This document shows positions 1 to 64,000 of a stretch of 64,000 nucleotides of DNA, one piece after another. Position 1 is the stretch's first letter. Each line of letters starts with the position of its first letter. The translations under genes and the position numbers were made by a program. Where the stretch lies: the NCBI GenBank assembly GCA_017306415.1, contig JAFKIL010000003.1:372001-436000 (forward strand), given 5' to 3'. The notes under the pieces were generated by a model. That model saw only the letters and a list, made by a program, of their open reading frames with translations, was not told where the DNA came from and searched no databases. The stretch comes from Microbacterium sp. GTDB taxonomy: Bacteria > Actinomycetota > Actinomycetes > Actinomycetales > Microbacteriaceae.

Positions 1-1
1 G

Positions 2-559
2 CTGGACGGCACGTCCTGGGGCGTGCAGTTCGTGGTCAAGCTGGCCTCGCTTCTGATCGCGTTCCTCATCAACTCGGTCGCACTGGCCGCGCTGTTCCGG
101 TTCCTCACCGGCGCGACGCTCACGTGGCGCGCGATCTGGCCCGGCTCGATGCTCGGCGGCGGAGCCATCGCCGTCCTGCAGATCGCCGTCGGCCTGCTCT
201 TCCTGTACACGCCGTCCAACCCCCTCCTCGCGACATTCTCGATCTTCATCGCCTTCCTGCTGTGGTTCCGTCTGGTGGGCATCGTGATACTGGTCGCCGC
301 ATCGTGGATCGCGGTCGCCGCGAAGGACCGGCGCATCCCGCTCCAGACCCTCTCCGAGGCCGAGCGCGTCGCCGCGGAGCACCAGGCGCTCCTGACCGCC
401 GCGCAGGTGCGCCTGCGCACCGCGCGCGCCGCCCGCGAGAGCGCGCGGTGGCACCAGGTCTGGGCGGCCGACCGGGCCGTCCGCGCGGCGCAGGAGGAGC
501 TGGCGCAGGTGGAGGCGTCGGCTCCACCGCCGATCAAGCGCGGCATCCTCTACGACTGA
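2..559 (+). CDS. YihY/BrkB-family membrane protein, C-terminal part
   Basis: The gene enters from the left edge: the frame is open from base 2 with no credible start, so this is a 3' fragment. The visible 185 residues hold two to three hydrophobic helices, including a segment near LLWFRLVGIVILVAASW typical of the last helices of YihY/BrkB proteins. A basic, Ala/Arg-rich cytoplasmic tail with heptad-like character follows. These are inner-membrane proteins; the old RNase BN label for the family was a misassignment and no firm function is known. The family call rests on the helix pattern and the tail and is good but not certain. Confidence 0.75.
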   Translation: MDGTSWGVQFVVKLASLLIAFLINSVALAALFRFLTGATLTWRAIWPGSMLGGGAIAVLQIAVGLLFLYTPSNPLLATFSIFIAFLLWFRLVGIVILVAASWIAVAAKDRRIPLQTLSEAERVAAEHQALLTAAQVRLRTARAARESARWHQVWAADRAVRAAQEELAQVEASAPPPIKRGILYD

Positions 560-590
560 CCCGGGCACGGCGAGTGTCAGGACCCGCGGA

Positions 591-596
591 TAGTGT
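591..596 (+). promoter_or_regulatory. -10 hexamer for a leaderless exonuclease III transcript
   Basis: TAGTGT lies 7 nt before the GTG start at 604 and no purine-rich ribosome site precedes that GTG. This matches the actinobacterial pattern in which the transcript begins at the start codon. The hexamer is seen; leaderless status is inferred. Confidence 0.45.
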
Positions 597-603
597 GGAG
601 GGC

Positions 604-1452
604 GTGTCACGCCGCGTCCGCATCGCCTCCATCAACGTCAACGGCATCCGCGCCGCCACCCGCAAGGGCATGCTCGAATGGCTCGCCGATGCGGAGGTCG
701 ACGTCATGGCGCTGCAGGAGGTGCGGGCCAGCGCCGACGAGCTCGCACTCGCGCTCCCCGGCTGGGAGCTCGTCAACGACGAGGCGCTCGCCAAGGGGCG
801 CGCCGGCGTCGCCATCGCCTCCCGCACAGCGCCCACAGCCACGCGGACGGTCCTCGGCCAGGAGGGCCTCGACTCCGCGGGTCGCTGGATCGAGGCCGAC
901 TTCGAGATCGAGGGCGAGCGGCTCACGGTCGTGAGCGCCTACGTCCACACCGGCGAGGCCGACACACCGCGACAGGACGCGAAGTGGGCGTTCCTCGACG
1001 CCATGGAGGTGAGGATGCCGCGGCTCCGCGCGGAGTCCCCGCTCGCGCTCATCATGGGCGACCTCAACGTGGGCCACCGTGAGCTCGACATCCGCAACTG
1101 GAAGGGCAACGTCAAGAAGGCCGGCTTCCTGCCCAGGGAGCGCGCGTACTTCGACCGGTTCCTCGGCACGGACGGCGAGGCCGTCACCGGCGTGGACGGC
1201 TCGACCGGCACCGGACTCGGGTGGGTCGATGTCGGGCGACGCTTCCACGGCGAGGTCGACGGGCCGTACACCTGGTGGTCCATGCGCGGGCGCGCCTTCG
1301 ACAACGACACCGGCTGGCGCATCGACTACCATCTCGCCACCCCCGCTCTCGCCGACCGTGTCACCGACTACCGGGTCCTCCGCGCGCCGTCGTGGGACAC
1401 GCGCTGGAGCGACCACTCCCCGGTGGTCGCCGATTACACCCTCGGCGGCTGA
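604..1452 (+). CDS. xth: Exodeoxyribonuclease III (AP endonuclease family)
   Basis: This is a Mg-dependent exonuclease III/AP endonuclease of the EEP fold, acting at abasic sites in base-excision repair. Visible signatures are the N-terminal RIASINVNGIRAA, the metal-binding Glu in LQEVRA (near residue 40), MGDLNVGHRELD in the middle, and the C-terminal WRIDYHLATP and WSDHSPVVADY, which carry the catalytic Asp and His. The length of 282 residues is normal. The GTG at 604 was chosen because homology begins just after it and a -10-like TAGTGT lies 7 nt upstream. The frame stays open further upstream but with non-homologous sequence. It follows the YihY-like gene by 44 bp. Confidence 0.93.
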   Translation: MSRRVRIASINVNGIRAATRKGMLEWLADAEVDVMALQEVRASADELALALPGWELVNDEALAKGRAGVAIASRTAPTATRTVLGQEGLDSAGRWIEADFEIEGERLTVVSAYVHTGEADTPRQDAKWAFLDAMEVRMPRLRAESPLALIMGDLNVGHRELDIRNWKGNVKKAGFLPRERAYFDRFLGTDGEAVTGVDGSTGTGLGWVDVGRRFHGEVDGPYTWWSMRGRAFDNDTGWRIDYHLATPALADRVTDYRVLRAPSWDTRWSDHSPVVADYTLGG

Positions 1453-1521
1453 ACCGCACGGGCGTCCGCCTCGTGTCCTTCCCAGAGGACGTCACGACGA
1501 CGGACTCCCGAGCGGAAGCGG

Positions 1522-1851
1522 GTGGCAGGCAGCGTGGCCGGAAGCAGTCATGGCGCGATCGGGGTGCTGCGCATCCTCGGCGCGCTCGCGGCCATCGTCC
1601 TGGCGGTCGCGGTCCTGATCACGCGCGGACGGCTTCTCGCTGTGGCCGCAGTCCTCGGCCTCCTCTTCCTCGTCGCGACGCTCCTGTCACTCATGCTGGC
1701 GCTCACGGTCGGCCTGTTCGGCATCCGGGAGACCTGGGACTTCACCCTGGTGCCCGAGACCGTCGTCATCGAGTCGATCGGGATCGTGGTCCTCGCCGCC
1801 TTCGCCGTCCTCGTGCTGCGCGAGCGGCGCTCGGACGTCGCGAGAGCCTGA
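1522..1851 (+). CDS. Small hypothetical membrane protein
   Basis: A protein of about 109 residues with no family I recognise. It has three likely transmembrane helices (about residues 13-33, 38-62 and 82-101), with Arg-rich ends and loops that suggest an inner-membrane location. The third helix is preceded by a short polar loop rich in Glu and Thr. Starts at GTG 1522 or GTG 1534 are both possible and neither has a convincing ribosome site. It reads toward the oppositely oriented ppsA and ends 42 bp before that gene's stop. Reality is supported by the clean hydrophobic pattern and high third-position GC; function is unknown. Confidence 0.6.
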   Translation: MAGSVAGSSHGAIGVLRILGALAAIVLAVAVLITRGRLLAVAAVLGLLFLVATLLSLMLALTVGLFGIRETWDFTLVPETVVIESIGIVVLAAFAVLVLRERRSDVARA

Positions 1852-1856
1852 CGCTT

Positions 1857-1906
1857 CGCCCGCCGCCGGTCTCCCCCGGGGGGCCGCAAGAGATCAGCGG
1901 CGGGCG
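1857..1906. terminator. GC hairpin between convergent genes
   Basis: CGCCCGCCGC (1857-1866) pairs perfectly with GCGGCGGGCG (1897-1906), and an inner C-run/G-run adds further pairing. It overlaps the ppsA stop codon and follows the small membrane gene, so it could stop transcription from both sides. No U-tract follows, which is usual in this GC range. Confidence 0.4.
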
Positions 1907-4263
1907 AGCCTCGTCCACGTCTCGACGACCGTGTCGGGGTTCAAGGACATCGACTCGATGCCCTGGTCCAGCAGCCATTCGGCCAGGTCGGGGTGGTCCG
2001 ACGGACCCTGCCCGCAGATGCCGACGTACTGGCCGCGGCGTCGGCACGCCTCGATCGCCATGCCGAGGAGCTTCAGCACCGCGGGGTCGCGCTCATCGAA
2101 CGTCGACGCGACGAGGGCGGAGTCGCGGTCGAGACCGAGGGCGAGCTGGGTCATGTCGTTCGAGCCGATGGAGAAGCCGTCGAAGACGTCCAGGAACTCG
2201 TCGGCGAGGAGGGCGTTCGCCGGGATCTCGCACATCATGATCACCTCGAGCCCGTTCTCTCCACGGCGCAGGTCGTTCTCGGCGAGGAGATCGACCACCG
2301 CCCGTCCCTCCGCGACGGTGCGCACGAACGGGATCATGATCTTCACGTTCGTGAGGCCCATCTCGTCGCGCACGAATCGCAGCGCCTCGCACTCCATGTC
2401 GAAGCACGCGCGGAATGCCGGGGAGACGTAGCGGGACGCGCCGCGCCAGCCGATCATCGGGTTCTCCTCGTCGGGCTCGTACGCGTCACCGCCGAGCAGA
2501 TTCGCGTACTCGTTCGACTTGAAGTCGCTCATCCGCACGATGACCGGCTCGGGCGCGAAGGCCGCGGCGATCATCGAGACGCCCTCGGCCACGCGCCGCA
2601 CGAAATACTCGCGCGGCGACGGGTAGGCGGCGATCCGCTCGTCGACCTCGGCCCGGAGGGCTGCAGGCAGGGCGTCGTGGTCGAGGAGCGCCCGCGGATG
2701 GATGCCGATCTGGCGGTTGATCACGAACTCGAGGCGCGCGAGGCCGACGCCGCGGTTCGGCAGGCGGGAGAACGAGAACGCCTGATCCGGTGTGCCGACG
2801 TTCATCATGATCTTCACCGGGACGTCGGGCATGGCGTCGAGATGGGTCTCCTCCTCGGCGTATCCGAGCCGGCCGCGGTAGACGATGCCGTCGTCGCCCT
2901 CGGCGCACGACACTGTGACCTCCGTGCCGTCCACGAGATCGCGCGTCGCCGAGCCGGTGCCGACGACGGCGGGGATGCCCAGCTCTCGGGCGATGATCGC
3001 CGCGTGGCAGGTGCGGCCGCCCCGGTCCGTCACGATCGCCGAGGCGCGCTTCATGATCGGCTCCCAGTCCGGGTCCGTCATGTCCGCCACGAGCACGTCA
3101 CCCGGGCGGAACTGGTCCATCTGGCCGATGTCGGAGAGGACGCGCACCGCCCCGGCGCCGATCTTCTGCCCGATCGCCCGTCCGGCGACGAGCACCTCCC
3201 CGCGTTCGCGCAGCACGAAGCGCCGCATGACGTTGCCGTCGGCGCGCGACACCACGGTCTCGGGCCGGGCCTGCAGGATGTAGAGCTTCCCGTCGAGTCC
3301 GTCGCGAGCCCACTCGACGTCCATGGGCCGGCCGTAGTGCCCCTCGATCACCAGGGCGTGGCGGGCGAGCTCCTCGACCTCGGCGTCGGTGATGCTGAAC
3401 AGGCGCCGGTCGGCGAGCGGCACGTCCTCGAACGCCGTCGAGGCACCGACGCGCGTGCCGTCGGTGTAGCGCATCGCGACGGCCTTCTCGCCCACCTGTC
3501 GCTTCAGGATCGCGGGGCGCCCGGCGCGCAGCGCGGGCTTGTACACGTAGAACTCGTCGGGGTTCACCGCGCCCTGCACCACCGCCTCCCCCAGCCCGTA
3601 CGAGCTCGTGATGAACACGGCCTGGTCGAAGCCCGACTCGGTGTCGACCGTGAACAGCACGCCCGACGCACCGATGTCGGAGCGGACCATCCGCTGCACC
3701 CCGGCCGAGAGCGCCACGTCGTGATGATCGAACCCGTGGTGCACGCGGTAGGCGATCGCGCGGTCGTTGTACAGCGACGCGAAGACCCGTGAGATCGCCT
3801 GCAGGACGTCGTCGATCCCGCCGATGTTGAGGAACGTCTCCTGCTGCCCCGCGAAGGAGGCGTCCGGGAGGTCCTCCGCGGTCGCCGAGGACCGCACCGC
3901 CCAGGTCACGGCATCCGGATCAGGGTCGTCCGCGAGGAGCGTGGCGAATGCCGCGCGGATGTCGCGCTCGAGGTCCGCGGGGAACGGCTGCTCCTCGATC
4001 CAGCGCCGCACCTGGGCGCCCACCTGCGCCAGGGCTGCGACGTCGTCGATGTCGAGCGCCTCGACCTCGGAGCGGATGCGGTCCGCCAGGCCGTCGTGTG
4101 CGAGGAAGGCGCGGTAGGCATCGGCGGTGGTCGCGAACCCGCCCGGCACGCGCACCCCGGCGTCGGCGAGATGGGACACCATCTCGCCGAGAGACGCGTT
4201 CTTCCCGCCCACCTGCGGGAGGTCGCGCATCCCGATCTCGTGGAACCACAGGACACTGCTCAT
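1894..4263 (-). CDS. ppsA: Phosphoenolpyruvate synthase (pyruvate, water dikinase)
   Basis: It converts pyruvate and ATP to PEP, AMP and phosphate, a gluconeogenic step. The protein (789 residues) shows the full order: an N-terminal ATP-grasp domain beginning with the family sequence [23 protein letters not shown], the central phospho-His swivelling domain with [19 protein letters not shown] (catalytic His), and a C-terminal PEP/pyruvate TIM barrel with [17 protein letters not shown] and [10 protein letters not shown] near the end. The start was set at ATG 4263, where AGGAG sits at good distance, rather than an upstream in-frame codon at 4293. It is the second gene of a ppsR-ppsA pair, 22 bp behind ppsR. 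With pckG elsewhere in the window the cell has two routes to PEP. Confidence 0.95.
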
Positions 4264-4285
4264 GATCTGCTCCTCATGGGTCACG

Positions 4286-5143
4286 TCAGGCACGCAGCTT
4301 CATGGTCTGCATGATGACGGCGGACATCTCCTCGACGCTCTTGGTCGCGGAGTTCAGGAACGGCACATGGTTGCGCCGGTACAGGTCTTCGGCGCGGCGC
4401 AACTCGAGGGTGCACTGCTCGAGGCTCGCGTAGCGCGAACTGGGACGACGCTCGTGGCGCACCTGGCTCAGGCGCAACGGCGTCGTCGTCAGGCCGAAGC
4501 AGCGGTCGCGATGGGCGGCCACCGCACGGGGCAGCGGCTCGGTCGGGAAGTCGTCGTCGGTCAGCGGATAGTTCGCCACGAGCAGGCCGTACTGCAGCGC
4601 GAGGTACATCGTGGTCGGCGTCTTCCCGCAGCGCGACGGCGCGATGATGACGACGTCGGCGATGTCGAGCGCGCGGCCGCTCTGGCCGTCGTCGTGCTCG
4701 ATGGCGTATTCCACCGCCCGCATGCGCCCGAGGTAGCGCTCCATGTCGCCGACCCCGTGATACTGCCCGAGCTGCTCGGACGCGGTCGTGCCGAGCGCCT
4801 GCTCGAGCTCTGTGAGGTGCCCCGCGAGCAGATCGATGACGACGGCGCCCGAGCCGGCGATGATGTCCCGCAGCCGGCGGTTCTTCACGGTCGTGAAGAG
4901 GATGGGCGCGAGCCCCGCGGCCGCTGCGGTGCGGATGTCGTCCACCACGCGGCTCGCGCCCTCGGCGGTGTCGACGAACGGGATGGTGTGGCGCACGACA
5001 TCCACGGCCGGGAAGTTCGCGAGCAGGGCGCTGCCCAGCGTCTCGGCCGTGATGCCGGTGCTGTCGGAGATGAAATAGGCCGCGCGGCGCCCCTGCGCGA
5101 CGGCGGGTTCGCCGGGCGCGGGGGGAATGGTCGGATCGATCAT
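4286..5143 (-). CDS. ppsR: PEP synthase regulatory protein (bifunctional kinase/pyrophosphorylase, DUF299)
   Basis: Members of this family switch PEP synthase by ADP-dependent phosphorylation of a Thr next to the catalytic His, and reverse it by Pi-dependent dephosphorylation. The 285-residue product shows the N-terminal [21 protein letters not shown] and the P-loop-like [13 protein letters not shown] (residues near 160), both diagnostic of DUF299. The start at ATG 5143 has GGAG upstream. The frame is open to 5341, but that extension overlaps the divergent trpS promoter and lacks homology. Adjacency to ppsA on the same strand fits the function exactly. Confidence 0.92.
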
Positions 5144-5321
5144 CGCGGTTCTCCGAAGGACGGCGCGGTGGAAAGCTGGGCCTGGCACCCACCCTATGGG
5201 GGTGCATGAGACGTCTTCTGGGTGATCGGCGGCGAAAGACTGCTCATTCTTTCCGGAACGCCAAGTTCGATGCGACCCGGATGGTCTCGCCGCGACGCCG
5301 GCCCGCGGCATCCGCCGCCCG

Positions 5322-5327
5322 TAGAAT
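5322..5327 (+). promoter_or_regulatory. -10 hexamer for trpS
   Basis: TAGAAT is followed by 6 nt and then the GTG start of trpS at 5334. No Shine-Dalgarno sequence intervenes, so a leaderless mRNA is likely. Confidence 0.55.
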
Positions 5328-5333
5328 CGACAG

Positions 5334-6338
5334 GTGAACAAGCCCCGCCTCTACTCCGGAATGCAGCCGTCGGCCGACTCCCTCCAGATCGGCAACTACA
5401 TCGGAGCGCTCATGCAGTGGCGGGACCTGCAGGAGTCGTACGACGCGTTCTTCTCCGTCGTCGATCTGCACGCGCTCACCCAGCCGAACGATCCCGCCGA
5501 ACTGCGCGAGAAGACCCGCCGCACGGTCGCCCAGTACATCGCGGCGGGGATCGAGCCGTCGAAGTCGACGCTGTACGTCCAGTCGCACGTGCCGGCCCAC
5601 GCCGAGCTCGCGTGGATCCTCTCGACGATCACCGGGTTCGGCGAGGCCGGGCGGATGACCCAGTTCAAGGACAAGTCGCAGCGCTACGGCGCCGACGCGA
5701 CCTCGGTCGGACTCTTCACGTACCCGGTGCTGATGGCGGCCGACATCCTGCTCTACCAGACCGACATCGTGCCCGTCGGCGACGACCAGAAGCAGCACGT
5801 GGAGCTGACGCGCGACCTCGCCGAGCGGTTCAACTCGCGGTACGGTGCGACGTTCCGCGTGCCGACGCCGGTGATCCAGCAGGAGACGGCGCGCATCTAC
5901 GACCTCCAGAACCCGACCGCGAAGATGTCGAAGTCGGCGGAGTCGGATGCCGGGGTGCTGTGGCTGCTCGACGATCCCGGAGTCTCCGCGAAGAAGATCA
6001 TGCGCGCGGTGACCGACTCCGAGGGATCGGTGCGGTACGACCGCGAGCAGAAGCCCGGCGTGTCGAACCTCCTCGTGATCTACGCCGCGCTCACCGGCCG
6101 CCAGGTCGCGTCGATCGAGGACGAGTACGCGGGCCGCGGCTACGGCGACTTCAAGAAGGGTCTCGCCGAGGTCGTCGTGAACGAGTTCGGGCCGGTGCGC
6201 GAGCGCGCGCTCCAGCTGCTCTCGGATCCGGCCGAACTCGACCGCGTGCTCGCGATCAACGCCGGCAAAGCGCAGGACGTCGCGGACCGCACGCTGACCG
6301 ACGTGTACGACCGCGTCGGGCTGCTCCGCCGCCGGTAG
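5334..6338 (+). CDS. trpS: Tryptophan-tRNA ligase
   Basis: It charges tRNA-Trp in the cytoplasm. The class I signatures are clear: the N-terminal [19 protein letters not shown] holds the HIGH-type motif (here QIGN), and KMSKS lies at about residues 197-201. The conserved TQFKDKSQR and [31 protein letters not shown] stretches are also present. The length of 334 residues is normal. The GTG start fits both homology and the adjacent -10 hexamer. It is transcribed alone and away from ppsR. Two family-1 inverted-repeat elements lie behind its stop. Confidence 0.96.
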
Positions 6339-6379
6339 CGCCGACCCCGCGGGCGGGCGGCCGGGTCGCAGGCGGGCAA

Positions 6380-6479
6380 CGTACCGTTCTCAGGAGAAGC
6401 GGCATCCGGCCCGACCGCGAGCCGCACGGATTCGCGAGCCGGGGTCGGGTCGGACGTCGTCGATCCTGAGAACGGTACG
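6380..6479. repeat. Family-1 dispersed inverted-repeat element, copy 1
   Basis: CGTACCGTTCTCAGGA (6380-6395) and its exact complement TCCTGAGAACGGTACG (6464-6479) bound a 100-bp unit. The interior differs from other copies but holds a nested CCCGACC/GGTCGGG pair. It lies 41 bp after trpS in a convergent gap. Confidence 0.9.
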
Positions 6480-6574
6480 GCGGAGAACCCGCATAGACGC
6501 CGGTCAGGGAGTCGCGGGCGCTGGACTCGATCGGCTCTGGCGTCCTGCACGCGGTCCGGCGCCGCGTACCCACC

Positions 6575-6674
6575 CGTACCGTTCTCAGGACCCGCTGAGT
6601 TGGGGCAGCGGGAGATTCGCGAAGAAGCCGGCATCTCCCGCCGCACAGACGGCACCGATCCTGAGAACAGTACG
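6575..6674. repeat. Family-1 dispersed inverted-repeat element, copy 2
   Basis: A 100-bp unit with left arm CGTACCGTTCTCAGGA and right arm TCCTGAGAACAGTACG, one mismatch from the consensus. The interior has a nested GCGGGAGAT/ATCTCCCGC hairpin. With copy 1 it fills the 6339-6697 gap between trpS and the convergent DUF559 gene; I see no gene in that gap. Confidence 0.9.
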
Positions 6675-6697
6675 GCGAATGACCCCGTCGAGCTCGG

Positions 6698-7531
6698 TCA
6701 GACGTGCTGACGCGATCGGATGAGACCCTGCAGCGCTCCGAGCACCTGCTCGGGTCGGTAGAGGATGTCCTCCGCGACGACGCGGAACGTCGGAAAGCCC
6801 CGTGCGGCAAGCGCGAGGTCGCGCGCGTGGTCCTTGCGCTGCGTAGCCCAATCGGAGTGGAATTCTCTGCTGTCGCACTCGACGACGAGCCAGCCGTCGA
6901 CGAGGAGGTCGACACGACCGATGCCCTCGAAGCGGACCTGCAGCTCCACCTGACAGCCCAGGGCGCGGGCTATGAGTCGAACCAGCGTCTCCGGACCGGA
7001 CTCTGCTCGCCCGTCGACGAGGCTCCTCACCGCGGAGAAGCGGTCGGGCAGCAATGCGAAGAGCTCGTCCAGTTCAGACAGACTGATGAGTCCGCGGTTC
7101 AGTGCGCTGTCGATCGTGGCGACCATCGCCCGCGGCGACTGGCATCGGAAGGCGTGCCGAAGGGCGTCGATGACGGGAACGACAGTCGCGCCGGCGGGAC
7201 TCTCATGACTGCTCCAATGGAGTCGCACCGGGTCTGACGACGCGCGTCGTCTCGGCGGCTGCTGCGGTCCCCGGAGACGGGCGGCCCGAGGGTCGACGTG
7301 GACATGCAGGAGCGCATTGTCGAGCACGAACACACCGAGCGCTGCCAAGAGCGAGAGGCAGGTGAGCCGGCCACCGACCCGAACGGCGCGAACGATGCGG
7401 TCGTCCACTCCCGTCGGCAGGTAGCGATCCCGCCTGACGTGGAGGAGTGCGCCGAGCCGCACGGCCCTTCGGATGGTACGTCGTGTGTAGCCGTCGGCGA
7501 AGAGTTCTGCTCGAGTGAGGAATTCGGTCAT
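6698..7531 (-). CDS. AbiEi-like N-terminus with DUF559 nuclease-like C-terminus
   Basis: The N-terminus (FLTRAELFADGYTRRTIRRAVRLG...RRDRYLP) looks like the winged-helix domain of type IV AbiEi-family antitoxins. The C-terminal 90 residues have a DUF559/Vsr-like PD-(D/E)XK layout: VDLLVDGWLVVECD, then HSDWATQRKDHARDLALAARG and a final helix. This two-domain type is common in actinobacteria, usually as an orphan without a toxin gene, and none is seen here. Its role is unknown; nuclease activity is possible. The start at ATG 7531 was chosen because the domain begins immediately after it; an in-frame TTG lies 30 bp upstream. Family-1 elements flank it on both sides. Confidence 0.75.
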   Translation of the reverse strand: MTEFLTRAELFADGYTRRTIRRAVRLGALLHVRRDRYLPTGVDDRIVRAVRVGGRLTCLSLLAALGVFVLDNALLHVHVDPRAARLRGPQQPPRRRASSDPVRLHWSSHESPAGATVVPVIDALRHAFRCQSPRAMVATIDSALNRGLISLSELDELFALLPDRFSAVRSLVDGRAESGPETLVRLIARALGCQVELQVRFEGIGRVDLLVDGWLVVECDSREFHSDWATQRKDHARDLALAARGFPTFRVVAEDILYRPEQVLGALQGLIRSRQHV

Positions 7532-7623
7532 CCCGCGAGCCTCGATGCACCCGCGTGCCAAGCCGCGCGTGGTCGGTGCGACGGGGGATCGGCGTCCCCC
7601 CGCCCGCGATGGGGAGGAGCCCC

Positions 7624-7723
7624 CGTACCGTTCTCAGGATCAGCGAGCGCTCCGACAGCTGGGGGTGGCTGAGCCGCGCGGGTGGGACGTGTCGTCGTCC
7701 GTGCCGTTCCTGAGAACGGTACG
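7624..7723. repeat. Family-1 dispersed inverted-repeat element, copy 3
   Basis: Exactly 100 bp, bounded by CGTACCGTTCTCAGGA and TCCTGAGAACGGTACG. The interior carries small nested stems (TCAGC/GCTGA and GGACG/CGTCC). This is the only copy in a divergent gap, between the DUF559 gene and the GNAT gene. The remaining DNA of 7532-7894 is this element, about 90 bp without a visible signal, and the tandem repeat at 7813. Confidence 0.9.
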
Positions 7724-7812
7724 GCCTTGGGGCAGGGAGGACGGGGCGGAGGGTCCCGAGTGGAGGAAGTGCGGGGCGGATGGGCGGGCGGTCCAGCCTG
7801 CTGGCGGTGGCG

Positions 7813-7892
7813 GGTCGGTAGGGTCGCGGATCGGTAGGGAGGCGGGTCGGTAGGGTGGCGGATCGGTAGGGAGGCGGGTCGGTAGGGTGGCG
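7813..7892 (+). repeat. Five tandem 16-bp units ending in the GNAT gene promoter
   Basis: Two alternating variants, GGTCGGTAGGGTGGCG (first copy with one change) and GATCGGTAGGGAGGCG, follow each other without gaps for five units. Each odd unit contains TAGGGT, and the last TAGGGT (7882-7887) lies 6 nt before the GTG start at 7895. The array is therefore a repeated -10 region. Confidence 0.85.
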
Positions 7893-7894
7893 GG

Positions 7895-8461
7895 GTGGAA
7901 CCGGTGACCCTGCAGACCGAGCGGCTGGTGCTCTCGCCGCCCGACGAGGCGGACATCGACGCCATCACCGAGGCCGCCCAGGATCCCGAGGTCCCGCGCT
8001 GGACCACCCTCCCCTCGCCCTACACCCGCGCGCACGCCGAGGACTTCGTCGCCAAGGCCGCGACCTGGTGGGCACAGACGAGCGAGCTGACCTGGGGCGT
8101 CCGGCACGAAGACCGCTGGGTGGGCATGGTCGGCCTCCACCGCGTGGAGCCGCGCGGGGCCGCCGAGATCGGCTACTGGATGGCCCGCCCCGCGCGGGGG
8201 CGCGGGTTCCTCACCGAGGCGGCGCGGCGCGTCGTGGACTTCGGGTTCGCGGACGAGGGTCTCGGCCTCGCGCGCATCGAGTGGCGCGCGGTGGTGGGCA
8301 ACGTCCCCTCGGCGCGGGTCGCCCGACGCATCGGCTTCCGCTACGAAGGGCTCGTGCGGCAGGGCCTGAGCGACCCTCGCGGGCGGTCCGACGGGTGGAT
8401 CGCCGGTCTGCTCCGCGACGACGATCGCTCCCCGCAGCCGTGGCCCGTGCTCGACGACTGA
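7895..8461 (+). CDS. GNAT-family N-acetyltransferase (RimJ/RimL type)
   Basis: This is an acetyl-CoA dependent acetyltransferase of the RimJ/RimL/SpeG-like branch, substrate unknown. It has LQTERLVLSPPDEADIDAI at the start, the acetyl-CoA loop IGYWMARPARGRGFLTEAARRVVDFGF (motif A, near residues 92-118), and IEWRAVVGNVPSARVARRIGFRYEG with the motif B asparagine and C-terminal strand. The length of 188 residues is normal. The GTG start is set 6 nt behind a TAGGGT hexamer in the 16-bp tandem array, which suggests a leaderless mRNA. It stands alone, followed by the Fpg/Nei gene on the same strand. Confidence 0.88.
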   Translation: MEPVTLQTERLVLSPPDEADIDAITEAAQDPEVPRWTTLPSPYTRAHAEDFVAKAATWWAQTSELTWGVRHEDRWVGMVGLHRVEPRGAAEIGYWMARPARGRGFLTEAARRVVDFGFADEGLGLARIEWRAVVGNVPSARVARRIGFRYEGLVRQGLSDPRGRSDGWIAGLLRDDDRSPQPWPVLDD

Positions 8462-8495
8462 CCTCCGGGCCACCCACGTCGTCAGACGTGCGTGA

Positions 8496-8501
8496 CAGGA
8501 T
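8496..8501 (+). promoter_or_regulatory. -10-like hexamer for the Fpg/Nei gene
   Basis: CAGGAT lies 6 nt before the ATG at 8508. The same arrangement, CAGGAT plus 6 nt plus ATG, occurs before the AlkZ-like gene at 51109. Confidence 0.35.
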
Positions 8502-8507
8502 GGGCGC

Positions 8508-9380
8508 ATGCCGGAGATGCCCGAGGTCCAGGGTCTCGTCGACTTCCTGCGCGGCAGGGTGACGGGGCTCGAGATCACGCGCGCCGCCGTGACGGCCATC
8601 GCGGCGCTCAAGACCTACGACCCGCCGGTGGACGCGCTGAAGGGCGCCCGCATCACCGGCGTCGAGCGCCACGGCAAGTTCGTCGACATCGCGACGGAGG
8701 GGGCGGATGCCTCGGCCCACCTCGTGTTCCACCTCGCGAAGGCCGGGTGGCTGCGCTGGTACGACGCGCTGCCGTCCACCGTCATCAAACCCGGTCGCAC
8801 CCCGATCGCGCTGCGGGTGGCGCTCTCCGACGGGTCGGGGTTCGACCTCACCGAGGCCGGCACGAAGAAGTCGCTCGCGGTGTACGTCGTGCGCCACCCG
8901 GCGGATGTCCCCGGCATCGCCCGGCTCGGCCCTGACCCGCTCGACCCGGCGTTCACACGCGACACCCTCGCGGGGCTGCTGGCCGACCGCCGCACCCAGA
9001 TCAAGGGGGTGCTGCGCGACCAGGCGACGATCGCCGGTGTCGGCAACGCGTACTCCGACGAGATCCTGCACGCCGCCAAGATGTCCCCGTACGCGCTGGC
9101 GTCGAGCCTCACCGCGGCCGACGTCGACCGCCTGTTCGCCGCGATGACGGCGACGCTGACGGATGCGGTGGCCGAGGCATCCGGCAAACCGCCTGCCGAA
9201 CTGAAGGACGCCAAGCGTCGCGGCATGCAGGTGCACGGTCGCCGCGGTGAGACCTGCCCGGTGTGCGGAGACACCGTGCGCAGCGTCTTCTTCGCCGACA
9301 ACAGCCTGGAGTACTGCCCGACCTGTCAGACCGGCGGCAAGATCCTCGCCGACAGGCGGCTGTCGCGACTGCTCAAGTAG
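8508..9380 (+). CDS. Fpg/Nei-family DNA glycosylase/AP lyase
   Basis: It removes oxidised bases and nicks the abasic site in base-excision repair. The start MPEMPEVQ provides the catalytic N-terminal Pro after Met removal and the catalytic Glu. The H2TH region has [31 protein letters not shown]. The C-terminal zinc finger is CPVC ... CPTC (four Cys) with [16 protein letters not shown], and lacks the terminal Arg-rich tail of classical Fpg. It is therefore closer to the actinobacterial Fpg/Nei paralogs than to MutM itself. It is 290 residues long and its 3' end overlaps convergent glpK by 8 bp. Confidence 0.9.
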
Positions 9381-10917
9381 CGTCCGGCCCGGTGCCCATC
9401 AGGGCGCGGGCGTCGTCGTCCACCCAGTCGAGCGACTTGGACACGGCCTTGCGCCACATGCGGTACCGGCGCTCGCGTTCATCGATCCCCATCGCGGGTT
9501 CGAACCGGACGTCCTCGCGCCAGTGCGTGCGCAGGTCGTCGAAGCCGCTCCACACCCCGGTCGCGAGCCCCGCGGCATAGGCGGCGCCGAGCGCCGTCGT
9601 CTCGACGACCTTCGGACGGACGACGGGGATGCCGAGGATGTCGGCCTGGAACTGCATCAGCAGGTCGTCGCGCGTCATGCCCCCGTCGACGCGGATCTCC
9701 GTCGGCGTCCGGCCGGTGTCCGCGATGACGGCCTCCATCACGTCGCGGGTCTGGAAGGCCGTCGACTCCAGCGCGGCGCGCGCGATGTGCGCCCGCGTCA
9801 CGTACCGGGTGAGTCCGACGAGGGCGCCGCGCGCATCGGGGCGCCAGTACGGCGCGAACAGCCCCGAGAAGGCGGGGACGAAGTACGCGCCGCCGTTGTC
9901 GTCGACGGACGAGGCGAGCCGCTCCACCTCCTCCGAACGGGAGATGATGCCGAGGTTGTCGCGCAGCCACTGCACGAGCGAGCCCGTCACGGCGATCGAC
10001 CCCTCGACCGCGTACCGGGCCGGATCGTCGCCGCAGCGGAACGCGACGGTCGTGATCAGCCCGTGCGCGGAGCGGACGATCTCCTCCCCCGTGTTGACGA
10101 GCAGGAAGTTGCCGGTGCCGTACGTGTTCTTGGACTCGCCCGCGTCGAAGGCGGCCTGGCCGAAGCTCGCCGCCTGCTGGTCGCCGAGGATCCCTGCGAC
10201 GGGCACGCCGCGGGCGACGCCCGGCAGCTGCACCTCGCCCACGACCTCTGACGACGAGCGGATCTCGGGGAGCATCGCCCGCGGGATGCCCCATACCGCC
10301 AGCAGCTCGTCCGACCAGTCCAGGGTGCGCAGATCCATGAGGAGCGTGCGGGACGCGTTCGTGACGTCGGTGACGTGCACGCCGCCGCGGCTCCCTCCGG
10401 TCAGGTTCCACACGACCCACGTGTCGGGGGTCCCGAACAGCAGATGGCCGGCCTCCGCCGCATCGCGTGCTCCCGGCACGTGGTCGAGGATCCACGCGAC
10501 CTTGGATGCCGAGAAGTACGCCGCGAGCGGCAGACCCGTCTGCTCGGCGAAGCGGTACGTTCCGCCCGACGCGGCGAGCTCGTCGATCCGCGACTGCGTA
10601 CGCGTGTCCTGCCAGACGATCGCGTTGTGCACGGGACGCCCGGTGCGCCGATCCCACACGATCGCGGTCTCGCGCTGATTGGTCACGCCGATCCCGGCGA
10701 GGTCTCGCGCGGCGACATCACCGCGGGAGAGCACCGCCGATACGACCCACTCCGTGTTCGTCCAGATCTCGACGGGGTCGTGCTCGACCCAGCCCGCGCG
10801 GGGGAAGATCTGCTCGTGCTCGCGCTGGGCGACCGAGACGATCGCCCCCGTGGCGTCGAACACGATCGCCCGCGTCGACGTGGTGCCCTGGTCGATCGCC
10901 AGTACGTGCTCGGCCAC
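9373..10917 (-). CDS. glpK: Glycerol kinase
   Basis: It phosphorylates glycerol to sn-glycerol 3-phosphate in the cytoplasm. FGGY-family features include the N-terminal [35 protein letters not shown]-type [20 protein letters not shown], the mid-protein [16 protein letters not shown] and the C-terminal [19 protein letters not shown]. The length of 514 residues is normal. The GTG start at 10917 has GAGGAGG upstream. It lies 30 bp behind glpD, forming a glpD-glpK operon probably controlled by the SorC regulator encoded divergently. Its last codons overlap the Fpg/Nei gene. Confidence 0.96.
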
Positions 10918-10947
10918 TCTGCCTCCTCGGAACGCCTGCCGGTCAGG

Positions 10948-12720
10948 CTACCGGTCGGTGTGCGACGCGCCGGATGCCACGGCGGATGCCTCGCCGCCTT
11001 CGGCGGCGGGGACCCATCCGGGGTCGGCGGCGTGGACGGCGGCGAGCCCACGCTCGACCTCTTCCTCGCAGCGCGCCGGGTCCCACCCCAGGGCGGGCGC
11101 GATCGCGGCCGCGACCTCGCGCGCGGAGTCCGCGGAGACGTCGCCCATGAAGGCCAGGCTCGTGCGCCGCATCAGCATGTCGTCGAGATGGACGACCGCC
11201 TCCGACGCAGCCAGATGCCGCAGCTCGCCCGAACTGTAGCCGGGCGCCGTCTCGAGCGGTGCGTCATCCGGGTCCGCGGCGATCGCGGCGGCGACGGCCG
11301 CGGCCACCGTGCCGTAGCGGTCGAGCAGGCGGGCGACCCGGTCGGCGGGGAGACCCGCGGCGTTGTCGGCGATCCAGCGGTGACGGGCGCGCTCGGTCGT
11401 GGGGTACCCGAGGCCGCCGCCGATCGGGAGGCTCGCCGTCGAGAGGCGGCGCGGGCGCGCCAGCAGGTCGAGCGCACGATCGGCGAGGTGCTCGGCCGAC
11501 GCCCGGAACGTCGTCCACTTCCCCCCGACGAGGCTGAGCACCGTGGCATCCGCGCGTCCGGGCAGCGGTGCGGACTCGATCCGGTAGTCGCGCGAGACGA
11601 AGCCCGGCGCGAGATCGCCGTGCCCGGGGAGCGGGCGCACGCCGGCGAAGCGGTAGACGATGCTGTCGCGGTCGACCGCGACGTCGGGCAGCACGTGGCG
11701 CACGAGATCGAGGAAGTAGTCGACCTCGGCGTCCGTGCACACGATCGGATCGGCCATGTCGTGCTCGAGGTCGGTGGTCCCGACGAGCACGCGCCCCTTG
11801 AGGGGGTAGATGAGCACGATGCGGCCGTCGCTGTGCTCGAAGAAGAGCTCGCGCCCGCCGGTCGCCGCCAGGAGCTCGGGGTGGTCGAGCACGATGTGCG
11901 AGCCTTTCGTGCCTCCCATGTAGCGGGTGGGATCGCCCAGCGCGTCGTTCGTGACGTCGGTCCACGGGCCGGAGGCGTTCACGACGACGGATGCGGTGAA
12001 CCGGATCTCCTCGCCCGTCTCCACGTCGCGCAGCACGACGCCGCCGTCGTCGGCTGCCGCGGCGGCCGTGTAGTTGGCCGCGCGGGCACGGTCGCCGCCG
12101 GCGGTGCGCCCGTCGCGCAGCACGTCGAGCGCGAGCCGCTCCGGATCGTGGAGCGAGGCGTCCCAGTACGTCGCGGTGTACTTCACCGCCGGGTTCAGCT
12201 GCGGGAGCTGCCGCAGCGAGCGCCGGCGCCCGTGGAAGGAATGGCGCGGTACGCGGCCCCCGCTCCGGGAGAACGAGTCGTAGATGACCAGACCGATCTT
12301 GATGAGCGCGGCGCCGCGCTCGACGTGCTTCCCACCGCCATGGCGCAGGAACCGCAGCGGCGCGGTGAGCACCCCGGAGAAGGTCGAGAAGATGGGGATC
12401 GTCGTCTGCAGCGGGCGGACGTAGTGCGGCGCGATGCGCAGGAGCGCGTTGCGCTCGGTCACCGCCTCATGCACGAGCCGGAACTCGCCGTTCTCGAGGT
12501 AGCGGATGCCGCCGTGGATCATGTGGCTGGATGCCGCGGACGCCCCGCCGACGAAGTCGCCCCGTTCCACGAGGGCCACATCCACTCCCTGGAGGGCCAG
12601 GTCGCGGAACGTCGCGAGTCCATTGATCCCTCCGCCGATGATGAGGACGTCCGCGTACGGACGTTCCGAGATCGCGGCGAATCCGCGCGCGACCTCCTCG
12701 TGGCTGTCGTGGCCGGCCAT
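10948..12720 (-). CDS. glpD: Glycerol-3-phosphate dehydrogenase (FAD)
   Basis: It oxidises glycerol 3-phosphate to dihydroxyacetone phosphate at the membrane, feeding the quinone pool. The N-terminal FAD site is VLIIGGGINGLATFRDLALQG, followed by GDFVGGASAASSHMIHGGIRYLE, typical of GlpD. NASGPWTDVTND and a C-terminal DAO_C domain ending in a helix with RCEEEVERGLAA are also present. The length is 590 residues. The start at ATG 12720 has GGGAGGG upstream. The frame is open for over a kilobase further on this strand, but that is only the shadow of the opposite SorC gene. It is the first gene of glpD-glpK. Confidence 0.95.
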   Translation of the reverse strand: MAGHDSHEEVARGFAAISERPYADVLIIGGGINGLATFRDLALQGVDVALVERGDFVGGASAASSHMIHGGIRYLENGEFRLVHEAVTERNALLRIAPHYVRPLQTTIPIFSTFSGVLTAPLRFLRHGGGKHVERGAALIKIGLVIYDSFSRSGGRVPRHSFHGRRRSLRQLPQLNPAVKYTATYWDASLHDPERLALDVLRDGRTAGGDRARAANYTAAAAADDGGVVLRDVETGEEIRFTASVVVNASGPWTDVTNDALGDPTRYMGGTKGSHIVLDHPELLAATGGRELFFEHSDGRIVLIYPLKGRVLVGTTDLEHDMADPIVCTDAEVDYFLDLVRHVLPDVAVDRDSIVYRFAGVRPLPGHGDLAPGFVSRDYRIESAPLPGRADATVLSLVGGKWTTFRASAEHLADRALDLLARPRRLSTASLPIGGGLGYPTTERARHRWIADNAAGLPADRVARLLDRYGTVAAAVAAAIAADPDDAPLETAPGYSSGELRHLAASEAVVHLDDMLMRRTSLAFMGDVSADSAREVAAAIAPALGWDPARCEEEVERGLAAVHAADPGWVPAAEGGEASAVASGASHTDR

Positions 12721-12770
12721 CGTCTTCCCTCCCCAGGTTCCTCCCTCCATCGTGCGCGGCTCTGAGCATT

Positions 12771-12797
12771 GTTGCAAGCAACCTGCACGAACGTGCA
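12771..12797. promoter_or_regulatory. Paired palindromes in the glpD/SorC divergent promoter
   Basis: GTTGC-AA-GCAAC (12771-12782) and TGCACG-AA-CGTGCA (12784-12797) are both perfect inverted repeats around an AA centre, 14 bp apart. They overlap the likely -10 (CACGAT, 12796-12801) of the SorC gene, so autoregulation plus control of glpD is likely. This is a good candidate operator; the binding protein is inferred. Confidence 0.6.
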
Positions 12798-12807
12798 CGA
12801 TGGTCCG

Positions 12808-13767
12808 ATGGAGACCGAAGCGGACCGCGGCCAGGACGCGCACACCGCCGCGCACCTGTACTACGTGCAGCACCAGACGATGGAGGCGATCGCCCGCGAG
12901 CTGCACACCTCGCGTTCCACCGTCTCCCGCCTCCTCTCCCACGCACGGGAGACGGGCATCGTCGACATCCGGGTCCGCTCCCCCCGGGCCGCCTCGCGGC
13001 GCATCGAGGCGGAGATCCAGGAGCGGTTCCGACTCACGGCGCACGTCGCCCCGGTTCCCCAGGTCGTGTCGGAGGCCGATCGGCTCGAGCGGGTGGCGGC
13101 GACCGCGGCGGGGCTGCTGGGCGATTTCGTCGACTCGAACCAGATCATCGGCGTCGCGTGGGGGTCGACGATGGCGGCGATGAGCCGCCACCTCGTGCCC
13201 CGGCCGACGCAGAACACGGTCGTCGTGCAGCTGAACGGCTCGGGGAACACGCAGACCTCGGGGCTGCTGTACGCGAGCGAGATCCTGCAGCGGTTCGCCG
13301 CGGCGTTCGACGCCCGCGTGGAGCAGTTCCCCGTGCCGGCGTTCTTCGACCACGCGCAGACCCGCAGCGCCGTCTGGCGCGAGCGCAGCACCCGGCGGCT
13401 GCTCGACCTGCAGCGCTCGATGAACCTCGTCGTCTTCAGCGTCGGGGCCGCGGACGCCGGTGTGCCGAGCCACGTGTACTCGGGCGGCTACCTCGACGCC
13501 GCCGACCTCGCGGCGCTGCGGCGGGACGGGGTGGCCGGTGACGTCGCGACCGTCTTCTACCGTGCGGACGGATCGAGCACCGGGATCGTGATGAACGAGC
13601 GATCCACGGGGCCGACGTTCGCGACCCTGCGCCGGACGCCGCGGCGGCTGTGCGTCGTCGCGGGCGAGGCGAAGGTCGCCGCGCTGCGCGGAGCGATCGC
13701 GGCGGACCTGGTCACCGACCTCGTGGTCGACGAGCCGACCGCGCACGCACTGCTGAGAGCGGCGTGA
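12808..13767 (+). CDS. SorC-family sugar-binding transcriptional regulator
   Basis: The N-terminus has a crp/sigma-type helix-turn-helix (HTAAHLYYVQHQTMEAIARELHTSRSTVSRLLSHARETGIVDIRV, residues about 10-55). The SorC sugar-phosphate binding domain follows, with the family-like IIGVAWGSTMAAM, LNGSGNTQTSGLLYA and a C-terminal CVVAGEAKVAALRGAI. These regulators sense phosphorylated sugars. Position, divergent from glpD with two palindromes between, suggests it controls glycerol use and may sense glycerol 3-phosphate or DHAP, a role more often held by DeoR-type GlpR. ATG 12808 was preferred over an earlier in-frame codon at 12769, which would lie inside the palindrome region. The product has 319 residues. 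Confidence 0.85.
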   Translation: METEADRGQDAHTAAHLYYVQHQTMEAIARELHTSRSTVSRLLSHARETGIVDIRVRSPRAASRRIEAEIQERFRLTAHVAPVPQVVSEADRLERVAATAAGLLGDFVDSNQIIGVAWGSTMAAMSRHLVPRPTQNTVVVQLNGSGNTQTSGLLYASEILQRFAAAFDARVEQFPVPAFFDHAQTRSAVWRERSTRRLLDLQRSMNLVVFSVGAADAGVPSHVYSGGYLDAADLAALRRDGVAGDVATVFYRADGSSTGIVMNERSTGPTFATLRRTPRRLCVVAGEAKVAALRGAIAADLVTDLVVDEPTAHALLRAA

Positions 13768-13821
13768 CGAGCCGCGATGACGGTCCATGTCGGGGAATGA
13801 AACGCCCCCTCGGGCGTTGAG

Positions 13822-13827
13822 TAGGAT
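13822..13827 (+). promoter_or_regulatory. -10 hexamer of the rib operon
   Basis: TAGGAT lies about a dozen bases before the first paired base of the FMN riboswitch (13840), as expected for a promoter whose transcript begins with the aptamer. Confidence 0.5.
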
Positions 13828-13839
13828 CGAGAGCATCAA

Positions 13840-13997
13840 CGTGCTCCGGGGTCGGTGAGAATCCGAACCGGCGGTGACAGTCCGCGAGCCAAGGCATCAG
13901 CATCCGATCGGGTGCCGCCGCGGCCGATCCGGTGGAATTCCGGGACCGACGGTGATGCGATGGGAGGCCATCGCTAGTCCGGAAGGGAGGCAGCACG
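13840..13997 (+). promoter_or_regulatory. FMN riboswitch (RFN element)
   Basis: The conserved aptamer blocks appear in order: a closing stem CGTGCT (13840-13845) pairing with AGCACG (13992-13997); GGGGTCGGTGAGAATCCGAA, then CCGGCGGTGACAGTCCGCGAGCC; further on GGTGGAATTCCGGGACCGACGGT; and finally TAGTCCGGAAGGGAGGCAGC. It stands before the four-function rib operon, so FMN binding should reduce riboflavin synthesis. The remaining 56 nt to the ribD start would hold the expression platform; the ribD ribosome site AGGAG lies there. I could not decide whether control is by attenuation or by ribosome access. Confidence 0.95.
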
Positions 13998-14053
13998 AAG
14001 GACGCCGCGCGCGTCCGCCGTCTGCCACGCCCGGAGCTGGACGAGGAGACCGG

Positions 14054-15775
14054 ATGTCGGCCAGTGAGGCGGAGCGCGACGCGATGCGTCGTGCGCTCGC
14101 GCTCGCCCTGAACGGACCGGTCGGCGTCAACCCGCAGGTGGGCGCCGTCATCCTCGCGCCCGACGGGACGGTGCTGGCCGAAGGCTGGCACCGCGGCGCG
14201 GGAACGGCCCACGCCGAGGTCGACGCGCTCTCGCAGCTGGAGCGCGGCCGCGCGCGCGGCACCACCGCGGTGGTCACGCTCGAGCCGTGCAACCACGCCG
14301 GCCGCACCGGCCCGTGCTCGGAGGCCCTGATCGCCGCCGGCGTCGCACGCGTCGTGTACGCGATCGACGATCCCGGCGTCCGCTCCTCGGGCGGCGCACG
14401 CCGCCTGCGCGCGGCCGGGGTCGACGTCGAGTCCGGCCTGCTGGCGGAAGAGGCGACCGCCCTCCTCAGCAGCTGGCTTGAGGTGCAGCGGCTCGGCCGC
14501 CCCCACGTCACAGTGAAGTGGGCGCAGAGCCTCGACGGCCGTGCCGCGGCCGCCGACGGCACGAGCCAGTGGATCACCGGGCCCGCCGCCCGCGAGGACG
14601 TGCATCGCCGCCGGGCCCGCGCCGGCGCGATCGTCGTGGGCACCGGGACCGTCCTCGCCGACGATCCCGCCCTCACGGCGCGCACCCCATCCGGCGCACT
14701 GGCGGAGCACCAGCCGATCCCCGTCGTGCTCGGCCGGCGTGACACTCCCGCCGATGCCGCGGTCCGCCGCCACCCCCACCGCCCGCGCTTCTACGACGGC
14801 GGCGACCTCCCGGCCGTGCTGGCCGACCTTCGCGACGCCGGCGTGCAGAGCGTGTTCGTGGAGGGCGGGCCGACCGTCGCGAGCGCCTTCGTGCGCGCGG
14901 GGCTCGCCGACGAGATCCTCGCCTACCTCGCGCCGGTGCTCCTCGGCGGCCCCCGCCTCGCCCTCAGCGACGTCGGCGTCGGCACGATCACCGCCGCGAG
15001 ACGCCTCGACGTGCGCTCGATCGAGCGGCTCGGCGACGACCTCCTGCTGGTCGCCGCGCCCGCATCACCGGCGGCGGACGCCGCCGCATCCGTCCCGATC
15101 ACCGAAGGAGACGCCATGTTCACCGGAATCGTCGAGGAGATCGGCGAGGTCACCGCGGTCGCCCCGTCCGGCGACGGCGTGCGCCTCACCGTGCGCGCCC
15201 CGAAGGCCGTGTCGGATGCCGCGCACGGCGACTCGATCTCGGTGAGCGGGGTGTGCCTCACGGTCGTCGACCACGACGAGGAGGGCTTCACCGCGGACGT
15301 GATGCGACAGACGCTCGACATGTCGACCCTCGCCGGCGTGGCGCCCGGACGCCGCGTCAACCTCGAGCGCGCGACCGCGGCGCACGGCCGCCTGGGCGGC
15401 CACATCGTGCAGGGCCACGTCGACGGCGGCGGCGACGTGATCGCCGTCCGCCCCGGCGCCGAGTGGCGCGTGCTGCGGATCTCGCTCCCGCCCGACCTCG
15501 CACCCCTCGTCGTCGACAAGGGCTCGATCGCGGTCGACGGCGTCTCGCTCACGGTGAGCGCGGTGAGTGCGCCGCACGATCCGGCGCCGTGGTTCGAGGT
15601 GTCGCTCATCCCCGAGACGCTCGAGGCGACCACGCTCGGCGACCGCGCCGCCGGCGACCGCGTGAACCTCGAGACCGACATCCTGGCCCGCCACGTGCGG
15701 CGCCTCCTCGCCTTCACCCCCACCGACCCTGCGGACGCCTCGGCGCCCGCGCCGAACGAAGGAGGCTCCCGATGA
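14054..15775 (+). CDS. ribD: RibD deaminase/reductase in one open frame with riboflavin synthase
   Basis: Residues 1-354 are bifunctional RibD. The N-terminal deaminase has VGAVILAPDG, HAEVDAL and EPCNHAGRTGPCSEA (zinc His and Cys). The reductase has VKWAQSLDGRAA, TSQWITGPAAREDVHRRRARAGAIVVGTGTVLADDPALTAR and VFVEGGPTVASAF. The reductase should end near VAAPASP, but no stop codon follows: the frame runs through an Ala/Pro-rich linker into the RibE start (MFTGIVEEIGEV) and stops at 15775. Read through, the product is a 573-residue RibD-RibE fusion. The start at ATG 14054 has AGGAG upstream. It is the first gene behind the FMN riboswitch. It catalyses steps 2 and 3 of riboflavin synthesis. Confidence 0.9.
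   Translation: MSASEAERDAMRRALALALNGPVGVNPQVGAVILAPDGTVLAEGWHRGAGTAHAEVDALSQLERGRARGTTAVVTLEPCNHAGRTGPCSEALIAAGVARVVYAIDDPGVRSSGGARRLRAAGVDVESGLLAEEATALLSSWLEVQRLGRPHVTVKWAQSLDGRAAAADGTSQWITGPAAREDVHRRRARAGAIVVGTGTVLADDPALTARTPSGALAEHQPIPVVLGRRDTPADAAVRRHPHRPRFYDGGDLPAVLADLRDAGVQSVFVEGGPTVASAFVRAGLADEILAYLAPVLLGGPRLALSDVGVGTITAARRLDVRSIERLGDDLLLVAAPASPAADAAASVPITEGDAMFTGIVEEIGEVTAVAPSGDGVRLTVRAPKAVSDAAHGDSISVSGVCLTVVDHDEEGFTADVMRQTLDMSTLAGVAPGRRVNLERATAAHGRLGGHIVQGHVDGGGDVIAVRPGAEWRVLRISLPPDLAPLVVDKGSIAVDGVSLTVSAVSAPHDPAPWFEVSLIPETLEATTLGDRAAGDRVNLETDILARHVRRLLAFTPTDPADASAPAPNEGGSR
15116..15775 (+). CDS. ribE: Riboflavin synthase, alpha chain (internal start within the ribD frame)
   Basis: The enzyme dismutates two 6,7-dimethyl-8-ribityllumazines to riboflavin and the pyrimidine precursor. 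The 219 residues show the two similar lumazine-binding barrels: MFTGIVEEIGEV ... GDSISVSGVCLTVV ... VNLERAT ... GHIVQGHVDGGGDV, then the second repeat with KGSIAVDGVSLTVSAV, IPETLEATTLGDRAAGDRVNLETDILARHVRRLL. ATG 15116 has its own GAAGGAG at ideal spacing, so it can be made separately even though the ribD frame enters it without a stop. The stop overlaps the ribBA start in an ATGA. Confidence 0.92.
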   Translation: MFTGIVEEIGEVTAVAPSGDGVRLTVRAPKAVSDAAHGDSISVSGVCLTVVDHDEEGFTADVMRQTLDMSTLAGVAPGRRVNLERATAAHGRLGGHIVQGHVDGGGDVIAVRPGAEWRVLRISLPPDLAPLVVDKGSIAVDGVSLTVSAVSAPHDPAPWFEVSLIPETLEATTLGDRAAGDRVNLETDILARHVRRLLAFTPTDPADASAPAPNEGGSR

Positions 15776-17070
15776 GCCTTGCCACCATCCCCGAAGCCCT
15801 CGAGCAGCTGCGTGCCGGCCGCCCCGTCATCGTCGCCGACGACGAGAACCGCGAGAACGAGGGTGACATCATCCTCTCCGCCGCCCTCGCGACGCCCGAG
15901 TGGATCGCCTGGACCATCCGCTACTCCAGCGGGTTCCTCTGCGCCCCGATGCCGGCGGACTGGGCCGACCGCCTCGACCTGCCGCCCATGGTGGCCAACA
16001 ACGAGGACTCGCGCGGCACGGCGTACACCGTGAGCGTCGACGCCGCGGATCGCCTCTCGACCGGCATCAGCGCCGCCGATCGCGCGCACACGCTGAACGT
16101 TCTCGCGAACCCCGCCTCGACGCCGGGCTCGGTCATCCGCCCGGGTCACGTCCTGCCGCTGCGCGCGGTCGAGGGCGGCGTGCGGGAGCGCGGCGGCCAC
16201 ACCGAGGCCGCCGTCGACCTGATGACGCTCGCGGGACTCGAGCCCGTCGGCGCCATCGCCGAGGTCGTCGCGGAGGACGGCAGCATGATGCGGCTGCCGG
16301 GCCTGCTGGAGATGGGCGCGCGCGACGGGGTCGCCGTGATCACGATCGAGCAGCTCGTCCAGTACCTCGAGGAGCACGACCCCCGCCCCGATCAGGGCGT
16401 GCACCGGCGCCGCGTGAGCCTGCGCGCCGAGGCGACGGTGCCCACCTCGCACGGCGAGTTCCGCTTCCTGGCCTACAAGGACCGCACGACCGGGACCGAC
16501 CACCTCGCCATCGTGTCGGGCGACCTGAGCGGCGACGCGCCGCTCGTGCGCGTCCACTCGGAGTGCCTCACCGGCGAGGCGTTCGGCTCCCTGAAGTGCG
16601 AGTGCGGGCCGCAGCTCGAAGCCGCGCTCGACGCGATCGAGCAGGACGGCGGGGTCGTGATCTACATGCGCGGCCACGAGGGGCGCGGCATCGGCCTCAT
16701 CAACAAGCTGCGCGCCTACAGCCTGCAGGAGCGCGGGCTCGACACCGTCGACGCCAACCTCGCGCTGGGTCTCCCCGCCGACGCACGGGACTACGCGGCC
16801 GCGGCGGGCATCCTCGCCGATCTGGGCGTCGACCGGGTCCGCCTGCTGACCAACAACACCGACAAGGTGAAGCAGCTGCGCGAGTTCGGTCTCGACATCG
16901 CCGAGCAGGTCCCGCTGCTCGTCGGCGTCGGCCCGAACAACCACCAGTACCTCGCGACCAAGCGCGACCGGATGGGGCACCTCATCGACGACGCCGACCT
17001 CGAGGAGGCGCTGCACGAGCTGCAGGAGATCCGCCACACGCCCACGGGGCCGGACGGAGCGAACGCATGA
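15772..17070 (+). CDS. ribBA: Bifunctional DHBP synthase/GTP cyclohydrolase II
   Basis: The N-terminal half (to about residue 205) is 3,4-dihydroxy-2-butanone 4-phosphate synthase, with VIVADDENRENEGDII, the PMVANNEDSRGTAYTVSVD loop and GGVRERGGHTEAAVDLM. The C-terminal half is GTP cyclohydrolase II, with VRVHSECLTGEAFGSLKCECGPQL (zinc Cys), YMRGHEGRGIGLINKLRAY and LLTNNTDKVKQL. The length is 432 residues. The ATG has AAGGAGG upstream and overlaps the ribE stop by 4 bp; its own stop overlaps ribH in the same way, showing translational coupling along the operon. It supplies both precursors of riboflavin. Confidence 0.97.
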   Translation: MSLATIPEALEQLRAGRPVIVADDENRENEGDIILSAALATPEWIAWTIRYSSGFLCAPMPADWADRLDLPPMVANNEDSRGTAYTVSVDAADRLSTGISAADRAHTLNVLANPASTPGSVIRPGHVLPLRAVEGGVRERGGHTEAAVDLMTLAGLEPVGAIAEVVAEDGSMMRLPGLLEMGARDGVAVITIEQLVQYLEEHDPRPDQGVHRRRVSLRAEATVPTSHGEFRFLAYKDRTTGTDHLAIVSGDLSGDAPLVRVHSECLTGEAFGSLKCECGPQLEAALDAIEQDGGVVIYMRGHEGRGIGLINKLRAYSLQERGLDTVDANLALGLPADARDYAAAAGILADLGVDRVRLLTNNTDKVKQLREFGLDIAEQVPLLVGVGPNNHQYLATKRDRMGHLIDDADLEEALHELQEIRHTPTGPDGANA

Positions 17071-17540
17071 GCGGCAAGGGGGCGCCGCGCAGCGGCGACG
17101 CGAGCGGCGCGGGACTCGACGTCGTCGTGATCGCGGGCACGTGGCACGAGACGATCACCGACGGACTGATCGCGGGGGCGCAGCGCACGCTGGACGCCGC
17201 CGGCGCGACGCACCGGCTCGTGCGCGTGCCCGGCTCGTTCGAGCTCGCCGTCGCCGCGCAGGCGGCGTTCGCCGGCGGGGCGGATGCGGTGGTCGCGCTC
17301 GGCGTCATCATCCGCGGCGGGACGCCCCACTTCGAGTACGTCTCTGCGGCGACGACCGATGGGCTCACCCGCGTCGCACTGGACGCGGGCAAGCCCGTCG
17401 GGTTCGGCGTGCTCACGCTGGAGGACGAGCAGCAGGGTCTCGATCGTGCCGGACTCCCCGGCTCCATCGAGGACAAGGGCGCCGAGGCGGCGGATGCCGC
17501 CGTCCGCACCGCCGTGGTGCTGCGCGACCTGCGCGGCTGA
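17067..17540 (+). CDS. ribH: 6,7-dimethyl-8-ribityllumazine synthase
   Basis: It condenses the ribBA and ribD products to the lumazine. The 157 residues contain FELAVAAQAA with the PGSFE substrate loop, VVALGVIIRGGTPHFEYV with the catalytic His region, and PVGFGVLTLEDEQQGLDRAG, where QQ.LDRAG is typical. It starts in an ATGA overlap with ribBA and is the last gene of the operon. A convergent small membrane gene ends 15 bp after its stop. Confidence 0.96.
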   Translation: MSGKGAPRSGDASGAGLDVVVIAGTWHETITDGLIAGAQRTLDAAGATHRLVRVPGSFELAVAAQAAFAGGADAVVALGVIIRGGTPHFEYVSAATTDGLTRVALDAGKPVGFGVLTLEDEQQGLDRAGLPGSIEDKGAEAADAAVRTAVVLRDLRG

Positions 17541-17554
17541 CCCGGGGTGGGGGG

Positions 17555-17998
17555 CTACGGCTTCCAGACCATGAGCACCACGACCGCGACGAGGAGCAGC
17601 GCTGCGATCCCGTTGCTCGCCGCGATCCCGCCGTACCCGGCCGCTGCGGCGCCGCCCTCGGGTGCCTGGTCCAGCCGGTCGGCGGCCTTGTTCATCTGCG
17701 GCACCGCCACGAACACGCTCAGCACGAAGGCGATCACGTACAGGATGATCGACCAGAGGATCCACGGCGTCGTGAACGACAGGTGGTACTTCGCGGGGGC
17801 CATGCCCATCGCGCCGAAGCCGAGCACGAACGTGACGAGCGAGAGCCAGGAGAAGATCGTCGCGGACTTCGCGAGCGTCCGCACCTGACCCGCGCTGCCG
17901 GAACGGAGGGCGCGCAGGCCCGTCATCGGGATGATGGCCATCGGTCCGACGATGAAGACGGCCGTGGCGACGTGCAGGATGGTGATCAGGGTGTCCAT
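17555..17998 (-). CDS. DUF2269-like integral membrane protein
   Basis: A 147-residue protein with four predicted helices (about residues 3-24, 46-66, 78-102 and 120-143). The N-terminal ILHVATAVFIVGPMAIIPMTGLRALR resembles DUF2269 and related small membrane proteins. No catalytic residues are evident and the function is unknown. The ATG start at 17998 is 6 nt behind TAAGCT (18010-18005 on this strand), another leaderless arrangement. It is transcribed alone, toward ribH. Confidence 0.7.
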   Translation of the reverse strand: MDTLITILHVATAVFIVGPMAIIPMTGLRALRSGSAGQVRTLAKSATIFSWLSLVTFVLGFGAMGMAPAKYHLSFTTPWILWSIILYVIAFVLSVFVAVPQMNKAADRLDQAPEGGAAAAGYGGIAASNGIAALLLVAVVVLMVWKP

Positions 17999-18049
17999 AC
18001 CCGAAGCTTACGCCTGACTGAAGGTTCGAGCCATCGCGACCTGACGCGG

Positions 18050-18805
18050 TCAGCACGTCGGCAGCACGCGCTCGACCGCGGCGCGATCCCCCGGATGGAC
18101 GGTGAGGCCGTACTCCGCCATCACCGCGACCCAGCGCACCACGAAGACGCAGCGGCCCGTCGCCGACGGCGGCAGCCACTGCCCGGGGCCGAAGGGGCCC
18201 TTGACGTCGTTCATCCGCTCCGACACCGCCACGAGGTCGCGCGGGTCGTTGGCGAAGGCGAGGCGGCGCGCGGCCGTCCAGGCCTCCGCCCCATGCCGCC
18301 ACGCGTAGCTCAGGGAGACGACGTGGTCGATCTGGACGAGCTCCGAGGTCGCGGCGCCCGACACGAAGGCGACCCGCTCCCCGTCGTAGGGGTCGATCAG
18401 GACGCCGCGGCTCACCCGGCACGTGCCGGCGCGGACCGCGACCCCCCGCAGGTCGCGCCGGAGGACGTCGTTCCTCGTGTCGCAGCCGTTGCCGTCGACG
18501 TCGGCCCACGGCTCGCCGAAGGCGGCACGGTCGTACGCGGCGGACGCGCCGCCCCGGTCGACGGCCAGGCCCGCGAGATCGCGCTTCGCAGCGGCGACCG
18601 CGGCGGGTCCCGGCGCGGACAGCCCCCCGGGCCGTGCGGATGCCCCGTCCGTCGCCCGGGGCGGCGCCGTCGGGTCGGCGACGCGGCCCGGCAGCATCAC
18701 GCACCCGGTCGCGAGCACGGCCACGGTCATCGCGACGGCGATCGCCGCCATCGCACGTCGCGCCCCTTTCCCCGTGAGACCCATGACGGCGGCGATCGGG
18801 CGCAT
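18050..18805 (-). CDS. Secreted HNH endonuclease-family lipoprotein (DUF1524/GmrSD C-terminal type)
   Basis: The N-terminus is a lipoprotein signal: a basic region, a hydrophobic helix and the lipobox LATGC at about residues 32-36. The mature protein carries a DUF1524 HNH-like domain, with QIDHVVSLSYAWRHGAEAW, FANDPRDLVAVSERMNDVKG and FGPGQWLPPSATGRC. CDTRNDVLRRDL and the Cys pair suggest a disulphide. Extracellular nuclease activity is plausible; the biological role of these actinobacterial proteins is unclear. The start at ATG 18805 is 2 nt behind the stop of the ABC permease gene, so it is co-transcribed with the exporter; a second possible start is ATG 18784. Confidence 0.8.
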   Translation of the reverse strand: MRPIAAVMGLTGKGARRAMAAIAVAMTVAVLATGCVMLPGRVADPTAPPRATDGASARPGGLSAPGPAAVAAAKRDLAGLAVDRGGASAAYDRAAFGEPWADVDGNGCDTRNDVLRRDLRGVAVRAGTCRVSRGVLIDPYDGERVAFVSGAATSELVQIDHVVSLSYAWRHGAEAWTAARRLAFANDPRDLVAVSERMNDVKGPFGPGQWLPPSATGRCVFVVRWVAVMAEYGLTVHPGDRAAVERVLPTC

Positions 18806-18807
18806 CC

Positions 18808-19635
18808 TCAGTCGAGGAACAGCGCGCGCAGCCGCCGGGTGGTGAAGACCAGCCCGACCGCGATCATCACGACGTAGTAGAGGACGTGCCACAGCATGTC
18901 GGGCGAGAGCACACCGGTCGTCAGCCCGCGGATGAGCTCGACCCCGTGCCACAGCGGGAACGCCTTGATGACCGCCTGGACCCCGTCCGGATAGATCGTG
19001 ATCGGGTACAGCGTCGCAGAGAACAGGAACATGGGCAGCAGGACGATGTTGATCCAGTCCATGTGCTGGAAGGTCTTCATGTAGCTGGTGACCGCCATGC
19101 CGAGGCTCGCGAATCCGAAGGCGATGAGCAGCACCGCCGGGATGGCGAGGATCGCCGTCCACGCCAGGTTGAGCCCGAGGATCTGCATGATGATCATGAA
19201 GCCCGTCGCGTACAGGAGTCCGCGCAGGAGGGCGTAGAGGATCTCGCCGAGGGCGACGTCGAGGGGGCCCAGCGACGTGGCCAGCATCCCCTCGTAGAGC
19301 TTGCCGTAGGTGAGCTTGAAGAACACGTTCCACGTCGAGTCGTAGATCGCGCCGTTCATGGCCGACACCGCGAGGAGGGCCGGTGCGATGAACGCCGCGT
19401 ACGACACCTCGACGCCGCCGGAGGTCTGCACGTCGCCGATGAGCTTCCCGAGTCCGAGACCCATCGAGGCGAGGTAGAACACCGGCTCGAAGAAGCCCGA
19501 CACCACGACGACCCAGCTCGACGAGCGTGCCGCGATGAGGCCGCGCTGCACCACCGCGCCCGGGTTGCCCGCCCACAGGGCTCGCACGCCCCCGCGGCGG
19601 GTCGCGGCATCCGCCCGCGTCGTCACGGCCGTCAT
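18808..19635 (-). CDS. ABC-2 type permease (DrrB-like), second subunit
   Basis: A 275-residue membrane subunit with six predicted helices, with the ABC-2 features GFFEPVFYLASMGLGLG near the N-terminus, MLATSLGPLDVALGEILYALLRG in the middle and PLWHGVELIRGL near the end. It pairs with the upstream permease and ATPase to form a Nod/Drr-type exporter, substrate unknown. Starts and stops overlap by 4 bp with the preceding permease gene. The HNH lipoprotein follows at once. Confidence 0.88.
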   Translation of the reverse strand: MTAVTTRADAATRRGGVRALWAGNPGAVVQRGLIAARSSSWVVVVSGFFEPVFYLASMGLGLGKLIGDVQTSGGVEVSYAAFIAPALLAVSAMNGAIYDSTWNVFFKLTYGKLYEGMLATSLGPLDVALGEILYALLRGLLYATGFMIIMQILGLNLAWTAILAIPAVLLIAFGFASLGMAVTSYMKTFQHMDWINIVLLPMFLFSATLYPITIYPDGVQAVIKAFPLWHGVELIRGLTTGVLSPDMLWHVLYYVVMIAVGLVFTTRRLRALFLD

Positions 19636-20534
19636 TTCGCGAGCCTCGACGAGAAGGCGCGGCGGACGAAGGCATAACCCACCGCGGCCAGCAGCACCAG
19701 ATAGCCGAGGTGCAGCCAGAGGAGCGGCGCGTCGGCGGCGCTGCCGTACGAGACGATGCGGCCGAGCTCCGTCGCGTGCCACAGCGGCGAGATCCAGCCG
19801 ATCCACTGCAGCCAGATCGGGAGCGTCGTCAGCGGATAGAACGTGCCGGAGAACAGGAACATCGGCATGAACAGGAACCGCTGGATGAGCGCGAACTGCC
19901 CGCGGTCGTCCTCGATCGACGCCGCGTACGCCATGATCGGCAGCCCGAACGAGAGTCCGACGAGGATGCCGATCGGGATCGTCAGCCACGCGGTCGCGGG
20001 CTCTGGCACCGTGGGGATCGAGAAGACCAGTCCGAACGCCCAGATGAAGAGGTAGTAGGCGGCCGCGGCGACGAACATGCGCGCCGACGCCGCCATGGCG
20101 ACGCCGTTGGCGATCTGCGGCGAGGACAGCGGCGAGGCGTTCAGCCCATAGAAGTAGCGGCGCCACTTGAAGCCCGCCAGCACCGGGTAGGTGAACTCCT
20201 CGGATGCCACGGCCATCGTCGCCGTCATCAGGAGCGCCGGGGCGACGAAGACGAGGTAGGGGACGCTCCCCCCGCCGGGGACCGGGATGTCCTGCTGGAT
20301 GAGGGCGGCGAGACCGATCGCGAGCCCGAGCAGGTAGACGATGGGCTGCCCCAGGGCCCCGACGATGATCGTCCACCCGTACGCGCGCATCGCGCGCAGG
20401 ATGTGCTCGGTCGCGTACCACGAGCCGAACCGGCGCGGACGGCGGCCCCACGCCATCGCCTCGGCGCGCAGCTCATCGAGGTCGGTGCGGGCTCCGCCCT
20501 GCGGGGTGCCCGGCGCACGCTGCAGGTCGGTCAT
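19632..20534 (-). CDS. ABC-2 type permease, first subunit
   Basis: A 300-residue permease homologous to its neighbour: an N-terminal polar stretch, then SWYATEHILRAMRAYGWTIIVGALGQPIVYLLGLAIGLA and about six helices, with VASEEFTYPVLAGFKWRRYFYGLNASPLS in the position of the MLATSLGPLDV segment of its partner, and SPLWHATELGRI at the end. The two permeases likely form a heterodimer. The start at ATG 20534 overlaps the ATPase stop (ATGA). Confidence 0.88.
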   Translation of the reverse strand: MTDLQRAPGTPQGGARTDLDELRAEAMAWGRRPRRFGSWYATEHILRAMRAYGWTIIVGALGQPIVYLLGLAIGLAALIQQDIPVPGGGSVPYLVFVAPALLMTATMAVASEEFTYPVLAGFKWRRYFYGLNASPLSSPQIANGVAMAASARMFVAAAAYYLFIWAFGLVFSIPTVPEPATAWLTIPIGILVGLSFGLPIMAYAASIEDDRGQFALIQRFLFMPMFLFSGTFYPLTTLPIWLQWIGWISPLWHATELGRIVSYGSAADAPLLWLHLGYLVLLAAVGYAFVRRAFSSRLAK

Positions 20535-21472
20535 TCGATCAGCGACCTTCCGGTGAGGCGCAGGAACACGTCCTCCAGGCTCGAGCGGCGCACGAGGCTC
20601 GTCATCGGCTCGAAGCCGGCCGCGATCACGCGCTCGAGTGCCGCCTCGCCGTCCTGGGCGTAGATCAGGATCCGATCCGGCAGCACCTCGAGGCGCTCTC
20701 CGATGCCGCGAAGCCCGGGTGCGACCTCCTCGTTGCGACTGGAGCCGAACCGCACCTCGAGCACCTCGCGGCTGGAGTGCTCGCGGATGAGCGACGCCGG
20801 GGTGCCCTCGGCCATGATGCGGCCCTTGTCGACCACGATCAGCCGGTCGCACAGCTGCTCGGCCTCATCCATGTAATGCGTGGTGAGGACGAGGGTGGTG
20901 CCGCGCTCCTTGAGGCGGAAGAGGCGATCCCACAGCACGTGCCGCGCCTGGGGGTCGAGACCCGTCGTCGGCTCGTCGAGCAGCAGGATGCGGGGATCGT
21001 TGATGAGCCCGCGCGCGATCGTGAGCCGCCGCTTCATGCCGCCCGAGAGCTGGTCGACCTTGCTCTTCGCCTTGTCCTCCAACTGCGCGAAGGCCAGCAG
21101 CTCGTCGGCCTTCTGGGCGCACACCCGGCCGGGGAGGCCGAAGTACCGGCCGTACACGTAGAGGTTCTCGCGGGCGTTGAGCTCGCCGTCGAGGTTGTCC
21201 TGCTGCGGAACCACGCCGAGACGGGAGCGGATCTCGGGGCCGTAGCGATCCGGGTCGAGGCCGAGGATCTCGAGCTCGCCGCCGGTGCGCGTGGAGACCG
21301 CCCCGACCATCTTCATCGTCGTCGACTTGCCCGCGCCGTTGGGGCCCAGCAGCCCGAACGACTCGCCCGGGGCGACCTCGAAGTCGAGGCCGTCGACGGC
21401 GACGACCTCGGCGGCGCCCTTGACCTTGTAGGACTTGACCAGGTTCGACGCGCGGATCACGGGAGCAGGCAC
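20531..21472 (-). CDS. ABC exporter ATP-binding protein (DrrA/CcmA type)
   Basis: The nucleotide-binding subunit of the exporter, 313 residues. Walker A is GPNGAGKST, the Q-loop is VVPQQDN, the signature is LSGGMKRR, Walker B is ILLLDEPTTGLD and the switch His is in LTTHYMDEAEQLCDR. The C-terminal 80 residues have the DrrA-type extension ending in SLEDVFLRLTGRSL. The GTG start at 21472 is preceded by TAGGGT and a 6-nt gap. It heads a four-gene operon: ATPase, two permeases and the HNH lipoprotein, all overlapping or nearly so. Confidence 0.93.
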   Translation of the reverse strand: MPAPVIRASNLVKSYKVKGAAEVVAVDGLDFEVAPGESFGLLGPNGAGKSTTMKMVGAVSTRTGGELEILGLDPDRYGPEIRSRLGVVPQQDNLDGELNARENLYVYGRYFGLPGRVCAQKADELLAFAQLEDKAKSKVDQLSGGMKRRLTIARGLINDPRILLLDEPTTGLDPQARHVLWDRLFRLKERGTTLVLTTHYMDEAEQLCDRLIVVDKGRIMAEGTPASLIREHSSREVLEVRFGSSRNEEVAPGLRGIGERLEVLPDRILIYAQDGEAALERVIAAGFEPMTSLVRRSSLEDVFLRLTGRSLIE

Positions 21473-21478
21473 CGGACC

Positions 21479-21484
21479 ACCCTA
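21479..21484 (-). promoter_or_regulatory. -10 hexamer of the DrrAB-type exporter operon
   Basis: TAGGGT on the minus strand, then 6 nt (GGTCCG), then the GTG start at 21472. Confidence 0.5.
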
Positions 21485-21613
21485 CCCACGGACCCCGACA
21501 TCCGATCAGCGTCGGTGCGAGCCCGTGCGCGACCCGCCCGCGCGCTCATCACCTCGCCGTCGCAGCCACCTCGGCTCCCCCTCGGGCTCCCCCTCGGCTC
21601 CCCCTCGGCTCCG

Positions 21614-21679
21614 CATCGGTCGCAACACGCCGCGATCGTTGCGTCACCGCCGCATGATTTCGGCGATTTGCGACCGATG
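21614..21679. repeat. Family-2 inverted-repeat element, copy 1
   Basis: CATCGGTCGCA (21614-21624) and its complement TGCGACCGATG (21669-21679) bound 66 bp. The same arms bound a 65-bp unit at 61561, and both copies continue with AAC on the right. Interiors are largely different. To its left are four near-repeats of CTCGGCTCCCCC (about 21570-21612). Confidence 0.8.
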
Positions 21680-21690
21680 AACAACTCGAG

Positions 21691-21757
21691 GGTGGGGTCA
21701 GGGGGGCGGGGGGGCGGACTGGGGGCCGGGGGCGGGGGCGGGGGCGGGGGTGGGGGC
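21691..21757 (+). repeat. G-rich tract with potential G-quadruplex
   Basis: About 67 bp on the plus strand with at least nine runs of four to seven G separated by one to a few bases, just upstream of the MetE-like gene and its -10 hexamer. It meets the sequence pattern for several overlapping G-quadruplexes. The 21473-21814 gap otherwise holds the exporter promoter and the family-2 element. Confidence 0.75.
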
Positions 21758-21802
21758 GTGTCCGCGGATGACGAGCGGGTGGGCGGCGCCGCGGCCGCTG
21801 GG

Positions 21803-21808
21803 TAGCAT
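21803..21808 (+). promoter_or_regulatory. -10 hexamer of the MetE-like gene
   Basis: TAGCAT, then 6 nt, then the GTG start at 21815; no ribosome-binding site is visible between them. Confidence 0.5.
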
Positions 21809-21814
21809 CGTCGG

Positions 21815-22927
21815 GTGACCACGCCTCCCTTCCGCGCCGACATCGTCGGCAGCTTCCTCCGTCCCGACGGCCTCAAGACCGCGCGCCGCCTGCATGCCGA
21901 GGGCGACCTCGACGCCGCCGGGCTGCGCATCGCCGAGGATGCGGCGATCGCCGACCTCGTGGCGAAGGAGGCCGAGGCGGGCCTCCGGCCGGCGACCGAC
22001 GGGGAGTTCCGCCGGTCGTGGTGGCACTTCGACTTCTTCGGCTTCCTCGACGGCGTCGACATCGTCGAGCTCGACCACGGCATCCAGTTCCAGGGCGTGC
22101 AGACCAAGCCCCGCGGCGTCGAGATCTCCGCACCCATCCGCTTCGACCCGTCGCATCCCTTCATCGAGCACTTCACGCACCTCAGGGATCTGCTGGCGCG
22201 CACCACCGGAGCGACGCCGAAGTTCAGCATCCCCGCACCCACCGTGCTCGACTTCCGCCTCGAGCCGGGGCACATCCTCTCGAGCGTCTACGACGGTCGC
22301 GACGCCATCGTCGACGACCTCGTGCAGGCGTACCGCGACGCGATCGCCGCGTTCTACACGGCCGGCGCCCGCTACCTGCAGCTCGACGACACCGCGTGGG
22401 CCTACCTGTGCTCGGAGACCGAGCTCGCGAAGGCCCGCGAGCGCGGCATCGAGACCGAGGGCATCGCCGAGCGGTACGCCGACATCCTCAACCGCGTCCT
22501 CGACGGCAAGCCGGACGACCTCGTGGTCACCACGCACGTGTGCCGCGGCAACTTCCGCTCCACGTGGATCTCGTCCGGCGGCTACGAGCCCGTGGCCGAG
22601 CAGCTGCTGGACGTCGTGCAGTACGACGGCTACTTCCTCGAGTACGACAGCGACCGGGCTGGCGGCTTCGAGCCGCTCCGGTTCCTCCCGAAGGGCGACA
22701 AGACGGTCGTGCTGGGGCTCGTCACGACCAAGAACGGCGAACGGGAGAATCCGGACGACATCAAGCGCCGGATCGACGAGGCCGCGGCCTTCGCCCCGCT
22801 CGAGCAGCTCGCCCTCAGCCCGCAGTGCGGCTTCGCCTCCACCGAGGAGGGCAACGTCCTCAGCGAGGACGAGCAGTGGGCCAAGATCCGGTCGGTCGTC
22901 GACATCGCCGCCGACGTCTGGGGTTGA
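21815..22927 (+). CDS. MetE-like (cobalamin-independent methionine synthase C-terminal type) methyltransferase
   Basis: A 370-residue stand-alone catalytic domain of the MetE/YxjG type, which transfers a methyl group from a 5-methyl-THF-like donor to a thiol. The zinc ligands are visible as H-x-C in VVTTHVCRGNFRS and the distant Cys in LSPQCGFASTEEGN. RADIVGSFLRP at the start and LRPATDGEFRRSWWHFDF are family hallmarks. The N-terminal half of full MetE is absent, as in YxjG/YxjH. It sits tail-to-tail (9-bp gap) with the dioxygenase-gal operon and near LigM-type demethylases, which generate 5-methyl-THF. A role in recycling that cofactor is my inference. An ordinary methionine salvage role is the alternative. 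Confidence 0.85.
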   Translation: MTTPPFRADIVGSFLRPDGLKTARRLHAEGDLDAAGLRIAEDAAIADLVAKEAEAGLRPATDGEFRRSWWHFDFFGFLDGVDIVELDHGIQFQGVQTKPRGVEISAPIRFDPSHPFIEHFTHLRDLLARTTGATPKFSIPAPTVLDFRLEPGHILSSVYDGRDAIVDDLVQAYRDAIAAFYTAGARYLQLDDTAWAYLCSETELAKARERGIETEGIAERYADILNRVLDGKPDDLVVTTHVCRGNFRSTWISSGGYEPVAEQLLDVVQYDGYFLEYDSDRAGGFEPLRFLPKGDKTVVLGLVTTKNGERENPDDIKRRIDEAAAFAPLEQLALSPQCGFASTEEGNVLSEDEQWAKIRSVVDIAADVWG

Positions 22928-22936
22928 TCCGACGGG

Positions 22937-23932
22937 TCAGTGCTGGCCCTCCAGGGCCTTGCGGTCGATCTCCTCCTGATTCTCCACGAACGGCGTGCCG
23001 TGCGTGTGGAACGTCGCGACCGTCTTCATCCCCCACGCCTGCCCCTTCGCGCGCTCGGCCTGACTCCACTCGACGACCGGCCAGTCCGGGTCGAGGATGA
23101 GGCGGGCCTGTGCGTTGGCGAACTCGATCCGGTTGCCCCCGGGCTCCCACACGTACAGGAAGAACGTCTGGTTGATGGCGTGCTTGTACGGGCCGTACTC
23201 GATGTAGACGCCGTTCTCGAGGCAGATGTCGGCCGCCTTGAGGATGTCCTCGCGGGAGTCCGGTGCGAAGGCGAAGTGGTGGAAGCGCCCGCGCTGGCCG
23301 GACCAGTCGTCCGAGTAGACGACGTCGTACGACTTCTGGTGGAAACGGAACCACCACGCCGCGTAGCGGCCGTCGTCGAGGCGCACCCGCTCGGACTCCC
23401 GCGCGCGCATGGTGTCGCGCCAGAACTCCCCCGCCGCGTTCACGTCGCTGGCGAGGTAGTTGATGTGATCCATGCGGCGGGCGTTGATGCCGCGACCCGG
23501 GTACGCGGAGGCCTGGTTCTTCAGCGCCGGCCGATCCTCGTCGTCCGGCACGTAGTGCTCGGTGTCGTAGTAGACCGCCATCAGGTGCCCGTCCGGATCC
23601 TCGAACTCGAACGACCGGCCGACGCCGACCTCCGGGTCACGCCAGCCGTGGCCGAGGCCGGTCGCCTCGATCGCGGCGACGCGCCGCTCGAGCGCCTCGG
23701 GGCTGGTCGTACGGAAGAGCGTCCGTCCGACGCCGTTGGTGTCGGATGCCGTGAGCTTCAGCGTGTAGAGCTGGTACTCGTCCCAGCAGCGCAGGTAGGA
23801 GGAGTCGCCGATGCGTGCGACCTCGCGCATCGCGCAGATGTCGCGGAAGAAGTGGAGGCTCTCCTCGAACTTCGGGGTGTACAGCTCGATGCCGCCGAGG
23901 TGCGCGAGGTCGAAGTTGTCGCTGGTTGCCAT
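22937..23932 (-). CDS. VOC-type extradiol ring-cleavage dioxygenase
   Basis: A type I extradiol dioxygenase of 331 residues with two VOC modules. The Fe/Mn ligands are visible as His156 (RRMDHINYLA), His219 (RFHHFAFA) and Glu270 (GGNRIEFA), and the active-site Tyr260 lies ten residues before the Glu. The second-sphere catalytic His usual in the xHDxx motif appears replaced by Tyr202 (KSYDVVYSDD), by my eye alignment to the HpaD-like protein in this window. It is the last gene of galB-galC-galD-dioxygenase. Context suggests cleavage of gallate or a related methoxylated catecholic acid, but the substrate cannot be read from sequence. The start at ATG 23932 has GAGAGGA upstream. Confidence 0.85.
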   Translation of the reverse strand: MATSDNFDLAHLGGIELYTPKFEESLHFFRDICAMREVARIGDSSYLRCWDEYQLYTLKLTASDTNGVGRTLFRTTSPEALERRVAAIEATGLGHGWRDPEVGVGRSFEFEDPDGHLMAVYYDTEHYVPDDEDRPALKNQASAYPGRGINARRMDHINYLASDVNAAGEFWRDTMRARESERVRLDDGRYAAWWFRFHQKSYDVVYSDDWSGQRGRFHHFAFAPDSREDILKAADICLENGVYIEYGPYKHAINQTFFLYVWEPGGNRIEFANAQARLILDPDWPVVEWSQAERAKGQAWGMKTVATFHTHGTPFVENQEEIDRKALEGQH

Positions 23933-23965
23933 GATGGTCCTCTCTGAGGTGGGACATGCGCCGCG

Positions 23966-25013
23966 CTAGAGGCGCGGGCGGGGGAAGACGGTGCCGTCGA
24001 AGATCTTGCGCGCGGTGCGCTCCGATACGGACGTGCCGTACCAGACGCCGTCGCGCTCCTCGACCGCGACGCGCGCCGGGAAGGTGCCGGTCGGATGCTC
24101 CACGAGCGTCGCGGACGCGGCATCCGGCAGCACCGCCAGCTCCGCGCCGACGGTGCCGGGGATGCGGAGGGCGGCCGCGACGGATGCCGCCATCAGCACG
24201 CCGATCGAGGTGTGCACGCGCGTCGGGATGAACGCGCGCGTCGCGATGGCGCCCCCCTCGCGCGGCGCGGAGAGGAGGAAGACCTTCGGCACGGTCTGGG
24301 CCGCGACGTCGCCGAGGCCCATCAGCGGGCCGGCCGCCCGGCGGATCTCCTCCACGGCGCGGACGAGGTCGCCGCGCGACTCGAGGTCGGCCGGGGACTC
24401 GTCGCCGGAGACGCCGAGGTCGGCCGCCCGGACCAGTACGACCGGCATCCCGTTGTCGACGAGGGTGACCGTGCGGCCGGCGACCTCGTCGGTGACGCGC
24501 CCGGTGGGCAGCAGCGGGGACCCGCCGCCGACCTCGAGCTCGATGGCGCACGCGACTCCGGGTACGCCGTCGATCGCCGTGTCGCCGTCGTACGCGACGA
24601 CGCCGCTCGGCGTGCGGATGACGGTGGTGGCCAGGTCGCCGGTGTTCAGCATGCGGATGCGCACGGGGGTCTCATCCGGCCGCGGCTCGACCAGGCCGCG
24701 CTCGATCGCGAAGGGGCCGACGCCGGCGAGGAGGTTGCCGCACGTCTGCGCGTCGCTCACGACGGGCCGGTCCACGACCACCTGGAGGAACAGGTAGTCC
24801 ACGTCGACGTCGGGCTCCGCCGACGCGGACACGATGGCGACCTTGCTGGTCAGGGGATGCGCCCCGCCGAGCCCGTCGATCTGCGTCGGATCGGGGCTCC
24901 CCATGACGCGCAGCATCAGGTCGGCGCGCTCGTCGGGATCGGCCGGCACGTCGTCCGCGACGAAGTAGGCCCCCTTGCTGGTCCCGCCGCGCATCAGCAT
25001 GCAGCGGATGCCG

Positions 25014-25027
<14 letters not shown>
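23966..25027 (-). CDS. galD: 4-oxalomesaconate tautomerase (PrpF/GalD family)
   Basis: GalD interconverts keto and enol forms of 4-oxalomesaconate, the step after gallate ring cleavage. The protein (353 residues) has the diaminopimelate-epimerase-like PrpF fold signatures RCMLMRGGTSKGAYFVADDVP at the N-terminus and DAQTCGNLLAGVGPFAIERGLV, with the conserved Cys near residue 95. The PrpF family also includes 2-methylaconitate isomerases; immediate neighbours galC and galB favour GalD. It starts 14 bp inside the end of galC and is followed after 33 bp by the dioxygenase gene. Confidence 0.87.
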
Positions 25028-28117
<3,090 letters not shown>

Positions 28118-28174
28118 TCCTTCCGGAGGGCGGGGTCCGCGCCCTCGCCCTCCGGAGACACCCGCACCGCGCTG

Positions 28175-28273
28175 CGTACCGTTCTCAGGACCGCCCGAGC
28201 CCGCTCTACCCGTCCCGCGGCGTGTCGCGGCGTGTCGGCGCGTTCGGCCGCCGGCGAACCTGAGAACGGTACG
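28175..28273. repeat. Family-1 dispersed inverted-repeat element, copy 4
   Basis: Left arm CGTACCGTTCTCAGGA and right arm ACCTGAGAACGGTACG (one changed end base) bound 99 bp. It occupies almost the whole convergent gap between the first LigM gene (stop 28117) and the LysR gene (stop 28283). Confidence 0.9.
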
Positions 28274-28282
28274 GGGCGGGCG

Positions 28283-29215
28283 TCAGGACTCCGCGAGCGC
28301 GTCGCCGTGGATGACGAAGAACTGTCCCGACGAGCCCTGGATGGCGCGGGCCACCACGCGGTAGAGCCAGTCCAGCGCCGCGGGCTGCTGCGTCGTCGCG
28401 CGCCGGTAGAGCCGGACGTCCACCGGCGGCATCTCGAACGGCAGCGGACGGACGGCGACGGGCCACGTCTTCGCCCAGCCCTCCGCGATCGTGTCCGGCA
28501 CGGTGGCGACGAGCTCGTCGTCGCCGGCGAGCAGCAGCGGCAGCGACGTGAAGTGGTTCACCCGCACGCGCGGCTCGATCGCGACGCCGATGCGCGCGAG
28601 GGCGGCGGCGATGTTCGGAGACCCGGAGTCCCCTGCCACCGCGACATGCGGCGCGGCGAGGTAGGCATCCAGCGACACCGGGCCGACCGCCAGCGGATTG
28701 CGCGCCGACATGGCGACGCCGTAGCCCTGCGACTTGAGCACCACCTGCGCGAAGCTCCCCGCCACCGGCGACGGGGTCACGGCCAGGTCGACGACGCCGC
28801 GGCCCAGCCACTCGGGGAGCGCGTCGACGTCCATCGGCACGACCTCGATGCTCATCCCCGGTGCCTCCGAGCGGACGGCGCGCAGGATCGCGGGCATCCA
28901 GCCGATCTCGCCGAGCTCCGACAGCGCGATGCGGAAGTGCTTGTGCGACCGGGACGGGTCGAACCGATGCACCGCATCGACCGTGCGATCGATCGAGGCC
29001 ACCGCCTCCCGGAAACCCGGGAACATGCTCGCCGCGAGTGGCGTCGGCTCCATCAGACGCCCGGCCCGGACGAAGAGCGGATCGTCGAACTCACGGCGCA
29101 GGCGCCCGAGCGCCTGGCTCACGGCCGGCTGCGTGACGTAGAGCCGGCGGCCCGCGGCCGTCAGGCTCCGCGTCTCGTAGACGGCGACGAAGACGGCGAC
29201 CAGATTCAGGTCCAC
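28283..29215 (-). CDS. LysR-family transcriptional regulator
   Basis: The N-terminal winged helix is MDLNLVAVFVAVYETRSLTAAGRRLYVTQPAVSQALGRLRREFDDPLFVR, a canonical LysR DNA-binding domain. The rest (about residues 90-300) is the periplasmic-binding-protein-like sensor, starting with RSHKHFRIALSELGEIG. The NodD/SyrM-like sub-branch is suggested by that second motif. The length is 310 residues with a GTG start at 29215. It is divergent from the second LigM-type gene, with a textbook LysR box between (29253-29267), so it most likely activates that gene in response to an aromatic acid and represses itself. Confidence 0.92.
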   Translation of the reverse strand: MDLNLVAVFVAVYETRSLTAAGRRLYVTQPAVSQALGRLRREFDDPLFVRAGRLMEPTPLAASMFPGFREAVASIDRTVDAVHRFDPSRSHKHFRIALSELGEIGWMPAILRAVRSEAPGMSIEVVPMDVDALPEWLGRGVVDLAVTPSPVAGSFAQVVLKSQGYGVAMSARNPLAVGPVSLDAYLAAPHVAVAGDSGSPNIAAALARIGVAIEPRVRVNHFTSLPLLLAGDDELVATVPDTIAEGWAKTWPVAVRPLPFEMPPVDVRLYRRATTQQPAALDWLYRVVARAIQGSSGQFFVIHGDALAES

Positions 29216-29252
29216 GTCGGCCTCCCGGAGAGTTAGCGATGCTTCTCGAGCG

Positions 29253-29267
29253 ATAAGCAGAGCTTAT
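29253..29267. promoter_or_regulatory. LysR box between the regulator and the second LigM gene
   Basis: ATAAGC-AGA-GCTTAT is a perfect inverted repeat and contains the T-N11-A core of LysR recognition sites. It lies 38 bp from the regulator start and 84 bp from the LigM start. Confidence 0.75.
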
Positions 29268-29350
29268 GCGTGATCCACTGCGCGATAGACGCGCATTACT
29301 ACGATGGGTCCGGGATGCCGCGCATCCCGCCCCCGAACGAAGGAGTTCCC

Positions 29351-30709
29351 ATGTCCGAGTCCGTCGCCGACGCCATCGCCCGGGTCGGGAGCCCGGTCGA
29401 GCTGCTGCGCAACGCCCAGTCGCGCCCGACCATCTTCCCGGTGACCCCCGAGTTCACGAATTGGCGGTCCGAGCAGCTCGCGTGGCGGGATTCGGTGGCC
29501 CTCCTCGATCAGTCGCACCACATGACCGACCTGTTCATCTCCGGACCCGACGCGCTCCGCCTCCTGCGCGACACAGGCGTGAACAGCTTCGAGAACTTCG
29601 CTGTCGACAGGGCCAAGCAGTTCGTCGCGGTGAACCACGAGGGCTACCTCATCGGCGATGCGATCCTCTTCCACCTGGGCGAGGACTCGTTCGATCTGGT
29701 GGGCTGGTTCATGGTGCTCGACTGGGTGCAGTTCATCGGGGAGACCGGCGACTACGACGTGACCTTCGAGCGCGACGCGAACTCGCTCATGCGTGCGCCC
29801 GGGACGCCGCCCACGCTGTACCGGTACGAGCTGCAAGGCCCTCACGCTCTGGCGCTCATGGAGAAGCTCACCGGGGAGCCCGTGCCGCCGACGAAGTTCT
29901 TCCACATGGCGACGTTCACCATCGCCGGGCTCGAGGTGCGGTCCCTCCGTCACGGCATGGCCGGGCAGCCCGGCTTCGAGCTGTTCGGGCCCTGGGCGGA
30001 GGGCGAGGCGGTGCACGCCGCCATCGTCGAGGCGGGCGCCGAGTTCGGCCTCGTGCTCGTCGGGTCCCGCGCCTACTCGTCGGCCAACCTCGAGTCCGCG
30101 TGGGTGCCGTCGCCGCTCCCGGCGATCTTCACCGGCGAACGCACCGCGGAATACCTGCAGTGGCTCCCCGCCACCCGCGCGGGGTCGCTCGCCGGCAGCT
30201 ACGCGTCCGACGACATCGAGGACTACTACCTCACCCCGTACGACCTCGGGTACGGCCGCAGCGTCGCGTTCGACCACGACTTCATCGGCCGCGAGGCGCT
30301 CGAGCGCCACGCCGCCGCGCCGCAGCGGGTCAAGGTCACGCTGGTCTGGCGCGCCGAGGACGTGGCGGCCGTGCAGCGCTCCCTGTACGAGCCCGGGATC
30401 CCGGCCAAGTACCTCGAGTTCCCCAAGGCCCGCTACGGCGTGTACCAGGTCGACCGCGTCCTCGCCGACGGCCGGGATGTCGGCATCTCGCACGACGTGG
30501 GGTACATCACCGGCGAGCAGGTGTTCGTCTCCCTCGCGAGCGTCGACGCGGCGCACGCCGAGCCTGGCACCGAGGTCGTGGTCGTGTGGGGCGAGCAGCC
30601 GAACTCGCGCAAGCCCGCCGTCGAGGCCCACCGGCAGGTCGAGGTGCGCGCCACCGTCGCCCCCGCGCCGTACTCGTCCTATGCGCGGGAGAACTACCGG
30701 AAGAACTGA
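29351..30709 (+). CDS. LigM/DesA-type aromatic O-demethylase, paralog 2
   Basis: A 452-residue paralog of the gene at 26714 with the same landmarks: EFTNWRSEQLAWRD, DQSHHMTDLFISGPDAL, RHGMAGQPGFELFGP, SRAYSSANLESAWVPSPLPAIFTGE and DDIEDYYLTPYDLGYG. The active-site Tyr (in RAYSS) is kept, but the position of the LigM substrate-binding Arg is Trp119 (DLVGWFM), so the aromatic substrate probably differs. The GGAG ribosome site is good. Expression is likely LysR-controlled from the divergent gap. A damaged alpha/beta hydrolase gene follows after 46 bp on the same strand. Confidence 0.85.
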   Translation: MSESVADAIARVGSPVELLRNAQSRPTIFPVTPEFTNWRSEQLAWRDSVALLDQSHHMTDLFISGPDALRLLRDTGVNSFENFAVDRAKQFVAVNHEGYLIGDAILFHLGEDSFDLVGWFMVLDWVQFIGETGDYDVTFERDANSLMRAPGTPPTLYRYELQGPHALALMEKLTGEPVPPTKFFHMATFTIAGLEVRSLRHGMAGQPGFELFGPWAEGEAVHAAIVEAGAEFGLVLVGSRAYSSANLESAWVPSPLPAIFTGERTAEYLQWLPATRAGSLAGSYASDDIEDYYLTPYDLGYGRSVAFDHDFIGREALERHAAAPQRVKVTLVWRAEDVAAVQRSLYEPGIPAKYLEFPKARYGVYQVDRVLADGRDVGISHDVGYITGEQVFVSLASVDAAHAEPGTEVVVVWGEQPNSRKPAVEAHRQVEVRATVAPAPYSSYARENYRKN

Positions 30710-30755
30710 CCGGCGCGGCGGCAATCCGTGCGGCGCCGCGCGACGAACAACTCCC

Positions 30756-31780
30756 GTGGACGCCCCTCCGAGCACGCGACGCTCTCCCGCCCTCATCCCG
30801 CGGGAGCGCGGCGTCGGACTGCGCCGCATCGCGATCGGCACCGCGCTCGGGCGCGTGGTCGTCCGTGCCGGGCGCCGCGCGGACGGACCCGCGACCATCC
30901 TGCTGCACGGCGCCGCCGGTTCCTGGACAACGTGGACGCCCCTGCTGGCGGCGGCGGATGCGGCATCCGCCCCGCTCACCGATGTCGTCGCGCCGGATCT
31001 CCCCGGCTGGGGCGACAGCGGAACGCTGCCGCGGGGCACCGACGTCGGGGCGATGTCGGACGCGGTCGTCGAGATCGCCCGCAGTCTCGGCTACACGAGG
31101 TGGCGCGTCGTCGGGCATTCGCTCGGCGGCTTCATCGCGCTCGACCTCGCGGCACGGCATCCGCGCGAGACGATCGCCGTGGTCCTCGTCTCGCCGAGCG
31201 GCGCCGGAGTCGTGGACGCCCTCCGCCCCCGCTGCGCGGAGGCGCGCGGGTGCCCGGATTCGCCGGGATGCTGCTCACGATGCGCATGCTCGCCGGACTG
31301 GGTGCGGCGGGGCGGGTGTTCGTCCGCGCACTCGATCGCATCGGTGCGCTGCGGACGCTCACCGCACCGCTCTTCGCCCGGCCGCGGTCGGTGCACCGAT
31401 CGGTGATCGCGGCCTTCGCCGCGGAGCTCCGGCCGCGCGCGTTCGTACGCGCCGCAGCCGCGGCCCGCGCCTACGACATCGAGACGTGGCGACGCGTCAC
31501 GTGCCCCGTCGTCGCGGTGCGCGGGAGCTCGGACGTCTTCGCGGCGGCGGCGGACACCGCCGGCTTCGCCTCGCGGGTCGGCGGCTACCGCGAGGTGCGG
31601 CGGGACGACGCGGGCCACTTCGCGCACATCGAGCGCCCCGATGCCGTGCTCGCCGCGATGTCGCCCCTCGCTGCGGCATCCGCGCCCGAGCCGGACGACC
31701 ACGGCGGACCTCAGCCGGACCGCTCCCCCGCGATCCGCTCGAGCCACGCCAGGGTCGCGCGCGCCAGGTCCGCCGGCTGA
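30756..31780 (+). pseudogene. Alpha/beta hydrolase interrupted by a frameshift
   Basis: Two adjacent frames together spell one alpha/beta hydrolase. From GTG 30756 the first frame gives ATILLHGAAGSWTTW (oxyanion region), APDLPGWGDSG and VVGHSLGGFIALDLAARHP with the nucleophile Ser, up to about 31230. Homology then continues in the frame one base back: VPGFAGMLLTMRML, VTCPVVAVRGSSDVFA (acid) and RRDDAGHFAHIERPD (catalytic His), ending at 31780. One missing base between about 31215 and 31255, in a GC-rich stretch, explains this. It is either a real inactivating deletion or a sequencing error. Its 3' end overlaps the convergent oxidoreductase gene. Confidence 0.8.
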
Positions 31781-32496
31781 CCGGATGCCTCGGCCGCGGC
31801 GACCACCGCGCGCATCTCGAACGCACGCCGCGCCGCATGGCGGTGGGTCCCGTCGAGGAGCCGATCGATCAGATCCGCCCCGCCGGGCCCGAGCTCGGCG
31901 GCCATCTGACGGCGCAGCCACTCCTCGTCGCCGGTCGTGCGCGCCGCTCCGAGGCCCTCGATCACGAGGCCGGCGAGACCCTTCATGAATCCGCTGCGCA
32001 GGAGGCGGAGTCGCGCCGCCTCGCCCGCCTCGGCGTCGATCGTCTCGACCGGCACGCCGAGCGGGACGAGAAGCTCCGCAAGCGGCCGGGCGCCGTCCCC
32101 GCTGGCAAGCACCTCGGTGCGGTGTCCCGCGCGCGGCACGGGGGCCAGTACCGCGACATCCGCCATCCGGATGCCGCGCGTCGTGGCGAGCGCGGAGACA
32201 CCCCGCTTCACGTCGGGTCCGGCCGTGTTGAAGTCGGCGTACACCGCTTCGGGCCGGAGGGCGTCGAGCGCGGGGGCGGCGACCGCGAGCGCCGACGCCC
32301 CGCCCACGAGGCTGAGCACGGCATCCGCGCCGTCGACCGCGCGGGCGAGGTCGTCGATCCGATCGATCCCGTCGAGGGATCGGGAGGCGAACGGATCGTA
32401 GCCGCGGACGCGGGCGCCAGCGGCGGCCAGCCCGCGCGCGTAGATCGTGCCCGCCTCGCCGAGCCCGAGGACGGCGATCGTCGTCGTGCGCGTCAC
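31711..32496 (-). CDS. NAD(P)-binding oxidoreductase with DUF1932 C-terminal domain
   Basis: The N-terminal Rossmann fold is IAVLGLGEAGTIYARGLAAAGARVRGYDPF, as in 6-phosphogluconate and 3-hydroxyisobutyrate dehydrogenases. The C-terminal half (LLRSGFMKGLAGLVIEGLGAART) is of the DUF1932 type. The product has 261 residues with a GTG start and GGAGGG upstream, overlapping the stop of the IclR gene by 4 bp (GTGA). It probably reduces or oxidises a hydroxy acid or semialdehyde. The partnership with IclR inside an aromatic island suggests an intermediate of that metabolism, but the substrate is unknown. Confidence 0.8.
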   Translation of the reverse strand: MTRTTTIAVLGLGEAGTIYARGLAAAGARVRGYDPFASRSLDGIDRIDDLARAVDGADAVLSLVGGASALAVAAPALDALRPEAVYADFNTAGPDVKRGVSALATTRGIRMADVAVLAPVPRAGHRTEVLASGDGARPLAELLVPLGVPVETIDAEAGEAARLRLLRSGFMKGLAGLVIEGLGAARTTGDEEWLRRQMAAELGPGGADLIDRLLDGTHRHAARRAFEMRAVVAAAEASGQPADLARATLAWLERIAGERSG

Positions 32497-33401
32497 GGCC
32501 CACCCTCCGCCTCGGCCGCTCCGCCCCCCACGACGGAGCGGAGGTCGACCCGGTGCGATGCGAAGTACTCCAGGGACCGCCGCGACGTCGTCAGCAGCGG
32601 CTGGATGCCGTGGACCTCGGAGCGCTCGGCCGACGCGCCGTCGGGGAGGTAGGCATCCTCCAGGGCGTGCGTCACCCCGGCGGCGGCCATCGTCAGCAGT
32701 TCGATGAGCGGCTGCACGGGCGCCGCGTCGTTGGGGACGACGACGCCGAGCCCGGCGTAGATGCGGCCGTGCGGGCCGACGACGGGGACGGCGATCCCGC
32801 GCGACTCCTCGTAGATGTGCCCGCTGAGGACCGCGAAGCCGTCCGCGCGCACGCGGGCGAGCCGCGCCCGCAGCTCGGCGCCGTCGCGCAGCGTGTACGG
32901 CGTATGACGGGGCCACCCGGCCGCGATCACCTGGGAGACGAGGTGCTCCCCCGCGTGCGCCAGCAGCACGAGGCCGGTGGAGCTCACCGGCAGCGGAGTG
33001 CGTCCGCCGATGAGGGTCGCGTTCACGACCGCGTCGCGCGTCGACATCCGCTCGATGAAGAGCACGTCACGACCGCTCAGCACCCCGAGCTGGGTGTGCT
33101 GGCGCACGCGGGAGTGCACCGCCTCGAGCCAGGGGCGGGCGAGCTCGCGCAGTCCGAGGGCGCCGGGTGTGCGCGAGGCGAGTTCCCACAGCCGCACCCC
33201 CAGGCGGTAGGTGCGGTCGGGGAGGCGCTCCACGAGCCCCTCGCGTTCCAGCTCGCCGAGGAGGCGGTGCACGGTCGACCGCGGGAGCCCGGCCACGTCC
33301 GCCACGTCGCTCAGGGTCAGGTAGGGGCTCATCGCATCGAACGCGTCGAGGACGCGCAGGTGCCTGTGCAGCACTGACTCCCCGTCCGACCCGCGCGCCA
33401 T
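32493..33401 (-). CDS. IclR-family transcriptional regulator
   Basis: The N-terminal winged helix (VLHRHLRVLDAFDAMSPYLTLSDVADVAGLPRSTVHRLLGELEREGLVER) is followed by the GAF-like IclR effector domain, including HTQLGVLSGRDVLFIERM, LPVSSTGLVLLAHA and GIAVPVVGPHGRIYAGLGVVVP. The length is 302 residues; ATG 33401 was chosen for its strong AGGAGGT. An in-frame GTG lies 18 bp upstream. It heads a two-gene unit with the DUF1932 oxidoreductase. IclR proteins of this type often govern aromatic degradation genes. Upstream lie two copies of a 150-bp block with paired palindromes. Confidence 0.92.
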   Translation of the reverse strand: MARGSDGESVLHRHLRVLDAFDAMSPYLTLSDVADVAGLPRSTVHRLLGELEREGLVERLPDRTYRLGVRLWELASRTPGALGLRELARPWLEAVHSRVRQHTQLGVLSGRDVLFIERMSTRDAVVNATLIGGRTPLPVSSTGLVLLAHAGEHLVSQVIAAGWPRHTPYTLRDGAELRARLARVRADGFAVLSGHIYEESRGIAVPVVGPHGRIYAGLGVVVPNDAAPVQPLIELLTMAAAGVTHALEDAYLPDGASAERSEVHGIQPLLTTSRRSLEYFASHRVDLRSVVGGGAAEAEGGP

Positions 33402-33447
33402 TGCGACCTCCTGCGCCACAGGCTACCTCCGGCCCGCGCCCGCGCGG

Positions 33448-33598
33448 ACCGGGTGGTCGCCCCGAATCAGGTAGGGGTCGCAGGTATGTTGACGTCAACA
33501 CCGGTTCCGTGAGGGCGTGTTGACGTCAACCATCCTGCAACCGCAACGCTGCGCCGGGGCCGGCACTGCCGGCAGGGCCCTGCGGCGGCGGGCCAGTC
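33448..33598. repeat. 150-bp duplicated block, copy 1
   Basis: This block and 33662-33809 share nearly all their sequence, from GGGTGGTCGCCCCGA through the two palindromes to CTGCGGCGGCGGGCCAGTC. Between the copies are two exact 20-bp tandem units (33621-33640 and 33641-33660). There is no convincing coding sequence in 33402-33874. Confidence 0.85.
33487..33530. promoter_or_regulatory. Paired GTTGACGTCAAC palindromes, first pair
   Basis: TGTTGACGTCAACA (33487-33500, perfect 14-bp palindrome) and GTTGACGTCAAC (33519-33530) have centres 31 bp apart, close to three helical turns. The central ACGT and TG...CA ends resemble LacI-family operators, but no LacI gene is in the window. They lie 86-130 bp upstream of the IclR start. 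Confidence 0.6.
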
Positions 33599-33661
33599 AG
33601 GGCCGCTCCGACGCCGGTCGGGACGGCCGACGCCGGCGCGGGACGGCCGACGCCGGCGCGG

Positions 33662-33809
33662 GACGGGTGGTCGCCCCGACTTAGGTAGCGATCGCAGGCA
33701 TGTTGACGTCAACACCGGTTCTGTGAGGGCGTGTTGACGTCAACCATCCTGCAACCGCAACCGCGCGGCGCCGGCACGGCCGGCAGGGCCCTGCGGCGGC
33801 GGGCCAGTC
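33662..33809. repeat. 150-bp duplicated block, copy 2
   Basis: Near-identical to 33448-33598 with scattered substitutions outside the palindromes and short indels toward the right end. It ends 65 bp before the stop of the third LigM gene. Confidence 0.85.
33701..33744. promoter_or_regulatory. Paired GTTGACGTCAAC palindromes, second pair
   Basis: TGTTGACGTCAACA at 33701-33714 and GTTGACGTCAAC at 33733-33744, centres again 31 bp apart. Both palindromes are unchanged while surrounding bases have diverged. Confidence 0.6.
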
Positions 33810-33874
33810 GAGCGCCGCCGCCCGGTGCCGCGTCGGGCCGGGCGCCGCGGCAGCACCGCCCGGCCCGGCGCGAG

Positions 33875-35248
33875 TCAGTCGTCGGCGCGATAGACCGTCC
33901 GGGCGAACTCGTGGTACGGAGCCGGGGCGACCGTGGCACGGATGCGCACTTGCCGGTGCCGCGCGTCCACCTGGGGCTTGTGCGACACCGGGTCCTCTCC
34001 CCACACCACCTCGACCTCCGCACCGTCGGGCACGTCGACGTCGATCGTCGCCAGTGACATGTACAGCTGGTCGTAGGCGATGTACCCGGCGTCCGTCGAG
34101 ATGCCGACCTGCGCGCCGTCGCGCCGCACCTCGTCCATCTGGAACAGCCCGTACCGCGCCTTCGGGAAGTCGAGGAACTTCGCCGGCACGCCCGGCTCCA
34201 TCTGCGAGCGGACGACCGCGGCGACGTCGTCGGCGTGCCAGAGCAGGGTGGCCTTGCGCCGGCGCTGGTTCTCGGCGTGCCGCTCGAGGGCGGCCCGCCC
34301 GTGGAAGTCGTGGTCGAAGCGCACCGACTTCCCGAGGCCGATGTCGTACGGCGTCAGGTAGAAGTCATGGATGTCGGTGGAGTACAGCGACCCGCCGATG
34401 GATCCCGCGCGGGCCGCCGGCAGCCACTCGCGGTACTCCGCGAAGTCGTCGTCGAAGATCGCCGGGAAGGGCGTCGGCACCCATCCCGACTCGAGCGGCG
34501 TCGCGGAGTACGCCTTCGCCCCGACGCGGCGGATGTCGAACGCGGCGCCCGCATCGAGGAGCGCCTGCAGCACGACCTCGTTGTCCGCCCAGGGTCCGTA
34601 GAACTCGAAGCCGGGCTGCCCCGCCATCCCGTGGCGGAGCGCGCGCACCGGACGACCCGCGATCTCGACCTCGCCGATGTGGAAGAACTTGATCTCCGGC
34701 GCGGGTCCACCGAAGACCTGCTCCATCACCTCGTCGGCGCGCGGACCCTGCAGCTCGTAGCGGTAGAACGTGGGCGGCCCCTGCCGCATGTGCGAGTTCG
34801 CCTCCAGGCGGTGGTGCACGTCCTCCCCGCGGGCCTCGGCCTTCTCGGCGTTGAACCGGACCCAGTCGATCAGGAGGTGGTGCCCGATGAGCACGAGTCC
34901 CTCCGGGCCGTCGGAGTTGTAGAACAGGATGCCGTCGCCGACGAGGTAGCCGTCCTGGTTCACCGAGATCAGCTGCTTGGCGACGCCGGGGCGGAAGGTC
35001 GCGAACGTGTTCGGCGAGATCCCGCTCAGCATCGGGATGAGGTCGTCGCCCCAGAGGAACAGCTGCGTCATGTGGTGGGACTGGTCCATCAGAGCCACCG
35101 TCGTGTTCCACGCGCGCTGCTCGTCGCGCCAGTTCGTGAACTCCGGCGCCACCGGGAAGGTGAACGCGGGCCAGTCCTGGTTGCGCAGCAGCTCGACGGC
35201 GCCTCCGGCGCGGGTGATCGCCTGAGCGAGGGATTCGGATGTCATCAT
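33875..35248 (-). CDS. LigM/DesA-type aromatic O-demethylase, paralog 3
   Basis: A 457-residue paralog: LLRNQDWPAFTFPVAPEFTNWRDEQ, DQSHHMTQLFLWGDDLIPML, LRHGMAGQPGFEFYGP, AKAYSATPLESGWVPTPFPAIFDDD and TDIHDFYLTPYDIGLGKSVRFDHDFHGR. The active-site Tyr is kept; the position of the LigM Arg is His123 (LIGHHLLIDW). This is the most divergent paralog and probably has another methoxy-aromatic substrate. It begins with two ATG codons (35248 and 35245), with GGAAAGG upstream. It is divergent from the Liv-type transporter operon and reads toward the IclR pair. Confidence 0.83.
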   Translation of the reverse strand: MMTSESLAQAITRAGGAVELLRNQDWPAFTFPVAPEFTNWRDEQRAWNTTVALMDQSHHMTQLFLWGDDLIPMLSGISPNTFATFRPGVAKQLISVNQDGYLVGDGILFYNSDGPEGLVLIGHHLLIDWVRFNAEKAEARGEDVHHRLEANSHMRQGPPTFYRYELQGPRADEVMEQVFGGPAPEIKFFHIGEVEIAGRPVRALRHGMAGQPGFEFYGPWADNEVVLQALLDAGAAFDIRRVGAKAYSATPLESGWVPTPFPAIFDDDFAEYREWLPAARAGSIGGSLYSTDIHDFYLTPYDIGLGKSVRFDHDFHGRAALERHAENQRRRKATLLWHADDVAAVVRSQMEPGVPAKFLDFPKARYGLFQMDEVRRDGAQVGISTDAGYIAYDQLYMSLATIDVDVPDGAEVEVVWGEDPVSHKPQVDARHRQVRIRATVAPAPYHEFARTVYRADD

Positions 35249-35461
35249 CGACCTTTCCATTCGGGATCGACCGCAGACTATGCAGCCCCGCACGGGCCAG
35301 GAGCACGGGATTCCGTTCATCGGAATCGCCGGCCCGCCCGACGGGTCGCGGCGCTTGACTGGGCCGCGATCGCGTTCCGGCGGACCGATCCGCGCCAGAG
35401 TGGGCGCGGAAGCGGCCGGCTGCACAACGAACGGGTAAAGGATCCGCATTCTCGATCCAAA

Positions 35462-35494
35462 ATCGTTGACAATCTCAGCGCGAATCCGTACCGT
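35462..35494 (+). promoter_or_regulatory. Promoter of the Liv operon with overlapping operator
   Basis: TTGACA (35466-35471), a 17-bp spacer and TACCGT (35489-35494) form a sigma70-type promoter. ATCGT-TG-ACAAT (35462-35473) overlaps the -35 and differs by one base from the perfect palindrome form at 26576. Repression by the same GntR-type protein is therefore likely. The rest of the 35249-35572 gap shows nothing else I can name. Confidence 0.6.
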
Positions 35495-35572
35495 CCCAAA
35501 GCGAGGGACACGGTCCACCCTCGGACCCATCCCGGGTTGTGGCGACGAGGCAACGACACGGAGAGGCGGGCG

Positions 35573-36352
35573 ATGGCTGCTCGACTGACGCTGAACGATG
35601 TCAGCCTGCACTTCGGCGGGGTGTCGGTGCTCGAAGAGGTCGGCTTCGACGTCGCGCCGGGTCAGATCCTCGGCCTGGTCGGCCCCAACGGAGCGGGGAA
35701 GACCTCCCTGTTCAACTGCATCAGCGGCCACTACACGCCGAGCGCCGGCTCCATCACGATCGACGGCACCGAGGTGAGCGGGGATCGCCCGGCCACCCTC
35801 GCCCGGCACGGTCTCGCCCGCACCTTCCAGCATCCTGCGCTGCAGTTGCACGAGACGGTCCTCGAGAACGTGCTGCTGGGCGCCCACACCCGTCTTCCCG
35901 GCGGTGCGCTGGAGTGGTCGCTGCGCCTCCCCCGCACCCTCCGCGCGGAGAAGGCGCTGCGCGCCGAGGCGCGCGAGCTCCTCGAGCGGAACGGACTCGG
36001 ATGGGCCGCGGACGCGCGGGCGGACGAGCTGTCGCACGGACTCCACAAGGGCGTCGAGCTGTGCCGCGCGCTGATCTCCCGCCCGCGGCTGCTGCTGCTC
36101 GACGAGCCGGCCGCGGGACTTCCGCACGGGGAGGTCGAGCAGCTGATCGCGACCGTCCGGCGCCTGCGCGACGAGGACGACATCACGGTCGTGATCGTCG
36201 AGCACAACATGGGCCTCATCGCCGCGCTCACCGATCGCGTCGTCGTCCTCGACCACGGTCGCAAGCTCATGGAGGGCACCGCCGCCGAGGCCCAGTCCGA
36301 CCCCCGGGTCATCGAGGCCTACATCGGGAAGGACGCCGCCGATGCTGCTTGA
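35573..36352 (+). CDS. livG: Liv-type ABC importer ATP-binding protein 1
   Basis: A 259-residue LivG-like ATPase of a branched-chain-amino-acid/aromatic-acid type importer. Walker A is GPNGAGKTS, the Q-loop region is GLARTFQHPALQLHETVLENV, the signature is degenerate (ELSHGLHKGVELCRAL, where LSGG is usual), Walker B is LLLLDEPAAGLPHGE and the switch His lies in VIVEHNMGLIAALTDRVVVLDHG. The ATG has GGAGAGG upstream. It is the first gene of a five-gene operon in which all genes overlap or nearly touch. Location within the O-demethylase island suggests uptake of aromatic acids. Confidence 0.9.
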   Translation: MAARLTLNDVSLHFGGVSVLEEVGFDVAPGQILGLVGPNGAGKTSLFNCISGHYTPSAGSITIDGTEVSGDRPATLARHGLARTFQHPALQLHETVLENVLLGAHTRLPGGALEWSLRLPRTLRAEKALRAEARELLERNGLGWAADARADELSHGLHKGVELCRALISRPRLLLLDEPAAGLPHGEVEQLIATVRRLRDEDDITVVIVEHNMGLIAALTDRVVVLDHGRKLMEGTAAEAQSDPRVIEAYIGKDAADAA

Positions 36353-37049
36353 GCTGGAGGACGTCACCGCGTTCTACGGCCCCGTGCAGGTGCTCGAGGG
36401 GGTCTCGCTCGCCGTGCCCGAGGGCGGCGCCGTCGGTGTGCTCGGCGCCAACGGCGCGGGAAAGACGACGACGCTCCGCGCGATCAGCGGCACCGTGCGG
36501 GCGCGGGGCGGCATCCGCTTCGACGGCAGGGACATCCGCGGGATGCGCCCGGACAAGGTCGCCGCCCTCGGCATCGCGCACGTGCCGGAGGGTCGCGGCA
36601 CGCTCACCGACCTGAGCGTCCGCGAGAACCTCCGCGTCGGCGCCTACCTGCGCAAGGATCGCAAGGGGGTCGCTGCGGACATCGACTACTGCCTCGACCT
36701 GTTCCCGCAGCTGCAGCACCGCATCCGCTCCAACGGATCCGCCCTGTCCGGGGGCGAGCAGCAGATGCTCGCGATCGCGCGGGCGGTGATGTCGAAGCCG
36801 CGGCTCCTCCTCCTCGACGAGGCGTCACTGGGGCTCGCGCCCGGCACCGCGAAGACCGTCTACGAGGCGATCGGGCGACTGCGCACGGATGCCGGGCTGT
36901 CGATGCTCGTCGTGGAGCAGAACGCCAACCTCGCCTTCACGCTCGTGGAGTCGGCCACCGTCCTGGAGACGGGCCGGAGCGTCCTGACCGGATCGACCGC
37001 TGAGCTGCGCGGCATGGACGAGATCCGCCGCGCCTACCTGGGAGGCTGA
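36342..37049 (+). CDS. livF: Liv-type ABC importer ATP-binding protein 2
   Basis: A 235-residue LivF-like ATPase: Walker A is GANGAGKTT, then IAHVPEGRGTLTDLSVRENL, signature LSGGEQQM, Walker B LLLLDEASLGLAP and VVEQNANLAFTLVESATVLETG, with Gln-Asn in place of the switch His region as usual for LivF. It starts 11 bp before the end of livG and pairs with it as a heterodimer. Confidence 0.92.
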   Translation: MLLELEDVTAFYGPVQVLEGVSLAVPEGGAVGVLGANGAGKTTTLRAISGTVRARGGIRFDGRDIRGMRPDKVAALGIAHVPEGRGTLTDLSVRENLRVGAYLRKDRKGVAADIDYCLDLFPQLQHRIRSNGSALSGGEQQMLAIARAVMSKPRLLLLDEASLGLAPGTAKTVYEAIGRLRTDAGLSMLVVEQNANLAFTLVESATVLETGRSVLTGSTAELRGMDEIRRAYLGG

Positions 37050-37050
37050 C

Positions 37051-37932
37051 GTGGGAACCTTCATCCAGCTCGTCGTCGACGGCCTGTCCACGGGGTCGAT
37101 CTACGCCGCACTCGCCCTCGCCATCGTCCTCGTGAACCAGGCGACCGGCCTCATCAACTTCGCGCAGGGCGGCATGGCGGTGCTGTCGGCGTACGTGGCG
37201 TGGTGGTTCACGACCCTGGGCGTTCCGCTCATCCTCGCGATCCTGCTGTCGATCCTCTTCTCGTTCGCCATGGGCGCGGTCATCGAGCGCTATGTCATGC
37301 GGCGCTTCGAACGAGGGGATCCGGACACGGCGGTGGTCGTCACGATCGGCCTCCTCACCCTCATCACCGGCGTGTGCGGCTGGATCTGGACGTACAACAA
37401 CCAGCAGTTCGCCTCGCTGTTCTCGCTGGACACGGTGCAGGTGCTCGGCGCCTCGATCAGCGTGCGCTCGATCGGGACGACGGTCGTGATCGTCGCGATC
37501 ATGATCCTCCTCCAGCTGCTGTTCGTCGGCACGAAGCTGGGGCTCGCCCTCCGTGCCGTGGCGATCAACCCGCAGTCGGCGTCGTTCTCCGGGCTGCCGG
37601 TCGGGCGGCTGCTGATGGTCGGCTGGGGGCTGGCCGCCGTGCTCGGCGCGGTCGCGGGCGCGCTCGTCGCCCCGCAGCTCACCCTCACGCCCGGGATGAT
37701 GGACAACGCGCTCGTCTACGCCCTCGCCGCGGTCATCCTCGGTGGCCTCACCAGTCCCGTGGGCGTGGTGGTCGCCGCCTGGCTCATCGGGGTGCTCGAG
37801 AATCTCGCGGCGGTGTACGTGCCGTTCATCGGCTACGACCTCAAGGTCGCGGTGCCGTTCATCCTCATCTTCGTCGTGCTCATCGTGCGACCGCAGGGCC
37901 TCTTCGGCCGGAAGGTCGTGGTGCGCGTCTGA
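37051..37932 (+). CDS. livH: Liv-type ABC importer permease, LivH
   Basis: A 293-residue inner-membrane permease with about eight helices. Family marks are QLVVDGLSTGSIYAALALAIVLVNQATGLINFAQGGMAVLSAYVAW at the start, TKLGLALRAVAINPQSASFSGLPVGRLLMVGWGLAA (the ATPase-contact loop) and VAVPFILIFVVLIVRPQGLFGRK at the end. The GTG start is one base after the livF stop. The stop overlaps the livM ATG by one base. Confidence 0.93.
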   Translation: MGTFIQLVVDGLSTGSIYAALALAIVLVNQATGLINFAQGGMAVLSAYVAWWFTTLGVPLILAILLSILFSFAMGAVIERYVMRRFERGDPDTAVVVTIGLLTLITGVCGWIWTYNNQQFASLFSLDTVQVLGASISVRSIGTTVVIVAIMILLQLLFVGTKLGLALRAVAINPQSASFSGLPVGRLLMVGWGLAAVLGAVAGALVAPQLTLTPGMMDNALVYALAAVILGGLTSPVGVVVAAWLIGVLENLAAVYVPFIGYDLKVAVPFILIFVVLIVRPQGLFGRKVVVRV

Positions 37933-38999
37933 TGCCTGCTCTCACCGCGTTCTTCGCCAAGACCTGGGTGCGCTGGGCCCTCCTCGTCCTCGTCGTCGCC
38001 CTGCTCATCGTGGGCCCCCTCGCACTCCCTGAGTTCGCCAACCAGACCATCGCGCGCATCGGCGTCTTCGCCGTCGCCGTGCTGGGACTGAACATCGTCA
38101 TGGGATACACCGGACAGGTCTCGCTCGGCCAGATCTTCTTCGTCGGGCTCGGGGCGTACATCACCGCGTACGGGGTCACGCAGGGCTGGAACATCGCGCT
38201 CGTGTTCGTGCTGGCCTTCGTCGTCCCCGGCATCGTCGGACTGCTCATCGCGCTCGCCGCGGCGCGACTCGGCGGTCTCGCGATCGCGATGGTCACGATC
38301 GCGCTCCCGATCGTGGGCGTGCCGCTCGCGAAGCGGCTCGAGGAGTTCACCGGCGGATCGCAGGGCCTCTCCTCCCGGTTCTCGGATGCCCCGAAGTGGA
38401 CGGGGCTCTACGACGACCAGTGGCAGCTCTACGTCGTCATCCTCGTCACGGCGGTCGTGTTCGTGCTCACCCGCAACCTCGTGCACGGCAAGTACGGCCG
38501 CGCGTTCGCGATCGTGAAGGGCAACGAGGCCGTGGCATCCTCCCTGGGGATCTCGCCCTACCGGTACAAGGTGCTCGCGTTCACCGTGGCATCGCTCATC
38601 GGCGGCGTCGCCGGGTTCCTGTACATGTTCGTCGTGCAGTACACCTCGCCCGAGACGATGAGCTTCGGTCACTCCATCACACTCCTCGCGTCGATGGTCA
38701 TCGGCGGCGCGGCCAGCATCATCGGGTCGCTGCTCGGCGGTGCGTACTACGTGCTCGTCCCGCAGCTCACCAACGTGATCGACCCCAACCTGACCGCGGT
38801 GCTGCAGGGCGCCATCCTGCTCGCCGTGCTGTTCGTGCTACCCGGCGGGCTCGTCTCGCTGCCGCGCGTCATCACGCGACTCCGCCGTCGGCGCGGCGGC
38901 ACGGGCTCGGGCCCGAAGACCACTCCGACCACGGGACCGGCCCCGCACCCGGCGCCCGCGGTGGAGGGAAACCCAACAGAGAGGCAAGGATCCGCATGA
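37932..38999 (+). CDS. livM: Liv-type ABC importer permease, LivM
   Basis: A 355-residue permease with about nine helices: VAVLGLNIVMGYTGQVSLGQIFFVGLGAYITAYG, KYGRAFAIVKGNEAVASSLGISPYRYKVLAFTVASLIGGVAGFLYM, and MVIGGAASIIGSLLGGAYYVLVPQL. The last 40 residues are a polar, Pro/Arg-rich cytoplasmic tail. The TGATG overlap with livH and the ATGA overlap with the binding-protein gene indicate tight coupling. Confidence 0.93.
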   Translation: MPALTAFFAKTWVRWALLVLVVALLIVGPLALPEFANQTIARIGVFAVAVLGLNIVMGYTGQVSLGQIFFVGLGAYITAYGVTQGWNIALVFVLAFVVPGIVGLLIALAAARLGGLAIAMVTIALPIVGVPLAKRLEEFTGGSQGLSSRFSDAPKWTGLYDDQWQLYVVILVTAVVFVLTRNLVHGKYGRAFAIVKGNEAVASSLGISPYRYKVLAFTVASLIGGVAGFLYMFVVQYTSPETMSFGHSITLLASMVIGGAASIIGSLLGGAYYVLVPQLTNVIDPNLTAVLQGAILLAVLFVLPGGLVSLPRVITRLRRRRGGTGSGPKTTPTTGPAPHPAPAVEGNPTERQGSA

Positions 39000-40258
39000 A
39001 CATGCGCAGAACTGCAAGGAGCGCCATCGGCATGGTCGCCATGGCGTCCGTCGTCGCACTCGCCCTCGCCGGCTGCTCCCGCGGCGGCGGGGGCAACGAC
39101 TCCTCGGCGAGCTCCGCGGCGAGCCCCGGCATCACCGACACGAGCATCACGCTCGGCATCACGACGCCGCTCAGCGGCGCCACCGCCGGCCCCGGCACCT
39201 GCACCGTCGCGGGCATCACGGCGTACTTCGGCGAGAAGAACGCCAAGGACGGCGGGGTGAAGTTCGGCGACGGCAAGACCCGAAAGGTGACCATCAAGGC
39301 CCTCGACGACGCGTACGACCCGCAGAAGGCGAAGGCCAACTACGACCAGCTGAAGGACAGCGTCTTCGCGATGACGGCGGGGCTCGGCACCCCGACGAAC
39401 CGCGCGTGGCGCGAGGCCGCGACCGCGGACAAGGTGCCCCAGGCGCTCATCATGACCGGCGACCCGATCTTCAGCGACCAGAAGCAGAGCCCGTGGTCGC
39501 TCGGCTTCGTCCCGATCTACCAGAACGAGGGCGAGGCGTTCGGCAAGCTCCTGGCGAGCTCGAGCGGCACCCACAAGGTCGCGATCCTGTCGCAGAACGA
39601 CGACTACGGCAAGGGCTACGTCGAGGGCTTCAAGAAGGGCATCGAGGGCGCGTCGAACATCACGATCGTCAAGGAGCTCACCTACGAGGCGACCGACACC
39701 TCGGTGGACGCGCAGCTCACGGAGCTCGCCGGCACCAAGGCCGACGTGTTCTTCAACGCGATGTCGATCACCCCGCTCGTGATCTCGTCCCTCCAGAAGG
39801 CGCAGCAGCTGAACTGGAAGCCGAGCTGGTTCCTGCCGTCCAACACGTCCAGCCCCTCGGCGATCCTCGCCCCCGGAAAGGCGAGCGCCTACCCCGGCGT
39901 GTACACGGTGGCGTTCGCGCAGTCGGCGTCGGCACCGACGTTCGCCTCCAGCGACGGGGGTGCCGAGTTCCTCGCCGCCCTCAAGCAGTACGCGAACTAC
40001 CCGGACACCCCGGCGTTCCCGCACTGCGTGTGGAGCTGGCAGGTGGGCGCGGTCCTCGATCAGGTCTTCCAGAAGATGACGTCGCCCACGCGCGACGACT
40101 TCATGAAGGAGCTGCGCTCGGTCAAGGACTACGTGGCACCGCTCATGCTGGACGGCTCGTCGGTGAACACGACCGTCGACGGTCAGCCCGCGGTCTCGAC
40201 AGTGTCGGTCCAGAAGTACAACGGCAAGGGCTACGCCCCCGCGACCTCGTGGGAGTGA
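38996..40258 (+). CDS. Substrate-binding lipoprotein of the Liv-type importer (LivK-like)
   Basis: A 420-residue type I periplasmic-binding protein tethered to the membrane outer face. It has the lipoprotein signal MNMRRTARSAIGMVAMASVV leading to lipobox LALAGC, and a low-complexity Ser/Gly linker. The binding core follows, with ITLGITTPLSGATAGPGTCTVAGITAYF, ALDDAYDPQKAKANYDQL and VAILSQNDDYGKGYVEGFKKG. Relatives bind branched-chain amino acids or aromatic acids. Genome context favours an aromatic acid such as a methoxybenzoate; this is inference. It is last in the operon and is followed by a strong hairpin. Confidence 0.9.
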   Translation: MNMRRTARSAIGMVAMASVVALALAGCSRGGGGNDSSASSAASPGITDTSITLGITTPLSGATAGPGTCTVAGITAYFGEKNAKDGGVKFGDGKTRKVTIKALDDAYDPQKAKANYDQLKDSVFAMTAGLGTPTNRAWREAATADKVPQALIMTGDPIFSDQKQSPWSLGFVPIYQNEGEAFGKLLASSSGTHKVAILSQNDDYGKGYVEGFKKGIEGASNITIVKELTYEATDTSVDAQLTELAGTKADVFFNAMSITPLVISSLQKAQQLNWKPSWFLPSNTSSPSAILAPGKASAYPGVYTVAFAQSASAPTFASSDGGAEFLAALKQYANYPDTPAFPHCVWSWQVGAVLDQVFQKMTSPTRDDFMKELRSVKDYVAPLMLDGSSVNTTVDGQPAVSTVSVQKYNGKGYAPATSWE

Positions 40259-40273
40259 CCCGGCCCTGACGCA

Positions 40274-40304
40274 GGCTCCGGCCCGGGTTCGCCCGGCCGG
40301 AGCC
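40274..40304. terminator. Bidirectional hairpin terminator between the Liv operon and the GntR gene
   Basis: GGCTCCGGCC pairs perfectly with GGCCGGAGCC around an 11-nt loop, 15 bp after the binding-protein stop and 17 bp before the convergent GntR stop. TTCGTCGTCG follows, with only a weak T-rich character. Confidence 0.75.
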
Positions 40305-40320
40305 TTCGTCGTCGATGGGG

Positions 40321-40974
40321 TCAGTCCATCGCGCGCAGCAGCTCGATGATGCCGCCCAGGTGGACGCGGGTCGCGGCCTCCGCGGCATCCGGATCTCGGG
40401 CCAGGACGGCGTCGATGATGGCGATGTGCTCGGGGGCGGAGGTCGCGGCCCGACCCGGCAGGAAGCCGAGCCGGAACTGGTGCCGTGCGGACTGCGCGCG
40501 CAGCCGCTCGAGCAGCTGGACGGCGGTGGCGTGGCCGCTCACCTCGCGCAGGCGCCGGTCCATCTCCTGGTTCAGGCGCGAGTACTCCACGAGGTCGCCG
40601 GATGCGACGGCCGCGGTGATGCCGTCGCGCACCGCGTGGAGGGCGGCGGCATCGGCATCCGACAGCCGCTCGGCGGCCTTGCGCGCCACGAGCGACTCGA
40701 GGCCGGTCCGCACCTCGACGATCTCGACGGCCTCCTCGATCGTGATGGCGCGCACGCGGGCGCCCTTGTTGGGGAGGCGCTCGACGAGACCCTCATTCGT
40801 GAGGGTGAGCAGGGCCGTGCGGACGGACGCGCGGGACGCGCCGTAGCGCTCGCTGAGGTCCGCCTCGATGAGGCGCTGGTGGGGTGCGAACTCCGCGTTC
40901 TGGATGGCCTCACGCAGCTGCTGCGCCAGGTCGGGACGCGGCGGGGCGTCCTGCGCGATAGCGGTCGTGGACAC
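40321..40974 (-). CDS. GntR-family regulator (FadR/FCD type)
   Basis: The N-terminal winged helix (LREAIQNAEFAPHQRLIEADLSERYGASRASVRTALLTLTNEGLVERLPNKGARV) is followed by an FCD domain with VRTGLESLVARKAAERL and metal-binding His and Asp candidates (SRLNQEMDRRL, GHATAVQLLERL, EHIAIIDAVL). The product has 217 residues. The GTG start at 40974 has AGGAGG. It converges on the Liv operon and diverges from the aldehyde dehydrogenase gene. It is the best candidate to bind the ATTGT-N2-ACAAT sites at 26576 and 35462, and so to coordinate uptake with galB and the first LigM gene. Confidence 0.9.
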   Translation of the reverse strand: MSTTAIAQDAPPRPDLAQQLREAIQNAEFAPHQRLIEADLSERYGASRASVRTALLTLTNEGLVERLPNKGARVRAITIEEAVEIVEVRTGLESLVARKAAERLSDADAAALHAVRDGITAAVASGDLVEYSRLNQEMDRRLREVSGHATAVQLLERLRAQSARHQFRLGFLPGRAATSAPEHIAIIDAVLARDPDAAEAATRVHLGGIIELLRAMD

Positions 40975-41213
40975 TGTGCCTCCTGTGCGCGATGCGGCCC
41001 GCGTCTCCGCCGTCAACGCCGACGAGGGGAGCCGTGCTCCGAGGATAATCGCCCGCCTGTGAGTTGGCGACGAGATTCGCGATGATTTTGTCGCGAGTCT
41101 TGAGTCGCGGCCGGACGCGGAGGACGATGGATGCATCGGAATGGAACATCGCGCCCGACCCGCGCGCGATCGCATTCGGCTCCGCACAGGCGGACACAGA
41201 GAGGTGGACGAGG

Positions 41214-42869
41214 ATGTCTGGAACGATCGAGGCCGACAGCACCGTGGCTCAGGGCGTGCGAACAGGCCTGTACATCGGCGGCGAGGAGCGGTTCACCGAC
41301 GAGGTGCTCCGGGTCGCCGACCCCGGCAAGCCGGGCGTGATCGTGGGTGAGGCGGCGTCCGCGTCGCCGCGAGATGTGGCGGACGCGGTGGCCGCGGCGA
41401 AGGCGGCGTACCCGGCGTGGGCCGCGCTGACGCCTCAGGCCCGCGCCGATCAGATGGCGGCGGCGCTCGTCGGCATCGCGGAGGCGAGGGATGAGGATGC
41501 CGCGATCCTGTCGCAGGAGAACGGCAAGGTCCGCTTCGAGGCGTGGGTGGACTCGCTGGTGTTCGAGATCCGCTGGAACCTCGCGCTGATGCTGAAGGAC
41601 GAGGTGGATGCCTCGCACACGCTGCCCGTCGTGCCGGGGGCGATCCCGGTGTCGACCGAGGTCGCGTATCAGCCGCTCGGGGCGGTCACGATCATCGTGC
41701 CCTTCAACTGGCCGATCGCGATCCTCGCGGCGTCTCTCCCCCACGCCCTCCTGGCCGGGAACACCGCGATCGTGAAGGTGCCGCCGACCACGCCGCTGGC
41801 AACAGCCCGCGTCGTGCAGCGGATCGCCGAGAAGCTCCCGGCGGGGGTGCTGAACGTGATCAGCGGCAAGGACGAGCACATGGCTGCGCTCATCACGGAT
41901 GTCGCGAAGGTGTGCTTCACCGGGAGCGTGAACGGCGGCAAGAGGATCATGCAGATGGCGTCGCAGTCGCTCACCCGCGTCACCCTGGAGCTCGGGGGGA
42001 ATGATGCGGCGGTGTTCCTGGAGGACGCGATCCTGGACGACGCCCACCTGGACCGGCTGTACGCGGCGATCTACGACACGACCGGGCAGATCTGCATGAA
42101 CGCGAAGCGGGTGTTCGTGCACCGCTCCCGCCTGAACGAGGTCGTCGACGGGCTCGCCGCCCGGCTCGACAAGGCCGTGATCGGGTACGGGCTGGACGAG
42201 GGCACCACGATGGGACCCCTGCACTCGGCCGCGCAGAAGGCGTTCGTGGCGGAGATCATCCAGGAAGCGAAGGACGCCGGCGCCGACGTCCGCGAATACG
42301 GCCAGCTCCCCGGCGGGGACCTCGCCGGCGGGAACTTCCTGCGCCCCGCGATCGTCATCGACCCCGACCCGACCCTGCGGGTCGTCACCCAGGAACAGTT
42401 CGGACCCGTCATCCCCCTCATCCCCTTCGATTCGGAAGACGAAGCCGTCGCGCTGGCCAACGACACCTGGGGCGGCCTGTGCGGCTCCGTCTGGACCGCC
42501 AACCCCGACGCCGCCCACCGGGTCGGCTCCCAGCTCGTCTGCGGATACGTGTGGGTCAACGACCACGGCGCCACCCGCCTCGACCTGCGCGCCCCCTTCG
42601 GCGGCATGAAGCAATCCGGCATCGGCCGCGAACAAGGCATCGAAGGCATCCGCGCCTTCCAAGACACCCGCTCCATCGCCACCCACAGCGCCACCACGCG
42701 GACGCGCCGTCCCGGCCCCGGTCGGGACGGCGCTCTCGCGATCCGTCCGGGCACGCCGCGATCCCGCACCGCTGCCACGTCAACCAAGGTTGACACACCC
42801 GAAGCATGTCAACTAAGGTTGACGCCGGACGTCGCGCCCGCGGCATCCGTCACCAAGGGAGTCCCGTGA
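41214..42869 (+). CDS. Aldehyde dehydrogenase with an unusual C-terminal extension
   Basis: An NAD(P)-dependent ALDH-superfamily enzyme. The core shows QPLGAVTIIVPFNWPIAILAASLPHALLAGNTAIVKVPP, VCFTGSVNGGKRIM, the catalytic Glu in TLELGGNDAAVFLED, the catalytic Cys in YDTTGQICMNAKRVFVH and EQFGPVIPLIPFDSEDEAVALAN. The family fold ends near FQDTRSIATHS, but the frame continues for about 60 low-homology residues across a promoter and overlaps the next gene in GTGA; the normal stop may have been lost. The start at ATG 41214 was chosen by homology; an ATG at 41127 is also in frame. It probably oxidises an aromatic or semialdehyde substrate (for example a vanillin-like aldehyde), by context only. 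Confidence 0.85.
   Translation: MSGTIEADSTVAQGVRTGLYIGGEERFTDEVLRVADPGKPGVIVGEAASASPRDVADAVAAAKAAYPAWAALTPQARADQMAAALVGIAEARDEDAAILSQENGKVRFEAWVDSLVFEIRWNLALMLKDEVDASHTLPVVPGAIPVSTEVAYQPLGAVTIIVPFNWPIAILAASLPHALLAGNTAIVKVPPTTPLATARVVQRIAEKLPAGVLNVISGKDEHMAALITDVAKVCFTGSVNGGKRIMQMASQSLTRVTLELGGNDAAVFLEDAILDDAHLDRLYAAIYDTTGQICMNAKRVFVHRSRLNEVVDGLAARLDKAVIGYGLDEGTTMGPLHSAAQKAFVAEIIQEAKDAGADVREYGQLPGGDLAGGNFLRPAIVIDPDPTLRVVTQEQFGPVIPLIPFDSEDEAVALANDTWGGLCGSVWTANPDAAHRVGSQLVCGYVWVNDHGATRLDLRAPFGGMKQSGIGREQGIEGIRAFQDTRSIATHSATTRTRRPGPGRDGALAIRPGTPRSRTAATSTKVDTPEACQLRLTPDVAPAASVTKGVP
42779..42823 (+). promoter_or_regulatory. Promoter embedded in two GTCAAC...GTTGAC palindromes
   Basis: GTCAACC-AA-GGTTGAC (42779-42794) and GTCAAC-TAAG-GTTGAC (42808-42823) have centres 29 bp apart. 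The first provides TTGACA (-35, 42790-42795) and the second TAAGGT (-10, 42814-42819), with an 18-bp spacer. A protein binding both palindromes would shut the promoter, so autoregulation by the downstream HTH protein is likely. Confidence 0.65.
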
Positions 42870-43078
42870 GCGACGAGATCCACACCGCCGTCGGCGCCGT
42901 CGAGGGAGGCGAGCCGCTCGCCGAGCTGCGACGCGTCCGTCGTGCGCAGGCGGACCTCGCCCGCGCAGAGGCAGAGCAGGTGCGCCGCGCCCGCAACCTG
43001 GGATACTCCTGGGTCGCGATCGCCGACGCCCTCGGTGTGAGCCGACAGGCCGTGCACAAGAAGTACGGTCGAAGGTGA
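42866..43078 (+). CDS. Small helix-turn-helix protein
   Basis: A 70-residue protein made of a charged helix (LRRVRRAQADLARAEAEQVRRARNLG, coiled-coil-like) followed by a compact HTH, YSWVAIADALGVSRQAVHKKYGRR, like sigma-70 region 4 or Xre/AsnC-type helices. It has a GTG start with GGGAG upstream and overlaps the aldehyde dehydrogenase stop. It probably binds the twin palindromes just upstream and may control itself and the ABC transporter that follows 26 bp later. No further function can be assigned. Confidence 0.8.
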   Translation: MSDEIHTAVGAVEGGEPLAELRRVRRAQADLARAEAEQVRRARNLGYSWVAIADALGVSRQAVHKKYGRR

Positions 43079-43104
43079 CCCCTCACCCGAACCGAGGTAC
43101 CCCC

Positions 43105-45036
43105 ATGTCTTCGCCCACCACCCGGCGCCGCGGGCGGCGCACTCCGCAGGAGGGTCCGCGCGCCAGCCTGCGTCAGCTCCTCCCCTTCGTCTTCGAGCAC
43201 AAGCGCGTGCTCAGCGTCGTGATCGTGCTGAGCATCCTCGGCGCCGTCGCGACCCTCGCGCAGCCGCTCGTCGTGGGCCAGGTCATCGCGCGCGTGCAGG
43301 AGAGCGCCCCGCTCGGGATGCTGGTGTGGGCCATCGTCGGGCTCGTCGTGGTGTCGTCGCTCCTGTCGGGCTTCCAGCACTTCCTCCTGCAGCGCACGGG
43401 GACGGCGGTCGTGTACTCGAGCCGGCGCAAGCTGATCGCACGCATCCTGCACCTGCCGATCAGCGAGTTCGACGCCCGGCGCACGGGCGACCTCGTCTCC
43501 CGGGTCGGGACCGACACCACCCTGCTGTACGCGGTGCTGACCCAGGGCTTCGTGGACGCGATCGGCAACTCGCTCATCTTCGTGGGCGCCCTGGTCGCCA
43601 TGGCCGTCATCGATCCGGTGCTGCTCGCGCTCATCGTCGTCGTGATCGGACTCTCGGTCGTCGGCGTCGTGCTGCTCAGCGGGCGCATCCGGAAGGCCAC
43701 GCGCGAGCAGCAGGACAAGGTCGGCGAGCTCGCCTCGGGTGTCGAGCGCGCGGTCGGGTCGATCCGCACCGTGCGCGCGTCGGGGGCGAGCGACCGCGAG
43801 GAGGCCGCCGTCACCGAGCTCGCCGCCGACACCTACCGCATCGGCGTCCGCATCGCGAAGGTGTCCGCGCTCGTCGTCCCCGTCGCGGGGATCGCCCTGC
43901 AGGTGTCGCTCCTGGTGGTGCTCGGCGTCGGCGGTTTCCGCGTCGCCGCGGGGGCGATCACGATCGCCGCCCTCGTCACCTTCGTCATGTTCCTGTTCAT
44001 GCTCATCGCGCCGCTCGGCTCGTTCTTCGGTGCGATCACGTCCGTGAACCAGGCGCTCGGGGCGCTCGGCCGCATCCAGGAGATCCTCGACCTCCCCACC
44101 GAGACGCAGGACGACGTCGAGATCGCGGCACAGGTGGCCGACGCCGCCCCGACCACGGACCGTGCCGCCTCGGCGGAACAGACCGTGCCGGCGATCGAGT
44201 TCCGCGACGTACGCTTCCGCTACCCCGCAGCGGTCGTCGAGGCGCGCCGCCGGGCCGAGACCGAGGCCCTCGCCGTGCTGGAGTCCGCGCACGTCGACAC
44301 CGCGGCGACCACGCTCCCCGACGAGCCGGATGCCGCAGCCGCCGACCTGCACGACGGCGAGGTCCTGCGCGGGGTGTCCTTCTCCGTTCCGCGCGGCGCA
44401 CGCGTCGCGTTGGTCGGCCCGTCGGGCGCGGGCAAGAGCACGACGCTCGCGCTCATCGAGCGCTTCTACGACCCGAGCGGGGGCGCGATCCTCCTCGACG
44501 GCACCGATGTGCGGGCCCTGGATCGCCGCGCGTTGCGCGCCCAGCTGGGGTACGTCGAGCAGGACGCCCCGACTCTCGCCGGGACGATCGCCGACAACCT
44601 GCGCCTCGCCGCCCCCGAGGCATCCGACGCGGACTGCGAGCGCGTGCTGCACGCCGTGAATCTCACCGACGTGCTCGAACGAAGCGCGCTCGGTCTCGAG
44701 GCGCCGGTGGGCGAGGGCGGGGTCATGCTCTCCGGCGGCGAGCGCCAGCGCCTCGCCATCGCGCGGGCCCTGCTCGTCGCGCCGCCGATCCTGCTGCTGG
44801 ACGAGTCGACGTCGTCCCTCGACGGCCTCAACGAGCAGCGGATGCGCGACGCCATCGACGCGGTCGCCGCCGGGCGCACGCTCGTCGTCATCGCCCACCG
44901 GCTCTCGACAGTGGTCGACAGCGATCACATCGTCGTCCTCGACCGCGGCCGGGTCGTCGGCCAGGGGACGCACTCCGAGCTCGTGGCCTCCACGCCTCTG
45001 TACCGCGACCTGGCCCGGCACCAGCTGCTGGTCTGA
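43105..45036 (+). CDS. ABC transporter, fused membrane and ATP-binding domains (exporter type)
   Basis: A half-transporter of 643 residues that should work as a dimer exporting lipids, peptides or drugs. Residues about 30-340 hold six helices, with the cytoplasmic SEFDARRTGDLVSRVGTDTTLL. The ATPase domain has Walker A GPSGAGKST, Q-loop LGYVEQDAPTLAGTIADNLRLA, signature LSGGERQR, Walker B ILLLDESTSSLDG and IAHRLSTVVDSDHIVVLDRGRVVGQGTHSEL. Between the first strand and Walker A is an unusual insertion of about 35 residues (EARRRAETEALAVLESAHVD...), placed where the A-loop leads into the P-loop. ATG 43105 was preferred; a GTG at 43075 overlapping the HTH stop is possible. Confidence 0.92.
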   Translation: MSSPTTRRRGRRTPQEGPRASLRQLLPFVFEHKRVLSVVIVLSILGAVATLAQPLVVGQVIARVQESAPLGMLVWAIVGLVVVSSLLSGFQHFLLQRTGTAVVYSSRRKLIARILHLPISEFDARRTGDLVSRVGTDTTLLYAVLTQGFVDAIGNSLIFVGALVAMAVIDPVLLALIVVVIGLSVVGVVLLSGRIRKATREQQDKVGELASGVERAVGSIRTVRASGASDREEAAVTELAADTYRIGVRIAKVSALVVPVAGIALQVSLLVVLGVGGFRVAAGAITIAALVTFVMFLFMLIAPLGSFFGAITSVNQALGALGRIQEILDLPTETQDDVEIAAQVADAAPTTDRAASAEQTVPAIEFRDVRFRYPAAVVEARRRAETEALAVLESAHVDTAATTLPDEPDAAAADLHDGEVLRGVSFSVPRGARVALVGPSGAGKSTTLALIERFYDPSGGAILLDGTDVRALDRRALRAQLGYVEQDAPTLAGTIADNLRLAAPEASDADCERVLHAVNLTDVLERSALGLEAPVGEGGVMLSGGERQRLAIARALLVAPPILLLDESTSSLDGLNEQRMRDAIDAVAAGRTLVVIAHRLSTVVDSDHIVVLDRGRVVGQGTHSELVASTPLYRDLARHQLLV

Positions 45037-45109
45037 CGCCAGCGCTGACGCCGGCGGCGCGCGACGGTGGCGGCGCGCCGCCCCGACGCGGGCGTAACCT
45101 GGCCGCGGC

Positions 45110-45210
45110 CGTACCGTTCTCAGGAGTAACACCCGGGGTCTCAGCCGCCCGCCCGCGCCAATCCGCGGCCCCGCGGCCCGCGGGAGCGCGGCGTTCCTGA
45201 GAACGGTACG
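45110..45210. repeat. Family-1 dispersed inverted-repeat element, copy 5
   Basis: Bounded by perfect 16-bp arms, 101 bp long. Together with its flanks (45108-45233) it is repeated almost exactly at 45283-45408, a period of 175 bp. The gap 45037-45520 between the ABC transporter and pckG holds only these two copies and GC-rich filler. Confidence 0.9.
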
Positions 45211-45284
45211 CGGCGGGACGGAAACCCGGCGGCGGCGACCACCACACATCCGGCCGGTCGGAACGGGCCGGAGCCCGCAGCAGC

Positions 45285-45385
45285 CGTACCGTTCTCAGGA
45301 GTAACACCCGGGGTCTCGGCCGCCCGCCCGCGCGAATCCGCGGCCCCGCGGCGCGCGGGAGCGCGGCGTTCCTGAGAACGGTACG
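45285..45385. repeat. Family-1 dispersed inverted-repeat element, copy 6
   Basis: 101 bp with perfect arms. Its interior matches copy 5 except for a few substitutions, unlike any other pair in the window, so this pair arose by local duplication. Confidence 0.9.
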
Positions 45386-45520
45386 CGGCGGGACGGAAAC
45401 CCGGCGGCACCCACCGCCCACCCGGGCGCGCCGACACCGGCACCGGAACGGACGGGCCGGCCGCCGCGCGCCGGTTGCAGACCAGGGAACGCGCGCCGGC
45501 CGGCCCCCGCCGGCCCCGGG

Positions 45521-47410
45521 TCAGGCCTGCCGCGCCGCCTTCAGGCGGTAACGGAGGGCGGCGAGCTCAGCCTGCAGAGGCGCAGGGATCCGTCCGTCGA
45601 ACGTCGCGTAGAACTCCTCGGTGAGGTCGGCTTCGCGCGCCCACGACTCCGGGTCGACCGCGAACAGCTCGTCCAGATCCTGCTCCGGCACGTCGAGCCC
45701 GCCGAGGTTGAGGTCCTCGGTGCGGGGCAGGCGGCCGATCGGGCTGTCCACGGCACCGACCGACCCGCTCACGCGGCGGATGATCCAGTCGATCACGCGC
45801 GAGTTGTCGCCGAACCCGGGCCACAGGAACCGGCCGTCCGCGCCGCGGCGGAACCAGTTCACCTGGAAGATCCGGGGCGCCCGGTCGAAGCGGAGCTTCT
45901 GCCCGACGTTCAGCCAGTGGCCGAAGTAGTCGGCCATGTTGTAGCCGCAGAAGGGCAGCATCGCGAACGGGTCGCGTCGCAGCTCCCCGACCGTCCCCTC
46001 CGCGGCCGCGGTGCGCTCGGAAGAGATGTTCGACCCGAGGAACACGCCGTGCGTCCAGTCGGTGGCCTCGACCACGAGGGGCACGTTCGTGGCACGGCGT
46101 CCGCCGAACAGGATGACGTCGAGCGGGACCCCCTCGGGGGCATCCCAGTCGTCGGCGATCTGCGGGCACTGCGCGGCGCTCACGGTGAAGCGGGAGTTCG
46201 GGTGTGCCGCGGGCCGGCCGGACGCGGGCGTCCACAGGTTGCCCTCCCAGTCGACGAGGTTCGGCGGAGCCTCGTCGGTCAGGCCTTCCCACCAGACGTC
46301 GCCGTCCGGGCGCAGCGCGACGTTCGTGAAGATCGTGTTGCCCCACAGCGTTTCGACGGCGGTGACGTTCGTCGACTCGCCCGTGCCCGGCGCCACGCCG
46401 AAGAAGCCGGCCTCCGGGTTGATCGCCCACAGGCGGCCGTCCTCGCCGGGCCGGATCCACGCGATGTCGTCGCCGAGCGTCTCGACGCGCCAGCCGGGGA
46501 TCGTCGGCCGCAGCATCGCCAGGTTCGTCTTGCCGCACGCTGACGGGAACGCGGCGGCCACGTGGTACGCCTTCCCGTTCGGGTCGATCACCCGGATGAG
46601 GAGCATGTGCTCGGCGAGCCACCCCTCTTCGCGTCCGATCACCGAGGCGATCCGCAGCGCGAAGCACTTCTTGGCGAGGATGGCGTTCCCGCCGTAGCCC
46701 GAGCCGTACGAGTAGACCTCGAGGGTGTCCGGGAAGTGCACGATGTACTTCTCGTCGTTGCACGGCCACGGCACGTCCTGCGCGCCGGGTGCGAGCGGAG
46801 CGCCGACCGAGTGCACGGTCTTCACCCACGGCGCGCCGTCCGCGATGAGCTCGGTGACCGCATCCCCGACCCGGGTCATGATGCCGATGGATGCCACGGC
46901 GTACGGGCTGTCGGTGATCTGGACGCCGATGTGCGAGAGCGGGCCGCCCACAGCGCCCATCGAGAACGGGACGACGTACATCGTGCGGCCGCGCATGGAG
47001 CCGGCGAACAGGCCGTCCATCGTGGCGCGCATCTCGGCGGGGGCGGCCCAGTTGTTGGTCGGGCCGGCGTGCTCCTCGCGCTCGGAGGCGATGAAGGTGC
47101 GCGCCTCGGTGCGGGCGACGTCGCCGGGGTGGGAGCGGGCGAGGTACGAGCCGGGACGCCACTCGGGGTTGAGCTTGATGAGCGTGCCGTCGGCGACCAT
47201 GGTGCGCAGCAGGGCGTCGTTCTCGGCGCGTGAGCCGTCGACCCAGTGGATGCGCTCGGGCTGCGTGAGCGCGGCGACGCCGTCGACCCACGCGACGAGG
47301 GCGTCCATGCCCGCGCCGGTGAAGGACGGGCGGCGGCCGTACGCTGCCACGGCCTCGACGGGACGGCTGCCCTGCGGGGCGGGTCGCGTGAAGGTCTCGG
47401 CAAGTGCCAT
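45521..47410 (-). CDS. pckG: Phosphoenolpyruvate carboxykinase (GTP)
   Basis: It converts oxaloacetate and GTP to PEP and CO2. The 629 residues show all marks of the GTP enzyme: [52 protein letters not shown], the P-loop [16 protein letters not shown] with the reactive Cys, [32 protein letters not shown] and [14 protein letters not shown]-like [15 protein letters not shown]. The start has AAGGAG. It is divergent from a RamB-like regulator, which fits control of gluconeogenesis during growth on the aromatic acids that the flanking clusters degrade to pyruvate, oxaloacetate and succinate-level products. Confidence 0.97.
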
Positions 47411-47482
47411 GGTCGCTCCTTTTCGTTGGTCGTCCTCCTACTTTCGCCGCACCAGAGTTCCACTTTCCGATATTCGGGGCGT

Positions 47483-47500
47483 AAAGAGTTGCGATTCTTT
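47483..47500. promoter_or_regulatory. RamB-like operator in the pckG/regulator gap
   Basis: AAAGAGTTGCGATTCTTT has inverted ends (AAAGA/TCTTT), and its left part resembles the AAAGTTTGCAAA sites known for RamB in Corynebacterium. It lies just before the TATGCT hexamer (47504-47509) of the regulator gene. The likeness is by eye. Confidence 0.45.
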
Positions 47501-47515
47501 CGTTATGCTCAAGGA

Positions 47516-48955
47516 ATGCCCTCCGCTGTCGAGCTCACGACCCTCGGCCACCGCATCCGCCATCACCGCGTCGAGAACGGGATGACGCTCGACGAGCTCG
47601 GTGCCGCCGTCGGCGTCGCCGGGAGCCACCTGAGCCTCATCGAGAACGGCAAGCGCGAGCCCAAGCTCTCGCTCCTGCAGGAGATCGCGCGGGTCACCGG
47701 GACCGAGGTCGCCGAGCTGCTGTCCACCGAGCCGCCGAACCACCGCGCCGCGCTCGAGATCGAGCTCGACCGCGCGCAGGCGAGCTCCGTGTTCCGCCGG
47801 CTCGGGATCGCACCGATCAGGATCACGAAGGGCACCAGCGACGAGACGCTCGAGTCGATCCTCGGGCTGCACCGCGAGCTGCAGCGTCGTGAGCGCGAGG
47901 CGATCGCCACGCCCGAGGAGGCGCGCCGGGCCAACACCGAGCTGCGGCTGCGGATGCGCGAGCGCGGCAACTACCTCCCCGACATCGAGCGCCTGGCCGA
48001 GAAGCAGCTGAAGTCGGCCGGCCACGTCAGCGGCGCGCTCACCCACCGCACCGTCAGCATCATGGCCGAGCAGCTGGGCTTCGAGCTGCTCTACGTGAAC
48101 GACCTGCCGCACTCCGCCCGCTCGGTGACCGATCTCGAGAACGGGCGCATCTACCTGCCACCGGCATCCATCCCGGGCGGTCACGGCCTGCGATCGATGG
48201 CGCTGCAGGCCATGGCACACCGCCTCCTCGGGCACCGTCGCCCGACCGACTACGCCGACTTCCTCCAGCAGCGCCTCGAGATCAACTACTACGCGGCGTG
48301 CTGCCTCATGCCCGAGACGGCGTCGGTGGCGTTCCTGCAGCAGGCGAAGAAGGACCGCAACCTCGCGGTCGAGGACTTCCGCGACGCCTTCGGTGTGACC
48401 CACGAGGCGGCGGGCATGCGGATGACGAACCTCCTCACGCATCACCTCGGGATGTCGCTGCACTTCCTGCGCGTCGACGGGTCCGGGGCGATCTCGCGCG
48501 TGTACGAGAACGACGAGCTGCCCCTCCCGATGGACGTCACGGGCGCGGTCGAGGGCCAGATCGTGTGCCGCAAGTTCCTCGCCCGCTCCGCGTTCGAGGC
48601 GCACAACCGCACCACGGAGCACTACCAGTACACCGACACACCGGCGGGCACGTTCTGGTGCTCGACGCAGACGGGCACGACGTCGGACGGCGAGTTCTCG
48701 ATCAGCGTCGGGGTGCCCTTCGACGACGCACGGTGGTTCCGCGGGCGGGAGACGCAGAAACGCGCTGTCTCGACCTGCCCCGACGAGTCCTGCTGCCGCC
48801 GCCCGCCCGGCGATGTCACGGCGCGCTGGGAGGGCAAGGCGTGGCCGAGCGCCCGCGTGCACATGCAGATGTTCAGCCCGCTGCCCCGCGGCGCGTTCCC
48901 GGGCGTCGACGACGGCGAGGTCTATGCCTTCCTGGACCGGCACGCCGAGGGCTGA
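47516..48955 (+). CDS. RamB-like XRE-family regulator with IrrE-like and short-chain-fatty-acyl sensor domains
   Basis: A 479-residue protein: an N-terminal XRE helix-turn-helix (LGHRIRHHRVENGMTLDELGAAVGVAGSHLSLIENGKREPKLSLLQEIARVTG), a middle ImmA/IrrE-type segment whose zinc motif is degenerate (MALQAMAHRLLGHR rather than HExxH), and a C-terminal DUF2083 domain with conserved Cys (YAACCLMPETA, TCPDESCCRRPPGD). RamB and ScfR types control acetate, glyoxylate and propionate genes through acyl-CoA sensing. Divergent pckG is a natural target. The ATG lies 6 nt behind TATGCT; AAGGA is adjacent but too close for a normal ribosome site. Confidence 0.88.
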   Translation: MPSAVELTTLGHRIRHHRVENGMTLDELGAAVGVAGSHLSLIENGKREPKLSLLQEIARVTGTEVAELLSTEPPNHRAALEIELDRAQASSVFRRLGIAPIRITKGTSDETLESILGLHRELQRREREAIATPEEARRANTELRLRMRERGNYLPDIERLAEKQLKSAGHVSGALTHRTVSIMAEQLGFELLYVNDLPHSARSVTDLENGRIYLPPASIPGGHGLRSMALQAMAHRLLGHRRPTDYADFLQQRLEINYYAACCLMPETASVAFLQQAKKDRNLAVEDFRDAFGVTHEAAGMRMTNLLTHHLGMSLHFLRVDGSGAISRVYENDELPLPMDVTGAVEGQIVCRKFLARSAFEAHNRTTEHYQYTDTPAGTFWCSTQTGTTSDGEFSISVGVPFDDARWFRGRETQKRAVSTCPDESCCRRPPGDVTARWEGKAWPSARVHMQMFSPLPRGAFPGVDDGEVYAFLDRHAEG

Positions 48956-49019
48956 GGCCTGTGCGGCGCCCGCACAGGCGATGGTGTCGGAAATGCAGGA
49001 GAAACGCGCCGAGAGATGC

Positions 49020-49994
49020 TCAGGGCGCCGACGCCGGGCCGCTTTCTCCTGAATCCGCGACGGAATCCAACGCCGCGGGCGCGGGAGAAGGGGCGGGACC
49101 CGGGCCCGACCACCGCAGCCACGCCGCCACGTAGATCGCAAGGCCCACGATGAGCGCGCCGATCACCCACAGCACGACGGTGAAGTCCACCCACGACCCG
49201 ATGGGCGGCGATCCGGGCAGGAACGTGCGCAGCGGGATGGTCGCGAACAGCATCGCGCCCATCCACGACATGAAGGATGCCTCGACCTTGCGGCGTCCGC
49301 GTAACACCGTCACCGCAACGATCAGCACCAGCACCGGCATCGCCACCATGAGCGCGAGGAGCACGATGCCGAAGGCGATGGTCGCCCCGGACCGGTGCGC
49401 CGTGATCACGAACGACTCGACCTTCTCGATGCCGGCGTCGGTCGAGATGACCGCGCCGACCTTCTCCGAGGTCGCGGTGATCGTCCAGCCGGGAACGTGG
49501 CCGGTGGGGAAGACCTGGAGCGGCAGGCGTTCGGGCGGACCGGCCACCGTCCGGTACGCGACGATCGTCGTCTTGACCGTGTAGGTGTCGAACGGCCACA
49601 CCTCGATCTCGCCGGAGGAGATGAACCGCAGGCTCACCGGGGAGAGCACCTGGTTCGCCGGGAACGTCACGGTCCGGCTCCCGTCCGTGTCGGTGACGAG
49701 CAGCTCGAGGTCGCTGGAGAGCACCGGCAGCGTGTCGAGCTCGAGGTTGTCCGGGTCGAGCCGGCCGCCGGAACGCACCTCCAGGGTCGCGGGGATGCGG
49801 TTGCCGGCGGCGTCCACCAACTGCGGCTGCACATCGAGCTGCACGTGCTCGCCGTCCGGATCGCCCCGCGTGACACCCCCGACGTCGCCGCTCACCGCGT
49901 ACAGCACGACCACGACGACGTATAGCACCACGAGCAGGGCCACACCGCCGACGACGGTGCGGCGGCCACGGCGGAACGGGACGGAGGCCGGCAC
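49020..49994 (-). CDS. DUF4436-family membrane protein
   Basis: A 324-residue protein with one N-terminal helix (VVGGVALLVVLYVVVVVLYAV), an extracytoplasmic domain of about 180 residues rich in beta-type patterns (VQLDVQPQLVDAAGNRIPATLEV, PFDTYTVKTTIVAYRTV), then three C-terminal helices and a Pro/Ala-rich tail. WPFDTY and SWMGAMLFATIPLRTFLPGSPPIGSWVDFTVVLWV are typical of DUF4436, whose function is unknown. The GTG start at 49994 was chosen because homology begins there. No operon partner. Confidence 0.8.
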   Translation of the reverse strand: MPASVPFRRGRRTVVGGVALLVVLYVVVVVLYAVSGDVGGVTRGDPDGEHVQLDVQPQLVDAAGNRIPATLEVRSGGRLDPDNLELDTLPVLSSDLELLVTDTDGSRTVTFPANQVLSPVSLRFISSGEIEVWPFDTYTVKTTIVAYRTVAGPPERLPLQVFPTGHVPGWTITATSEKVGAVISTDAGIEKVESFVITAHRSGATIAFGIVLLALMVAMPVLVLIVAVTVLRGRRKVEASFMSWMGAMLFATIPLRTFLPGSPPIGSWVDFTVVLWVIGALIVGLAIYVAAWLRWSGPGPAPSPAPAALDSVADSGESGPASAP

Positions 49995-50041
49995 GGTGTC
50001 AGTGTGGCACGGGCCTCGCACGCGCCGCACGATCCGGCGGC

Positions 50042-51109
50042 TCAGCCGTTGATGAAGGCGGCGTATCGGGCGAGGGCGGCCGCGACCTCCGCATCGGTCG
50101 CGGCGTCCGGCGCGAGGAGGGCGGGCACCGGGTCGTCGCGATGCCGGCCGACGGCCGTCGAGTGCATCCACACCCCGGCGACCTCGCCGCGCGCGACGAT
50201 GATCGGCCGCACGATTCCGTTGGAGCCCGGCCCGACGTCGGAGAGGAACTCCGGCGCGCATACCGTCGACCGGTCGGCGTACGAGAGGAAGTACTCCTCG
50301 AACGGCGGAAGCGCGATCACGTCGGGCGCTGCCGCACTCCGGCGGGGTCGCACGGGGGCCACGAACCGCCCCTCGTCGACCTCCACGAGCCGATCGCGGG
50401 ATGCCTCGGCCGCCTGTCGCGCCATCCCCAGCGGGAGACCCGCCCACCATGCGAAGTCCGCCGCGCCCGCCGGGCCGTGGCCGTCGATGTAGCGCACGAA
50501 CAGCTCAGCGAGCGGATCGCCCGGAGCATCGGACGCCGTCAGCCATTCGTCGGCGAGCACGAGGTACTGCTCACGCGTCGGGCCGCCCTCGCGCGGCACC
50601 ACCGGGCCCTGGCAGATCACGCCCGTGACCGCCAAGGCGTAGATCACGTGCACGCCGCGCTGGTTCTTCGGGTCGATCCCGATGCCGCTCAGCACCTCGA
50701 ACAGCTCGGCGCGCGTGAGCCGCCCACCGCCGCCGAGGGCGCCGACGATCGCCGCCTCGCAGCGTGCGAGGGTCTCGGCATCGAGCCCGAGCCCGCGATG
50801 CCGGGCCGCCGCCGCGCGCAGCTGACGGTCGCCGGTCACCGAGAGCACCCACCGCAGATCGCGCGCAGGGATCACGTGGATCGTCCCCCGCATCGTCCAC
50901 GACCGCACCAGGTCGCCCTGATCGAAGGCGGCGTCCACGTCGCGGAGCGCGACGGCGCCCCGCGTCCGCGCGGCGAGCGCCCAGCGGCCGCCCCAGAACT
51001 CCTGCGCCTGTGTCGCGAGCATGTGCCGGGCGGCGGCGACGACGTCCGTCGCGGGGGCGCTCAGCCGGTGCGAGCGCAGACGCTCGGCGCGCAAGCGGTC
51101 GAGATGCAT
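50042..51109 (-). CDS. AlkZ/HTH_42-family winged-helix DNA glycosylase-like protein
   Basis: The 355-residue protein belongs to the HTH_42 (DUF1006) superfamily of tandem winged helices, which includes AlkZ, an interstrand-crosslink and alkylated-base glycosylase of antibiotic producers. The catalytic QxQ motif is visible near residue 34 in MLATQAQEFWGGRWALAART. Family marks such as SWTMRGTIHVIPARDLRWVL, GRLTRAELFEVLSGIGI and LPPFEEYFLSYADR follow. No biosynthetic cluster is nearby, so it is more likely a general repair paralog than a self-resistance gene. ATG 51109 is preceded by CAGGAT and 6 nt, like the Fpg/Nei gene. Confidence 0.8.
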   Translation of the reverse strand: MHLDRLRAERLRSHRLSAPATDVVAAARHMLATQAQEFWGGRWALAARTRGAVALRDVDAAFDQGDLVRSWTMRGTIHVIPARDLRWVLSVTGDRQLRAAAARHRGLGLDAETLARCEAAIVGALGGGGRLTRAELFEVLSGIGIDPKNQRGVHVIYALAVTGVICQGPVVPREGGPTREQYLVLADEWLTASDAPGDPLAELFVRYIDGHGPAGAADFAWWAGLPLGMARQAAEASRDRLVEVDEGRFVAPVRPRRSAAAPDVIALPPFEEYFLSYADRSTVCAPEFLSDVGPGSNGIVRPIIVARGEVAGVWMHSTAVGRHRDDPVPALLAPDAATDAEVAAALARYAAFING

Positions 51110-51334
51110 GCGAACATCCTGCCGCCCCTCAACGACATCGGCGGCGCGGCGCGACCGCCTCGACGCCGGCACCCCGACGCCCGCCGACGCCCGCCGACGC
51201 GGCGGCTCCTATACTGGGCACGTCCGGCGGGGCGAGCCGCCGGTGCTCGGAAAAGGGGCACGCAGCCGCCGCGACGACCGCGGCGCGCGAGACACATACG
51301 GCACAGCTTCCGTTCCGTCTCGAAAGGCACTCCC

Positions 51335-52987
51335 ATGCCCACCGTCTCCGCGCACGTCGCGACCACCCTCGCCGCCCACCTCGACCACGTCTTCGGCGTG
51401 ATGGGCAACGGCAACGCCTACTTCCTCGACGCGCTCGCGCGGGGCACCTCCGCGGAGTACACCGCCGTCCGGCACGAAGCCGGGGCCGTGGTCGCCGCCG
51501 ACGCCCACTACCGCGCGTCCGGCCGCATCGCGGCGGCCACCACCACGTACGGTGCCGGCTTCACGAACACCCTCACCGCGTTGGCGGAGGCCGTGCAGGC
51601 GCACATCCCCCTGGTCCTCGTCGTCGGCGACGAGCCCACGTCGGGACCGCGGCCGTGGGACGTCGACCAGATCGCGCTGGCGTCGGCGGTCGGCGCCCGC
51701 ACGTACACGGTGGGGCGGGCGGATGCCGCGGCCACGACCGTCATCGCGATCGAGCACGCGCTCGCCTACCGCGTCCCGACCGTGCTCGCGATCCCCTACG
51801 ACGTCGCGGCCCTCGAGGCCGGACCCGTGCCCGCGGCGCCCGACCCGGCACTTCCCCGCCCGCAGCAGCCCGTCGGCCCGTTCGCGGCGGCCGCGGTGAC
51901 GGATCTCGCGCGGGCACTCGCCGGGGCCCGGCATCCGTTCCTGCTCGCGGGGCGCGGGGCCTGGCTCGCCGGAGCCGGCGACGCCCTCGGCGCACTTGCC
52001 GATGCGACGGGTGCCGTCACCGCCTCGACCGCGCTCGGCCGTGGCGTCTTCCCCGACGGCCGGTACGACCTGGGCGTCAGCGGAGGCTTCGGCGCCGAGG
52101 GCGCCATGAAGCTGGTGCGCGAGGCCGACGTCGCGGTGGTGTTCGGCGCCTCCCTCAACCCGTTCACGATGCGCTTCGGCGAGCTGTTCGCCCCCGGGAC
52201 GCGGGTGGTCCAGGTCGACGTCGCGCCGGCGGCGACCCACCCGCACGTCGGCGGCTACATCCGGGGCGACGCGGCGGTCGTGGCATCCGCGCTCGTGGCC
52301 GAGCTCGACGCCCTGGGCGCCGCGCCGAGCGGATGGCGGGAGTCGATCGACATCGCCGCCCTGACGGCGCGCGAGCGCGGCGACGGCACCGCCGCGGACG
52401 GACGCCTCGACCCGCGCACGGTCGCGGCGCGCATCGGCGAGCTGCTCCCCGACGACCGGGTCGTCGTCTCAGACGGCGGACACTTCATCGGCTGGGCGAA
52501 CATGTACTGGCCGGTCGCCTCGCCCGACCGCATGATCATGATCGGGACGGCGTACCAGTCGATCGGCCTCGGGTTCCCGTCGGTCGCCGGCGCGGCCATG
52601 GCCCGCCCGGAGTCGACGGTGGTGCTCACCACCGGCGACGGCGGCGGGCTGATGGCGCTCGCCGACCTGGAGACCGCCGTCCGGGTCGCCGGCGGCCGCG
52701 GCCTCGCGGTGGTGTGGAACGACGGCGCCTACGCGGCCGAGATCAACCTGTACGGGCTCAAGGGACTCGCCGAGGGGCCGATGCTGATCCCCGAGGTCGA
52801 CTTCGCCGGCCTCGCTGCGGCGGTGGGAGCCCAGGGCGTCGTCGTCCGGTCGATCGTCGACCTCGACCGCCTGGCGGCCTGGACGGCGACCCCCGCCGAC
52901 GAACGCCCGTTCCTGCTCCTCGACTGCCGGGTCTCGCCGCGGGTGATCGCCCCGTACCAGCAGGAGATCATCCGCGTGAACTCGTAG
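51335..52987 (+). CDS. Thiamine pyrophosphate-dependent enzyme (acetolactate synthase/decarboxylase superfamily)
   Basis: A 550-residue three-domain TPP enzyme. The Pyr domain has HVFGVMGNGNAYFLDAL and the cofactor-activating Glu in VRHEAGAVVAAD; the middle domain includes PFLLAGRGAWLAGAGDAL; the PP domain has TTGDGGGLMALADLETAVRVAGGRGLAVVWNDGAY, the TPP motif GDG...ND. Relatives include 2-oxo acid decarboxylases such as benzoylformate and phenylpyruvate types, and acetolactate synthases. Position beside the flavin hydroxylase and hpa genes suggests a 2-oxo acid decarboxylase feeding aromatic catabolism, which remains inference. It converges with the hydroxylase gene, 5 bp apart. Confidence 0.82.
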   Translation: MPTVSAHVATTLAAHLDHVFGVMGNGNAYFLDALARGTSAEYTAVRHEAGAVVAADAHYRASGRIAAATTTYGAGFTNTLTALAEAVQAHIPLVLVVGDEPTSGPRPWDVDQIALASAVGARTYTVGRADAAATTVIAIEHALAYRVPTVLAIPYDVAALEAGPVPAAPDPALPRPQQPVGPFAAAAVTDLARALAGARHPFLLAGRGAWLAGAGDALGALADATGAVTASTALGRGVFPDGRYDLGVSGGFGAEGAMKLVREADVAVVFGASLNPFTMRFGELFAPGTRVVQVDVAPAATHPHVGGYIRGDAAVVASALVAELDALGAAPSGWRESIDIAALTARERGDGTAADGRLDPRTVAARIGELLPDDRVVVSDGGHFIGWANMYWPVASPDRMIMIGTAYQSIGLGFPSVAGAAMARPESTVVLTTGDGGGLMALADLETAVRVAGGRGLAVVWNDGAYAAEINLYGLKGLAEGPMLIPEVDFAGLAAAVGAQGVVVRSIVDLDRLAAWTATPADERPFLLLDCRVSPRVIAPYQQEIIRVNS

Positions 52988-52992
52988 GGAGA

Positions 52993-54888
52993 TCAGTTCT
53001 GCGGCAGCAGAGCGCCGGCGAAGAACGCGGCCAGCTCGTCGGTCGCGGTCAGCGGCAGCACCGCGGCCACGTACTGGTCCGGTCGCACGACGACGACCAC
53101 TCCGTCGCGTGACAGCGCGCGCTCGTCGAAGATCGACGCCGTCGCGCGCGTGGACTGCGTCGCCGCGTACACCTTCTCCCAGTCCGTGAGACCGAGCGGA
53201 CCGGTCTTCGGGAGGAAGATCCCCGGCACGCGGGCGATGTCGACGTCCTCGAACGGCTGCTGGTAGATCGCCGTGACGTCGAACACGGCGTCGATGTCGG
53301 CGCCGGCGGGCGTGAACCGGCCGAGGGGAGAGTCCGCGCCGCTCGCGAACCACTCCGCCCAGTCGGCGAGCGCGGATGCCTCCCCCGCGGCGGGCCCATC
53401 GGCGAAGGCGTAGATCCGCCAGCGCCCGTCGGCCGTCGCACGGTGCCCGAGGTGCGCGACGTTCCCGTCCCCCACCCGCACGACCTCGGCGCTCTTGAAG
53501 CGCATGCCGAGCGGGAATCCCTCGGCGAGACCCTGGTGTGCGGCATCCGCCACGATCTCGGACGGACCGTATTTCGTCATGAAGCCGGAGGGGAACTCGG
53601 CGGTGGCCAGATAGTAGGTCGCGAGCTCCTTGGGGTCGGAGATCTCCTCGGGCTTGCGGGCCATCAGGCTCGACCATTCGCGGTCGAAGTCGATGAGCTG
53701 CTGCGCGACGGGCTGCCGCTCGGCCGAGTAGGTCGCCAGGAGCGACGCGGGGCTGCGCCCGGTGACGACCGCCCCGAGCTTCCAGCCGAGGTTGAATCCG
53801 TCCTGCATCGAGACGTTCATGCCCTGACCGGCCTTGGCACTGTGCGTGTGGCACGCGTCGCCGGTGAGGAACACCCGCGGCGGCTGGTCGGCGCCGACCT
53901 CGACGTCGTCGAATTTGTCGGTGACGCGGTGACCCACCTCGTAGACGCTGTGCCAGGCGACCTGCTTCACGTCGAGCGAGTACGGATGCAGGATGGCGTT
54001 CGCCTTCGCGATGATCGCCTCGACCGGCGTCGACCGCACCTGGTGGTCGTCGTCCTCGGCGACCGCCCCGAGGTCGACGTACACGCGGCACAGGTAGCCG
54101 CCCTCGCGCGGGATGAGCAGGATGTTCCCCGCCTCGGCGTTGATCGCGCACTTGATCCGCCAGTCCGGGAAGTCCGTGTTCACGAGCACGTCCATGACGC
54201 CCCACGCGTGGGAGGAGATGTCGCCGACGTGCTTCCGGCCGATCGCCTCGCGGACCGCACTGCGCGCCCCGTCGGACCCGACGACGTAGCGCGCGCGGAT
54301 CACGCGTTCCTCGCCGTCGCGGTCGCCCGCGAGGTACCGGATGCGTACCTCGACGGGGTGGTCACCGTCGTCGTCCACGCTGAGGCCCACGAACTCGACG
54401 CCGTAGTCCGGGGCGATGCGCGCCGGCCCGTGGGCGGCGGCCTCGGCGAAGTAGTCGAGCACGCGCGCCTGGTTGACGATGAGGTGCGGGAACTCGCTGA
54501 TCTGGAAGGCGTAGTCCTCGGTGCGGGAGGTGCGGATGATGTCGCCCGGGTGCTCGGGGTCGGGCCCCCAGAAGTTCATCCACCCGATGTTGTACGCCTC
54601 CGCCACGATGCGCTCGGCGAACCCGAAGGCCTGGAACGTCTCGACGCTGCGCGGCTGGATGCCGTCGGCCTGGCCGACGACGAGCCGGCCGTCCCGGCGC
54701 TCGATGACGCGCGTGGTGACGTCGGGATACTGCGACAGCTGTGCGGCGAGCAGCATGCCCGCGGGCCCCGACCCGACGACGAGCACGTCGACCTCGTCGG
54801 GGAGGTCGGCCGGGCGATCCAGCCCGGTACCGGCCGCGGGGAGGACTCGCGGATCCCCGGAGACGTAGCCGTGGTCATGGAACTGCAT
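52993..54888 (-). CDS. FAD-dependent aromatic hydroxylase (MobA/phenol 2-monooxygenase type)
   Basis: A 631-residue flavoprotein hydroxylase. FAD contacts are VDVLVVGSGPAGMLLAAQLSQ (GxGxxG), YVVGSDGARSAVREAIG (DG motif) and VFLTGDACHTHSAKAGQGMNVSMQDGFNLGWKL (GD motif). The last 170 residues form the thioredoxin-like domain of the phenol hydroxylase branch. The start QFHDHGYVSGDP matches 3-hydroxybenzoate 4-monooxygenase (MobA) style. Likely it hydroxylates a phenolic acid to a catecholic acid for ring cleavage by the neighbouring HpaD-like enzyme. The start at ATG 54888 has AGGAG. It diverges from the FAH-RraA/hpa operon. Confidence 0.86.
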   Translation of the reverse strand: MQFHDHGYVSGDPRVLPAAGTGLDRPADLPDEVDVLVVGSGPAGMLLAAQLSQYPDVTTRVIERRDGRLVVGQADGIQPRSVETFQAFGFAERIVAEAYNIGWMNFWGPDPEHPGDIIRTSRTEDYAFQISEFPHLIVNQARVLDYFAEAAAHGPARIAPDYGVEFVGLSVDDDGDHPVEVRIRYLAGDRDGEERVIRARYVVGSDGARSAVREAIGRKHVGDISSHAWGVMDVLVNTDFPDWRIKCAINAEAGNILLIPREGGYLCRVYVDLGAVAEDDDHQVRSTPVEAIIAKANAILHPYSLDVKQVAWHSVYEVGHRVTDKFDDVEVGADQPPRVFLTGDACHTHSAKAGQGMNVSMQDGFNLGWKLGAVVTGRSPASLLATYSAERQPVAQQLIDFDREWSSLMARKPEEISDPKELATYYLATAEFPSGFMTKYGPSEIVADAAHQGLAEGFPLGMRFKSAEVVRVGDGNVAHLGHRATADGRWRIYAFADGPAAGEASALADWAEWFASGADSPLGRFTPAGADIDAVFDVTAIYQQPFEDVDIARVPGIFLPKTGPLGLTDWEKVYAATQSTRATASIFDERALSRDGVVVVVRPDQYVAAVLPLTATDELAAFFAGALLPQN

Positions 54889-54965
54889 TGTGACTCCTGT
54901 GTCGCTGTCGACGTCCCTGTCTTCCCGGCCGATCCTCTCGCGGACACTTGCCCGGGTCCAGTGGA

Positions 54966-54977
54966 ATCATATACGAT
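54966..54977. promoter_or_regulatory. Operator-like palindrome in the hydroxylase/hpa divergent promoter
   Basis: ATCATATACGAT is a near-perfect inverted repeat in an AT-rich patch, and ATACGA recurs 11 bp further right (54983-54988). This is the only AT-rich stretch between the two divergent units. The GntR protein encoded as the second gene of the hpa operon is the natural candidate binder. Confidence 0.45.
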
Positions 54978-55030
54978 TTGAGATACGACGCAAGGATGCC
55001 ACTGCGCACGGACTCGGAGCGAGGGAGCTC

Positions 55031-56524
55031 ATGACCACTGACGACATCAGGGATGCCGCGGACGCGCGTTTCGCGGCGCTCCCCGGACGCCCCGGCAAGG
55101 TCGTCGCCGTCCACCTCAGCTACGCATCCCGCGCCGATCAGCGCGGACGCCGTCCGGCAGCCCCCTCGTACTTCTTCAAGCCGTCGAGCTCGGTCGCGGC
55201 ATCCGGGGGCACGATCGAACGCCCCGCCGGGACCGAGCTCCTCGCGTTCGAGGGTGAGATCGCGCTGGTGATCGGCCGACCCGCACGCCGCGTGGCCCTC
55301 GCCGATGCCTGGGGCCACGTCGCGTGGGTCACCGCCGCGAATGATTTCGGGCTGTACGACCTGCGCGCGATCGACAAGGGCTCGAACGTCCGGTCCAAGG
55401 GCGGTGACGGATTCACGCCGATCGGTCAGAGACTCATCGACGCACGCACGATCGATCCCGGCACGCTGCGGCTGCGGACGTGGGTGAACGGCGCCCTTGT
55501 CCAGGACGACACGACCGCCGACCTCATCTTCCCGCTCGCGCAGTTCGTCGCCGACCTGTCGCAGCACTTCACGCTCGAGCCGGGCGACGTGATCCTCACC
55601 GGCACGCCCGCCGGGTCGTCCGTGGTCGCGCCCGGCGATGTCGTCGAGGTCGAGGTCGATGCGCCCACCACCGAGGGCGCGCCGAGCTCGGGCCGCCTCA
55701 CGACCACCGTCGTGCAGGGCGACGCGGAGTACGACCCCGAGGTCGGCTCCCTCCCCGCCGTCGACGACACGCAGCGCGCCGAGGCGTGGGGTTCTCGCGG
55801 GGCCGCAGGACTGCCCGCCGCGGAGACGCCGCCCACGCTCTCCCCCGAACTGCGCGAGAAGCTCGGCCGGGCACCGGTCGCCGGCCTCTCCGGTCAGCTG
55901 CGGAAGCTGGGTCTCGACAACGTCACGATCGACGGGGTCCGGCCGATGCACCCCGAGGCGAAGCTCGTCGGCATCGCGAAGACGCTCCGCTTCGTCCCCG
56001 GCCGCGAAGACCTGTTCCGCACCCACGGCGGCGGATACAACGCCCAGAAGCGCGCATTCGACAGCGTCCGCGCGGGCGAGGTCATCGTGATCGAGGCGCG
56101 GGGCGAGGCGGGTTCGGGCACGCTCGGCGACATCCTCGCCATCCGGGCACAGACCGCGGGGGCCGCGGGCATCGTCACCGACGGCGGCGTGCGCGACTAC
56201 GACACGGTCGCGGCGCTGGGCCTCCCGGTCTACGCGCTCGGCGCCCACCCCGCCGTCCTCGGGCGCAGGCACGTGCCGTGGGACGTCGACGTCACGATCG
56301 GATGCGGCGGCACCACCGTGCAGCCGGGCGACATCATCGTCGGCGACGGCGACGGCGTGATCGTCATCCCGCCCGACCTCGTCGAGCAGGTCGTCGACGC
56401 GACCCTCGCCCAGGAGGAGGAGGATGCCTGGATCGCACAGCAGGTCGCGGCCGGGCATCCCGTGGACGGGCTCTTCCCGATGAACGCCGAGTGGCGCGCA
56501 CGGTACGAGGAGCGGGAGCGATGA
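55031..56524 (+). CDS. Fusion of fumarylacetoacetate-hydrolase domain and RraA-like domain
   Basis: Residues about 20-250 are an FAH-superfamily domain, with PSYFFKPSSSVAASGG, the metal Glu pair in AFEGEIALVIGRPARR, NDFGLYDLRAIDKGSNVRSKGGDGFTPIG and DVILTGTPAGSS. Residues about 280-480 are an RraA/HMG-aldolase-like domain, with GDILAIRAQTAGAAGIVTDGGVRDYDTVAALGLPVYA and QPGDIIVGDGDGVIVIPPDLV. In the homoprotocatechuate pathway FAH proteins (HpaG) decarboxylate or isomerise the ring-cleavage acid; the RraA half could be a decarboxylase or aldolase. No separate HpaF isomerase or HpaG is in the window, so this protein may cover those steps. It is the first gene of the hpa operon and overlaps the GntR start by 4 bp. 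Confidence 0.85.
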   Translation: MTTDDIRDAADARFAALPGRPGKVVAVHLSYASRADQRGRRPAAPSYFFKPSSSVAASGGTIERPAGTELLAFEGEIALVIGRPARRVALADAWGHVAWVTAANDFGLYDLRAIDKGSNVRSKGGDGFTPIGQRLIDARTIDPGTLRLRTWVNGALVQDDTTADLIFPLAQFVADLSQHFTLEPGDVILTGTPAGSSVVAPGDVVEVEVDAPTTEGAPSSGRLTTTVVQGDAEYDPEVGSLPAVDDTQRAEAWGSRGAAGLPAAETPPTLSPELREKLGRAPVAGLSGQLRKLGLDNVTIDGVRPMHPEAKLVGIAKTLRFVPGREDLFRTHGGGYNAQKRAFDSVRAGEVIVIEARGEAGSGTLGDILAIRAQTAGAAGIVTDGGVRDYDTVAALGLPVYALGAHPAVLGRRHVPWDVDVTIGCGGTTVQPGDIIVGDGDGVIVIPPDLVEQVVDATLAQEEEDAWIAQQVAAGHPVDGLFPMNAEWRARYEERER

Positions 56525-57207
56525 CGGGGACCGTCATCGACGACGCCGCGCAGGCGAGCAAGTCCGAGCAGGCCTACGCGTGGATCCGCGAGCGCATCTC
56601 GCGCCACGAGTTCGGCCCCGGCTACCGCCTCGTGCTCGGACCGATCGCCGAGGCGCTCGGGATGAGCGTCGTCCCGGTGCGCGAGGCGATCCGCCGACTC
56701 GAGGCGGAGGGACTCGTCACGTTCGAGCACAACGTCGGGGCGCGCGTCGCCGTCGTCGACGAGCACGAGTACGTGTTCACGATGCAGACGCTCGGACTCG
56801 TCGAGGGCTCGGCCACCTCGCTGTCCGCGCCGATGCTCACCACGGCGGATCTCGACCGCGCGCTCGAGGTGAACGGCCGGATGCAGAGTCTCCTCGAGCA
56901 CTTCGACCCGCACGCCTTCACCACGCTCAACCAGCAGTTCCACGCCGTGCTGTTCGAGCCCTGCCCGAACCCGCACATCCTCGACCTCGTGCACCGCGGC
57001 TGGACGCGGCTGGCCGGGCTGCGCGACTCGACGTTCGCGATCGTCCCCGACCGTGCCCAGCACTCTGTGCAGGAGCACGCCGACATCGTCGACCTCATCC
57101 GCACCGGTGCCGACCCGCTCGACATCGAGCTGGCCGCCCGCAACCACCGCTGGAGGACGCTGGACGCCTTCCTCGACGCCCGCCACCGCACCGGCGTATC
57201 GCTCTGA
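56521..57207 (+). CDS. GntR-family regulator of the hpa cluster
   Basis: The winged helix (KSEQAYAWIRERISRHEFGPGYRLVLGPIAEALGMSVVPVREAIRRLEAEGLVTFEHNVGARV) has the VPVREA(I/L)RRLE signature of FadR-type GntR proteins. The C-terminal FCD domain has ALEVNGRMQSLLEH, NQQFHAVLFEPCPNPHILDLV and the metal-binding HSVQEHADIVDLI. The length is 228 residues. It overlaps the fusion gene (ATGA) and precedes hpaE by 20 bp, so it is inside the operon it probably represses. Confidence 0.9.
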   Translation: MTGTVIDDAAQASKSEQAYAWIRERISRHEFGPGYRLVLGPIAEALGMSVVPVREAIRRLEAEGLVTFEHNVGARVAVVDEHEYVFTMQTLGLVEGSATSLSAPMLTTADLDRALEVNGRMQSLLEHFDPHAFTTLNQQFHAVLFEPCPNPHILDLVHRGWTRLAGLRDSTFAIVPDRAQHSVQEHADIVDLIRTGADPLDIELAARNHRWRTLDAFLDARHRTGVSL

Positions 57208-57227
57208 CCCATCCACCGGAGGAATCC

Positions 57228-58745
57228 ATGACCGACACCACGACGACCGCTCGGACCGGGCACGTTCCGGAAGACCTGCCCGACCGCATCCGCCACTACA
57301 TCGACGGCGCGTTCGTCGACTCGGTCGACGGCGACACGTTCGACGTGCTCGACCCGGTCTCCAACGAGGTGTACGTCCGCGCCGCGGCCGGCGGGAAGGC
57401 CGACATCGACCGCGCCGTGGCCGCCGCGCGCCGCGCGTTCACCGACGGGCTCTGGCCGCGGATGCTGCCGCGCGAGCGCTCCCGCGTGCTGCACCGCATC
57501 GCGGACATCGTGGAGTCGCGCGACGCCCGCCTCGCCGAGCTGGAATCGTTCGACTCCGGCCTGCCGATCACCCAGGCGCTCGGGCAGGCGCGTCGGGCCG
57601 CCGAGAACTTCCGGTTCTTCGCCGACCTGATCGTGGCCCAGGCGGACGACACGTTCAAGGTCCCGGGGCGGCAGATCAACTACGTCAACCGCAAGCCGAT
57701 CGGCGTCGCGGGCCTCATCACGCCGTGGAACACGCCCTTCATGCTCGAGTCGTGGAAGCTCGGCCCGGCCCTCGCGACCGGCAACACCGTCGTCCTCAAG
57801 CCCGCGGAGTTCACGCCGCTCTCCGCATCCCTGTGGGCCGGCATCTTCGAGGAGGCGGGGCTCCCGAAAGGCGTCTTCAACCTCGTCAACGGACTCGGCG
57901 AGGATGCGGGCGACGCCCTCGTGAAGCACCCCGACGTGCCGCTCATCTCGTTCACCGGCGAGAGCCGCACCGGGCAGCTCATCTTCGCGAACGCCGCGCC
58001 CTTCCTCAAAGGACTGTCGATGGAGCTCGGCGGCAAATCGCCCGCGATCGTGTTCGCCGACGCCGACCTGGATGCCGCGATCGACGCGACGATCTTCGGG
58101 GTGTTCTCCCTCAACGGCGAGCGCTGCACCGCGGGCAGCCGCATCCTCGTGCAGCGGGACGTGTACGACGAGTTCGTCGAGCGCTACGCGGCGCAGGCGA
58201 AGCGCGTCAAAGTCGGCTACCCGCACGACCCGGCGACCGAGGTCGGGGCCCTCGTGCACCCCGAGCACTACGACAAGGTGATGAGCTACGTCGAGATCGG
58301 CAAGACCGAGGGACGCCTCGTCGCCGGCGGCGGCCGCCCCGACGGCTTCGACGAGGGCAACTTCGTCGCCCCCACCGTCTTCGTCGACGTCGCACCGAAC
58401 GCTCGCATCTTCCAGGAGGAGATCTTCGGCCCGGTCGTCGCCATCACCCCCTTCGACACCGACGAAGAGGCGCTCGCCCTCGCCAACGACACGAAGTACG
58501 GCCTCGCGGCCTACGTGTGGACGAACGACCTGAAGCGCGCCCACAACTTCGCGCAGGCCGTCGAGGCCGGGATGGTGTGGCTCAACTCGAACAACGTGCG
58601 CGACCTCCGCACGCCGTTCGGCGGCGTCAAGGCCTCGGGCCTCGGCCACGAGGGCGGCTACCGCTCGATCGACTTCTACACCGACCAGCAGGCCGTGCAC
58701 ATCACCCTCGGCGCCGTGCACAACCCGACCTTCGGCAAGGCCTGA
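57228..58745 (+). CDS. hpaE: 5-carboxymethyl-2-hydroxymuconate semialdehyde dehydrogenase
   Basis: It oxidises the ring-opened semialdehyde made by HpaD to 5-carboxymethyl-2-hydroxymuconate. The 505-residue ALDH has INYVNRKPIGVAGLITPWNTPFMLESWKLGPALATGNTVVLKPAE, the catalytic Glu in SMELGGKSPAIVFADAD, the catalytic Cys in SLNGERCTAGSRILVQ, and EEIFGPVVAITPFDTDEEALALAN. The C-terminus YTDQQAVHITLGAVHNPTFGKA is characteristic of HpaE-type enzymes rather than generic ALDHs. The start has GGAGG. The next gene is hpaD. Confidence 0.9.
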   Translation: MTDTTTTARTGHVPEDLPDRIRHYIDGAFVDSVDGDTFDVLDPVSNEVYVRAAAGGKADIDRAVAAARRAFTDGLWPRMLPRERSRVLHRIADIVESRDARLAELESFDSGLPITQALGQARRAAENFRFFADLIVAQADDTFKVPGRQINYVNRKPIGVAGLITPWNTPFMLESWKLGPALATGNTVVLKPAEFTPLSASLWAGIFEEAGLPKGVFNLVNGLGEDAGDALVKHPDVPLISFTGESRTGQLIFANAAPFLKGLSMELGGKSPAIVFADADLDAAIDATIFGVFSLNGERCTAGSRILVQRDVYDEFVERYAAQAKRVKVGYPHDPATEVGALVHPEHYDKVMSYVEIGKTEGRLVAGGGRPDGFDEGNFVAPTVFVDVAPNARIFQEEIFGPVVAITPFDTDEEALALANDTKYGLAAYVWTNDLKRAHNFAQAVEAGMVWLNSNNVRDLRTPFGGVKASGLGHEGGYRSIDFYTDQQAVHITLGAVHNPTFGKA

Positions 58746-58775
58746 CCCTCACCCCTCTGAACGCAAGGACGCGAT

Positions 58776-59939
58776 ATGAGCACCCACGACGGCAAGACCC
58801 TCACCTCCTCCGGCTTCTACGTCTCGCAGGAGGCCCCGATCCACACCGACAATCCGGCGCCGACGCCTCAGGCGACACCCCCCGACATCCTCCGCTGCGC
58901 CTACATGGACCTGGTCGTCACCGACCTCGCCGCGTCGCGGGTGTTCTACGTCGACATCCTCGGCCTGTACGTGACGGAGGAGGACGACGAGGCGATCTAC
59001 CTGCGTTCGACCGAGGAGTTCATCCACCACAACCTCGTCCTGCGGCAGGGTCCCATCGCGGCCGTCGCCGCGTTCTCCTACCGGGTGCGCACGCCCGAGG
59101 ACCTCGACCGCGCGGTCGCGTTCTACTCCGAGATCGGATGCCGCGTCGAGCGACGCCCCGAAGGCTGGACGAAGGGCATCGGCGACTCGGTGCGCGTCGT
59201 CGACCCGCTCGGCTTCCCCTACGAGTTCTTCCACCAGGCCGAGCACGTCGAGCGCCTGTCCTGGCGGTACGACCTGCACACGCCCGGCGAGCTCGTGCGC
59301 CTCGACCATTTCAACCAGGTCACTCCCGACGTTCCGCGTGCCGTGAAGTGGATGCAGGACCTCGGCTTCCGCGTGACGGAGGACATCCAGGACGACGAGG
59401 GCACCGTGTACGCGGCCTGGATGCGGCGCAAGCCCACTGTGCACGACACCGCCATGACCGGCGGCGACGGACCCCGCATGCACCACATCGCCTTCTCGAC
59501 GCACGAGAAGCACAACATCCTCGCCGTCTGCGACAAGCTGGGCGCCCTGCGCCGTTCCGACGCCATCGAGCGCGGCCCCGGCCGGCACGGCGTCAGCAAC
59601 GCGTTCTACCTCTATCTGCGCGACCCCGACGGCCACCGCGTCGAGATCTACACGCAGGACTACTACACCGGCGACCCCGACAACCCCGTCGTCACGTGGG
59701 ACGTGCACGACAACCAGCGCCGCGACTTCTGGGGCAACCCGGTCGTGCCGTCGTGGTACACGGACGCGTCCCTCGTGCTCGACCTGGACGGCAACCCGCA
59801 GCCGGTCCTCGCCCGCACCGAGGCGAGCGAGATGGCCGTGACCATCGGCGCCGACGGCTTCTCGTACACGCGTCCCGACGACGACGAGCCGATGCCCGAG
59901 TACAAGCAGGGCGAGTACAAGCTGGGCAACCAGCTCTGA
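58776..59939 (+). CDS. hpaD: 3,4-dihydroxyphenylacetate 2,3-dioxygenase (type I extradiol)
   Basis: It cleaves homoprotocatechuate next to the diol. The 387-residue VOC protein shows metal ligands His178 (VRLDHFNQV), His237 (RMHHIAFS) and Glu290 (GHRVEIYT). Second-sphere His223 (PTVHDTAM) and Tyr280 (FYLYLRDPDG) are also in place. Each is offset by exactly 23 from the published numbering of Brevibacterium HPCD (155, 214, 267, 200, 257), as I remember it, which is strong support for the call. The extra N-terminal 23 residues include a polar leader. AAGGA precedes the ATG. It sits between hpaE and hpaH. Confidence 0.93.
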   Translation: MSTHDGKTLTSSGFYVSQEAPIHTDNPAPTPQATPPDILRCAYMDLVVTDLAASRVFYVDILGLYVTEEDDEAIYLRSTEEFIHHNLVLRQGPIAAVAAFSYRVRTPEDLDRAVAFYSEIGCRVERRPEGWTKGIGDSVRVVDPLGFPYEFFHQAEHVERLSWRYDLHTPGELVRLDHFNQVTPDVPRAVKWMQDLGFRVTEDIQDDEGTVYAAWMRRKPTVHDTAMTGGDGPRMHHIAFSTHEKHNILAVCDKLGALRRSDAIERGPGRHGVSNAFYLYLRDPDGHRVEIYTQDYYTGDPDNPVVTWDVHDNQRRDFWGNPVVPSWYTDASLVLDLDGNPQPVLARTEASEMAVTIGADGFSYTRPDDDEPMPEYKQGEYKLGNQL

Positions 59940-59977
59940 CCCGGCCGCCGCGAATCGAACCGCACGAGGGGATCCGG

Positions 59978-60763
59978 ATGCTGCCACCCGACGTGATCGC
60001 ACAGCTCGCCGACGAGCTGGCCGAGGCCGACCGCACCCATGGGATGATCCCGCGCATCACGGCCCGTCATCCCGAGGCCACGGTCGAGGACTCGTACGCC
60101 ATCCAGGGCGTCTGGCGCGAGCGCAAGGCCGCCGCCGGTCACCGGCTCGTCGGCCGCAAGATCGGGCTGACCTCCAAGGCCATGCAGCAGGCGACAGGCA
60201 TCACCGAGCCCGACTACGGCGTGATGTTCGACGACACCGTCTGGCACGACGGCGACGCGATCCCGGTCGACCTGTTCTCCAACGTGCGCATCGAGGTCGA
60301 GCTCGCGTTCGAGCTCTCCTCGCCGCTGGAGGGCCCGCACTGCTCGCGGGAGGACGTCCTCGGCGCCACCTCGCGGGTGATCCCGGCGCTCGAGGTGCTC
60401 AACTCCCACATCGAGCTCGAGGGCCGCACGATCGTGGACACCATCGCCGACAACGCGGCCTACGGGGGCATCGTCCTCGGCGGCATCCCCATGCACCCCG
60501 ATGAGATCGACCTGCGCTGGGTGCCCGGAGTGCTCTCGCGCAACGGCGAGATCGAGGAGACCGGCGTCGCGGCGGGCGTGCTCGGCCACCCCGCGACGGG
60601 CGTCGCGTGGCTCGCGAACAAGCTGCATCAGCACGGTCAGCGCCTGGAAGCCGGCGAGCTCATCCTCGCCGGCTCATTCACACGGCCCATGTGGGTCTCG
60701 CGCGGCGACGACGTGCTCTGTGACTATGGACCGATGGGAACGATCGCATGCCGCTTCGTCTAG
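59978..60763 (+). CDS. hpaH: 2-oxo-hepta-3-ene-1,7-dioate hydratase
   Basis: It adds water to 2-oxo-hept-3-enedioate, the step before the aldolase. The 261-residue MhpD/HpaH-type protein of the FAH-like fold shows [54 protein letters not shown], the metal-binding [18 protein letters not shown] and the C-terminal [32 protein letters not shown]. The ATG at 59978 has GAGGGG upstream. Its end overlaps hpaI by 16 bp. Confidence 0.92.
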
Positions 60764-61554
60764 CCCCGACCTTCCGCGACGCGCTGGCCGCGGCATCCCG
60801 ACCGCTCGCGGGCATGTGGGTGTGCTCCGGCAGCCCGCTGGTCGCAGAGATCTGCGCGGGCGCGGGCCTCGACTGGATCCTCATCGACATGGAGCACTCG
60901 CCCAACGGCCTCGAGTCGACCCTCGCGCAGCTCCAGGCGGTGGCGGCCTACCCGGTCACGCCCGTCGTGCGGGTGCCGATCGGCGACGTCGTGGCGATCA
61001 AGCAGGTGCTCGACCTCGGGGCGCAGAACGTCCTCGTCCCGATGATCTCGTCGGCCGCCGAGGCGCGCGAGGTCGTCGAGGCGGTGCGCTATCCGCCGCG
61101 CGGCCGACGCGGCGTGGGCTCCGCCCTGGCGCGCTCGGCGCGATGGAACCGCGTCGACGGCTACCTCGAGAACGCCGACGAGCACGTGTCCGTGTTCGTC
61201 CAGGTCGAGACGTCCGCCGGGGTCGCCGCGGCGGCCGCGATCGCCGCCGTCGACGGAGTGGACGGGGTCTTCGTCGGCCCCTCCGACCTCGCGGCATCCA
61301 TGGGCGTGCTCGGACAGCAGACGCATCCGGATGTCACCGCCGCCGTCCTGCGTGCGTTCGATGCCGTCCGCGGGACGGGAAAGCCCGTCGGCGTCAACGC
61401 GTTCGACCCGGCCATCGCGCAGTCGTACCTCGATGCCGGCGCCGCCTTCATCCTGGTGGGCGCCGACGTCGCCCTCCTCGCGCGCGGCTCGGAGGCCCTC
61501 GCGGCCCGCTTCGTCCCCGCCCCCACCCCCGCCCAACCTCGCGCCTCCTACTGA
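60748..61554 (+). CDS. hpaI: 4-hydroxy-2-oxoheptanedioate aldolase (HpaI, class II)
   Basis: It splits 4-hydroxy-2-oxoheptanedioate to pyruvate and succinic semialdehyde. The 268-residue HpcH/HpaI TIM barrel has GMWVCSGSPLVAEICAGAGLDWILIDMEHSPN with the catalytic His, RVPIGDVVAIKQVLDLGAQNVLVPMI, PPRGRRGVGSALARSARW and metal ligands in FVQVETSAGV (Glu) and VGPSDLAASMG (Asp). It is the last gene of the operon; a family-2 inverted repeat begins 7 bp after its stop. Confidence 0.93.
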   Translation: MPLRLAPTFRDALAAASRPLAGMWVCSGSPLVAEICAGAGLDWILIDMEHSPNGLESTLAQLQAVAAYPVTPVVRVPIGDVVAIKQVLDLGAQNVLVPMISSAAEAREVVEAVRYPPRGRRGVGSALARSARWNRVDGYLENADEHVSVFVQVETSAGVAAAAAIAAVDGVDGVFVGPSDLAASMGVLGQQTHPDVTAAVLRAFDAVRGTGKPVGVNAFDPAIAQSYLDAGAAFILVGADVALLARGSEALAARFVPAPTPAQPRASY

Positions 61555-61560
61555 CTCGCC

Positions 61561-61625
61561 CATCGGTCGCAGAACGCCGGAATGGACGGCGGTTCGCCCC
61601 GGATTCCGGCCTCGTGCGACCGATG
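61561..61625. repeat. Family-2 inverted-repeat element, copy 2
   Basis: CATCGGTCGCA (61561-61571) and TGCGACCGATG (61615-61625) bound 65 bp, directly behind the hpa operon. The arms and the AAC that follows are identical to the copy at 21614. It could serve as the operon terminator. Confidence 0.8.
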
Positions 61626-61657
61626 AACCTGCGGACGAGGTGTGGGAGGCTGAGCGC

Positions 61658-62197
61658 ATGAGGAAGTGGATCGTCCGGTTCGTCTCGCTGTACGTGTTCG
61701 ACGTCGTCGTGCTGCTGCTGATGGGGCTGCTCCCCGGCGTGCGCGTCGGCTGGGCGGCGCTGTGGGGCGCCGTCATCCTCACCGCCGCCACCATCTGGCT
61801 GAAGCCGCTGATCACGAGGATGTTCCGCGGCATGGCGGCGAAGTCGGCGGATCAGCGCACGAAGCTGGGCGAGAAGCTCGTGCAGTTCGGCGTCGTCTTC
61901 GTCGTCGAGCTCATCGTGTGGCTCCTGGTGGTGTGGTTCTCCGCAGTCGACGTCAGGGGCTGGTTCTGGGGCTGGGTCCTGCCCCCGATCGCCCTCCTGA
62001 TCGCCTGGATCATCTACGACGCGATCGACGACCGGGTCGAGGCGCGCGCCGGTGCGATCTACGACAGGGCGACAGGCGGAACAGTGACGGATGCCGCAGC
62101 CGCCCCGTCGGCCACCGAGCAGTCGGGGCGTCGCGAGCTCCGTGACGGACTCACCGAAGAGCAGCGGAGGATGCTGGACGAACTCGGCAACGGCTGA
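61658..62197 (+). CDS. Hypothetical membrane protein (phage-holin-like layout)
   Basis: A 179-residue protein with four hydrophobic segments (about residues 7-27, 33-50, 80-100 and 107-126) and a charged cytoplasmic C-terminus (DDRVEARAGAIYDRATGG ... LTEEQRRMLDELGNG). The layout recalls actinobacterial phage-holin-family proteins, but I cannot assign a function. The start at ATG 61658 has GGGAGG at suitable distance. It stands between the hpa operon and the DGPF-ECF pair. Confidence 0.7.
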   Translation: MRKWIVRFVSLYVFDVVVLLLMGLLPGVRVGWAALWGAVILTAATIWLKPLITRMFRGMAAKSADQRTKLGEKLVQFGVVFVVELIVWLLVVWFSAVDVRGWFWGWVLPPIALLIAWIIYDAIDDRVEARAGAIYDRATGGTVTDAAAAPSATEQSGRRELRDGLTEEQRRMLDELGNG

Positions 62198-62267
62198 GGT
62201 GTCGATCGGGCCGCGCTCCGATCGTCATGGGAGTGACGGCATCCGCCTCGACCGAAAGGAACGCACG

Positions 62268-62654
62268 ATGCGCTACACACTCCTCCTCCACTACCCCGAG
62301 ATGTCGCCCGATGAGCTCGGGCCGGACGCCATCGCCGAGGGCATGCGCGCCTTCGACGAGTACGCGAAGGCACTCGACGCGGCCGGGGTGCTGCTCTCCG
62401 CCGAGGTGCTGCAGCCGTCGTCGGCCAGCACCACGGTGCGCCACCGCGACGGACAGCTGCTCGTGCAAGACGGTCCGTTCGCCGACACGAAGGAGCAGCT
62501 CGGCGGGACCTTCGTGATCGAGGTGCCCGACCTCGACGCCGCCCTCGACTGGGCCGGGCGGGCGCCGTCCGTCGAATGGGGCGCCGTCGAGGTCCGCCCG
62601 GGCGCCACGCACTTCGCCGACGGCGCGTGGCAGGGCGCTCCCGGCGCCCGATGA
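62268..62654 (+). CDS. YCII-related DGPF-domain protein paired with an ECF sigma factor
   Basis: A 128-residue YciI-like ferredoxin-fold protein, starting MRYTLLLHYPE and containing the defining DGPF motif in QLLVQDGPFADTKEQLGGTFVIEVPDLDAALDWA. DGPF proteins are regularly encoded beside ECF42 sigma factors; their biochemical role is not settled. The ATG at 62268 follows GAAAGGA. Its stop overlaps the start of the sigma factor gene in an ATGA, so the two are translated together. Confidence 0.88.
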   Translation: MRYTLLLHYPEMSPDELGPDAIAEGMRAFDEYAKALDAAGVLLSAEVLQPSSASTTVRHRDGQLLVQDGPFADTKEQLGGTFVIEVPDLDAALDWAGRAPSVEWGAVEVRPGATHFADGAWQGAPGAR

Positions 62655-63682
62655 CCAGCGCCGACGAGGTGCGCGCGGTCGCCGAACGCACGGCGCGCAC
62701 CTCGTTCGGCCGTCTCGTGGCGGTGCTCGCCGCGATCACCGGCGATCTGGCACTCGCCGAGGACGCGATGGGCGACGCCTTCGAGCGTGCGCTGCAGAGC
62801 TGGCCGGACGCCGGCGTGCCCGACAACCCGGAAGGATGGCTGCTGGCCGTGGCCCGCAATCGCCTGCGTGACGTCCTGCGCTCCGCCGCGCAGCGCACGA
62901 GCGTGCCGCTCGGCGACCTCGACACCGCGGACGAGCGCGACCTGTTCGACCCCGACGCCATCCCCGATCGCCGCCTCGAGCTGCTGTTCGTGTGCGCCCA
63001 CCCCGCGATCGACGCTGCCGTCCGCACGCCGTTGATGCTGCAGGCCGTGCTGGGGTTCGACGCCGCGCGGATCGCGGATGCGTTCGACGTGCCGCAGGCG
63101 GCGATGGCCCAGCGGCTCGTACGGGCGAAGCGCAAGATCCGCGATGCCGGCATCCCGTTCGTCGTGCCGGCGCGTGCCGGCATGCCCGCGCGAGTGGATG
63201 CCGTCCTCGAGGCGATCTACGGCGCCTACGCCATCGACTGGCTGACGCAGCGCGACCGGATCCGGGAGTCGATCGCGGACGAGGCGCGGTGGCTCGCGGT
63301 CCTCACGGCCGCGCTTCTCGAGACGGATGCTGAGGCGTGGGGGCTCGCCGCGCTGCTCACGTTCGCGCAGTCGCGGGCGCCTGCACGGGTCGGCGATCCG
63401 TGGCCCGCTCTCGACGAACAGGACACCGCGCTCTGGTCGCGCGCGCTCATCGCGGAGGGCGAGGCGCTGCTCCGGCGCGCGGCGTCGCTCGGCGATCCGC
63501 TCGGCCGCTTCCAGCTGGAGGCGGCCATCCAGTCGGTCCACTGCGACCGCGTGCGCACGGGCGAGGTCGACCGCGCCGCGCTCGTGAAGCTCTACCGCGG
63601 GCTGGTGGCCGTCGCCCCCACGCGTGGTGCGCTCGAGGCCCTCGCCGCTGCCGAGGCCGCCGCGGGCCTCGCGGGCTCCTGA
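62651..63682 (+). CDS. ECF sigma factor, ECF42 type, with long C-terminal domain
   Basis: A 343-residue extracytoplasmic-function sigma factor. Region 2 is SFGRLVAVLAAITGDLALAEDAMGDAFERALQSWPDAGVPDNPEGWLLAVARNRLRDVLR; region 4 has LQAVLGFDAARIADAFDVPQAAMAQRLVRAKRKIRDAGIPF. The 150-residue C-terminal extension (LEAIYGAYAIDW..., LLTFAQSRAPARVGDPWPALDEQDTALWSRALIAEGEALLRRAASLGDPLGRFQLEAAIQSVH) is the SnoaL-unlike, TPR-like domain of ECF42 (DUF6596 type). No anti-sigma factor gene is adjacent, as is usual for this group, where the extension takes part in control. Confidence 0.92.
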   Translation: MTSADEVRAVAERTARTSFGRLVAVLAAITGDLALAEDAMGDAFERALQSWPDAGVPDNPEGWLLAVARNRLRDVLRSAAQRTSVPLGDLDTADERDLFDPDAIPDRRLELLFVCAHPAIDAAVRTPLMLQAVLGFDAARIADAFDVPQAAMAQRLVRAKRKIRDAGIPFVVPARAGMPARVDAVLEAIYGAYAIDWLTQRDRIRESIADEARWLAVLTAALLETDAEAWGLAALLTFAQSRAPARVGDPWPALDEQDTALWSRALIAEGEALLRRAASLGDPLGRFQLEAAIQSVHCDRVRTGEVDRAALVKLYRGLVAVAPTRGALEALAAAEAAAGLAGS

Positions 63683-63699
63683 CGTCGCGGGCGCGTCGC

Positions 63700-63800
63700 C
63701 GTACCGTTCTCAGGATGCGCGTGCCCCGCCCACTGTCGCCTCCGCGTGATTCCGCCGTTCACCCTGGGACCGGACGTCCGCAGATCCTGAGAACGGTACG
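63700..63800. repeat. Family-1 dispersed inverted-repeat element, copy 7
   Basis: 101 bp with perfect 16-bp arms, 17 bp behind the ECF42 stop. The interior is unrelated to other copies. Confidence 0.9.
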
Positions 63801-63810
63801 CGCCGGCCCT

Positions 63811-64000
63811 GGCGGGCGCCCGCCGAAGGCGGAGCAGGATGCCGCGGGACGCTGCAGGCCCGGGCCTGGCGGGCGCCCGCCGAAGGCGGCCGCGGGAAGC
63901 AGCGTCCCGCGGCATCCTGCGCAGCCGTCACGCGCAGCCGCCCCGCGGCATCCTGCGCAGCCGTCACGCGCAGCCGCCCCGCGGCGTCCCGCGCAGCCGC
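63811..64000. repeat. Composite repeat region at the right edge
   Basis: Several repeats are nested. A 22-bp segment at 63834-63855 returns as a perfect inverted copy at 63899-63920. A 22-bp unit starting GGCGGGCGCCCGCCGAAGG occurs at 63811-63832 and 63868-63889. A 36-bp tandem unit beginning CCCGCGGCATCCTGCGCAGC occupies 63906-63941 and 63942-63977, with a partial third copy to the window edge. I see no credible gene here, though a repetitive minus-strand frame runs off the edge. Confidence 0.8.

Follow-up and report, generated by a model that had tools for sequence, protein, structure and literature searches.

Paired-arm elements dispersed through a Microbacterium genome: candidate cognate sites of an AbiEi-like, Vsr-like protein

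The locus and its AbiEi-REase gene

The window, a 64,000-nucleotide stretch of Microbacterium DNA, holds seven paired-arm elements, two of which frame a gene for a candidate cognate protein (Table 1). All seven units of the original prediction were recovered at the coordinates given, and none of their 14 arms has more than one mismatch; the chance mean is 0.31 arms, and 0 of 100 shuffles reached 14. Its placing of six units behind gene 3′ ends also held, with 6/7 in convergent gaps and 7624–7723 between divergent genes. Gene context comes from a simple, purpose-written gene caller, and the names that we use (trpS for 5334–6338, GNAT, FHA and DNA methyltransferase) are our own assignments by eye. 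Short tandem GGATCGGTAGGG-like repeats lie at 7810–7900, between element 7624–7723 and the GNAT-like gene. At gathering threshold Rfam matches the window once only, at an FMN riboswitch aptamer on the + strand (13838–13999).

Table 1. Coordinates of the paired-arm elements and of the gene framed by two of them
Feature	Position	Strand	Remarks
Paired-arm element, arm family 1	6380–6479	.	100 bp; both arms perfect; convergent gap after gene 5334–6338
Paired-arm element	6575–6674	.	100 bp; 23 bp past end of 6698–7531; frames AbiEi-REase gene on its 3′ side
AbiEi-REase gene, candidate cognate protein, 277 aa	6698–7531	-	Winged-helix and nuclease-like domains
Paired-arm element	7624–7723	.	100 bp; on the 5′ flank of the AbiEi-REase gene that it frames; 92 bp ahead of the assumed start codon
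Paired-arm element	28175–28273	.	99 bp; convergent gap
Paired-arm element, tandem copy 1	45110–45210	.	101 bp; interior 0.95 similar to copy 2
Paired-arm element, tandem copy 2	45285–45385	.	101 bp
Paired-arm element	63700–63800	.	101 bp; convergent gap

The AbiEi-REase protein is modular, with an N-terminal AbiEi-like winged-helix module (approximately residues 5–160) and a C-terminal Vsr/PD-(D/E)XK-like domain of the REase_MTES_1575/DUF559 type (approximately 189–268). Against Pfam, the window protein itself matches PF18741 (REase_MTES_1575) at E 1e-7 and DUF559 at E 0.0018, neither match reaching its curated cut-off; PADLOC returns AbiEi over residues 5–160 (E 8.2e-5), and there is no AbiEi match in Pfam and none in NCBIfam. 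Among 29 homologues, MTES_1575 is matched in 29, DUF559 in 28 and AbiEi_4 in 14. Eight residues are invariant across these 29 (E181, D208, E218, C219, D220, H225, D234 and R237), of which we take E181, D208, E218, D220 and H225 to be catalytic. A profile search also matches PDB 3hrl, an ‘Endonuclease-Like Protein’ (E 0.00035, residues 208–272); a single-sequence structure model of the window protein has a mean pLDDT of 37.5, too low to interpret. By profile, and partly through its homologues, the product of 6698–7531 is both an AbiEi-family and a PD-(D/E)XK/Vsr-like protein, with cleavage as a predicted activity. No AbiEii toxin gene was recognised by eye beside it, the neighbours being trpS-like and GNAT-like.

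AbiEi-DUF559-type homologues at E 1e-20 or better occur in 168 of 198 genomes of the genus. A phage or plasmid origin was considered and rejected: viral contigs contained 0 relaxed arm pairs, a search for viral relatives of the protein found none, and four distant plasmid records and one partial phage match came to light. Distant homologues on a Tsukamurella plasmid (L309) and an Actinomyces oris plasmid (L311), also of the AbiEi-DUF559 type, have upstream an apparent inverted pair with no counterpart downstream; these upstream pairs perhaps represent an ancestral operator state.

Stepped spacing and the interior of the elements

Searching the window's own genome (G000; Microbacterium, 3.76 Mb, 13 contigs) for arm CGTACCGTTCTCAGGA at up to 2 mismatches, with no spacing term, returned 34 forward and 34 reverse matches, against 1 and 0 for a reversed-pattern control. 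The arms are non-palindromic on inspection. Of these 68 arms, 64 form 32 inward CGTACCGTTCTCAGGA pairs (50 arms perfect, 14 with one mismatch), a census that leaves out two candidate pairs whose partner arm has 5 mismatches. The four unpaired arms comprise three clustered on contig C8 and one alone on C7. That C8 cluster (L039, 3491–3933) also contains two complete elements; its three extra arms, of which two are forward and one is reverse, find no partner at the usual spacings.

The 32 elements measure 100 bp (19 copies), 101 (3), 99 (2), 89 (5), 88 (2) or 110 (1), with arm starts 72–73, 83–85 or 94 bp apart and nothing between these classes. Element length is stepped by about a helical turn (88–89, 99–101 and 110 bp); the proposed constancy at 99–101 bp describes most copies but misses the shorter and longer classes. 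The outcome that the original prediction had named against itself, arm pairs at random spacing genome-wide, does not occur, all 32 pairs falling in discrete classes. Across all gathered loci, 118 of 125 inward pairs have arm starts 71–73 (23), 83–85 (93) or 94 (2) bp apart, while the remaining seven scatter, as do direct and outward controls; relaxed- and looser-pattern loci in this set were preselected by spacing limits, and the clean spacing test is the own genome. A further class at approximately 60–62 bp belongs to other arm families. Distribution along the chromosome is uneven, with 1 element on the 1.10-Mb contig C1 and 9 on the 0.80-Mb contig C4.

Interiors are unrelated outside tandem pairs, even among copies with perfect arms: similarity reaches 0.95 and 0.91 in two tandem pairs and 0.69 in a weaker one, the next value being 0.61 and the median 0.46. 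The interior is not wholly free, contrary to what had been supposed. Among the 19 elements of the 100-bp class, 16 have their best motif match, to a central palindrome resembling C.CG.AATT.CG.G, exactly at the dyad (leave-one-out), against 194 of 3,800 shuffled interiors with a best match within one base of it. In the 88/89-bp class the motif scan places the palindrome at no constant position. We had read the 89-bp elements as having one displaced centre; the motif scan disagreed, and that description was replaced by a rule of distance, 34 bp from the arm. At 33–35 bp from the arm inner edge, the A/T fraction rises to as much as 0.86 in the 84 class (n = 94) and to 0.48–0.65 in the 73 class (n = 24); the 62 class (n = 26) reaches only 0.35–0.40 over a mean of 0.25, and the two 94-class elements show the rise as well. 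Because the profile pools both strands, mirror peaks arise by construction, at 23–25 in the 73 class and at 12 in the 62 class. The step is clear in the 100- and 89-bp classes. We read this pattern as one putative inner contact per arm, both contacts coinciding in the commonest class.

Could the elements be bidirectional terminators, or folded RNA 3′ ends? The window favours this, since 6/7 of its copies sit in convergent gaps and all seven fold better than their own shuffles, although largely by virtue of the arms. Over the 32 elements of the genome, however, 12 lie in convergent gaps, 7 between divergent genes, 2 inside open reading frames (FHA-like in L049, DNA methyltransferase-like in L045; names by eye) and 1 over a gene end, so that the suggested terminator or mRNA 3′-end function lacks support as a general role. 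Complementarity across the dyad in the 100-bp class is near the between-element level except for six arm-proximal bases (0.44 versus 0.38), with a slight excess at offsets 18–24 (0.39 versus 0.34) and small excesses in the 89-bp class too; interior halves that hardly pair beyond the arm-proximal bases, copies inside genes, A/T positions fixed by distance from the arms, and the lack of any Rfam match at the window elements at gathering threshold together make this reading scarcely credible.

Other genomes: shared positions, framing and co-variation

Among GTDB contigs the exact arm pair has one carrier, M. yannicii PS01, whose coordinates and sequence recur in our genome G658; the exact 15-base core occurs in 1 of 299 family genomes, namely the own genome. 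A relaxed form of the arm pair, GTACCGNNNNCAGGA, occurs in 18 of 361 genomes of the genus, with 0 control matches, and a looser pattern restricted to the 99-bp class in 30 of 325, against 7 genomes for the reversed control, some of the 30 looking like chance. Arms vary by species around a form near GTTCACAACTCAGGA. The suspicion that no named family has this arm agrees with what we found: the family is real and unnamed, other species of the genus carry it with other arms, and the exact arm did not appear in print in the literature searched.

Many elements occupy the same chromosomal place in different species. The locus at 5.3–8.5 kb of the window is shared by G000, G345, G346, G571, G475, G650 and G395, and a second element locus by eight genomes. 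Over 26 orthologous element pairs, hand-chosen from the list of shared loci, arms are 0.84 identical, interiors 0.67 (shuffled 0.64) and the outer 40 bp 0.71, and 21 of the 26 keep the exact element length. At the DNA methyltransferase site, G364 carries a good element whose arms differ, left and right together, from those of G000; in G508, which aligns with G000 without internal gaps, the arms are weak. The methyltransferase linker could be extracted from 11 of 30 loci, with an on-phase pair in 8 and an off-phase pair in 2, mostly weak. Comparison for empty sites at the FHA-like gene and the methyltransferase linker gave no clean empty site, linkers being too variable. G519 (L151) has a degenerate 88-bp element at the methyltransferase locus and no homologue at E 1e-20, a possible relic.

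These observations bear on whether the elements are REPIN- or MITE-like mobile units, their inverted ends moved in trans by a transposase and their interiors since decayed. Inverted 16-bp ends, dispersal, tandem copies and the framing of a gene all recall RAYT/REP loci (REPIN definition in excerpts of PMC3116915). Against it stand interiors unrelated even between perfect-armed copies, the same positions in many species and left and right arms that change together at the methyltransferase linker. The check for a Y1 (RAYT-type) transposase in a carrier gave no match to PF01797 at E 0.001 in the own genome, whereas 5 of 14 control genomes match (the search covered Y1 only). We regard mobility of this kind as quite unlikely. 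The organisation had been compared to REPIN doublets, and of that comparison the paired inverted ends tied to the gene that they frame survive; membership of the RAYT/REPIN family does not, given the missing Y1 gene, non-palindromic arms and little pairing across the dyad. The idea that the ends alone are recognised is largely borne out, again through paired inverted ends tied to a framed gene.

Elements lie on both sides of the AbiEi-REase gene in 7 genomes whose loci were fetched for their elements. A fairer set consists of 30 genomes fetched by protein query and not by arm, which we analysed by a pair search with neither spacing nor arm prior and by an arm-weighted search with no spacing prior. 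By our reading of the search outputs, the gene is framed on both sides in 25 of the 30, on one side in four (L242, L245, L246 and L257), and unclear in one (L254). A four-arm score of at least 110 is reached by 19 of 50 genes (12 of them from the 30-genome set) against 2 of 183 mismatched flank pairs; a score of 96 is reached by at least 40 of the 183 mismatched controls, so single framings at 96–108 are not significant. Three of the 50 genes have no scorable pair, and of 20 further homologue loci 7 gave no clear result. In the arm-weighted search 26 of 60 flanks score, all at spacings of 60–61, 71–72 or 82–85, against 0 in the reversed control; among genes scoring at least 96, 57 of the 66 flanking pairs, once normalised on the arm core, lie at 60–62, 71–73 or 82–85. 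In G556 (L264, L152), the homologue stands beside a DNA methyltransferase-like gene with weak GTCAAA-type pairs on both sides, spaced 61 and 62 bp, which the four-arm score missed.

Framing arms and dispersed arms do not always agree. In M. yannicii PS01 (G658) the gene is framed by GTTCGCAATTCAGTC arms, yet CGTACCGTTCTCAGGA pairs are also present, and G329 has CGTACCG-type elements while its own gene is framed by other arms; the mismatched dispersed arms in these two genomes may be relics or sites of another gene copy.

Divergence between arms follows that of the winged-helix region of the protein and not that of the nuclease region. In Mantel tests over 22 genomes, arm distance correlates with distance over residues 1–45 (r 0.32, p 0.0002; with TrpS taken into account, r 0.29, p 0.0004) and weakly with residues 91–175 (r 0.16, p 0.02; with TrpS, 0.11, p 0.09), and the REase region shows no correlation (r 0.06, p 0.24); the values are modest and drawn from genomes related to one another. 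Flank arms of the same genome agree at 13.9 of 16 positions (n = 19) compared with 9.2 between genomes (n = 342), although flanks were preselected for mutual similarity and are not independent.

The own genome has three matches to the protein, and GTCGGAAAAGCAGGCT pairs frame its second gene copy (contig C1, position 1053499; 53 percent identity). Were the protein to define the arm, this second arm would also be expected at dispersed sites, and it is found there: GTCGGAAAAGCAGGCT forms 13 inward pairs, two of them framing the second copy, of which 11 are spaced at exactly 60, one at 70 and one at 82. Single GTCGGAAAAGCAGGCT matches at 3 mismatches (18 and 20) are near the control (15 and 8), so only the pairing is distinctive. 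These pairs are extragenic in 12 of 12 cases with called surroundings, whereas the window is 91 percent coding by the same caller. G412 gives a similar picture: CGNNCCGTTCTCCGGA arms occur away from the gene in pairs 61–62 apart, and TGTGCCGTTCTCCGGA-type pairs with a spacing of 61 frame the gene itself. Element carriers number 23 among genomes with a homologue and none among the listed genomes without one (10 of the 30 no-match genomes are unlisted); in what is apparently the same 198-genome sample, fully listed, there is no other carrier. This overlap is weak support, since 168 of the 198 have a homologue anyway.

Noc, SlmA and MatP bind chromosome-organising sites, and the elements could be sites of this sort for an unrelated protein, their framing of the AbiEi-REase gene being coincidental. 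Shared positions, mostly extragenic dispersal and uneven distribution would suit such a role. Framing in 25 of 30 genomes by our reading, co-variation with the winged helix and not the REase region, and a second gene copy with an arm family of its own speak for a connection with the protein and leave this alternative very unlikely.

A putative protein–site system and its nearest counterparts

We propose that the AbiEi-like winged-helix/Vsr-like nuclease protein from gene 6698–7531 binds the elements as its dispersed cognate sites, a reading to which, from sequence comparison, we give a probability of about 0.78. The winged helix of one protomer would dock on each arm. Both arms would face the same side of the double helix, so that spacing could change only by about whole turns (about 62, 73, 84 and 94 bp between arm starts). 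Each protomer would make a second, weaker contact at the A/T step some 34 bp inside its own arm; with the intervening DNA bent or looped, the two nuclease domains could meet in the middle, where in the common 100-bp form both A/T contacts would coincide. Element 7624–7723 is a possible operator of the AbiEi-REase gene, and this upstream element probably autoregulates 6698–7531, as AbiEi does its own gene.

A related reading keeps the AbiEi-type repression and dispenses with nuclease action; the elements would then serve a global transcription regulator as operators. The AbiEi promoter has inverted repeats to which AbiEi itself binds, and AbiEi bends DNA (excerpts of PMC7319586); here one element stands 92 bp ahead of the gene, and 7 of 32 elements fall between divergent genes. 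The 12 of 32 in convergent gaps and the 2 inside open frames fit it poorly, neighbouring genes look functionally unrelated by eye, and the acidic residues of the nuclease-like domain are invariant; we consider it unlikely.

Under the preferred reading of cognate sites for a nuclease-bearing protein, a change in winged-helix specificity would be followed by the arms at their old positions, through selection or nick-seeded gene conversion. More tentatively, and at less than even odds, the AbiEi-REase protein may loop the elements and nick their A/T centre, with repair rewriting arms chromosome-wide: a transposase-independent, vertically inherited and co-evolving system of the winged helix and dozens of sites at fixed positions, with a separate site population for each gene copy within one cell, possibly of some benefit to the host. 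Were this doubtful step correct, the protein might be called a bacterial counterpart of a fast-evolving recombination-site protein, a label as speculative as the loop-nick-rewrite scheme that it names.

Several known systems share parts of this arrangement. The REase_MTES_1575 (Vsr-like) domain family was described from Microbacterium testaceum MTES_1575 (PMC3710099, seen in excerpt), and our protein has the same C-terminal domain family; the proteins in those excerpts are giant fusions with HEPN, transglutaminase and helicase domains, with no dispersed DNA sites described there. AbiEi antitoxins and their operators (type IV toxin–antitoxin systems) have in common with the present case the winged-helix module, inverted pairs beside the gene and, as excerpts of PMC7319586 report for AbiEi, bending of DNA. 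They differ in that here a nuclease-like domain is fused, sites occur genome-wide and no AbiEii toxin gene was recognised by eye; arm starts lie 60–94 bp apart, compared with AbiEi 23-bp repeats 3 or 13 bp apart in the same excerpts. Unlike MITEs, the interior is not conserved among copies (best non-tandem value 0.61, median 0.46). The portions of the literature searched on DUF559, AbiEi, REase and RAYT (including PMC3733652) contained nothing on these arms or on dispersed sites of AbiEi-DUF559 proteins, and neither the paired signals nor the protein partnership appears to have been described in them.

In organisation the elements resemble REPINs with their RAYT (TnpA-REP) genes, in which conserved 16-bp ends, inverted and paired, lie dispersed outside genes and accompany a gene that is single-copy, inherited vertically and flanked by the repeats (PMC3116915 and PMC8049555). 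Both systems have two inverted conserved ends at a set spacing, dispersed through the genome, and a cognate gene framed by the repeats. They diverge in the protein, here an AbiEi-like winged helix with a Vsr-like domain and not Y1, and in the DNA, where the arms are non-palindromic, the spacer forms no hairpin, spacing is stepped by the helical turn and positions are shared between species. We know of no dispersed repeat population in bacteria, linked to a domesticated single-copy enzyme, that is better described than REPIN/RAYT. If our reading is right, it would suggest a role for AbiEi-DUF559-type proteins, supply a measurable protein–site co-evolution and a rule of geometry that combines helical steps with an A/T step 34 bp inward of the arm, and add a second, independent REPIN/RAYT-like case built on a different enzyme.
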